The position numbers and the translations under genes are program-made. From positions 1-33,210 of the forward strand of contig NZ_VOOR01000053.1 in the NCBI RefSeq assembly GCF_007993045.1: DNA of 33,210 nt. The letters are read 5' to 3'. Below are positions 1 to 33,210 of the stretch, one piece after another. Within the stretch, counting starts at the first letter, position 1; every line of letters begins with the position of its first letter. Source of the stretch: Phaeodactylibacter luteus. Its GTDB lineage: Bacteria > Bacteroidota > Bacteroidia > Chitinophagales > Saprospiraceae. Below the pieces are notes generated by a model that was given only the letters and a program-made list of their open reading frames with translations, was not told the DNA's origin and did no database searches.

Positions 1-7
1 ATCAATA

Positions 8-32
8 CCTGCGACAGTTTGGTTCACGCCCC
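8..32 (-). repeat. Terminal motif of the dispersed repeat, window-edge copy
   Basis: This 25-bp stretch differs by one base from 23763-23787. Read on the minus strand it contains GGGCGTGAACCAAACTGTCG, which resembles the left end of the intergenic repeat at 23220-23239. The remainder of any element would lie to the left, outside the window. It sits just downstream of the TonB receptor stop codon. Confidence 0.6.
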
Positions 33-57
33 CCGGCTGCCCTCCCTTTTTGGCGGC

Positions 58-2469
58 CTAAAACTGCAGCCGGTACATGATATCTGGGAAGAAGCCAGAC
101 TGCAGCACTTTGTTGATTTGCTGGGTCTGAGGGTTGTAGCGCAAATCGAAGATATTTTCATGCGCGGTGATGTTCTGCAAGTCGATGAAAAACTGCTGGG
201 ACAACCGCTTATTTTTGCTATTGAGCTGGTAGCCAAACTTTAGGTCTAGGCGGAAGTAAGGGTCGTAGCGTTCGCTGAATGCCTTAGCCTCGTCCAAGAC
301 TTCTTCACCCGCCTCTTGGCTTGCCGCAAGGTCTACCGGGGTATAGTACCGGCCTCCCGCCCTGGAAGCACGCATATCGAAGGTTAGCGCATTGCGCTTG
401 TCCTTCCCAATTTTAAACTCCTTGCCAGCCAGGAAATTCACAACATAGCCATTATTGAAAGCAGTATTCCGCCTTACCTTGTCACTGCCCTCGTATTTGG
501 AATCAAAGAAGGAGGCGGTGAGCAAGCCATAATAACCTTGGCTAAAGAACTTTTCTACCGTAAGCTCAAGCCCGTAATTGGCCCCTGCCCCCTCATTGAC
601 CAAGCGGCCAGCCTCAGGGAAGACAAAGTCGGCACCGGCATTTAACATAGAAAACGAGCTTGGAAAAGGCTGTACCGGCACATCTGCTATAGCTTGGTAG
701 TATACTTCGGCCCGGGCTTTCCAGCTTGGGGCTACATTCCAATCGTAGCCTAGCACCCAATGGCTGCTCTGCGTGAAGTCCAGGTTTTCGTTGGAGCGGA
801 GCAATGCGCCAGTCTGAGGGTCATTCTCTGTAAAGAAAAAGACAGGCAGCGGCTGCATTTGGTGGTGGAGCCCATACCCCAGGTTGAGCCGGTGGCGAGG
901 GTGCAATTGCCAATTGATGGCCAAGCGGGGCTCCAAAGCGCGGGTATTGTTGTAGATGAGCCACTGCCCATGCAAGCCGGCCTGCAAAGACAGCTCATCG
1001 GTAAAACGATAGACCCCTTGTGCATAAGCCTGCAGCAGCGTCATGCCGCCATCGAAATCCCGGACCCGGAACCAGTCCGGTGCACCGTCCCCATCGAGAT
1101 CGGGGCGCCCCTCGCGGTCGTCCACTTGGGTATCCAACTGATAGTGCTCAGCGAGTAGGCCCATACGTGCCGTCAGCCGGCGGTTGAACTTCTTGTTCAG
1201 AAAAGAAGACAAGGAGAAGGTATTCGTCACATCCGCTACCTCTGTAACCCGTATTTTCTGCCCTTCTTCAGCCAGATAATTATCCTGTTCATAACCCGAG
1301 CGGGCTGTGGATACAGAAGCCACGGTGCGCAAGTAAGCGTTTTCTCCCACAATAAGGTTGTGCCTCAGCCCCGCTATGCCCATTTGAGAGGTAGCATAAG
1401 CATCTTCGTCAGGGTTGGCGAACAGGTCGGTTTCATCAATCTCATTGCCCAGGAAATCGATATTGCTCATTGCGCCAATCCCGAAAAGTGTGAACTTGCC
1501 AGCTTTGCCGTTGCCAAAATCCAGGTTGAAGGAGAGGTCTCGGTAATTGGGCGTGGCATTCGTCCCTACCGGTATCCCGAAATAGTCAGCTACTTCTACA
1601 AAGGAATGCCGGTAGCTCACCAGGTAAGCGCCTTTGTGCTGATCATTTAACGGCCCTTCCGCCATAGCCTCTAGCCCGCTGAAAGCGGCCAGCTGGAACA
1701 TAAACTCGTGCTCATCACGGTTGCCCGGGCGGAAGCCCAGGTCAAAGACACCGCCGAGGGCATTGCCATACTCTGCAGGGAACGCAGAAGTCAAGAAATC
1801 GGACGTTTTGAGCAAGTTGGGATTGAGGGCAGAGACTGGCCCGCCGGTTGTCCCCAGGGTAGCAAAGTGATTGGGGTTGGGGATGGGGATGCCATTGAGC
1901 CGCCAAAGGACCCCTGTAGGCGAATTGCCCCGGATGACGATGTCATTGCGGCTGTCATCAGCTACGGCTACCCCAGCAAAGCTGCCAGCCAGGCGGGCGA
2001 CATCGTTTCGCCCTCCGGAAAAGCGGTTGACCTCTTCCGGGTTGAAGGAGCGTACACTGATGGTGGCCATCTCGTTTTGTGGCTGGCCTTTCCCTACTTT
2101 GGCCGTGACCACCACCTCATCCATCTGCAATACGGACTCTTGCAGGCTGACATTCAGCACGGCCTGCTTGCCTGCTGTGACCAAGATATTGGGCACGGTT
2201 ACTGTTTCGTAGCCCAGGTAGGAGATGCGGACGCTGTGCCGCCCCACGGGCACGCCCTCCATCTGGAACCTCCCGTCCAAGTCCGTTACTCCCCCTGTGG
2301 CCTCCGCCCCACCTAGCAGCTCGACAGTTGCCCCAATGATGGGGATTTCAGATTGCTGATCGACAACGCTGCCTTTCAGGGTTTGTACCGGCTGTGCAGC
2401 CAAAGGATGGATCAGGCCCCCTAAGCTCAAAAGGGCTAGTAATGCAATAATGGGTAATTTCAGTCTCAT
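58..2469 (-). CDS. TonB-dependent receptor with carboxypeptidase-regulatory-like N-terminal domain
   Basis: This 803-residue outer-membrane active transporter is of the Bacteroidota type. Residues 1-25 form a signal peptide ending in AAQ. Residues about 30-115 match the beta-sandwich CarboxypepD_reg-like domain (GSVVDQQSEIPIIGATVELL, then DGRFQMEGVPVG). A TonB-box-like stretch MDEVVVTAK follows, then the plug (about 130-250, with GVLWRLNGIPIPNPNH) and a beta-barrel ending in the aromatic YRLQF, as expected for barrel assembly. The length is usual for the non-SusC members of the family. No SusD partner is adjacent, so the substrate is unknown. It lies downstream of adenosine deaminase on the same strand, but a hairpin terminator and a set of phased motifs lie between them, suggesting its own regulation. 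The family assignment is firm; the ligand is not inferable. Confidence 0.93.
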   Translation of the reverse strand: MRLKLPIIALLALLSLGGLIHPLAAQPVQTLKGSVVDQQSEIPIIGATVELLGGAEATGGVTDLDGRFQMEGVPVGRHSVRISYLGYETVTVPNILVTAGKQAVLNVSLQESVLQMDEVVVTAKVGKGQPQNEMATISVRSFNPEEVNRFSGGRNDVARLAGSFAGVAVADDSRNDIVIRGNSPTGVLWRLNGIPIPNPNHFATLGTTGGPVSALNPNLLKTSDFLTSAFPAEYGNALGGVFDLGFRPGNRDEHEFMFQLAAFSGLEAMAEGPLNDQHKGAYLVSYRHSFVEVADYFGIPVGTNATPNYRDLSFNLDFGNGKAGKFTLFGIGAMSNIDFLGNEIDETDLFANPDEDAYATSQMGIAGLRHNLIVGENAYLRTVASVSTARSGYEQDNYLAEEGQKIRVTEVADVTNTFSLSSFLNKKFNRRLTARMGLLAEHYQLDTQVDDREGRPDLDGDGAPDWFRVRDFDGGMTLLQAYAQGVYRFTDELSLQAGLHGQWLIYNNTRALEPRLAINWQLHPRHRLNLGYGLHHQMQPLPVFFFTENDPQTGALLRSNENLDFTQSSHWVLGYDWNVAPSWKARAEVYYQAIADVPVQPFPSSFSMLNAGADFVFPEAGRLVNEGAGANYGLELTVEKFFSQGYYGLLTASFFDSKYEGSDKVRRNTAFNNGYVVNFLAGKEFKIGKDKRNALTFDMRASRAGGRYYTPVDLAASQEAGEEVLDEAKAFSERYDPYFRLDLKFGYQLNSKNKRLSQQFFIDLQNITAHENIFDLRYNPQTQQINKVLQSGFFPDIMYRLQF

Positions 2470-2494
2470 AATCTAATGGTGCGTTTTATTGCCC

Positions 2495-2522
2495 CAAAAG
2501 TGCCTGCCCTGAGGCACTTTTG
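2495..2522 (-). terminator. Hairpin terminator or leader attenuator between add and the TonB receptor gene
   Basis: CAAAAGTGCC and GGCACTTTTG form a perfect 10-bp stem with an 8-nt loop. On the minus strand the stem ends in TTTT, as in an intrinsic terminator. It follows the end of the adenosine deaminase gene and lies 26 bp before the receptor start. It could end add transcription, or act within the receptor leader because the phased motifs at 2539-2589 lie upstream of it. Confidence 0.6.
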
Positions 2523-2538
2523 CCAGCAATAAACTGCG

Positions 2539-2589
2539 AACCGTAGGATATCCCTGCCCAACTGTAGGATTTCTTTGCTCAACCGTTGG
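2539..2589 (-). promoter_or_regulatory. Three direct repeats AACYGTWGG at exact 21-bp spacing upstream of the TonB receptor gene
   Basis: AACCGTAGG (2539), AACTGTAGG (2560) and AACCGTTGG (2581) start exactly 21 bp apart, about two helical turns. The first two also share the following AT(A/T)TC. The third overlaps the last codons of add. The array lies 70-120 bp upstream of the receptor start. Same-face spacing of 21 bp is typical of cooperative direct-repeat binders; LytTR response regulators use 9-bp repeats with about 12-bp spacers. Assignment to LytTR is inference. Confidence 0.5.
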
Positions 2590-3562
2590 CCCACCCCTGG
2601 GCCAAAGCTAGCTTTAGGGCCTGCCGGCGGTTTTCTGGCAGGAATGAGGCCTCTGCGGCAGCCAAGTTGCACTGCAGCAGCTCTTCCCTTCCCCACCCAA
2701 AAGCAGCCTCTACTTTCCGGTATTCATCGGCCAGGGTGACATTGGAGAGCGTACGCCCATCTGTATTGATGCTTATGGAAGCCCCTTTGCGGTACAGCTC
2801 CTGCATACTGTGGGCCTTGAGGTTTGGGAAAACGCCGGTTTGCAAGTTGCTGGTCGGGCAGACTTCGAAGTGTATGCCGCTTTCCAATGCTCCTGCCAGA
2901 ACGGCGGGGCCCTCTACAATCCTTACCCCATGCCCTAAGCGCTGCACCCTAGCCTCTGAGAGGGTTTCGGCCACACTTTCAGCTCCACAGGCTTCACCGG
3001 CATGAGCGGTAGCGGGCACGCCATGCTCTGCCGCCCAACGGAAAGCGGGCAAGTGTGGGGCGAGCGGGTGCCCGGCTTCGTCCCCGGCAATATCAAACCC
3101 GCACACCCCCTGCCCCAGGTAACGCTGTGCCAGGCGGGCAGTCGCCATGCTCTCTTGGCCAGAAAAGCGGCGGAGCGTGCACAGGATGAGCTGGGCTGCC
3201 GGGCCTGCTGCCTTCTGGAAAGCCCCTAGCACTGCCTCTACCACTGCTTCCGGGCTGAGCCCTCCCCGGGTGTGAAGCAATGGGGCAAACCGGACCTCCG
3301 CATAAATGACTTTATCCTTTCGGAGCTGCCCCAACAAATCTTCGGCAACCCATTCTAAAGCGCGGGCCGACTGCATGAGCTCAAAGCCACGCACCGCCCT
3401 TGACAAATAATCGGCAAGGTTTTGGCAGCGGGCGGGGGCAATAAACTCCTCCCGGAATTCATGTGGGGTGAGCGCGGGGCTGAGCGCAGAAGCCACCGCG
3501 TAACTTACCGAGCAGTCAAGGTGTAGGTGAAGCTCTATTTTGGGCAGAATATCGTAATTCAT
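2579..3562 (-). CDS. add: Adenosine deaminase family protein
   Basis: This 327-residue cytosolic zinc hydrolase is predicted to deaminate adenosine or deoxyadenosine to inosine in purine salvage. The metal ligands His12 and His14 (ELHLHLD), His187 in HAGE with catalytic Glu190, His211 in RLGHGVR, and Asp268 in INTDGR are all present, as is EVCPTSN at 233-239. Two deviations from the mammalian enzyme are visible. The usual HLDG is HLDC (Cys17), and the second aspartate of the NTDD pair is Gly269. Mammalian Asp296 contacts the purine ring, so specificity may differ; some bacterial homologues are also variable here. The length is usual for the family. The start codon ATG at 3562 is followed directly by the conserved LPKIELHLHLD. 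The neighbours suggest no shared pathway. I am confident of the family and less so of the exact substrate. Confidence 0.88.
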   Translation of the reverse strand: MNYDILPKIELHLHLDCSVSYAVASALSPALTPHEFREEFIAPARCQNLADYLSRAVRGFELMQSARALEWVAEDLLGQLRKDKVIYAEVRFAPLLHTRGGLSPEAVVEAVLGAFQKAAGPAAQLILCTLRRFSGQESMATARLAQRYLGQGVCGFDIAGDEAGHPLAPHLPAFRWAAEHGVPATAHAGEACGAESVAETLSEARVQRLGHGVRIVEGPAVLAGALESGIHFEVCPTSNLQTGVFPNLKAHSMQELYRKGASISINTDGRTLSNVTLADEYRKVEAAFGWGREELLQCNLAAAEASFLPENRRQALKLALAQGWANG

Positions 3563-3586
3563 GGCTCAATTTAAGATAATATGCGA

Positions 3587-3606
3587 GTTGGCAGAGGGCT
3601 GCCAAC
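3587..3606 (-). promoter_or_regulatory. Stem-loop in the predicted add leader
   Basis: GTTGGCAG and CTGCCAAC form a perfect 8-bp stem with a 4-nt loop, ending 25 nt before the add start codon. The -7-like element TAAATTTG at 3616-3609 (minus strand) would start transcription inside or next to this hairpin. It may be an operator or a leader structure; there is no direct evidence for either. Confidence 0.4.
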
Positions 3607-3608
3607 AG

Positions 3609-3616
3609 CAAATTTA
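3609..3616 (-). promoter_or_regulatory. Possible -7 element for add
   Basis: TAAATTTG on the minus strand fits the Bacteroidota -7 consensus TAnnTTTG. No TTG is present at the 20-bp spacing, so the -33 element is missing or degenerate. Confidence 0.35.
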
Positions 3617-3623
3617 AGAGGGC

Positions 3624-3654
3624 GGAAGCCAAAGCCTAGGGCATTTTGGCTTCC
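3624..3654. repeat. 10-bp-stem hairpin flanking repeat copy A
   Basis: GGAAGCCAAA and TTTGGCTTCC pair perfectly around an 11-nt loop that contains CCTAGG. It lies between add and the dispersed repeat copy at 3665-3788. There is no T-run, so a terminator is unlikely. Confidence 0.45.
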
Positions 3655-3664
3655 TGATGGCACC

Positions 3665-3788
3665 GGCCTAGCGCTGCGGAGGGGTGGCAAGCCCGATAGG
3701 GCCGAGCGGACAGCGAGCCCCGGAGCATAGCGGCGCCTGCTGTTAGGCAGGGGCAGGCCCCACCCGAACAACAATCTGGTTTGCGCCC
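3665..3788 (-). repeat. Dispersed structured intergenic repeat, copy A
   Basis: Read on the minus strand, the copy begins with GGGCGCAAACCAGATTGT (3788 downward), then has the GCCCCTGCC...GCAGGCGC stem (two mismatches in this copy), and ends with the conserved core running from CGCTATGCT to GCAGCGCTAG. Related copies are at 11638-11785, 17312-17407 and 23220-23565. It fills most of the 328-bp gap between the divergent genes at 3562 and 3891. Its function is unknown. Confidence 0.8.
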
Positions 3789-3890
3789 AATCAGGGGGCG
3801 TCCTGAGTACCGTGATCATCTGTACTGGCCGAAAAAAGTATAAAGGTTCCCATTTTTTGCGCTAATTGCCCCCTTAACCTATCAAAGAAA

Positions 3891-5261
3891 ATGCCCACAC
3901 CGACGCCTGACTTTAAAGCCAAAAGCTGGCTCGAACAATACCTTGCTTACCGTCAGCAGCACCCCTTGGCCCCCTTAGCGGGCGGTGAACTGCCCGAAGA
4001 GCTGATGGCAACCCTCCCCTCGCCTTTCGAGGGGTATCAGCATCCTTTGTACCTGTGCCTACAGCAATCTGGCATGGCTTTCGGTTTCCCGGTAGCCTAT
4101 CCATTCAAAGACCCTTCAGGAGCCTTTGGGCAGCTGTCGGTAAGCAGCCGGGCCAAGTTCGTTCTGCTGGACACGATGCTTTATGCGGTTTACCTCCAAG
4201 AAGGCGCCCCTTCGGGCGAGGCTTATCAGCGAATGGTAGCGCAGGCCGGCCGCCTGTTGCGGGCGTACTACCGCCACCTCCACCAAACGGTTTTCCAAGA
4301 GCAGTCCAATTTTGTAGAGGACATCCTCTTTCAGCGCGTACAGTACAAAAAGCGCCTGATGGATTTCCGCCGGAGCGGCATTAACACCCACCTGTTTTGG
4401 GACCTGCAGGGCTTTTTACAATATTATGAATATGCCAGCGAATGCGAGGGGGAAATCCCGGAAGCCTGGTTTGAGGAGCTGCTGCAGCAAAAAAAGATGC
4501 TAAAGGTGCTCAGCTTCAAGATCATTGCCGCTGCTATTCATGCCGACTGGAAGATAGCGCGGGCCGAGCAGTCCCTTGCCCGGCAATTCAACGCAGCTTC
4601 CCGCCTGCTCAGCAAATCAGAGAAAGCCTCCGTAGGCAACCTCTTCAAATGGGGCGTAGCCCTGGAGGATATCCAAATCCCACAAGCGCTCAATTGGGAA
4701 GCGCGCCGCCACCTTTTAGACATCGCTCTGCTCGCAGTATATGCAGACCGGGAGATCGACCTTCAAGAAGATACCTTCCTGCGGCGGCTGGCCTTCCGGC
4801 TCGGCCTGACGGCGGAGGACCTGCTGAGCAGCAAAGCCAGCTTGGGCATTTTTTTATTCCAATACGGCGAGCGCCTTCATTTCCGGAAAGCAAAATCGGC
4901 AGGGCTGCAGCTCGCCTGGCAGGCCATAGCCGAGAACATGGCCAAACTGGGCAGGGCTGCGCGTATGGAAGCAGTGGAAACCCGGGATATGGCAGCTACC
5001 TTTGGCAAGCTGCTGAGCCACCGCCTTTCCCCCAAAGCCGACCCGAGCCGCCTCCCTTCTGAAGAAGAGATACAAGCTGCAATGGCTCAATTAAAGGACT
5101 TGCCGCGCTTCCTCCCGTTCTTCAGCCTCTTCTTCATCCCTGTGCCAGGGATAACGGAGCTGTATATCCTTACTGCCATAGGCTTGGAGAAGCTGAGCCG
5201 GGGAAAAGTAAGCCTGCTGCCCAGCCAATTGCGCAAGCTCAACGCAGAACAGGAAGAATAA
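3891..5261 (+). CDS. TerB-like / LETM1-related protein
   Basis: This 456-residue soluble protein has no signal peptide. Residues about 208-330 contain two TerB-like helical segments (AAAIHADWKIARAEQ and LLDIALLAVYADREIDLQED), each with the acidic metal-binding look of tellurite-resistance TerB folds. Residues 405-435 form a hydrophobic segment (PRFLPFFSLFFIPVPGITEL) resembling the LETM1-like C-terminus. This combination corresponds to the Bacteroidota family named 'LETM1-related biofilm-associated protein'; I recognise it by pattern, not by search. Its biochemical role is unknown. The ATG at 3891 is the first in frame after the repeat-containing intergenic region. It is divergent from add and seems to stand alone, since the next gene has its own predicted promoter. 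Confidence 0.75.
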   Translation: MPTPTPDFKAKSWLEQYLAYRQQHPLAPLAGGELPEELMATLPSPFEGYQHPLYLCLQQSGMAFGFPVAYPFKDPSGAFGQLSVSSRAKFVLLDTMLYAVYLQEGAPSGEAYQRMVAQAGRLLRAYYRHLHQTVFQEQSNFVEDILFQRVQYKKRLMDFRRSGINTHLFWDLQGFLQYYEYASECEGEIPEAWFEELLQQKKMLKVLSFKIIAAAIHADWKIARAEQSLARQFNAASRLLSKSEKASVGNLFKWGVALEDIQIPQALNWEARRHLLDIALLAVYADREIDLQEDTFLRRLAFRLGLTAEDLLSSKASLGIFLFQYGERLHFRKAKSAGLQLAWQAIAENMAKLGRAARMEAVETRDMAATFGKLLSHRLSPKADPSRLPSEEEIQAAMAQLKDLPRFLPFFSLFFIPVPGITELYILTAIGLEKLSRGKVSLLPSQLRKLNAEQEE

Positions 5262-5274
5262 GGGCACCCAAAAA

Positions 5275-5305
5275 TTGGCACTGCGCGTAATATTGCATAA
5301 TTTTG
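5275..5305 (+). promoter_or_regulatory. Predicted Bacteroidota promoter for the DUF5606 gene
   Basis: TTG (5275-5277), exactly 20 bp, then TAATTTTG (5298-5305) match the -33/-7 pattern of the primary Bacteroidota sigma factor. A second -7-like TAACTTTG at 5427-5434, without a visible -33, lies closer to the ATG at 5467. Confidence 0.6.
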
Positions 5306-5466
5306 TATCCTACCCCTCTGGGATTTCCTATCCCGTTGATACTTCCCCCTACAGTTGCACAAGCCCGTTGAGGTGGCGTTAAAATTTAGCTGCCACTTAA
5401 GATGGGTATATCCTCCATTTTGTTACTAACTTTGCCCCCCTTACATCAAAAAGGTGAGACAACTGT

Positions 5467-5877
5467 ATGAATCTTGAACAACTAATTGCTGTCAGTGGCC
5501 TGTCCGGCATTTACCGTATGGCTGCCAACCGTAGCAACGGCCTGATTATTGAAGATGTTAAAACGGGAAAGCGCCGTTTCGCATCTTCTCGAAAGCACCA
5601 ATTTACCCCTTTGGCTTCCATCGCTATTTATACCGACGACGGAGAGTCAACGGAGCTCACGAAGGTGTTCCAGCAAATGAAAGATCAGCTGGCTGACAAC
5701 CCGCCGCCTGCTGCCTCTTCAAAAGCTGAAGACCTGCATGAGTATTTTGCCGATGTGCTCCCCAACTATGACCGGGACCGCGTTTTTAATGGTGACATCA
5801 AAAAAGTCATCAAGTGGTTCACGTATCTGCAGGAGAGCGGCGTGCTCGACGAGGAAGCGGGCGACGAAGAGGAGTAA
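5467..5877 (+). CDS. DUF5606 domain-containing protein
   Basis: This 136-residue acidic cytosolic protein has no signal peptide or membrane segment. The N-terminus LEQLIAVSGLSGIYRM, followed by GLIIEDVKTGKRRFASS and LASIAIYTDDGE, matches the DUF5606 family found widely in Bacteroidota. The C-terminal half (residues 85-125, LPNYDRDRVFNGDIKKVIKW) is helical, and the tail is poly-acidic. The function of the family is not known to me. A promoter is predicted at 5275-5305. The following M3 peptidase starts 221 bp downstream, so co-transcription is uncertain. Confidence 0.85.
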   Translation: MNLEQLIAVSGLSGIYRMAANRSNGLIIEDVKTGKRRFASSRKHQFTPLASIAIYTDDGESTELTKVFQQMKDQLADNPPPAASSKAEDLHEYFADVLPNYDRDRVFNGDIKKVIKWFTYLQESGVLDEEAGDEEE

Positions 5878-6098
5878 GCGGCAATTTCCCTCGGCCAACG
5901 GTAACAAAAGACAGCGCATTGCGTACAAGCAGGTGAAGAGTTGCAACCAACCTCCGGTTTTTCGGGGTATTGCACCAAAAGCCCACCTGAATTAAAGTAT
6001 AAATGTGCGGCAAGGAGCCCGCCCAGGGCCCCTTGCCGCTCCGTTGAATAATGTCCGTTTGGCGCTGCCTCTTGCGCAGCCCGCAAATCATAACGCTC

Positions 6099-7835
6099 AT
6101 GACCAAGACGGCCACCGTTTTGCAAGAACACGAAAGAGCATTTGTGCCTAAGGAGTTTAAAGTCACCACCTGGTCTAAACTTAAACCTTATTTTCACGAA
6201 TTGCTGCACCGCCCGATCAGTTCCCTGCGAGAGCTCGAGCAGTGGGTAAAAGACAAAAGCGAGCTTGACGCAGTCGTCAGCGAGGCCTTCTCCTGGCGCT
6301 ACATCAAAGTGACCGTTGACAGCTCGGATGAGAAGGCGGAAGCCCTTTACCAATATGCTGTTCAGGAGCTCGCCCCAAAAATCACTTCTTACGAGCACCA
6401 GCTCAACGAAAAGCTGGTCCATTGCCCATTTTCCGGGCAGCTGCCCCCCGATCAATACCACATCTTCCTGCGCAGCGTGCACAACGCGGTCGAGCTTTTC
6501 AAAGAGGACAATATCGCTCTGGGGACCAACATACAGCTGAAGTCTAAGGAGTATGTCAAGATCTTCTCGGAAATGACCATCGGGGTGGACGGCAAGCAGA
6601 TGACCTTGCAGAAGGCCTCCTCCTTGCTCGAAGAGCCCGACCGGGCGTATCGAGAAGCCGTCTACCACAAAATCCATGAGCGCCTGCTGGCAGAAACGGA
6701 ACCACTGGAGGGCCTTTTTGACCACCTCGTCAAAATGCGCCACGAGATGGCCCTGAACGCGGGCTTTGACAACTTCCGGGACTATAAGTTCCGCGCAATG
6801 GGCCGCTTTGACTACAGCGTAGAAAGCTGTGATGATTTCCACCATGCCATACGCTCAGAGATAGTCCCCATCGTGGATGAGTTCAATCAGTTTAGGCTGG
6901 GCCACCTCGGTTTTGAAAAGCTGCGCCCTTGGGACCTCTTCGTAGACCCCACCGGCGATCAGCCGCTGCGGCCTTTTGAGGACATCCCCGACCTTGTAGA
7001 AAAATCGACCCGCTGCTTATACCGCCTACATCCTGAATTTGGGCAGACCCTTGAGATCATGAGCGAGCTGGGCCACCTAGACCTCGAATCACGCAAAGGG
7101 AAAAGGCCTGGGGGCTACAATATGCCCCTCCACCTGACCGGCATCCCGTTTATCTTCATGAACGCGACCAACTCGCTCAGCGATATGCGCACCCTGATGC
7201 ATGAAGCTGGGCACGCTATCCACAGCCGGCTGACAAGCCAATACAAACTTAAGACCGCAAAACGGGTCCCTTCTGAAGTGGCAGAGCTGGCCGCAATGAC
7301 CATGGAGCTGCTGACGATGGAGCACTGGGACATCTTCTTCCCTGACCCCGAAGAGCTGCGCCGTGCAAAGATTGTGCAGCTGGAGTACGTCCTTAAAGTA
7401 CTGCCCTGGATCGCAACAATTGATAAGTTCCAGCATTGGGTTTACACCCATCCTGCCCACAGCCGAGCGGAGCGCAAGGCAGCTTGGATGCAGATTATGA
7501 AAGACTTCAATTCTCCCACCATTGACCATGAAGGGCTGGAGGAGTATCAGGGGCACCTCTGGCACAAGCAACTGCACATCTTTGAAGTCCCCTTTTATTA
7601 CATTGAGTATGGCATGGCCCAGCTTGGCGCAATTGCCATTTGGAAACGCTTCCGGGAACAGCCCGACGAGGCTATAGAAGCCTACCTCAGCGCCCTGAAG
7701 CTCGGCTATACCCGCAACATCCGTGAAATATACGAGGCGGCGGGCATCGCTTTCGATTTTTCCAGAGCTTATGTCAGCGAGCTGGGGGCTTTCGTCAAGC
7801 AGGAGCTCGGCCAGCTCTTGCAGCAACATGGATAG
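6099..7835 (+). CDS. M3 family oligoendopeptidase (PepF/thimet-like zinc peptidase)
   Basis: This cytosolic metallopeptidase of about 578 residues is predicted to cleave short peptides. The zinc motif is MHEAGH, with His368, catalytic Glu369 and His372; the third ligand is Glu393 or Glu396 in SEVAELAAM. The C-terminus IREIYEAAGIAFDFS...LG is typical of the clan. The frame is open from 6051, but the upstream residues (VWRCLLRSPQ) do not look like the family. The ATG at 6099, followed by the family-like EHERAFVPKEFKV, is the better start. The stop codon is 3 bp from the stop of the convergent gene at 7839, leaving no room for a terminator. The family assignment is firm; physiological substrates are unknown. 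Confidence 0.92.
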   Translation: MTKTATVLQEHERAFVPKEFKVTTWSKLKPYFHELLHRPISSLRELEQWVKDKSELDAVVSEAFSWRYIKVTVDSSDEKAEALYQYAVQELAPKITSYEHQLNEKLVHCPFSGQLPPDQYHIFLRSVHNAVELFKEDNIALGTNIQLKSKEYVKIFSEMTIGVDGKQMTLQKASSLLEEPDRAYREAVYHKIHERLLAETEPLEGLFDHLVKMRHEMALNAGFDNFRDYKFRAMGRFDYSVESCDDFHHAIRSEIVPIVDEFNQFRLGHLGFEKLRPWDLFVDPTGDQPLRPFEDIPDLVEKSTRCLYRLHPEFGQTLEIMSELGHLDLESRKGKRPGGYNMPLHLTGIPFIFMNATNSLSDMRTLMHEAGHAIHSRLTSQYKLKTAKRVPSEVAELAAMTMELLTMEHWDIFFPDPEELRRAKIVQLEYVLKVLPWIATIDKFQHWVYTHPAHSRAERKAAWMQIMKDFNSPTIDHEGLEEYQGHLWHKQLHIFEVPFYYIEYGMAQLGAIAIWKRFREQPDEAIEAYLSALKLGYTRNIREIYEAAGIAFDFSRAYVSELGAFVKQELGQLLQQHG

Positions 7836-7838
7836 GGG

Positions 7839-8693
7839 TCATTCCGGAAACTTGACCCCGAGCTTGATCAGGGGTATGGGCAACACAAAGGGTACTTCAT
7901 CTAAGTAACTGATGAGCAGGCTGGCAGCAAAATCGAGCCGGTGCCCGAAAAACTGAACCCCAGGCAAAAAGGAGGCTCCTTCTACGATCGGCCCAAGCCA
8001 AAGCTCGCCATGTATGGCAAAACGCTCAGAAGTCCGCTTATGCCCAGACAGCATGAAAATGGGCGAGGGGAAAAACTCGCCCTCTTTGTACATATAGCTC
8101 AGCCCGGCCGTGATGTTGCTGTAGCGGTTGCCATGCGTGAGGCTGGCAAACGCAAAGCTATGTGTGAAGAAACCATCATAGCCGGGCAGCCGCATCAAGA
8201 ACGCTCCTGCCCCAAGGTATAGCTCATCTTCAATCAATGGCACCGTATACTTAGGGCTAATTGCGAATGTAGGCCCCTGATCTACAACAAGCAAAGTGGA
8301 TATGAGCTCGAAGCCCGCAGTGACCGACAGGCGGTCGGTAAGGCCATAAGCAAAGGTATTGACGCCCACCATCACGTTTTGGTAGTAAAGTTCTCCTTTG
8401 TTAAGGTTGAGCCCGTTCACTGGAGACAGCATATTGGTGTAGGCACCTGTAGAAGGGGCCCAAGGGCGGATATCCCGGACTTCCCGGATCAATGACCTGG
8501 GTATGGCGACATCTCTCCTGATGCCAATGGAGCGCAGTTTGATCTGGGCTGTATCTTCCTCCAAGATCAAGCCCTGAAAATAGCGTTCATCCGTGAGTGT
8601 TATGCCTTTTTCGAAACGGTAGGGGTACCCCGCTTGAGCGGCAGCGTAAAAGGAGGCGATGGCCAATAGCAACAAGCAACATATTTCTCTCAT
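7839..8693 (-). CDS. Predicted secreted outer-membrane beta-barrel-like protein
   Basis: This 284-residue protein has a signal peptide (residues 1-20, MREICCLLLLAIASFYAAAQ). Residues 25-75 hold a short domain in which a stimulus such as LTDERYFQGLILEEDTAQIK precedes IRRDVAIPRSLIREVRDIRP; this resembles the small SH3-like segments often found before Bacteroidota barrels. From residue about 95, alternating polar and aromatic strands (NVMVGVNTFAYGLTDRLSVTAGFELI and later) suggest an 8-12-stranded barrel ending in LIKLGVKF. I do not recognise a named family. It converges with the M3 peptidase and lies downstream of hutI on the same strand. The function is unknown. Confidence 0.7.
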   Translation of the reverse strand: MREICCLLLLAIASFYAAAQAGYPYRFEKGITLTDERYFQGLILEEDTAQIKLRSIGIRRDVAIPRSLIREVRDIRPWAPSTGAYTNMLSPVNGLNLNKGELYYQNVMVGVNTFAYGLTDRLSVTAGFELISTLLVVDQGPTFAISPKYTVPLIEDELYLGAGAFLMRLPGYDGFFTHSFAFASLTHGNRYSNITAGLSYMYKEGEFFPSPIFMLSGHKRTSERFAIHGELWLGPIVEGASFLPGVQFFGHRLDFAASLLISYLDEVPFVLPIPLIKLGVKFPE

Positions 8694-8785
8694 CAGCAGC
8701 TAAAAATTTATAGTTTCCTGGGCCACTGTAGCCCTCCTTGGGGTATTGCACTCAGCGTTGATGGGCGACGGCAGCGCTAACTGCC

Positions 8786-10048
8786 TCAAGCCATGGCCCA
8801 CCTTTTGTCTACTTTGAGCTGGCCATCAATGTAAACGCGCTGAACCAAGTCGCTGCCAAAAGCATAGGGCAGGTATTCCGGCCCAGGCACAGAGGGTGTC
8901 AGTATAAAGCTTGCCCGTTTGCCAGGAACAAGTGAGCCAAGCTCTTGGCCCAATTCCATAGCACTTGCACCGTTGATAGTAGCAGCCTGTATGGCTTCGC
9001 CGGGCAGCATACCGCACTTTAGGCAGGCCAGGGACAGCACAAACTGCATTTTGCCAGAAGGCGTAGAGCCCGGGTTGTAATCGGACGCCAAGGCTACAGG
9101 CAGCCCGGCATCTATCATACGGCGGGCAGGCTGATAGTGGCCGCCTATAAAGAAGGGCGCGCTCGGCAAAAGGGTTGGGATGGTATTGCCGGTTTTCAAA
9201 TATTCCACCTCTGCATCTGTCACCACCTCCAGGTGATCTACAGAAACGGCCCCCCGGTCCACACAGGCTTCAATGCAGCCTAAGCTGTTGAACTGATTGG
9301 TATGTACTTTTGCTTTGAGCCCATATTTGGCCCCCGCCTCAATAATCCTGACCGTTTCATCCACACTGTAAAAACCCTTTTCACAGAAAACGTCGATGTA
9401 ATCAGCCAGCCCCTCTCCTGCTATTAGCGGCAGCATTTCATCGATGACCAAACGCACATATGCCTCCCGGTTGTCACGGTAGGGCAGCGGCAGGGCGTGC
9501 GCCCCCAAGAAGGTAGCTTTTATAGGAATAGGCGATTGTTCTGCGAGGGCCCGTATCACGCGCAGCATCTTCAGCTCAGCCTCTACGCTTAGCCCATAGC
9601 CGCTTTTGATCTCGACCGCGCCGGTACCATAGCCAATGACCTCCTCCAACCGCTCCCAAGCTGCCTTGAAAAGGCTGGCTTCTGAGGCAGCCTGCAGCTT
9701 GCCCGCAGAGTTCAATATCCCGCCGCCCCGGCGCGCGATCTCTTCATAACTTAGCCCTTTGATACGGTCTACAAACTCATGCTCCCGGCTTTGTGCAAAA
9801 ACCAAGTGAGTGTGGGAGTCGCACCAAGTAGGCAGCACCATCCCCCCGTTTGCATCCACTACTTCCGTAGCACGGCTGGGGCAGGCCGACATTTCCCCTG
9901 TTGCCTTTACCAGGCCTCCCTCTGCGAGGAGCCATGCGTTTTCTTGCAAGGGGAGCTGGGAAAGCTGCCTGCCAGCGGCCCTGTCGCCAGGGATTCCTTC
10001 CGCCATTAACAGGTGCCCGATATTGGTGATCAGCAGTGAGCGCGCCAT
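8786..10048 (-). CDS. hutI: Imidazolonepropionase
   Basis: This 420-residue cytosolic amidohydrolase opens imidazolonepropionate to N-formimino-glutamate, the third step of histidine degradation. Metal ligands His79 and His81 (SHTHLVF), His249 (KVHTNQ) and Asp323 (ASDYNPG), together with VEIKSGYGL (145-153), FLGAHALP and His272 in VDHLE, are all intact. The open frame extends to 10135, but its first 29 residues look nothing like the family. The ATG at 10048 followed by ARSLLITNIGHLL is preferred. The other hut genes (hutH, hutU, a formiminoglutamase or ftcD) are not within the window, so the pathway is encoded elsewhere. A TTG-N20-TACCTTCA promoter candidate lies 37-67 bp upstream. Confidence 0.95.
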   Translation of the reverse strand: MARSLLITNIGHLLMAEGIPGDRAAGRQLSQLPLQENAWLLAEGGLVKATGEMSACPSRATEVVDANGGMVLPTWCDSHTHLVFAQSREHEFVDRIKGLSYEEIARRGGGILNSAGKLQAASEASLFKAAWERLEEVIGYGTGAVEIKSGYGLSVEAELKMLRVIRALAEQSPIPIKATFLGAHALPLPYRDNREAYVRLVIDEMLPLIAGEGLADYIDVFCEKGFYSVDETVRIIEAGAKYGLKAKVHTNQFNSLGCIEACVDRGAVSVDHLEVVTDAEVEYLKTGNTIPTLLPSAPFFIGGHYQPARRMIDAGLPVALASDYNPGSTPSGKMQFVLSLACLKCGMLPGEAIQAATINGASAMELGQELGSLVPGKRASFILTPSVPGPEYLPYAFGSDLVQRVYIDGQLKVDKRWAMA

Positions 10049-10084
10049 AAGTTGAATGGTTTTCGTTTTGAAAGGGCTTGTGGG

Positions 10085-10115
10085 TGAAGGTAAGGAAAGC
10101 CAGTCTTTTGAACAA
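10085..10115 (-). promoter_or_regulatory. Possible promoter for hutI
   Basis: On the minus strand, TTG (10115-10113), 20 bp, then TACCTTCA (10092-10085) fit the Bacteroidota spacing. The -7 element deviates from TAnnTTTG at two positions. Confidence 0.35.
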
Positions 10116-10138
10116 TCCCCATCTGAGCTGTACACGCC

Positions 10139-10173
10139 AAAAGGGCTATAACCTTGTGCAAGCTATAGCCCTT
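10139..10173 (-). terminator. Intrinsic terminator after the thioredoxin/SPOR gene
   Basis: AAGGGCTATA and TATAGCCCTT pair over 10 bp, with an inner CTTG/CAAG extension and a 2-nt tip. On the minus strand the stem is followed by a short T-run (TTTT). It lies 46 bp after the stop of the gene ending at 10219 and separates it from hutI. Confidence 0.8.
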
Positions 10174-10218
10174 CCATACCTCATTTTGTATGCTTAGCGC
10201 TTGTTTGGAGCGGTACTG

Positions 10219-11139
10219 TTATTTGCCCATTATATTGATAAAGGCGTCCTTATAAATATTGCGCACTTGGGCCTGATGGGCAGCAGCTTGCGCCTTGTAC
10301 TGGAACTCACCGGAACACAAGCGATAGTACACCTGCCCTTGTTTGTTTTTGAAGGCAACGACCGTCCCTTTCTCAGTGCTCTGCCGTTCGAGCTGCATTT
10401 TGGCTGCAACTGCATTATCATAAGAAGAGAATGTCCCTACCTGAACGGTATAATAGGGGGCCGTAGAGCGGGAAACGGCCTGTTCCTCCGCTGCCTGCGA
10501 TGCCGTTTGATACGCCGGGGGAAGCAATGCTGCGACCTCCTCACGGGCAGTAGCAACAGGCGGGGAATAAGCCTGCGGGCGAGCAGCAACCCGTTGCGGG
10601 CGCGCAGCCTGATTAGGTACTAGCCGGGGGCGGCGTATCTTGACCACCGCTTTAGGGCTAGGGAGCACGTAGGAGACCGTCCGTACAGGCACAGAAGGGG
10701 CAAAAGCTTTTGCTTTTTGGTTCGCAGCAGTATTGTACTCTTTCAAGGCGCTCAGCAGCTCGTGGGCAGGCACTGTGCCTTTGTGGCGGCCCAGCAATTG
10801 CCCCGAAGAAGAAAAAACCAATATGGTCGGAAGCTGTGTCACCTCATATTTGTACTGTAGCTGCATACCATTTGGCTGGCTTACATCAATCTTTGCAGCC
10901 AAATACTCGCTTCTGATGTATTGTACGAGGGGTACGTCATTAAAGGTGTAGTGATCCATCCACTCGCAGGTAGCCACCTCTTCGGCCATGAAGGTCAGGA
11001 AGTACAGCTTACCTTCTTGAGCAGCCCGGCGCTGTACATCGGCAAGTTCTCCGGAAATGAACGGGATAGGGTCTGCAGGGCTTGCTTGCAGGTTGAACCC
11101 AGCTAGCAAACTCACTGCAAGGAGCAGGTAGTTTTTCAT
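10219..11139 (-). CDS. Secreted thioredoxin-fold protein with C-terminal SPOR domain
   Basis: This predicted 306-residue envelope protein starts at the ATG at 11139, chosen because a clean signal peptide follows (MKNYLLLAVSLLAGFNLQAS). Residues 28-140 have the thioredoxin-like layout of the Thioredoxin_7/DUF255 type: KLYFLTFMAEEVATCEWMDH, then a cis-proline-like QLPTIL (Pro104) and LVFSSSGQLLGRHKG. Only one cysteine (Cys58) is in the redox position (CEWM), so a dithiol CxxC reaction is not possible. Residues about 150-230 are a proline/alanine/arginine-rich linker. Residues about 232-303 form a SPOR domain (YYTVQVGTFSSYDNAVAAKM, YYRLCSGEF), which in other proteins binds denuded septal peptidoglycan. 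The fusion suggests a cell-wall-localised chaperone or scaffold; this is inference. It has its own terminator. Confidence 0.75.
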   Translation of the reverse strand: MKNYLLLAVSLLAGFNLQASPADPIPFISGELADVQRRAAQEGKLYFLTFMAEEVATCEWMDHYTFNDVPLVQYIRSEYLAAKIDVSQPNGMQLQYKYEVTQLPTILVFSSSGQLLGRHKGTVPAHELLSALKEYNTAANQKAKAFAPSVPVRTVSYVLPSPKAVVKIRRPRLVPNQAARPQRVAARPQAYSPPVATAREEVAALLPPAYQTASQAAEEQAVSRSTAPYYTVQVGTFSSYDNAVAAKMQLERQSTEKGTVVAFKNKQGQVYYRLCSGEFQYKAQAAAHQAQVRNIYKDAFINIMGK

Positions 11140-11168
11140 GGGATTAATCGGTTTCTGGCGCTTGACAA

Positions 11169-11189
11169 CAAAGGAGGCATACTCCTTTG
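11169..11189 (-). promoter_or_regulatory. Hairpin in the leader of the thioredoxin/SPOR gene
   Basis: CAAAGGAG and CTCCTTTG pair perfectly over 8 bp with a 5-nt loop, 30 bp upstream of the start at 11139. A G7 run follows on the plus strand. A leader structure or operator is possible, but nothing decides between them. Confidence 0.35.
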
Positions 11190-11256
11190 GGGGGGTAGTT
11201 TTTGTGTGCATAGTTTGGTACGGAGTTTTGTTGAAAAAAGTTTCAAAAACACTCGT

Positions 11257-11284
11257 ACACAATTACGCATGTGCGTATGTGTGT
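11257..11284. promoter_or_regulatory. 28-bp imperfect palindrome upstream of the thioredoxin/SPOR gene
   Basis: The centre TACGCA-TG-TGCGTA is flanked after two unpaired bases by ACACA on the left and TGTGT on the right. It lies about 120-145 bp upstream of the start at 11139, a plausible operator position. No factor can be assigned. Confidence 0.4.
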
Positions 11285-11343
11285 AGCTCTCTTGTTTGCC
11301 TGCACCTGCTTATCGGGTTAAAAATTAAGCGAGCAAGGCATTT

Positions 11344-11500
11344 CATCATCAACGTACGTGAATGATGCTGTGTTCGGGTTATTGTTTGCGGAGGGCCGCA
11401 GTTTTCTCAGTGCGTAAAAGGAGCTTGTTGTATCGTTAGCCGGGTTTCCCGGAAATGCTAAAGGGCTTTAGCATGGCTCACGTTGTTCGGGCAGAGCCAT
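11344..11500. ncRNA. Cluster of five consecutive hairpins, possible structured RNA or DNA
   Basis: Five inverted repeats follow one another: 11344-11367 (CATCAT around ACGTACGT to ATGATG), 11387-11400 (TGCGG/CCGCA), 11440-11452 (CCGGG/CCCGG), 11455-11474 (ATGCTAAA/TTTAGCAT) and 11473-11500 (ATGGCTC/GAGCCAT). No reading frame of note covers them. They sit in the 725-bp gene-free stretch 11140-11864, together with the palindrome at 11257 and repeat copy C. The ncRNA label is tentative and the strand is unknown. Confidence 0.3.
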
Positions 11501-11637
11501 TGTAGTAATGCAAACCAAAGATAAGCAGTCTTTGAAAGAAATTCAAGGTGGGGATTGAATTATAAGCTGCCCAGTCCGGAATTTATCGCTGCGCTGCCCG
11601 CACAGGAAGGCATTGTCTGTTATTTCATTGTACTACT

Positions 11638-11785
11638 GGGCCGCCAGCCAGGTTGCCGTTTTTTAGGCCTGCCCCTGCACAATGTGAGGGGGCCTCCCCC
11701 TGCCTATCGGCATGGGGCCGCTATGCTACGGGGCTCGCTCTTCGCTCGGCCCTGCCGGGCTTACACCCCTTCGCAGCGCTAGTCC
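11638..11785 (+). repeat. Dispersed structured intergenic repeat, copy C
   Basis: The copy starts at GGGCCGCCAGCCAGGTTGCC, a diverged version of the left end seen in copies A and D. It continues through a first GC hairpin, the CCCCCTGCC-TATC-GGCATGGGG stem (one mismatch), and the core from CGCTATGCTACGGGG to TCGCAGCGCTAGTCC. Compared with copies A and B it lacks one base after GGGCTT, so the core is not a conserved coding frame. Confidence 0.8.
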
Positions 11786-11864
11786 GGTGACAGCACAAAG
11801 CAGATAGGGGGGCTGAGCCCCTGCCTGATAAAATATACGGCTACAAAAAAAACGGGCCACTGCG

Positions 11865-12404
11865 CTAGCTTTCCGGAGCGGAAGGCTTTTTGAACTTGCA
11901 GGCCACAAAGTCGATCAGCGAACGGTGGTGCTCGAGCAGCTCAGAGGATGCTTCGAAGAGCTCTTCGAACTTCATACAAGCCATTTGATAGGGCTTGTCG
12001 CCTTTCACCTCAGCTGCGGTGGCGCGTGCCTTATACTCAAAGCAAGTATGTATGCTCTTTATCACCTGCTGCAGCTCGGCTGCCCGGGCTTCAAACTGCT
12101 CCATCAGCTCGAGCTCGTTGGAGGAAAGCTCCTGAAAGTTTTGTGCCGAGGCATGTAGGTTCTCACTTTCGCTAAGGTCCTTCTGGGTCAAGTCGATAAT
12201 GGATACGCCAAAAAGGTTGGACAGCTTGAGCAGGTTGCAGATTTTCGGTTCTGCAGAGCCATTTTCGTAGGAAGCAATATTCCCCCGGTTGAGCCCAATA
12301 CGACCGCCGAGCTCTTCCTGACTCAGTTTAAGCTGCTTGCGCAAAAACCGGATGTTCTGATGCAGGAAGATGTCCTGTTTCTCTTGTTTCGTGATCAAAC
12401 TCAT
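11865..12404 (-). CDS. XRE-family helix-turn-helix transcriptional regulator
   Basis: This 179-residue protein has a Cro/C1-type HTH at residues about 12-66 (IRFLRKQLKLSQEELGGRIG, then NRGNIASYENGSAEPKICNLLKL). It is followed by a mostly helical, probably coiled region (about 80-170) rich in Glu and Leu. No peptidase or ligand-binding motif is visible in the C-terminal half. The ATG at 12404 gives the HTH a normal N-terminus; the open frame extends 14 codons further without resemblance. It is divergent from the ECF sigma factor at 12739, and the 334-bp gap holds two inverted repeats and a promoter, so regulation of that gene and of itself is a reasonable inference. Confidence 0.85.
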   Translation of the reverse strand: MSLITKQEKQDIFLHQNIRFLRKQLKLSQEELGGRIGLNRGNIASYENGSAEPKICNLLKLSNLFGVSIIDLTQKDLSESENLHASAQNFQELSSNELELMEQFEARAAELQQVIKSIHTCFEYKARATAAEVKGDKPYQMACMKFEELFEASSELLEHHRSLIDFVACKFKKPSAPES

Positions 12405-12553
12405 AAACAGATGGTCCTTTAAATTCAGGCCCGGCACCTGGCCCAAACGTTAGCCCGTTCAAATGATGCATAGTGGCCAAGGGAAGCTGCTTCGTCTAAT
12501 AATCGTGCAACTCCCGATAAAATTCCTTTTCTTTATTTACAAATCAGGGTGAG

Positions 12554-12568
12554 CAAGGTTTAACCTTG
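12554..12568. promoter_or_regulatory. Inverted repeat CAAGGTT-T-AACCTTG, candidate operator
   Basis: This 15-bp near-perfect palindrome has 7-bp arms and lies in the divergent gap between the XRE regulator and the ECF sigma gene. Its size is typical of dimeric HTH operators. No other copy was noticed in the window. Confidence 0.4.
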
Positions 12569-12611
12569 TTAAGATTTTTAACAATTAGCACCTAAAATGC
12601 CACTATACTGT

Positions 12612-12638
12612 CAAAACCCGAACACATAAAAGGTTTTG
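12612..12638. promoter_or_regulatory. Inverted repeat CAAAACC-N13-GGTTTTG, candidate operator upstream of the sigma promoter
   Basis: Two perfect 7-bp arms are separated by 13 bp and end 22 bp before the -33 element at 12661. This is where an activator or repressor of the ECF sigma gene would bind. The regulator is unknown; the adjacent XRE protein is the obvious candidate. Confidence 0.4.
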
Positions 12639-12660
12639 GCTGCTCAAAGGGAAATTATTT

Positions 12661-12691
12661 TTGCAAAATTGATGTTCAAACTGTAGATTTG
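12661..12691 (+). promoter_or_regulatory. Predicted Bacteroidota promoter for the ECF sigma gene
   Basis: TTG (12661-12663), exactly 20 bp, then TAGATTTG (12684-12691) match the TTTG/TAnnTTTG consensus. This gives a leader of about 40 nt before the ATG at 12739. The surrounding sequence is AT-rich, unlike the coding DNA. Confidence 0.65.
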
Positions 12692-12738
12692 TAAATAATA
12701 ATTACATCGCCTGTTTCTTCAAATATCAATCACCGACT

Positions 12739-13266
12739 ATGACATATACAGTGCAAAATCAGATTCAAGAACAGCTTGACGGCATCAGCGGTTCACTTCG
12801 GGCTTTCTCCCTGAAGCTGACCGGCAACCCCGTCGATGCGGAAGACCTGTACCAGGATACTGCAGTCCGTATTATCACTAATGCAGATAAATACCGTCAG
12901 GGCACTAATTTCAAGGCATGGGCGGTGACCATTATGCGCAACATCTTCATCAACAACTACCGCAAGAAGGTGCGCCGCAATATGATCATCGATCAAACGC
13001 CAAACAATTACTACCTGAACTCTGGGGATAAAGTAGTGGAAAACGACGGAGAGAACAACGTAGCTTACAAGGAGCTCATGACTATGGTCAACTCTTTGCC
13101 GGAAGATTTCTGCCGCCCCTTCATGATGGCGTATCAAGGTTACAAATACGACGAGATTGCCGAACAGCTTGGCTCCCCTCTTGGCACCATCAAGAGCCGG
13201 ATTTTCTTCGCGCGCAAGAAGCTGCAAAAAATGTACGCAGAAGCGCACAAGGAACGCCGGGCTTAA
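12739..13266 (+). CDS. RNA polymerase sigma factor, ECF (sigma-70 family)
   Basis: This 175-residue protein has region 2 at about 18-90 (LRAFSLKLTGNPVDAEDLYQDTAVRI, then NFKAWAVTIMRNIFINNYRK) and region 4 at about 112-165 (LPEDFCRPFMMAYQGYKYDEIAEQLGSPLGTIKSR, shown in part). The length fits a minimal ECF factor. No anti-sigma factor gene is adjacent. The next plus-strand gene is a SPOR-domain subtilase 437 bp away, behind a strong terminator. Regulation is probably transcriptional, through the divergent XRE protein. The family is certain; its regulon is unknown. Confidence 0.93.
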   Translation: MTYTVQNQIQEQLDGISGSLRAFSLKLTGNPVDAEDLYQDTAVRIITNADKYRQGTNFKAWAVTIMRNIFINNYRKKVRRNMIIDQTPNNYYLNSGDKVVENDGENNVAYKELMTMVNSLPEDFCRPFMMAYQGYKYDEIAEQLGSPLGTIKSRIFFARKKLQKMYAEAHKERRA

Positions 13267-13309
13267 CGGCCTGTTCAAAAAACGTTCAGCTCTCTAGCAG
13301 CTGTGCTTT

Positions 13310-13342
13310 AAAAAGCGCTGTGCCCAACCCACAGCGCTTTTT
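13310..13342 (+). terminator. Intrinsic terminator of the ECF sigma gene
   Basis: AAAAAGCGCTGTG and CACAGCGCTTTTT pair perfectly over 13 bp with a 7-nt loop and a run of T. The A-run on the other side makes it bidirectional. The following stretch 13343-13703 (361 bp) holds no gene, promoter match or repeat copy that I can support. Confidence 0.92.
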
Positions 13343-13703
13343 TATTGCCCCTCCCCAAAATGGCAGCCCCGGCTAGCGTCCTCTGCCCCCCCTATGCCTA
13401 TCCTGCCGCAGGCGCCGGCCTTTGCTGCCACTTCGGCTGCACAGCTAAAAGGGCATAGCTCATCCAAGCCCCCCTCGGCACCACTTTGGGCAACCATAGG
13501 CACAGATGTTTTTTAGGCACAATTGGCTATTGAAGCGCTGCTTAAAGATGCCGGCAACGACAGATTCGTTATATTGCTAAGCCGGGCGGGCACACTACAA
13601 GGCTGCCCCCCAACGTTGTCAACACAGCTACTGCCCCTCTTATCGGGGCAAACCCAAGAAAACGGGCCAGCCCTAATCTTTAAACGATCCGGAAAATCAA
13701 CTT

Positions 13704-15632
13704 ATGAGCAACCTGAAAATCCGTAACGGCAAAAACGAGCTTTCCCTAAAAAAGAGCAAGTCGTTGGTCGGCCTGCGCACACAAACAGACAAAGCTGCCG
13801 CTGACGCCCCTTTTGTGCAAGAGGAGCTGCTGCAAAACCTTGGCGGCTTCAATATCGTCAAGCTGAGCAAGGAGGAAGGAAAGGATATCGACCAACAGCT
13901 CGATGAAGTCAGGGAGCGGCAGGAAGTGGAGGTGGGCACCCACGTCTACTATGCAGAAGGCAGCGACAAGCCCTTGGTCGCTACTGGCGAGCTCTATATC
14001 ACCTTTGCAGCCGGCACAGAACCAGCGGAACAGCAAATTGCGCTGGAGGAGTTCAAGCTAGAGCTCGTTGAACGGCGTACCCCCACCCGCCTGATCGCAA
14101 GGGTCACGGCAGGTTCGCCCAACCCCTTGAAGGTCGCTCACCTGCTGCAGCAGAGCTCGCTGGTCAAAGTGGCAGAGCCCGACCTCGACACCCTGCTTGA
14201 TGAGTACGAATACCAAGACCCTGCCGACGAGCTCGTGCCCCAACAGTGGCATTTGCGCAATGCAGGCTACATCCCCGGTGCCAACTACCGCCTGCGGCAA
14301 GGGGCGGACGCCAAAATTTTTGATGCCTGGCGCCGCCTCAATGGCATGGGCTCCGACCGCATCAATATCGCAATTATCGATAACGGCTTCGACTTGAGCC
14401 ACCCTGACCTGCGCACTAAAGTCTTCCGCCCCTTCGACTTATGGACACAATCCTCCAATATGTCGCAGGGGGATGCACGGTTTACGCACGGCACCCCCTG
14501 TGCCAGCGTTGCGCTTGCCATATCCAATGGCCGGGGCATTGTAGGCGCAGCGCCCAATGCCCGCTTTATGCCGGTCAACGGCACTTCCTTCAGCAACCGG
14601 GCCACTGAGCAGATGTTCGACTACTGCGTGAAGAACGGCGCAGACATCATCAGCTGCAGCTGGGGCACTACCGACCCCAAATTCAGCCTGGGGCCTATCA
14701 AGGAAGCTGCTATTGCCCGTGCAGCCCGGGAAGGGCGGGGCGGCAAAGGCGCCATTATCCTCTTTGCTGCAGGCAACGATGACTTGGACTACCTCAACTT
14801 CTATGCTGCCCATCCGGATGTGATCGCTGTGGGCGCTACGACAAGCAAGGATACCCATGCGAGCTATTCTAACCGGGGCCGGGAGCTCGATATCTGCGCC
14901 CCTTCCAATGGCGATTGGCCCATACTTGCTGCACGGGCTTCGTGGGACCCTGGCATCACTTGGGAATCGGGCGTGTACAAATATTACCGGGACGGGCGCG
15001 ACCGGGGGCCTCACTACAAACACTTCGGGGGCACCTCAAGCTCCACACCCTTAGTGGCGGGCATCTGTGCGCTAATGCTTTCTGCCAACCCCGACCTCAC
15101 AGCGAGGGAGGTCAAGGAGATCCTACGGTCTACAGCAGACAAAATTGGCTCCCCCTCCGAATACACGAACGGGCGCTCGCTCAAGTATGGCTACGGAAGG
15201 GTGAATGCAGACCGGGCAGTGGCCGAAGCGCTCAGGCGGAAAGACCGGGCTGCTGCGCCTACAGTGCCTGCTGCCACCGTCGGCGCCCCCTCTTCCGGGC
15301 CAGCGCAGCCATCAGCGGCAGCACCTGCGGGGGGTATAAGCTCAAATGGGCAGGGGCTTTTCCGCTTTAGCGTAAAAGCTCAGCTGGCCCAAGGGTGGGG
15401 CGTGCAGGTAGGTGTATTTGGCGACTACAGCAACGTCCTTGTGCAGGCCGAAAAATTGGAGCGTATGTTCCGGCAGCCGGTCATTGTGCGTATCATGGAG
15501 CTGAACGGCCGGACGGTATACAAAGTAGCGATAGGCGCTTTTGCACGCTTTGATGAAGCAAAACAGCTCAACGAACGGGTAAAAGCAGAGCTCGGGATCA
15601 GCGCTTTCCCCGCAGATCTGTCGAAAGTTTGA
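13704..15632 (+). CDS. S8 family (subtilisin-like) serine peptidase with C-terminal SPOR domain
   Basis: This 642-residue protein has the catalytic triad Asp226 (IAIIDNGFDLSHPDL), His262 (FTHGTPCASVA) and Ser445 (GGTSSSTPLVAG), with oxyanion Asn358 (FAAGNDD). Residues 1-200 form an N-terminal region beginning IRNGKNELSLKKSKSLVGL, including an inhibitor-like alpha/beta segment (GELYITFAAGTEPAEQQIAL). Residues about 515-550 are a Pro/Ala/Ser linker, and 553-640 are a SPOR domain (GWGVQVGVFGDYSNVLVQAE, VYKVAIGAFARFDEAKQL). No Sec signal peptide or lipobox is visible, which is odd because SPOR domains act in the periplasm. An upstream start restoring a signal was not found. A hairpin terminator follows. 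It could be intracellular, or use an atypical export route. Confidence 0.88.
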   Translation: MSNLKIRNGKNELSLKKSKSLVGLRTQTDKAAADAPFVQEELLQNLGGFNIVKLSKEEGKDIDQQLDEVRERQEVEVGTHVYYAEGSDKPLVATGELYITFAAGTEPAEQQIALEEFKLELVERRTPTRLIARVTAGSPNPLKVAHLLQQSSLVKVAEPDLDTLLDEYEYQDPADELVPQQWHLRNAGYIPGANYRLRQGADAKIFDAWRRLNGMGSDRINIAIIDNGFDLSHPDLRTKVFRPFDLWTQSSNMSQGDARFTHGTPCASVALAISNGRGIVGAAPNARFMPVNGTSFSNRATEQMFDYCVKNGADIISCSWGTTDPKFSLGPIKEAAIARAAREGRGGKGAIILFAAGNDDLDYLNFYAAHPDVIAVGATTSKDTHASYSNRGRELDICAPSNGDWPILAARASWDPGITWESGVYKYYRDGRDRGPHYKHFGGTSSSTPLVAGICALMLSANPDLTAREVKEILRSTADKIGSPSEYTNGRSLKYGYGRVNADRAVAEALRRKDRAAAPTVPAATVGAPSSGPAQPSAAAPAGGISSNGQGLFRFSVKAQLAQGWGVQVGVFGDYSNVLVQAEKLERMFRQPVIVRIMELNGRTVYKVAIGAFARFDEAKQLNERVKAELGISAFPADLSKV

Positions 15633-15647
15633 GGCTTCATCGCTTAG

Positions 15648-15678
15648 GTTGGTGCCCGGCTTTCAGCCAGGCACCAAC
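15648..15678 (+). terminator. Hairpin between the convergent subtilase and hemB genes
   Basis: GTTGGTGCC and GGCACCAAC form a 9-bp stem with an inner GGCT/AGCC extension. There is no long T-run on either side, so it is a probable bidirectional terminator but not a textbook one. Confidence 0.6.
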
Positions 15679-15697
15679 GGCCAACTTTCTGCGCCCT

Positions 15698-16696
15698 CTA
15701 CGACAGCCTGCCCTTTTGGTACATGGCAGCATAGTCTTTCGCGAAGTAAGTGATGATCACATCTGCGCCAGCCCGGTGGAGGCTTAACAAGGTTTCCGGC
15801 ATCGCTTTTTCATAATCCAGCCAGCCATTGCGGCAGGCAGCAATGAGCATGGCACACTCCCCGCTCACGTGGTAGGCCGCGATAGGTAGCTCAAAGTGCT
15901 GCTTCATCAGGGCAATGACATCCATGTAGTGCAAAGCAGGTTTCACCATGAGGAAGTCAGCCCCCTCCATGGTATCGAGCTCCCCTTCGATCAGAGCTTC
16001 TCTCCGGTTGGCAGGGTTCATTTGGTACGTCTTCTTGTCAGCGGGGATGTCTTCTCCTTCCACAGGGGCGCTATCGAGGGCATCGCGGAAAGGGCCGTAA
16101 AAGGCACTTGCGTACTTAGCGGTATAAGACATGATGCCGGTATCGGCGAAGCCTGCTTCGTCCAGGGCTACTCTCAGAGCTTCTACCCTGCCATCCATCA
16201 TATCGGAAGGGCCGAGGATGTCAAACCCGGCTTCCGCCTGTGCTACGCCCATTTTTTGGAGGACGTGCAAGGTCTCATCGTTCAGTACTTTCCCACTGTG
16301 GACAATGCCGTCGTGCCCATCAATGCTGTAGGGGTCGAGGGCAACATCGCTGATCAGGCAGGCCTGAGGGTATTCCCCCTTAATGATCGTAGCGGCCTGC
16401 AGGTAAAAATTGTCTGGGCTGTAGCTGAAGGTGCCCCGCTTGTCCTTGCGGTGAGCTGGTATTTTGGGGAAGAGGATGAAAGACTCGATCCCCATTTGCA
16501 AGCATTGCCCGATTTCGGCCAAGGCCTCGTCTAAAGAGAGGCGGTAAGTGCCTGGCAGGGAGGGGATTTCTTCTCGCACGCCGTTGCCTTCCGTGAGGAA
16601 GACCGGCTGCACCAAGTGGTGCGGCTGCAGATGTGTCTCCTGTGATAAGTGACGGATGGCCTGATTCCGGCGGTTGCGCCTTGGTCTTCTTAACAT
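15698..16696 (-). CDS. hemB: Delta-aminolevulinic acid dehydratase (porphobilinogen synthase)
   Basis: This 332-residue cytosolic enzyme condenses two 5-aminolevulinate molecules to porphobilinogen in tetrapyrrole synthesis. The Schiff-base lysines are Lys194 (YTAKYAS) and Lys252 (FLMVKPALHYMD). The metal segment is DVALDPYSIDGHDG: the three zinc cysteines of the animal and yeast type are replaced by Ala119, Asp121 and Asp129. This is the magnesium-responsive, zinc-independent class seen in Pseudomonas aeruginosa and plants. The length is usual. A TTG-N20-TACCTTGC promoter lies 43-73 bp upstream, partly next to the end of yidD. The other heme genes are elsewhere. Confidence 0.96.
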   Translation of the reverse strand: MLRRPRRNRRNQAIRHLSQETHLQPHHLVQPVFLTEGNGVREEIPSLPGTYRLSLDEALAEIGQCLQMGIESFILFPKIPAHRKDKRGTFSYSPDNFYLQAATIIKGEYPQACLISDVALDPYSIDGHDGIVHSGKVLNDETLHVLQKMGVAQAEAGFDILGPSDMMDGRVEALRVALDEAGFADTGIMSYTAKYASAFYGPFRDALDSAPVEGEDIPADKKTYQMNPANRREALIEGELDTMEGADFLMVKPALHYMDVIALMKQHFELPIAAYHVSGECAMLIAACRNGWLDYEKAMPETLLSLHRAGADVIITYFAKDYAAMYQKGRLS

Positions 16697-16738
16697 AAGT
16701 TTGCTTGGTTTAAAAAAGTGACTGCGCTTTCATCAAGT

Positions 16739-16769
16739 GCAAGGTACGCATCGGCGCTTTACCTGCCAA
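16739..16769 (-). promoter_or_regulatory. Predicted promoter for hemB
   Basis: On the minus strand, TTG (16769-16767), exactly 20 bp, then TACCTTGC (16746-16739) resemble the Bacteroidota -33/-7 elements, with two deviations in the -7. It lies in the 80-bp gap between yidD and hemB. Confidence 0.45.
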
Positions 16770-16776
16770 GCCAGCC

Positions 16777-17034
16777 TTAGGGGCCTACCTGGCGTTTCTT
16801 TTTCTTGGGGTTTTCCGGGACAGGGTCATAACCGTGGGGCCCCCAGGGGTGGCATTTGAAAATGCGCTTGAGGCCCAGCCAAACGCCCTTCAGCGGCCCC
16901 CATTCTTGTATAGCGCCGACCATATAATGGGAGCAGGTAGGCTGGAAACGGCACTTGGGCCCCAGCAAGGGAGAGATAGCTGTTTGGTAAAAACGGATAG
17001 GCAAAATGAGGAGCCACTTGAAAAAAGCATTCAT
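16777..17034 (-). CDS. yidD: Membrane protein insertion efficiency factor
   Basis: This 85-residue protein matches YidD throughout: an amphipathic N-terminus ([20 protein letters not shown]), then the conserved [20 protein letters not shown] and the [17 protein letters not shown] motif. YidD assists YidC-dependent insertion of inner-membrane proteins from the cytosolic side. In many genomes it sits with rpmH, rnpA and yidC, but here it is alone, upstream of hemB on the same strand. Confidence 0.95.
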
Positions 17035-17311
17035 CTATTTTGGTATTGTAGGCGTGCAGCCCAACGGCTGAGGCAGGCGAGCCCCCCTTTATGAGGACAC
17101 CCAAAGGCTGACAGCGCACTGCACTCCTAAGGTACCTGATGAAAACGGGCCCAAATAGCGCTTAGTTCAACTCAGCGCTCAGCGGTGCTGCTTTTGTGGC
17201 AGCGGTTGGCCATGCCGATGCTGCTATTGGCCTTCAGTCAGCATTTGTCAACCCATAAATCACAAATTGGGGCAGCATACCGCAGGCTTGTATGGGCATT
17301 CTATTGGCAAA
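17035..17311. other. Gene-free stretch upstream of repeat copy B
   Basis: This lies between the divergent yidD and SLC13 genes. It contains short GC-rich inverted segments (for example GCAGC...GCTGC near 17200) but no promoter match, gene or repeat copy that I can support. The rest of the 606-bp gap holds repeat copy B and the SLC13 promoter candidates. Confidence 0.4.
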
Positions 17312-17407
17312 GGACTAGCGCTGCGGAGGGGTGGGAAGCCCGATAGGGCCGAGCGGATAGCGAGCCCCGCAGCATAGCGACCCCTGCCTGCGGCAGGGGT
17401 AGGCCCC
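17312..17407 (-). repeat. Dispersed structured intergenic repeat, copy B
   Basis: This is a core-plus-stem copy; the left-end motif seen in A, C and D is not recognisable. The stem ACCCCTGCC/GGCAGGGGT (17380-17400) is a perfect 9-bp helix with a 3-nt loop. Relative to copy D it differs at two base pairs, in both arms, preserving pairing. The core from CGCTATGCTGCGGGG to CCGCAGCGCTAG is nearly identical to copy A. Confidence 0.8.
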
Positions 17408-17467
17408 AAAGTATGAGCTAAAGCGTAGAGGCTATCAGCCAAAACCCTACTAATCGAGTATGATTAT

Positions 17468-17475
17468 TAACTTTG
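17468..17475 (+). promoter_or_regulatory. Possible -7 element for the SLC13 transporter gene
   Basis: TAACTTTG fits TAnnTTTG, but no TTG lies at the 20-bp spacing. A second match, TATCTTTG at 17560-17567, is closer to the ATG at 17641 and also lacks a clear -33. Confidence 0.35.
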
Positions 17476-17640
17476 CAGGTGGCTGCCTGTCGGGGCCAAA
17501 CAGCAAAGCGCCGATGCGAGAAAGCGCGCCCTTGCCCTTCCTGCTTTCCGGAAGGGGTATATCTTTGCCCTTTGCCCACGGGCACATTATCAACACAGCG
17601 GGGAGACGGTAGCGCTGCCCCTGCCCAACGTTTGCCACTT

Positions 17641-19434
17641 ATGACTGTAGGCGCTCTCATCACACTGGCCGCCATCCTGCTTGCCCTTGTGCTCTTTGCC
17701 ACAGAGGCTTTGTCTGTAGACCTCGTTGCTATGCTGATCATGGCCTTGCTTGTCGTGAGCGGGGTCATATCGCCGGAGCAGGGGGTGCAAGGTTTCAGCA
17801 ACCCTGCGACCATCACTGTGGCCTTTATGTTTGTGCTGAGCGCCGCGCTGCTGAAGACAGGTGCCCTGCAGTCGGTTGCCCATCAGCTCTCTGCTGTTTT
17901 CCGGCGCAACTACAGGCTGGGCATTGTGCTGATGATGCTCCTGATCGCCCTCATCTCTGCATTCATCAACAATACCCCTGTCGTAGCCGTATTCATCCCG
18001 GTAGTGGTGCAGATCGCTTATGCCTCTGGGCAGGCGCCCAGCAAAATGCTTATCCCCTTGTCTTATGCCTCCATTATGGGCGGGATGTGCACCCTCATCG
18101 GCACTTCCACCAACATCTTGGTGAGCGGGATAGCAGAACAGCACGGGCTGCCCGCTTTCGGAATGTTCCAGCTGAGCGCTGTCGGGCTGCCCATGCTCGC
18201 CGCCGGCATGCTGTTTATGCTCTTGATCGGCATCCGTATTTTGCCCGACCGCAAAACGCGCGACGACCTGAAGGAGCAGTTTGGGCTGCGGGACTACCTG
18301 ACCGAGCTGGAGCTCATGCCGGGCACCGAGCTTGACGGGCAGCGGATCATGGACTCCAACCTGGTCAAAGAGCTGGAAATGGACATCATTGAAGTGATGC
18401 GGCAGGGGCAGCGCTTCACCCTCCCGCCGGGCGACTTTTCGCTTCAGGCAGGCGACCTGCTCAAGGTACGCTGTGATGTCCACAAGGTAAAAGCCCTAAA
18501 GGAGCGGGTCAAGGTAGTGGACGACAACACCCTCAGGGTAGGCGACAACTTCCTGGGCGAGAAAAATACCAGCTTGGTGGAGCTCGTCGTCACTGCTGGC
18601 TCAGCTTTTTCCAACCACACCTTGAAAAGCCTCGACTTCCGGCGGACTTACCGGGCCATACCCCTCGCTATCCGCCACCGCAATGAAGTGCTGCATGACC
18701 ACCTATACAGTGTGCCCCTAGTGCCCGGGGATGTCATCCTGGCGGAGGTCAAACAGCACTACATCTCTACGCTCAAACAGATGGAAGTGGCTCAGGATGC
18801 CCCTTTTGTGGTGCTTTCAGAAGACAGCTTATCTGATTTCAACCGCGGGCAGTTCATGCTGGTCATGGGCGTCATTGGTTTTGTATTGATAACGGCTTCG
18901 CTCGGCTTCCTGCCCATCATGGTCGGGACCATTGTAGGGGTGCTCGCTTTGGTGCTTGCCCGGTGCCTGAGCATGAAGGAAGTGTACGATGCCATCAACT
19001 GGAAAATCGTGTTCCTCCTGGCCGGCGCACTGAGCTTGGGGCAGGCCATGGGCAATACCGGGCTCGACCAGCTGCTGGCCGGCGGGCTTACCGGGTGGCT
19101 TGGCCCGCTCGGGCCCGTGGCGGTGGTCTCTGGCCTATACCTTGCCACTTCGCTGCTCACGGAGCTGATGTCCAATAATGCTACGGCGGCGCTGCTCGCC
19201 CCCATCGCTATTGTGGCAGCTGAACAGCTGGGCGTCAGCCCTACCCCCCTGCTCATGGCCGTGACCATCGCCGCCTCTGCCAGCTTTATGACCCCCATTG
19301 GCTATCAGACGAATACCATGGTTTACAGTGCCGGCGGTTACCGCTTTAAGGATTTTTTCCGGACTGGGGCCGGGCTCAACCTGCTGTTTTGGGTATTGGC
19401 CAGCCTGCTTATCCCTTTGGTGTTCCCTTTCTGA
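17641..19434 (+). CDS. SLC13-family (DASS) transporter with two RCK_C/TrkA_C domains
   Basis: This 597-residue inner-membrane secondary transporter probably carries an anion such as a di- or tricarboxylate or sulfate. Helical segments cover residues 1-200 and 395-597. Between them lie two RCK_C-type domains (about 218-292 and 308-380), the usual arrangement in this subfamily. Signature hairpins are FINNTPVVAVFIP with LIGTSTNILVSG in the first half, and ELMSNNATAALLAP with FMTPIGYQTNTMVY in the second. The frame is open upstream to 17473, but that part overlaps promoter-like DNA and lacks an ATG. The ATG at 17641 begins the first membrane helix directly. The substrate cannot be told from sequence; it stands 115 bp before an MFS gene. 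Confidence 0.92.
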   Translation: MTVGALITLAAILLALVLFATEALSVDLVAMLIMALLVVSGVISPEQGVQGFSNPATITVAFMFVLSAALLKTGALQSVAHQLSAVFRRNYRLGIVLMMLLIALISAFINNTPVVAVFIPVVVQIAYASGQAPSKMLIPLSYASIMGGMCTLIGTSTNILVSGIAEQHGLPAFGMFQLSAVGLPMLAAGMLFMLLIGIRILPDRKTRDDLKEQFGLRDYLTELELMPGTELDGQRIMDSNLVKELEMDIIEVMRQGQRFTLPPGDFSLQAGDLLKVRCDVHKVKALKERVKVVDDNTLRVGDNFLGEKNTSLVELVVTAGSAFSNHTLKSLDFRRTYRAIPLAIRHRNEVLHDHLYSVPLVPGDVILAEVKQHYISTLKQMEVAQDAPFVVLSEDSLSDFNRGQFMLVMGVIGFVLITASLGFLPIMVGTIVGVLALVLARCLSMKEVYDAINWKIVFLLAGALSLGQAMGNTGLDQLLAGGLTGWLGPLGPVAVVSGLYLATSLLTELMSNNATAALLAPIAIVAAEQLGVSPTPLLMAVTIAASASFMTPIGYQTNTMVYSAGGYRFKDFFRTGAGLNLLFWVLASLLIPLVFPF

Positions 19435-19549
19435 GCCAAGCAGCCTATATCTTTTTGCCTTGCGGAGCAACTATTGCCGGCTGCAGCCAGTTAGGTTATT
19501 GTTTAAACGCTAATCTAGCGGCTACTATGGCCGCACACCCGAACAAGAC

Positions 19550-20782
19550 ATGGTCCAACCTGCTGCTGCAAATCCTGAAATGCCTGCCACTGCACCTGTA
19601 AACGAAAAGCTATTGCTCTTCTTACTGGCGGTCGTGCAGTTTACCCATATCATCGACTTCATGATCATCATGCCACTGGGCAAGCAGTTCATGCAGCTGT
19701 TCGACATCACCCCACAACAGTTCAGTGTCATTGTATCTTCCTACGCACTGAGCGCATTTGCAGTTGGTTTTTTCGGTGCGATGTTCATAGACCGGTTTGA
19801 CCGGAAAAAGGCGCTGCTGTTCACCTACTTGGGCTTCACGCTGGGGACCTTTGCCTGTGGCCTTACGGAAAATTATTATTTGTTCTTGGCAGCCCGGAGC
19901 ATTACGGGGGCATTTGGCGGGCTGCTCTCCGCCCTCGTACTGGCCATTATCGGGGATACCATCCCGCTAAAGCGCCGTGGGCAGGCAATGGGTTTTGTCA
20001 TGACGGCTTTCTCTGCAGCCTCTGTGGTGGGGGTCCCTGCCGGGCTGTACCTCGCAGCCACGTTCAATTGGCGGGCACCTTTTCTGACCATAGGCGCAAT
20101 AGCTGCCATTTTTGTAGTCTTGATCGCTGTTTTCCTGCCTAAGCTCAACAGCCACCTGCGGGGCAGCAATATACAGCGCAACCCGGTCAAAATCATGGGC
20201 AATATTTTCCGCGACAGCAATCAGCGGGCAGCCCTGCTCTTCACGACTATCCTGATGCTGGGGCATTTCACCATCATCCCTTTCATAGCGCCTTATATGC
20301 AGCTCAATATTGGCTTCAGCGACCACGAGGTAACTTACATCTACGCAGTAGGCGGCACCCTGACCGTTTTCCTCCTGCCCTTCTTCGGCCGGCTGGCCGA
20401 CCGGTTCGGCCACGCCCGTGTCTTTACCCTGGCCAGTGTGGGCGCTTTGGCCTCCATTTTTGCGATTACCAACCTGAACACGACTTCCATGGCTATAGCT
20501 TTGTGCGCAACGTCCAGCTTTTTCGTAGTGGCAAGCGGGCGGAACGTACCGGCGACGACCATGGTCACCTCTGTGGTCAGGCCAGAAAGCCGCGGCAGCT
20601 TCATGAGCGTGCGGACCTCCGTCAATCAGATGGCCATGGGGCTGGCCTCCTTCATGGCGGGGCTTATCGTCACGGCCAACCCTGACGGCTCCCTGTCCAA
20701 TTATCAGTACGCGGGCTATATCGCGATCGGGATGAGCTTGCTGGCCGTGGTGCTGGCGTGGCGCCTCAAGCTTGTGGAATGA
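19550..20782 (+). CDS. Major facilitator superfamily transporter
   Basis: This 410-residue inner-membrane protein has about twelve hydrophobic segments. The motif between helices 2 and 3 is present (GAMFIDRFDRKKALLFTY), and a second partial copy, GRLADRFGHARVF, lies in the C-terminal half. The helix-5-like segment FSAASVVGVPAGLYLAATFNWRAPF resembles drug and sugar efflux members (AraJ/DHA1-like). The substrate and direction are unknown. The ATG at 19550 gives a 24-residue soluble N-terminus. It lies downstream of the SLC13 gene on the same strand without a visible terminator between them. Confidence 0.92.
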   Translation: MVQPAAANPEMPATAPVNEKLLLFLLAVVQFTHIIDFMIIMPLGKQFMQLFDITPQQFSVIVSSYALSAFAVGFFGAMFIDRFDRKKALLFTYLGFTLGTFACGLTENYYLFLAARSITGAFGGLLSALVLAIIGDTIPLKRRGQAMGFVMTAFSAASVVGVPAGLYLAATFNWRAPFLTIGAIAAIFVVLIAVFLPKLNSHLRGSNIQRNPVKIMGNIFRDSNQRAALLFTTILMLGHFTIIPFIAPYMQLNIGFSDHEVTYIYAVGGTLTVFLLPFFGRLADRFGHARVFTLASVGALASIFAITNLNTTSMAIALCATSSFFVVASGRNVPATTMVTSVVRPESRGSFMSVRTSVNQMAMGLASFMAGLIVTANPDGSLSNYQYAGYIAIGMSLLAVVLAWRLKLVE

Positions 20783-20893
20783 GCACTGGGCAGTGCTTGT
20801 GCCCAAATGTCATTTTTATCGCAAAGTGGCTTATTTTGAACCGCTTAGGCTGTGATGCAGAGGGGAAAAGCAGTATCATTGTAAAAAACCGGG

Positions 20894-21199
20894 ATGATAA
20901 CGCCTACTTATCAATATATGGCCGATCTGCGGCTGCCTGATGAAATCACTTCTGCCTTTGTAGACCTGATGCCGCAACAAAGGGCGGTAGTCGATCAGTT
21001 CTTGCAAGAAGGGGTGCTGGTCAACTACGCTGTCTCCCTGGAAGATGCACGGGCTTGGGCGGTGTTCAACGCCAACTCCGAGATGGAAGTACTGGAGTTT
21101 CTGGCCCAATTCCCCCTTACGCCTTTCATGGAGGTTGAGGTTTCTCAGCTTTCTACGTATAATACGACGACAGGCAGCCCCGCTTTCTCCCTCAACTAA
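20894..21199 (+). CDS. Muconolactone-isomerase-like small protein
   Basis: This 101-residue cytosolic protein has a ferredoxin-like dimeric alpha/beta layout: a first strand YQYMADLRLP, a helix with LMPQQRAVVDQFLQEG, then LVNYAVSLEDARAWAVFNAN and MEVLEFLAQFPLTPFMEVEV. This pattern is typical of muconolactone delta-isomerase/YciI-like proteins in Bacteroidota, most of uncharacterised function. No aromatic degradation genes are nearby, so a role in the beta-ketoadipate pathway is not implied. The start may be the ATG at 20894 or the in-frame ATG eight codons later. Confidence 0.7.
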   Translation: MITPTYQYMADLRLPDEITSAFVDLMPQQRAVVDQFLQEGVLVNYAVSLEDARAWAVFNANSEMEVLEFLAQFPLTPFMEVEVSQLSTYNTTTGSPAFSLN

Positions 21200-21291
21200 A
21201 GCGGGCAGCCGCGATTGCCCGCTTGGTGGCGCTGCCGCACTGATGTGGCCATCTATTTCGGTATCCATTCAACAGCGATCAAAGAGACCTC

Positions 21292-22143
21292 ATGCTACAG
21301 GCCAAAAATTTACAGTTGACAGGGGCTGCAGGGCGCCCTTTTCTGCTCGACCTCTTTTTCCGCCCTGATGGGCAGCGCAAGCCTATCGTCCTCTTTGCCC
21401 ATGGCTTCAAGGGGTTTAAAGACTGGGGGCACTGGCACCTGATCGGCCAACAATTTGCCCGTGCGGGCATGGTGTTCCTGCCTTTCAATTTCAGCCACAA
21501 CGGCACCACCCTTGCCCGGCCTGCTGAATTTGCAGACCTCGATGCTTTTGGGCAAAACAACTACAGCAAAGAGCTTGCCGACCTGCGGGCGGTGCTGGCC
21601 TGGCTTCATCATGGCCCGGCAGAGCTGCCTGCGCACGAAGCCGATCTCAGCCGGATCTACCTCATCGGGCATAGCCGGGGCGGGGCTATAGCCTCTATTT
21701 TTGCCCATGAAGACGCCCGCATCGGCCGCTTGGCGCTTTGGGCGTCCGTAAGCCGGCTCGACTATGCCTGGCAAGGGGAGGGCTTCATAGCGCAATGGGC
21801 TGCGCAGGGGCAGTACGAGGTAGTCAATGGCCGGACAGGGCAGTCCATGCCTATTTATTACCAGATGTACCGCGATTTCAAAGCCAACGAAGAGCGGTTC
21901 TCAGTCGGTCGGGCCCTGCAACAGTTCAACCGCCCCCTGCTGATCGTGCATGGCACTGCAGACCCCGCTGTGCCCGTAGAAGCGGCCCATGCCCTGTACC
22001 GCGCCAAAAACGATGCCGAACTGCAGCTGATCGAAGGGGCAGATCATGTTTTTGGCGGCAGCCATCCGTACGAGCAGCAGGAGCTCCCTTTGCACAGCCA
22101 ACTGTTGGCCAGCCATACCCTACGGTTTTTCGGGCAACCGTAA
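21292..22143 (+). CDS. Alpha/beta hydrolase (dienelactone-hydrolase/acyl-peptidase-like)
   Basis: This 283-residue cytosolic protein has a complete triad: Ser128 in GHSRGG, Asp224 in VHGTADPAVP and His252 in GADHVFGG. The oxyanion segment is FAHGFKGFKDWGHW (residues 36-49). No signal peptide is present. The family includes esterases and peptidases of varied specificity, so the substrate is not inferred. It follows the muconolactone-isomerase-like gene by 92 bp on the same strand and may be co-transcribed. Confidence 0.88.
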   Translation: MLQAKNLQLTGAAGRPFLLDLFFRPDGQRKPIVLFAHGFKGFKDWGHWHLIGQQFARAGMVFLPFNFSHNGTTLARPAEFADLDAFGQNNYSKELADLRAVLAWLHHGPAELPAHEADLSRIYLIGHSRGGAIASIFAHEDARIGRLALWASVSRLDYAWQGEGFIAQWAAQGQYEVVNGRTGQSMPIYYQMYRDFKANEERFSVGRALQQFNRPLLIVHGTADPAVPVEAAHALYRAKNDAELQLIEGADHVFGGSHPYEQQELPLHSQLLASHTLRFFGQP

Positions 22144-22189
22144 TCCCCTCTTGCCCAGCTGTACATTTTAAAAATGTGCGAATAATCGG

Positions 22190-22197
22190 TACTTTTG
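22190..22197 (+). promoter_or_regulatory. Possible -7 element for the DUF6427 gene
   Basis: TACTTTTG fits TAnnTTTG and lies 21 bp before the GTG start. A short palindrome ACATTTT-A-AAAATGT (22163-22177) sits about where a -33 element would be. Confidence 0.4.
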
Positions 22198-22218
22198 AGC
22201 GAACCATCAACCTAGCCT

Positions 22219-23202
22219 GTGCTATCCATTTTCAGAACCAACCAGCTTATGGCCAGCCTGCTCTTGGGGCTTTACATCCTCTTGGTGCGGAGCAGTGTTT
22301 TTTGGGTGCCTTTCGAGGGGTCACCACACGGGGCGGGCCCTTTTTCGGCCTGGCTGTATGAATGGATAGGGCACAATACGCTCCCCGCACAGCTATTGGC
22401 CATGGCGCTACTGCTCGCGCAAGGCTTTTATCTCAACATCATTGTCAGCGAAAACCGGCTAGCAGCTGAAGTGAGCCTGTTCCCCGGGGTTTTTTACGTA
22501 CTGCTGGCCAGCCTGCTGCCTGAGTTCGTCTACCTCTCCCCTCTCCTGCTCGGGAATACGTTCTACCTGATCGTGCTTGGGGAAGTATTCAACAGCTACA
22601 AGAAAACCGAAGCAGCCGGCGACATCTTCAATATTGGTTTCTGGACCGGGGCAGGGGCGCTGTTCTACCCTTCATTTTTAGCCCTACTCTTAGTCGGTTT
22701 TGTAGGGCTCAACATACTGCGGGCCTTTAAAATCAGGGAGCGGCTCATGGCGCTTGCTGGCTTGTTCGTCCCTTTTTTCCTTACTGGCACTTGGCTGTTT
22801 TGGGACGGTGGCTACCCTGAATACGCTCAGCAGGTGAAATCAGGCTTTGCCTGGCTCGACTTCAGCCCTGCCCCAGTCATTGCAGCCTACCGCAGCCTCG
22901 GCATTATGGCCGTGCTCATTCTAGTGCTGATCGTCAGCTACCGCAGTTATCTGCTGAAGCAGAGCATAGATGTGCAGCGCAAGATCAGCATTGTGTTTTG
23001 GGGGCTGCTGCTGAGCGCGCTCACGGTATTTTTCCAAGCAGATATAGGGCTGGAGCACCTGCTCATCCTCACCTTGCCTGCAGGGCTGCTGCTCTCCCTC
23101 AATTTCATCCGCCTGCCAAGGCAAACAGCGGAAGTGCTGCACCTGCTGCTGCTGGCCCTAGCCCTGGCCCTACAGTTCCAGCCTTTGCTCTTCTCAGCCT
23201 GA
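22219..23202 (+). CDS. DUF6427 family membrane protein
   Basis: This 327-residue polytopic inner-membrane protein has about nine hydrophobic segments. The N-terminus LSIFRTNQLMASLLLGLYIL and the central YKKTEAAGDIFNIGFWTGAGALFYPSF match the DUF6427 family of Bacteroidota, whose function is unknown to me. The start codon is GTG; it is preferred because the first residues match the family N-terminus and a -7 promoter element precedes it closely. No ATG upstream is in frame. The gene is followed by the repeat-rich gap at 23203-23888. Confidence 0.8.
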   Translation: MLSIFRTNQLMASLLLGLYILLVRSSVFWVPFEGSPHGAGPFSAWLYEWIGHNTLPAQLLAMALLLAQGFYLNIIVSENRLAAEVSLFPGVFYVLLASLLPEFVYLSPLLLGNTFYLIVLGEVFNSYKKTEAAGDIFNIGFWTGAGALFYPSFLALLLVGFVGLNILRAFKIRERLMALAGLFVPFFLTGTWLFWDGGYPEYAQQVKSGFAWLDFSPAPVIAAYRSLGIMAVLILVLIVSYRSYLLKQSIDVQRKISIVFWGLLLSALTVFFQADIGLEHLLILTLPAGLLLSLNFIRLPRQTAEVLHLLLLALALALQFQPLLFSA

Positions 23203-23219
23203 CCTGGCAGACGCCCTTT

Positions 23220-23565
23220 GGGCGCAAACCAGATTGTCGTTTTTCTGGATGGAGCCTGCCCCCTCCGCAAGGATAGGGGCCTGCACCTGCCAACGGGCAG
23301 GTGCCGCTATGCTGCGGGGCTCGCTGTCCGCTCGGCCCTAACGGGCTTAGAGCTAGTTAGGATTTTACTTTTGGAGCGAACGCAGCCAAATTTTGCCCTG
23401 ATCGAGGCGTGATATATTCAAGAATGGGACAAAGGGCCCCATTCTTGAATCCAATAGCCTTAGCTACGTGACCGAAGAACAACGAAGAGCAGGACAAAAT
23501 TCGGCAAGAGCAGCCCGAAGTGTAAAACCCTAACTAGCTCTTACACCCCTTCGCAGCGCTAGGCC
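23220..23565 (+). repeat. Dispersed structured intergenic repeat, copy D, interrupted by a fold-back insertion
   Basis: The copy begins with GGGCGCAAACCAGATTGTCG (23220-23239). It continues with a GC hairpin and a perfect 9-bp stem GCACCTGCC-AACG-GGCAGGTGC (23283-23304), then the core. After GGGCTTA the core is interrupted by the 191-bp element at 23350-23540. It resumes at 23541 with TTACACCCC and ends at GCGCTAGGCC. Copies A-C show the uninterrupted form, so the insertion is the derived state. Confidence 0.85.
23350..23540. mobile_element. 191-bp MITE-like fold-back element inserted in repeat copy D
   Basis: The ends are inverted: GAGCTAGTTAGGATTTTAC on the left and the complement of GAGCTAGTTAGGGTTTTAC on the right. 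Imperfect pairing extends about 55 bp inward (sharing AATTTTG-CCTG). A central perfect 13-bp stem ATTCAAGAATGGG/CCCATTCTTGAAT lies at 23416-23450. It is flanked by TTA on both sides (23347-23349 and 23541-23543), and the uninterrupted copy C has a single TTA at this point. This is a 3-bp target duplication. There is no reading frame for a transposase, so it would be non-autonomous. Confidence 0.8.
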
Positions 23566-23574
23566 AATGCCAGC

Positions 23575-23743
23575 CTAGTGCCTTAAGCCATAAATCTCTG
23601 ATACTTAAGTTGAAGTTATTTTCCGGCTAATCAAGGCGAAGGTTCGCGACTTTAGCCCGAGCTAAAGGAGCGGTTCTTTAACGAAGAGTAGGCGGAAAAG
23701 AACGAAACTTGGGGTGGCAAGGGTTTATGGCTTGAGGCACTAG
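23575..23743. mobile_element. 169-bp MITE-like fold-back element
   Basis: The left arm starts CTAGTGCCTTAAGCCATAAA. The right end read in reverse complement is CTAGTGCCTCAAGCCATAAA, with imperfect pairing across almost the whole length to a tip TTTAGC-CCGA-GCTAAA. The element is flanked by AGC on each side (23572-23574, 23744-23746), a possible 3-bp target duplication. Interior blocks (TTTT followed by CC and CTAATC-AAGGCG on the left arm; CCTnCTCTTCGTT on the right arm) resemble those of the element at 23350-23540, so the two may be relatives. Confidence 0.65.
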
Positions 23744-23766
23744 AGCCCGGAAAGCGTAAACGCCTG

Positions 23767-23786
23767 CGACAATTTGGTTCACGCCC
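23767..23786 (-). repeat. Inverted copy of the repeat's left-end motif
   Basis: Read on the minus strand it is GGGCGTGAACCAAATTGTCG, 17 of 20 bases identical to 23220-23239. It therefore closes the region 23220-23786 with terminal inverted repeats. The surrounding 25 bp matches the window-edge copy at 8-32 with one difference. Confidence 0.65.
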
Positions 23787-23888
23787 CGCCCTTTCAAGGT
23801 TGTTAAACTTATATTATTGCCTGTGCCTCAAAAGGGAAGATGTAGGCGGTTGTTGTATTTTCGGGCTCATCATCAAATACGGACCACT

Positions 23889-24344
23889 ATGCGCCCAACC
23901 CTTTGCGCCCTATTCCTGCTGTTAAGCATTGCCCTGCCTGCTCAGGGGCAGCCCTCTTATGTCACTTGGACGTTCAGCGCAGCGCAGCAGGAGGGGCAGG
24001 TGTACCTGCTTACCTTCACTGCCGATATTGAGCCGGGCTGGTACCTCTACGCCCAGGAAATTGATGAAGGCGGGCCTATCCCCACGACCATCGCTTTTGA
24101 TGAGCACAGCGGGCTGGAAAGCTTTGGCAGCATACTGGAAGAAGGCGAAGCGGTCTCCGGCTTTGATGAGATGTTCCAGATGGACATCAAAAAATTCAAG
24201 CGCAAAGTAGTTTTCACTCAGGAAGTCACCTTGAAGCCCGGCACCCGGAGCCTCACCGGCTATGTAGAGTATATGACTTGCAACGATGAGATGTGCCTGC
24301 CGCCCCGGGAAATGGCATTTGCCTTCTCTTTTGAGAAAGGGTAG
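23889..24344 (+). CDS. Secreted stand-alone DsbD N-terminal (alpha) domain protein
   Basis: This 151-residue periplasmic protein starts at the ATG at 23889, chosen because a signal peptide follows (MRPTLCALFLLLSIALPAQG). The remainder matches the immunoglobulin-like N-terminal domain of DsbD: VTWTFSAAQQEGQVYLLTFT, then EPGWYLYAQ and the redox motif YMTCNDEMCLPP with Cys131 and Cys136 spaced CxxxxC. In DsbD this domain passes electrons to periplasmic thiol partners. It lies 409 bp upstream of a full dsbD on the same strand, whose own N-terminal domains resemble it, so duplication is likely. Confidence 0.85.
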   Translation: MRPTLCALFLLLSIALPAQGQPSYVTWTFSAAQQEGQVYLLTFTADIEPGWYLYAQEIDEGGPIPTTIAFDEHSGLESFGSILEEGEAVSGFDEMFQMDIKKFKRKVVFTQEVTLKPGTRSLTGYVEYMTCNDEMCLPPREMAFAFSFEKG

Positions 24345-24401
24345 CCCACCGCTTTGCGCAAAGCTGGCATCCGGCATCCTGGACCCAAAGCTTGTTTGAA
24401 T

Positions 24402-24446
24402 CGGCTTTGATTTGAAAATCAAATACTTATAACTTCAGCAAAGCCG
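24402..24446. repeat. Hairpin with nested inner arms between the two dsbD-type genes
   Basis: CGGCTTTG (24402-24409) and CAAAGCCG (24439-24446) pair perfectly. Inside lies TTTGATT...AATCAAA, which overlaps the outer left arm and would be an alternative pairing. It abuts the 36-bp palindrome starting at 24447. There is no T-run. Confidence 0.45.
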
Positions 24447-24482
24447 CCAAGCTTTCATTTAGCGAGCTAAATGAAAGCTTGG
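24447..24482. repeat. 36-bp near-perfect palindrome
   Basis: CCAAGCTTTCATTTAGC and its exact complement are separated by only GA. With a 17-bp stem and 2-nt tip it could extrude as a cruciform, or act as a terminator without a T-run after the gene ending at 24344. The remaining part of the 24345-24753 gap holds a TACCTTTG element at 24585 and an ACACAAC/GTTGTGT hairpin at about 24600. Confidence 0.6.
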
Positions 24483-24584
24483 TGGGGGAGGCCAGGTTCA
24501 TCAAGCGTTGATCTGCAATAAGGAACGAGCACCAAACATGCTCGTAATGTAGGCAGTATCACAGTTTGCCACCTTAGGATGCCT

Positions 24585-24592
24585 TACCTTTG
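24585..24592 (+). promoter_or_regulatory. Possible -7 element for dsbD
   Basis: TACCTTTG fits TAnnTTTG. The nearest TTTG upstream (24565-24568) is only 16 bp away, shorter than the 20 bp seen elsewhere in the window. It would give a leader of about 155 nt containing the ACACAAC/GTTGTGT hairpin. Confidence 0.35.
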
Positions 24593-24753
24593 CGCCGGCT
24601 ACACAACCGCAGCGTAAGCCGTTGTGTTTGTATGCGGAGATGGACCAAGAAATTAAGCATGCCCAGCGCATGTATTGTCAATACGCCTAAGGCCAGCCCA
24701 AACTTCACCGCCAATGGTAGCAAAGGGTGTGGCCTTGATTTAGCTCTGGAATT

Positions 24754-27327
24754 ATGAAAAAGCAACTCCTGTTACTCGCCCTGCTCGCCTCTGCTTTCCT
24801 CCCTGCGTGGTCGCAGATGGAAAGCCCTGTGCAATGGACATTTGAAGCCCGGCCGGTAAGCGCCGATGAAGTCGACCTCGTTTTCGAAGCGGCCATCCAA
24901 GAAGGCTGGAAGACCTATTCCCCGAAGCAATCGTATGGGGAAGACGCCCTTGGCCCGGTGCCTATTGGCATCTTTTTTGACGAGGGCAGCCACTTTTCCA
25001 TGGCGGGGGAACTGCAAGAAGCAGGCAAACGGAAAGAAGCTCAAGAACCCCTATTTGACAACCTGACGGTGGCCTACTACACCGGTAAAGCGGTCTTCAC
25101 ACAGCGGGTGAAAGTGGCCGACTTCAACAAGCCCATCACCGGCTACGTGGAGTCTATGGCTTGTAATGAGGAGATGTGCCTGCCGCCCTCAGCGGAAGAT
25201 TTCAGCTTTTCGCTAAACGCAGAGCAAGATGCCGATCAGGCTGCGCCCACTCAGGCGCCCACTGCAGCGCTGCCGGCTTTTGAAGTGAGCGGTACAGAAG
25301 GCGCAACTACAGCGGCAGGCGCAATGGACAGCCCCGGCAGTGGCCTTGCCGATCCCGTGCAGTGGTCCTTTGAGCACCGGCCTACGGGCGAAGGCACCTA
25401 TGAGCTAGCCTTCACCGCTACCGTTGCAGAAGGTTGGAAAATTTATTCCCAGCATACCAACCCCGATGATGGGCCCCTGCCTACTCAATTCAATTTTGAG
25501 GAGCAGCCCGGCTATTCCCTAGAAGGGGATGTGACAGAAGAGGGTGAGAAAAAGTCAGCGCCTGACCCGCTCTTCGGCGGTGTGGTGGTGACCAAGTTCA
25601 CTGGAAGCCCTGTCGTATTCCGGCAGCAGATAAAGGCAACCGACCCCACAGCACCGATTACCGGGTACCTGACCTATATGGCCTGCGATGATACCCAATG
25701 CCTGCCGCCTACGGATGTAGACTTTAGTTTCCACTTATCTGGCCAGGCCCCTACGGTTGCTGCGGTTGACCCTGCGACCGGGCTTAAAACGATCGATCAG
25801 CGCATAGCGGCCATACGCGCTTCTTATGAATCTCCCGTAGGCACCTGCGGGGTGGAGGATGTGGCCAAGGAAGACACCAACCTCTTTTGGACCTTCCTGC
25901 TGGGCTTTGCCGGAGGGCTCCTGGCCCTGCTTACGCCCTGTGTATTCCCTATGATCCCCCTCACGGTCAGCTTTTTCACCAAGAGCAGCAAAGACCGGGC
26001 AACAGGGCTGCGTAATGCGCTGATCTATGGCTTGTCCATTATTGTCATTTATGTTTCTATTGGGCTGCTCATTACCGGCGTATTCGGCGCTACTGCCTTA
26101 AATGCGCTATCGACCAACTGGATTGCCAATACGTTGTTTTTCATCATCTTTTTGTTTTTCGCTTTTTCGTTCTTTGGGTACTACGAAATCACCCTGCCCA
26201 GCTCTTGGGCGAACAAGAGCGATGCCATGGCCGACAAAGGCGGGCTGATCGGCATTTTCTTTATGGCGTTTACGCTTGCATTGGTCTCCTTTTCCTGCAC
26301 GGGCCCGATCATCGGCTCTGCACTGGTGCAATCGGCTACCAATAAGCTGGGGCCATTTGTAGTGATGCTCGGTTTTTCCTCTGCCCTGGCCCTGCCCTTT
26401 GCGCTGTTTGCAGCATTCCCAGGCTGGCTGAACTCCCTGCCCCGCTCCGGCGGCTGGATGAACTCCGTGAAGGTTGTCTTGGGCTTCCTGGAGCTGGCCC
26501 TGGCCCTGAAGTTCCTTTCTGTAGCAGATATGACGATGCACTGGAACATCTTGCCTTATGAGGCCTTCCTCGGCGCTTGGGTCTTGATTTTTGCGGCCCT
26601 GACCGCCTACCTCTTTGGCCTGATAAAGTTTCCGCACGATAGCCCTATGCAAAAGCTGTCCCCTACCCGGGGCGGGGTCGCCCTGGCCTCTCTGGCCTTT
26701 ACCGTCTACCTGGCCACCGGTTTTATGTACAATGGGGAGACCAAGAGCTATAATGCCCTAAAGCTGATGAGCGGGCTCGCCCCGCCAGCAAATTACAACC
26801 TCTTCCTGACTAAATCCGAAGCCGATGAAGACATCAAAGCCCGTTTCCCCTCCTTCACCAAGTGTGCCAATGACTTGGACTGTTTCAAGGACTACGAAGA
26901 GGGGCTGGCTTACGCCAAAGAGCAGCGAATGCCAGTATTGCTCGACTTCACTGGCTATGGGTGCGTGAACTGCCGCAAAACCGAAGAGCACATCTGGGTA
27001 GAAGATGTGGTAAAAGACAAGCTGGAGCAGGACTTTGTCCTGATCTCTCTCTACGTGGATGACCGAAAGGCACTGGAGGAGATCCTTTACTCAGTGCCCC
27101 GGCAGGAAAAGCTCCGTAATGTGGGCAACTTGTGGGCAGATTTTCAGATTGTGAACTTTGAGCAAAACTCCCAGCCGCTCTACGTGATGATGAGCCCGGA
27201 CGAGGAGGTGCTCGCTGCCCCCCGCGGCTATAAAGAGGGCGTTCAGGACTATGCTGACTTCTTGGAGTGTGGGCTGAACACGTTCCAAAATACTAAGGCC
27301 TCCGGCAAGCCGCTTGGGGAAAAGTAG
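24754..27327 (+). CDS. dsbD: Thiol:disulfide interchange protein DsbD with two tandem N-terminal domains
   Basis: This 857-residue inner-membrane protein carries electrons from cytosolic thioredoxin to the periplasm. After a signal peptide (1-20) come two DsbD alpha-type domains, at about 24-155 (Cys137 and Cys142 in MACNEEMCLPP) and about 198-335 (Cys311 and Cys316 in MACDDTQCLPP). The membrane domain (about 375-670) has its redox cysteines at Cys396 (LLTPCVFPM) and Cys515 (FSCTGPIIG). The C-terminal thioredoxin-like domain has Cys737-Val-Asn-Cys740 (GYGCVNCRK). Standard DsbD has one alpha domain in about 570 residues; the second copy, plus the stand-alone homologue upstream, makes three. 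The start codon follows a short AT-rich leader. A strong hairpin follows the gene. Confidence 0.93.
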   Translation: MKKQLLLLALLASAFLPAWSQMESPVQWTFEARPVSADEVDLVFEAAIQEGWKTYSPKQSYGEDALGPVPIGIFFDEGSHFSMAGELQEAGKRKEAQEPLFDNLTVAYYTGKAVFTQRVKVADFNKPITGYVESMACNEEMCLPPSAEDFSFSLNAEQDADQAAPTQAPTAALPAFEVSGTEGATTAAGAMDSPGSGLADPVQWSFEHRPTGEGTYELAFTATVAEGWKIYSQHTNPDDGPLPTQFNFEEQPGYSLEGDVTEEGEKKSAPDPLFGGVVVTKFTGSPVVFRQQIKATDPTAPITGYLTYMACDDTQCLPPTDVDFSFHLSGQAPTVAAVDPATGLKTIDQRIAAIRASYESPVGTCGVEDVAKEDTNLFWTFLLGFAGGLLALLTPCVFPMIPLTVSFFTKSSKDRATGLRNALIYGLSIIVIYVSIGLLITGVFGATALNALSTNWIANTLFFIIFLFFAFSFFGYYEITLPSSWANKSDAMADKGGLIGIFFMAFTLALVSFSCTGPIIGSALVQSATNKLGPFVVMLGFSSALALPFALFAAFPGWLNSLPRSGGWMNSVKVVLGFLELALALKFLSVADMTMHWNILPYEAFLGAWVLIFAALTAYLFGLIKFPHDSPMQKLSPTRGGVALASLAFTVYLATGFMYNGETKSYNALKLMSGLAPPANYNLFLTKSEADEDIKARFPSFTKCANDLDCFKDYEEGLAYAKEQRMPVLLDFTGYGCVNCRKTEEHIWVEDVVKDKLEQDFVLISLYVDDRKALEEILYSVPRQEKLRNVGNLWADFQIVNFEQNSQPLYVMMSPDEEVLAAPRGYKEGVQDYADFLECGLNTFQNTKASGKPLGEK

Positions 27328-27356
27328 CTGCTGCCCTCTAAGAGTGAGGCCACTTG

Positions 27357-27393
27357 AACAGCCCGGCTGTGCCTATCGCACAGCCGGGCTGTT
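27357..27393 (+). terminator. Strong hairpin between the convergent dsbD and beta-helix genes
   Basis: AACAGCCCGGCTGTGC and its exact complement form a 16-bp stem with a 5-nt loop. The plus strand continues ATGTTTTG. It lies between convergent genes and probably ends transcription from both sides. Confidence 0.85.
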
Positions 27394-27419
27394 ATGTTTT
27401 GCGGTTTGGTAGCGGATTG

Positions 27420-29234
27420 CTAGTGCTGCACAGACAGGCGCAGATGGATAGCAGGCTGCCCCTCGGGCAGCGCTCTTAGGACATACCAGCCGGCAGCCCA
27501 GCTCTCCGTCGCAATAGCGGTTTGCCCGACAGGCAGTATGCCAGTCCAAACCAGCTGGCCAAGCGAATTGTAAACGACTGCATGGCAAGGGGCCGTGCCA
27601 GCCCAAGTGAGGTGTAAGGATTCTTGTACAGGGTTGGGCGAAACAAGTAAACCTCTTGCCATGGGCCCTGATTTTTGCCCTACTGCCCTTCCTTGCTGCA
27701 CATCAGCAGACTGCATCTGCTGGCCTAATGTGTAAGGGGAAAACACCCGGGCTACATCTACGTAATGTTTGCAAACATCGGTCCCCATATTACGCGAAGT
27801 ATTAGGCTGCGAAGCTACATCTGTAAAGACGGCATACGTGCTCAGGGTCTCTTCATCCAAAGCCAGCTTCAGTTGGTAAGCTTCAAAGGCTTGGTGATAA
27901 GACTCCTTTATGCTCTCCGTAGGGCTAGCCACTAAGCGGCAGTCCTTGCTCACTGGCACATCTGGCCCGGTAGGCGCAGGGGCAGGACAAGAAACCGGCG
28001 CACCGCTAGGATGAAGTGCCCCAAAGTCAAGCCCTATCTCCGGAAAGCCACCGCACCCCCCAAAGCTTACTTTGTCCAACGAATAATAGAACAAGCCACC
28101 TCCCGGCTCCGGATTGGCATGGTCAGTGCCCCAATAATTTCCGCTGGCAGGAATAGTGTTGATCGATTCCGCGAGTGGGCCATCATAACATATATCAAAC
28201 CAAAGGGCGTCATTGGGCCCGCGCTGAAAGTGATTCGCACGGACGAAAGCAGGGTCTGTTGTTTGGCTATTGATGTAAGCATCTATATTAAGGATCAAGT
28301 TTCTGCCCTTGATCCCCGCGACCCCATTATCAAGCAAGCGGGCGCAATCCATGGTGATGAGCCCGCTATTGGCCCCTTCCCGGCTGCCTTCTACTATATG
28401 TATGCCGTAATAAGTATGGCCAGAAACCTCTGCCTGTCCCCGCAGCGTAAGATTTGCGGTAGCGCCAGCTGGACAGTAAAACCCGACATCGTTGTCTGCT
28501 ACCGCGCCTCCTGTCATAATGTACTCGCCTATATTTTCCAGATATATAGCGCCCCAGGCCTCTTCTGCCCCAGGCACAGCTGGCTTCAGATACTCCTGTA
28601 CCCCACAGCCCTCCATCCGTACAGACTGGAAATTCGCGACTGCAATAGCTTGAGCACCTGCCTGGTCTGGCGCAAAATCACATTGCCAGATACGGGCTTC
28701 CTGCCCGCCGTCAAGCATGAGCCCATTCGTATTTCCCTTGAAGGTAGTATTTAGAAAGAGGAGGTCTAAGGGGTTGGCTGCCGCCACCTGATAGGCTTCT
28801 ACCCCGGCGAACATACCCCCAATAAAAGAATTGGCAACCACAATGCGATCGGCCTGCTGTGCCCAAAGTGCTGTAGCTGTGCCCCCAGCTGACATCAGTT
28901 CCATATCCGTGAGCACTGCACTGCCGCCATCCACCTGTATAGAGGAGCCACTGCCGTATTCCACGCGCCCCTTGCTCAGCTGCAGATTTCCACTGCCAAT
29001 CTGTAGAGCCGTCTGTGGCTGTAGCTTTATGAAACGCTGCCCGAAGCCATTTCCTGATAAATGAAACTCGCCGTTGTTTAGGGTAAGGGTATGAGAAGGA
29101 TAGAAATCAAAAAAGCCATTGCCTGCGTAGATATACTCCCCTCGGGCACAATAAGTGATTTTTGACTTTTTCTTTTTGCATCCTGCGGCGTTAAAAATGC
29201 TCGCCGACCTCACCGTGGGGCCCCTTTTCCCCAC
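27420..29234 (-). CDS. Beta-helix protein part with T9SS C-terminal sorting domain (distal part of a broken gene)
   Basis: The open frame has 604 residues from a weak GTG. It lacks a signal peptide, so it cannot be exported on its own. Residues about 45-400 are right-handed parallel beta-helix-like (repeats such as GSGNLQLSKGRVEYGSGSSI and VSGHTYYGIHIVEGS), with NYWG at the end as in periplasmic NosD-like helices. Residues about 525-604 form a type A T9SS sorting domain (LLVSPNPVQESLHLTW, VVYNSLGQLVWTG, AAGWYVLRAL). It is in the same frame as 29247-31751 and is separated from it by one TAG. The most likely original state is a single surface protein whose C-terminal part is encoded here. Confidence 0.8.
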   Translation of the reverse strand: MGKRGPTVRSASIFNAAGCKKKKSKITYCARGEYIYAGNGFFDFYPSHTLTLNNGEFHLSGNGFGQRFIKLQPQTALQIGSGNLQLSKGRVEYGSGSSIQVDGGSAVLTDMELMSAGGTATALWAQQADRIVVANSFIGGMFAGVEAYQVAAANPLDLLFLNTTFKGNTNGLMLDGGQEARIWQCDFAPDQAGAQAIAVANFQSVRMEGCGVQEYLKPAVPGAEEAWGAIYLENIGEYIMTGGAVADNDVGFYCPAGATANLTLRGQAEVSGHTYYGIHIVEGSREGANSGLITMDCARLLDNGVAGIKGRNLILNIDAYINSQTTDPAFVRANHFQRGPNDALWFDICYDGPLAESINTIPASGNYWGTDHANPEPGGGLFYYSLDKVSFGGCGGFPEIGLDFGALHPSGAPVSCPAPAPTGPDVPVSKDCRLVASPTESIKESYHQAFEAYQLKLALDEETLSTYAVFTDVASQPNTSRNMGTDVCKHYVDVARVFSPYTLGQQMQSADVQQGRAVGQKSGPMARGLLVSPNPVQESLHLTWAGTAPCHAVVYNSLGQLVWTGILPVGQTAIATESWAAGWYVLRALPEGQPAIHLRLSVQH

Positions 29235-29246
29235 GCTTAGTGTAGG

Positions 29247-31751
29247 CTATGCCTGTGCTTTTTGCCTTGCAGGCCGCAAAAACAAAGTCGTCAAAATTTC
29301 ACCTCTCGTGACCGAGGGTAGTATAACTTCTCCTCCTACCACCAGTTCGCCCGAAACTTCTACAACTGCCCGCCCCTCTGGGTCTTCCCAATCATCCAAA
29401 AGCACAAAAGCACCATCTTCTAATATAAGCCGCCCCCCCTCTTCTATCACACAGCGGGCATACTGGCTCACCTGAAGCGTTGCGCCTGCCTCAATCCGCA
29501 GCTCGCCACCTGATTCTACTATTAGCTCGCCACCAAATCGGGCAACCACCGCCCCCCCAGAAGCTACCTCTAAGCGCCCACCTTCCTGTATACGCAAAGC
29601 GGAGCTCTTATTGATTTGTACTTCGCCCCCATATTGTACTGACAACTGTGCATCTTCCTGCACGTAGACCTGGGCGGTGTTGGTGATGCCGGCGGCGGCG
29701 TCCCATTGGCCAAGCTCCATGCGGGCGGTGGGGGCAATGGTGAGGATAACCGGGCTTGGCGTTGTACATAAATCACCACCACCGATATATAGATTAAAAT
29801 TAGAAGATTGCTGGTTTTGAGGGTTCTGTAACTCGTCTGTAAATGCTATCCGGTCAGCACGGTTCACCCATAGCGATCCACCGTTAAGGATATCTATATC
29901 ATACCTTATACGATTGTCAGTTTCCTTGAAGAAACCGGGAATAGCGGGGTCAAAGGGTGCCAGAGACCTCCCATAGTTGTAGACTCGGTTGTTGATTACG
30001 CCTGATTGTTCACTCAACAATGGATCAGCCGCAACAAATGAGAATAGCAAAAAGTCAATATTGTCCTCATTGATAATTGGGCTGTGCTGTTGATTTTCCT
30101 GAGCAGGGGGCCCATACTCTGAAGACTCAATACTTGCTGTAGACCCTGCATAACGGTTGACAACGGTCAAGTTGCCTGCCACACTTCCAACATTCTCCAA
30201 GTTTGCATAAAGGTTGGCTGCGTTTATGGGTATATCCAAGCTACTTACGGTGGGGACAATACATACGGTATTATGAAAAAGCTGTTGCTCGTTTAAAAAT
30301 ATACTGTCCCGATGTATCCCCATGAAACCTCCCGGTGCGCTATCAAGAGGTAATGTACCTGAAGCTACATAACTATATGCAGAGCTGACAAATGAAGAAA
30401 ATAAAATCTCAATTTCAACTTGCCCATTATAAACAATAACACCTCCTTGGTTTTGATCAGGAATTGCCCTTATGCCTACTGCAAAGGTGGCCGTATTTCC
30501 TGATAAACCTAGCACTAACTCAGCTGTGTTGGCCCAAAACCCAGACCACCCTCCTACTACATCTTGCAAAATTTCACTTAATCCTCCGGAGTAGCTAACA
30601 ATATCTTCCCCTGGCTGTACCAATTGACCAACGCCTCTCAGGCTCCCCGCAGATAAAGCAACGTATTCAAAATGCTGAGGTGGCATAAAGGCGTCGAGTT
30701 CAGCATAAAATTGTACATGCTCTGGCAGTGGGCTTACTCCATTTGTTGAGTAGGCACTGTATAGTAGCATTTGCTTCATCGCAGGCTCATTGAATAAATT
30801 TCTCAAAAAAGAAAGCTGAGGGATATAATCCCGCAATGGCGTATTCCATGGCCCTTCTAAATCATGCAGGTGACGGGAAGCATGTTGAATGCCCAAAGGT
30901 ACATTAGCCCCTCGTTGTACACCGTCAAGCAGGAGCAGCTGCTCTACCTGATGAGCTTCGTTATTTTGCTCCATTTCAAGTAGTGCGTACTCTGTGACGG
31001 GGCCGCCCATACTTGGCCCTATGAGGATATTAGACGCAGTACTCCCGTTTGCTGCTTTGATCTGATTGATTTCCCGCAGCGCATCCTGTACCATCCGTGC
31101 ATTGCGCTGTATGTAGTCGCCCCCATTGTTGTAATCCACGAAGATGATGTCGTAGCCTTCGGATTCTAGTTGATCAATCAAAACATCACCTGATTGTAGC
31201 TGATAATTTAGCAATTCTATCGCAAACTCCCAGGTCCGGTTTTCATCCCTCAGCTCGGGGTCAAGCCCATCTGCTATGATGAGAGGCTTGGCCAGGCCAT
31301 CGTTGCAGTCGTTGATGAAAATATTCATCACCCCTCCGCTGTGCTCCTGAGTTGCTGGAATTTCAATATCCGTTGGAGTATTTGGAAAACGAGTACCAAT
31401 GCCTTGCTCCATCACCTTAAAAGAAAAGTGGGCTACATACTCTTTCCGGTCAAATGTTTTCATTTTAAGTTTGACCCGTTTGTTGCCTCCGCTACTGTAC
31501 TGGGTGGAGATCAGCTGCCCAAGAGAGACCAGCTGATAGCCATTGCCGTCATCCAGGTCAATGGACAAGGAAAGAAGTGCGCTGCCACCGGTGTTGCAAT
31601 TGGAGAAAAAGAGATGAGATGGAAGGATAAAGGAAGGCGAAGTCCCTACTGCCTTGTCGTGTAAGGCAGATGCTGCAAAGAGCCGATCTAATGCATAAGG
31701 GCTTTCCGGACGGTTAGCTACATCAGATAAGCTTTGCCCCCCCCCCCGCAT
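29247..31751 (-). CDS. Alpha/beta-hydrolase and beta-solenoid part of a T9SS surface protein (middle part of a broken gene)
   Basis: This 834-codon frame opens at an ATG lying against the G11 tract. Residues 150-330 resemble a hydrolase group of Bacteroidota secreted proteins: DIIFVDYNNGGDYIQRNARM then NILIGPSMGGPVTEYAL, with Ser247 as the probable nucleophile (GPSMGG in place of GHSMGG). Residues about 735-815 are short solenoid repeats of the form GGxLxVxxGGxLxI. No signal peptide or sorting domain is present within it. With one G fewer in the tract it would join the signal-peptide part at 31723-32190 (NAGGG then QSLSDVANRPESPY). The stop is TAG at 29249-29247. The true start is very probably that of the upstream frame at 32190. 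Confidence 0.78.
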   Translation of the reverse strand: MRGGGQSLSDVANRPESPYALDRLFAASALHDKAVGTSPSFILPSHLFFSNCNTGGSALLSLSIDLDDGNGYQLVSLGQLISTQYSSGGNKRVKLKMKTFDRKEYVAHFSFKVMEQGIGTRFPNTPTDIEIPATQEHSGGVMNIFINDCNDGLAKPLIIADGLDPELRDENRTWEFAIELLNYQLQSGDVLIDQLESEGYDIIFVDYNNGGDYIQRNARMVQDALREINQIKAANGSTASNILIGPSMGGPVTEYALLEMEQNNEAHQVEQLLLLDGVQRGANVPLGIQHASRHLHDLEGPWNTPLRDYIPQLSFLRNLFNEPAMKQMLLYSAYSTNGVSPLPEHVQFYAELDAFMPPQHFEYVALSAGSLRGVGQLVQPGEDIVSYSGGLSEILQDVVGGWSGFWANTAELVLGLSGNTATFAVGIRAIPDQNQGGVIVYNGQVEIEILFSSFVSSAYSYVASGTLPLDSAPGGFMGIHRDSIFLNEQQLFHNTVCIVPTVSSLDIPINAANLYANLENVGSVAGNLTVVNRYAGSTASIESSEYGPPAQENQQHSPIINEDNIDFLLFSFVAADPLLSEQSGVINNRVYNYGRSLAPFDPAIPGFFKETDNRIRYDIDILNGGSLWVNRADRIAFTDELQNPQNQQSSNFNLYIGGGDLCTTPSPVILTIAPTARMELGQWDAAAGITNTAQVYVQEDAQLSVQYGGEVQINKSSALRIQEGGRLEVASGGAVVARFGGELIVESGGELRIEAGATLQVSQYARCVIEEGGRLILEDGAFVLLDDWEDPEGRAVVEVSGELVVGGEVILPSVTRGEILTTLFLRPARQKAQA

Positions 31752-32190
31752 TGGCAGTCCAGGCCAACAGGTTGGAATCTATTGCGTAGGGCTTAAATCG
31801 TTCGTAATCCATGAATAGCATACTGATGGGAAAAGTATCTGAACTTGCATTCAGATCACTCATAGCCGGAACGTAGGTACTGCCAGGGTCCGGTAATGCA
31901 GGCCCATTCACCCCCATACCTGAGAGCGTAGCATACAACAGCCCGAATCCATTATGGTTAATGAGGTTCGTATCAGAAACGCTTTGCCCATGGAACAGCG
32001 ATGGATCTGCCCACGGCACGGTCCGTTCTAGCAGCAAGCCCGTGCTGAGCTCTGAAAAATCCAGGCTGCCAACCACATCAGTGATCACGGCATCGGCATC
32101 ATTCTGAAAAGAAAGCGTGCCCGTTGGCTGCTGAGCCCAGAGCAGGCTCGCCAACAATAGGAGCGTAAATAATCCAGTAATTTTTTTCAT
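31723..32190 (-). CDS. Signal-peptide-bearing N-terminal part of the broken surface hydrolase gene
   Basis: This 155-codon frame begins with a signal peptide (MKKITGLFTLLLLASLLWAQ) and continues as a domain with FSELSTGLLLERTVPWADPSLF and SMLFMDYERFKPYAIDSNLLAW. It ends ANAGGGAKLI just after an 11-G run, where the reading frame slips. The same residues continued in the next frame (QSLSDVANRPESPYALDRLFAAS) read as one smooth protein of about 985 residues, the usual arrangement for this hydrolase family. It lies 20 bp downstream of the lipoprotein stop, suggesting an operon. Confidence 0.8.
   Translation of the reverse strand: MKKITGLFTLLLLASLLWAQQPTGTLSFQNDADAVITDVVGSLDFSELSTGLLLERTVPWADPSLFHGQSVSDTNLINHNGFGLLYATLSGMGVNGPALPDPGSTYVPAMSDLNASSDTFPISMLFMDYERFKPYAIDSNLLAWTANAGGGAKLI
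31737..31747 (-). repeat. Run of 11 G on the coding strand at the frame break
   Basis: Eleven consecutive C on the plus strand (G on the coding strand) lie at the junction of the 155-codon and 834-codon frames. Ten or thirteen G would join the two frames; eleven separates them. Such tracts slip during replication and are the classic substrate of phase variation, but they are also a classic site of sequencing error. Confidence 0.9.
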
Positions 32191-32210
32191 TTTAGTGTTT
32201 TTTAAGTGTT

Positions 32211-32759
32211 TTAGAATTTCAGGTCAAAGCGGCCGTCTCTGACTTCGCGTACTTCATCTGTACCGTAATCCTTAAAATCAAAGCTAAAAGTGCCCGAGAG
32301 GATGCGCTCATCAAGATCAAACTTATGAATGTCCACAACACGGCTGACTGTAGTATCAAGGCGATATTGCCAATTGCCTGTGTTCCAGTCGTTAAATGAG
32401 GCCGACCCAATCAATGAATCGTCCGATTCATTGATCTCTTTAATATTTAGCCCAATATGTATAACTTGATCAGTCTCATCACATTCGCCATTTGGCCTTC
32501 TATCGACACGTATGTAAAAGTGGTTTACCTCTTCATGATGCACCACCGTAATCTCCCCAAAATCAAGCGGCGTTTGGATCAGCTGCCAGTCTACGTGGGG
32601 CACCCATACCTCCCCGTCAATCACGCAGCCGAAGGTATTAAGCCCTTCTGTGGTGAGTGGGGGGAGTTTGAGCTCCGGGCAGTCGTTTGGCTTGTCGCAC
32701 CCGGGCCACAGCAGAGGCACCGCAAGCAGCCAGGTGAGCAGTAGGAATTTGTTTTTCAT
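32211..32759 (-). CDS. Predicted lipoprotein, DUF6252-like
   Basis: This 182-residue protein has a lipoprotein signal: a hydrophobic N-terminus and the lipobox LWPGC with Cys21 as the probable lipidated residue. Residues 36-55 (TTEGLNTFGCVIDGEVWVPH) match the DUF6252-type proteins common in Bacteroidota. The rest is beta-rich and ends GRFDLKF. It probably sits in the outer membrane. It lies 20 bp upstream of the surface hydrolase gene on the same strand and is probably co-transcribed. No promoter match was found in the upstream stretch. Confidence 0.82.
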   Translation of the reverse strand: MKNKFLLLTWLLAVPLLWPGCDKPNDCPELKLPPLTTEGLNTFGCVIDGEVWVPHVDWQLIQTPLDFGEITVVHHEEVNHFYIRVDRRPNGECDETDQVIHIGLNIKEINESDDSLIGSASFNDWNTGNWQYRLDTTVSRVVDIHKFDLDERILSGTFSFDFKDYGTDEVREVRDGRFDLKF

Positions 32760-33210
32760 AGGTGAAGGTTTTTATGTGTTAAAAAATAGGAATTGACTTG
32801 GATCCACCCCCGCCCTACGGGCACCCCCGTGTCACGGCGCTGTAGCCAGTTGCGCTGTCGGAAGCGCCCAGCGGAGCATAGCACAGACAGAGGATTCAGC
32901 TACCGGCTGTCCCAGGCATATCTGTTTAATGCCAATACCAATGGTACTGCTATAACTCAAGGCTTTAGCAGGGCGGTTATGTTTTTTGTTCAATTAAGTG
33001 TAGTGGTTGCACAGGAAGCGCCGGTTTTTGTTGCTGCGCGCAGTGATCAGTGCAATTGATTAATAATATACAGCTTAGCCGTGGGAATGTCAAGATAAGG
33101 GGTGAAAAACATTGTGTTTTCCTGGGCTTGACCGGGGGCAGATAGAGCGTTCGCCCCGGCTCGGTTGGGAAACATAAAACTCTACCTGCCTGCCCCGGGT
33201 AGACAGGTTC
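32760..33210. other. 451-bp stretch without an intact gene
   Basis: It contains the possible gene relic described separately at about 32893-33059. It also contains a hairpin at 33132-33159 (CCGGGG-GC paired with GCCCCGG) and an imperfect palindrome near 33190-33210 cut by the window edge. No promoter match for the lipoprotein operon was found here. Confidence 0.4.
32893..33059 (+). pseudogene. Possible relic of a T9SS-type protein
   Basis: In the plus-strand frame, the residues SYRLSQAYLFNANTNGTAIT followed by QGF resemble the 'S(Y/W)SIGQ...NGT.(I/L)TQG(F/V)QQP' segment that precedes sorting domains in many Bacteroidota secreted proteins. Upstream there is no signal peptide. Downstream the match ends at once (SRAVMFFVQ), and no sorting domain follows before the stop at 33059. 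It looks like a fragment, but the resemblance rests on about 23 residues. Confidence 0.3.

Follow-up and report, generated by a model that had tools for sequence, protein, structure and literature searches.

A REP-like structured DNA repeat of Phaeodactylibacter luteus and its relatives, probably exchanged between copies and often carried by a MITE

The intergenic repeat analysed here is, with moderate confidence, a REP-like structured DNA repeat that occupies mostly fixed sites, exchanges sequence between its copies and, in the genome of Phaeodactylibacter luteus, is often the cargo of a MITE. The window (the whole stretch of DNA analysed, 33,210 nucleotides) is one entire contig of the genome searched, which comprises 6.01 Mb in 301 contigs. 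The first-pass annotation had described four intergenic copies, at 3665-3788, 11638-11785, 17312-17407 and 23220-23565; all four were found at these positions and align with one another. The two perfect 9-bp stems it reported are exact; ACCCCTGCC/GGCAGGGGT belongs to the 17312 copy, and GCACCTGCC/GGCAGGTGC lies at 23283-23304. The end assigned to the fourth copy was wrong, and the element continues to 23786. This copy is long because two other elements lie within it; without these nested insertions and their duplicated bases it measures about 208 bp. The features of the window are given below, with the limits of both nested insertions placed by eye.

8 to 31, plus strand: right inverted end belonging to another MITE copy, truncated by the contig start
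3665 to 3788, minus strand: copy 1, with its left inverted end from 3788 and AGGCC closing the unit at 3665-3669; no right inverted end was found
11638 to 11785, plus strand: copy 2, with a decayed left end and a complete unit, terminus TAGTCC
17312 to 17407, minus strand: copy 3, a unit without recognisable MITE ends; hairpin P2 reads ACCCCTGCC-GCA-GGCAGGGGT
23212 to 23219, no strand: left 8-bp target-site duplication CGCCCTTT, a perfect match to the right one
23220 to 23786, plus strand: copy 4, a MITE of 567 bp including its two nested insertions, ends GGGCGCAAACCAGATTGTCG and GCGACAATTTGGTTCACGCCC inverted
23278 to 23565, plus strand: multi-helix unit of copy 4, with stem P1 formed by GGCCT (23278-23282) and AGGCC (23561-23565), split by nested insertion 1
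23283 to 23304, plus strand: hairpin P2 of copy 4, GCACCTGCC-AACG-GGCAGGTGC
23305 to 23338, plus strand: 34-bp core CGCTATGCTGCGGGGCTCGCTGTCCGCTCGGCCC of copy 4, including the small hairpin, located by pattern search
23350 to 23540, plus strand: nested insertion 1 (191 bp), with inverted ends GAGCTAGTTAGG.. and flanked by a TTA duplication (23347-23349, 23541-23543)
23578 to 23740, plus strand: nested insertion 2 (163 bp), with inverted ends GTGCC..GGCAC and flanked by a TA duplication (23576-23577, 23741-23742)
23787 to 23794, no strand: right 8-bp target-site duplication CGCCCTTT, a perfect match to the left one

The repeat is abundant. At up to three mismatches, the 34-bp core matched 722 times in the 6.01-Mb genome (364+358), whereas the reversed-pattern control gave 0+0, which excludes a chance origin. 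The description as a dispersed intergenic repeat was borne out, and the search for further copies that had been proposed as a check, run with the core because most of the signal lies in it, yielded these 722 and others in different genera of the family. All 194 cores found in 1.63 Mb with up to seven substitutions permitted carry 0-3 substitutions, and none carries 4-7. Carriage by phage was rejected, as viral contigs held no exact match to the pattern. A literature search, with most subscription papers outside its reach, found no published description of the repeat.

That the larger element is a MITE with 8-bp target duplications is close to certain. The recurrent 'left end' of the earlier description, GGGCGCAAACCAGATTGTCG, is real and proved to be the inverted terminal repeat of this element; at up to 4 mismatches in 17, one recognisable end was present in each of the 3665 and 11638 copies and none in the 17312 copy. 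The ends read GGGCGCAAACCARATTG, with left ends resembling GGGCGCAAACCAGATTG, inverted on the right as CATTTTGGTTYACGCCC. By the same tolerance, the 194 cores in 1.63 Mb divide into 83 with both terminal inverted repeats, 56 with one and 55 with neither; the one-ended class is partly due to chance, because random windows also showed a left end (15/600) or a right end (30/600). Perfect 8-bp target duplications flank 28 of the 83 two-ended copies, against 0/6,806 mismatched-pair controls. The 8-bp flanks beyond either end have a mean identity of 0.75, compared with 0.27 in mismatched pairs. Flank lengths of 7 and 9 gave means of 0.31 and 0.32; no case was perfect at length 7 and one at length 9, versus 28 at length 8. 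Duplications of 8 bp are compatible with several IS families. The lengths of 39 two-ended copies fell mostly within 172-250 bp, with eight longer ones (277-395 bp). The earlier proposal of a non-autonomous element thus stands for the MITE and is refined by the multi-helix unit, which is a second, separate thing. The contig begins just beyond the right end of another MITE copy (window positions 1-31), so short-read assembly may break at the MITE repeat.

No autonomous parent was found in the 1.63 of 6.01 Mb scanned for pairs of terminal inverted repeats (up to 3 mismatches and 4.5 kb). The one long pair with a duplication, about 4 kb apart on contig C269, is really two MITEs, each with its own duplication, flanking a gene that was judged by eye to encode a putative secreted peptidase. 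For a 4,237-bp pair on C112 the outer 8 bp disagree (2/8 match), and on C247 a pair of 169 bp that seemed 'coreless' turned out to be a MITE in which the tip of the small hairpin has been lost from the core. Seven copies of the end-like sequence GGGCRCAGGCCAAATTG lie distant from any core at G000:C223:198819-199935 (locus L041, 18819-19935), spaced by about 100 bp or multiples of it. The elements resemble MITEs in general in being short, gene-free and multi-copy, with terminal inverted repeats and a target duplication of fixed length, but differ in that the folded unit also exists outside the MITE and in the missing parent within the 1.63 Mb.

The two elements nested in copy 4 are themselves repeated. 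Nested insertion 1 had seven BLAST matches in 0.83 Mb, six of them at least 100 nt long, the window copy counted. Nested insertion 2 had 14, 13 of them at least 100 nt long; the 12 matches listed were 92-100% identical (one being the window copy and one only 65 nt long). Since its copies of at least 100 nt are so similar among the matches listed, nested insertion 2 looks recently active. Nested insertion 1 and its close relatives occupy the site GGGCTTA^GAGC in at least five repeat copies in 0.83 Mb (in the window and on C223, C236 and C1), and this shared insertion site suggests that the element prefers that loop of the repeat as a target.

The multi-helix unit consists of a terminal stem (P1), a palindrome (P2), helices formed by the CGCTAYG and ..CAKCGCT segments, a small GC-TNTTC-GC hairpin and a variable second hairpin. 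The 109 copies extracted from relatives follow a constant plan, running from the GGGC.. stem start through the palindrome, CGCTAYG.., the small hairpin, the variable hairpin and ..CAKCGCT to the stem partner; their palindromes are highly variable in sequence and range, from copy to copy, between long helices and ones of just a few base pairs. Unit length has a median of 121-127 bp in three genomes of the genus Saprospira. The core without MITE ends was found in other genera of the family, where the copies were read, and in part of the copies of P. luteus itself. A core search of 59 genomes gave matches in five, including P. luteus, and 117 copies came from G018, which belongs to another genus. 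With a degenerate core, matches were obtained in 31 of 248 family genomes and 22 of 112 genera, the reversed control giving 0 among the matches listed; the figure of 31 is a lower bound, because the degenerate core tracks one sequence version, and in 260 kb of the Saprospira genome G476 a narrow pattern found 14 copies versus 85 for a broad motif. Spread of the type A core beyond the family was rejected, as only 2 of 217 genomes in the class sample matched (P. luteus and G120) and both belong to the family. The exact 18-bp loop pattern occurred in P. luteus alone of 395 genomes of the phylum, with 72 matches versus 8 for the reversed control, which also matches because the pattern is nearly symmetrical.

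A flavobacterial repeat, whose pattern we presumed to be ..GGGCGTK CCC..GGG TCGGGCTTTCCGCTATATC..ATCCCTMACGC and then searched for, was present in 21 of the 395 phylum genomes at up to one mismatch. It resembles the unit in the order of terminal stem, palindrome and GGG/CCC helix, and 18 of 20 loci could be parsed in the part order of the unit, while one showed none of it. The terminal stem carries G/CA in 10 and T/AA in 8 of these loci, and GGG/CCC forms the first helix in 18, with the double change GCG/CGC in one other. Its loop sequences are its own, however, and homology with the unit rests on architecture only.

Within P. luteus, copies with and without MITE ends form two populations. Among the two-ended copies, 75 of 83 have an identical P2 arm and there are 7 distinct arms; that same arm is carried by 14 of the 55 end-less copies, which show 27 distinct arms. 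The CGCTACG form was absent from all 83 two-ended copies but present in 17 of the 55 end-less ones. Both contrasts (Fisher p 3e-15 and 3e-8, respectively) hold at two other mismatch tolerances. Since two-ended copies are uniform and end-less ones diverse, we read the end-less copies as resident bare units, one version of which would have been captured by the MITE and then spread.

Covariation in the unit beyond chance is real. Paired changes in the stems, as noted earlier, were confirmed, and a coupling scan that was supplied with no structure (APC-corrected mutual information over 104 distinct fixed-column rows) recovered the helices. Its top ranks were c7-t1, c13-t-5, c5-t4, c12-t-4, c11-t-3 and c18-c26, and the first eleven couplings also hold c19-c25, c2-t6 and c14-t-6. 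Eight of the eleven correspond to Watson-Crick helices; the others are c5-t4, c15-t-7 and c12-t-5, the last of which adjoins a true pair. The pair c7-t1 was Watson-Crick in 101 of the 104 rows (TA 61, CG 31, AT 9), and the counts for c13-t-5, c11-t-3, c18-c26 and c19-c25 were 98, 98, 104 and 100. In the relatives, c5-t4 shows a strong non-Watson-Crick coupling (TG in 53 and CT in 48 of the 104 rows), which may reflect pairing that is shifted within an internal loop. Eleven pairs picked after the scan were Watson-Crick in 96.2% of 1,144 cells, compared with 10-51% when slid by one or two columns, and in 96.6% of 352 cells with one row per genome (32 groups); scan and counts take no account of phylogeny, and the 3' block was taken as the first best match, here and in the test of P1, by which a few rows may be misassigned. 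Five complementary bases were present in P1 in 33 of 70 copies from the relatives versus 8.9% for mismatched copies, and none of 2,000 permutations, which include no phylogenetic null, did as well.

The composition of the stems bears on whether they act as DNA or RNA. Among the 44 non-Watson-Crick cells of the 1,144, only 2 were G.T and 26 were A.C; with one row per genome the numbers were 0 and 9, and the A.C excess could have been contributed by a few lineages. For P2, G.T, A.C and other mismatches numbered 4, 2 and 10 of 563 pairs in the relatives (49/109 copies passing the stem threshold vs 14/109 shuffled), 0, 8 and 72 of 829 pairs in P. luteus (92/96 copies passing) and 0, 1 and 1 of 752 pairs in the genus Saprospira (107/239 passing), where the stem finder halts at mismatches and the wobble counts come from related copies. 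A control of seven tRNAs only gave 9 G.T and 0 A.C of 160 pairs. An A.C of the top strand corresponds to a G.T when the bottom strand is read, on which 26 of the 1,144 cells would thus be wobble pairs; should one strand fold, the bottom one is the likelier. The orientation of the repeat relative to tandem gene pairs was even, with 57 same versus 67 opposite in three Saprospira genomes and 18 versus 17 in P. luteus, based on crude ORF calls and excluding hits inside ORFs (7/84, 17/85 and 19/85 in Saprospira; 18/96 in P. luteus). An Rfam search returned no family at gathering score in the window and no match at E<=1 for 10 loci, in agreement with the earlier statement that no known family was recognised.

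Two rival explanations are weighed by these results. A structured non-coding RNA, present in many copies as a small RNA or in UTRs and with its stems maintained because selection acts on the transcript, would account for the rich covariation across genera, the conserved fold and the several conserved loop sequences, and the covarying multi-helix fold does resemble structured RNAs in Rfam. The repeat differs from those families in having no covariance-model match in the window or the 10 loci at the thresholds given. RNA stems usually show more G.U wobble than the G.T rate of the unit, which is 2 of 1,144 cells and 4 of 2,144 P2 pairs, and the random orientation relative to tandem neighbours likewise speaks against a transcript, as does the blank Rfam result in the window and the 10 loci; we regard this explanation as unlikely. 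The near-absence of wobble, the random orientation and the differing interiors at the same site (see below) are better explained by upkeep at the level of DNA, and the stems are likely a DNA structure and not an RNA gene. The 'selection on structure' proposed at first thus keeps its covariation, while its RNA sense is doubtful on the same three grounds. A less probable alternative is that the repeat is an ordinary MITE only, in which case a transposon amplified recently would have the core as its interior and the end-less copies would be worn versions of it. The terminal inverted repeats and 8-bp duplications are clear, and many copies have a single recognisable end (56/194), but the end-less interiors are the more diverse (27 P2 arms in 55 copies), the CGCTACG form is lacking in the 83 two-ended copies, the core is intact where the ends have decayed, and the copies read in other genera show the unit without these ends.

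The Saprospira genomes provided evidence on the behaviour of the bare unit over time. Genomes G476, G568 and G631 belong to one genus, the first two being strains of S. grandis. The broad motif gave 84-85 hits per 260 kb in each, i.e. about one per 3 kb, including at least one false match (G476 235695, judged by eye to lie within coding sequence), and extrapolates to roughly 1,400 hits per genome. Orthology was scored with this motif, as the type A pattern alone undercounts. From G568 to G476, 39 sites had orthologous flanks on both sides; 38 of these were occupied, 14 of the 38 by a different crude type. From G568 to G631, 24 such sites were found, 20 of which were occupied, 11 by another crude type. 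Usable flanks were lacking for 45/84 and 60/84 sites, respectively, and the type labels are crude. In the reverse comparison, 39/39 and 20/20 sites were occupied. No cleanly empty orthologous site was seen among those compared, the motif-less ones keeping an interval of 123-293 nt, and these sites gave no sign that the bare unit had moved. Flanks of orthologous pairs were approximately 93% identical, whereas interiors ranged from 57 to 99%. The elements could be parsed in 65/84, 67/85 and 70/85 cases, and in the 28 orthologous pairs compared a paralogue in the same genome was closer than the orthologue in 10, the orthologue being as close or closer in 18. Some switches, among the matches listed, change little beyond the small hairpin (GCTATTCGC vs GCAGGTCTGC). 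Because sites remain occupied with altered interiors, frequent recent transposition of the bare unit is disfavoured and exchange between copies is favoured. Comparison between strains and species shows exchange in place as a pattern, of which gene conversion would be a plausible cause. When the two S. grandis strains are compared by BLAST, the result is dominated by tandem repeats of about 70 bp each (G476:C1:141639-145546).

Fixed intergenic sites would also be expected of a chromosomal protein-binding site that benefits the host, such as one for gyrase or a nucleoid protein or an uptake or segregation signal. The repeat is very dense in Saprospira, where 260 kb contain 84-85 motif hits, is placed mostly between genes and shares its sites among the S. 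grandis strains, all of which is in line with such a role, but the origin-adjacent arm shows no strand bias (41-43 each way per genome), and the patchy presence (31/248 genomes, for one version) would be unusual for a host signal, so that we consider it improbable. A REP/REPIN family mobilised by a RAYT (Y1 HUH) transposase would fit a hairpin-rich, intergenic repeat with hundreds of copies; the REP-like character of the hairpins, suggested earlier, was itself supported. REP, BIME and REPIN elements and GTAG/CGTC-tagged palindromes (PMC3733652, PMC3116915) are palindromic, intergenic and present in hundreds of copies. The unit shares these properties but has a median length of 121-127 bp with several nested helices, compared with 20-40 bp for such elements, and its P1 and P2 sequences vary widely among copies yet stay complementary. 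Nor does it track RAYT genes: Y1_Tnp is widespread (187/248 family genomes), but the search for PF01797 gave no match in G018, a 97% complete genome with 197 copies, or in G468, which has 13. As G018 is 97% complete, a missed RAYT gene is possible; RAYT as a necessary partner was rejected on its 197 copies without a PF01797 match. In P. luteus, one RAYT-like gene was found, and copies of the repeat lie on both sides of its locus (L031), which favours mobilisation by RAYT. At this one locus, however, other palindromes adjoin the gene and the unit lies further out. The gene is flanked by these different palindromic repeats of its own at about 1220-1400 and 1890-2075 (CGTCCCTCCGGGACTTGGCTCTG.. 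and GTTCCGYAGGAACGG..). Taken together, mobilisation by RAYT seems a rather poor prospect.

The structured DNA repeat that we prefer can be set out as a sequence of steps. The MITE, which in most cases measures 170-250 bp and has ends GGGCGCAAACCARATTG, bears 8-bp target duplications of the kind that a cut-and-paste transposase would leave. Its cargo is the multi-helix unit, which also occurs end-less in other genera and in part of the P. luteus copies. Bare units would be the older residents of the lineage, and one uniform version may have been captured between transposon ends and amplified. The stems would act as DNA, in the form of a hairpin or cruciform, perhaps with the bottom strand as ssDNA, and be recognised by a putative protein; the near-absence of wobble pairs suggests that they are held perfect by selection or by hairpin-templated correction. 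In S. grandis, the sites are old and mostly fixed, with whole interiors, or not much beyond one hairpin, swapped for other versions, as might occur by short-tract gene conversion. A bolder version, which we put forward tentatively as possible but doubtful, is that these are ssDNA-folding elements, perhaps Bacteroidota-wide, held at fixed addresses, where a putative recombination or copying system reads the folded bottom strand and swaps entire hairpin modules among the many sites without altering the flanks.

Textbook compensatory changes can thus arise in mobile DNA whose stems have hardly any wobble pairs, which is a warning for covariation-based discovery of RNA. In Saprospira, the abundance of the repeat and the turnover of its interiors at fixed sites make gene conversion, or a dedicated enzyme, directly testable.
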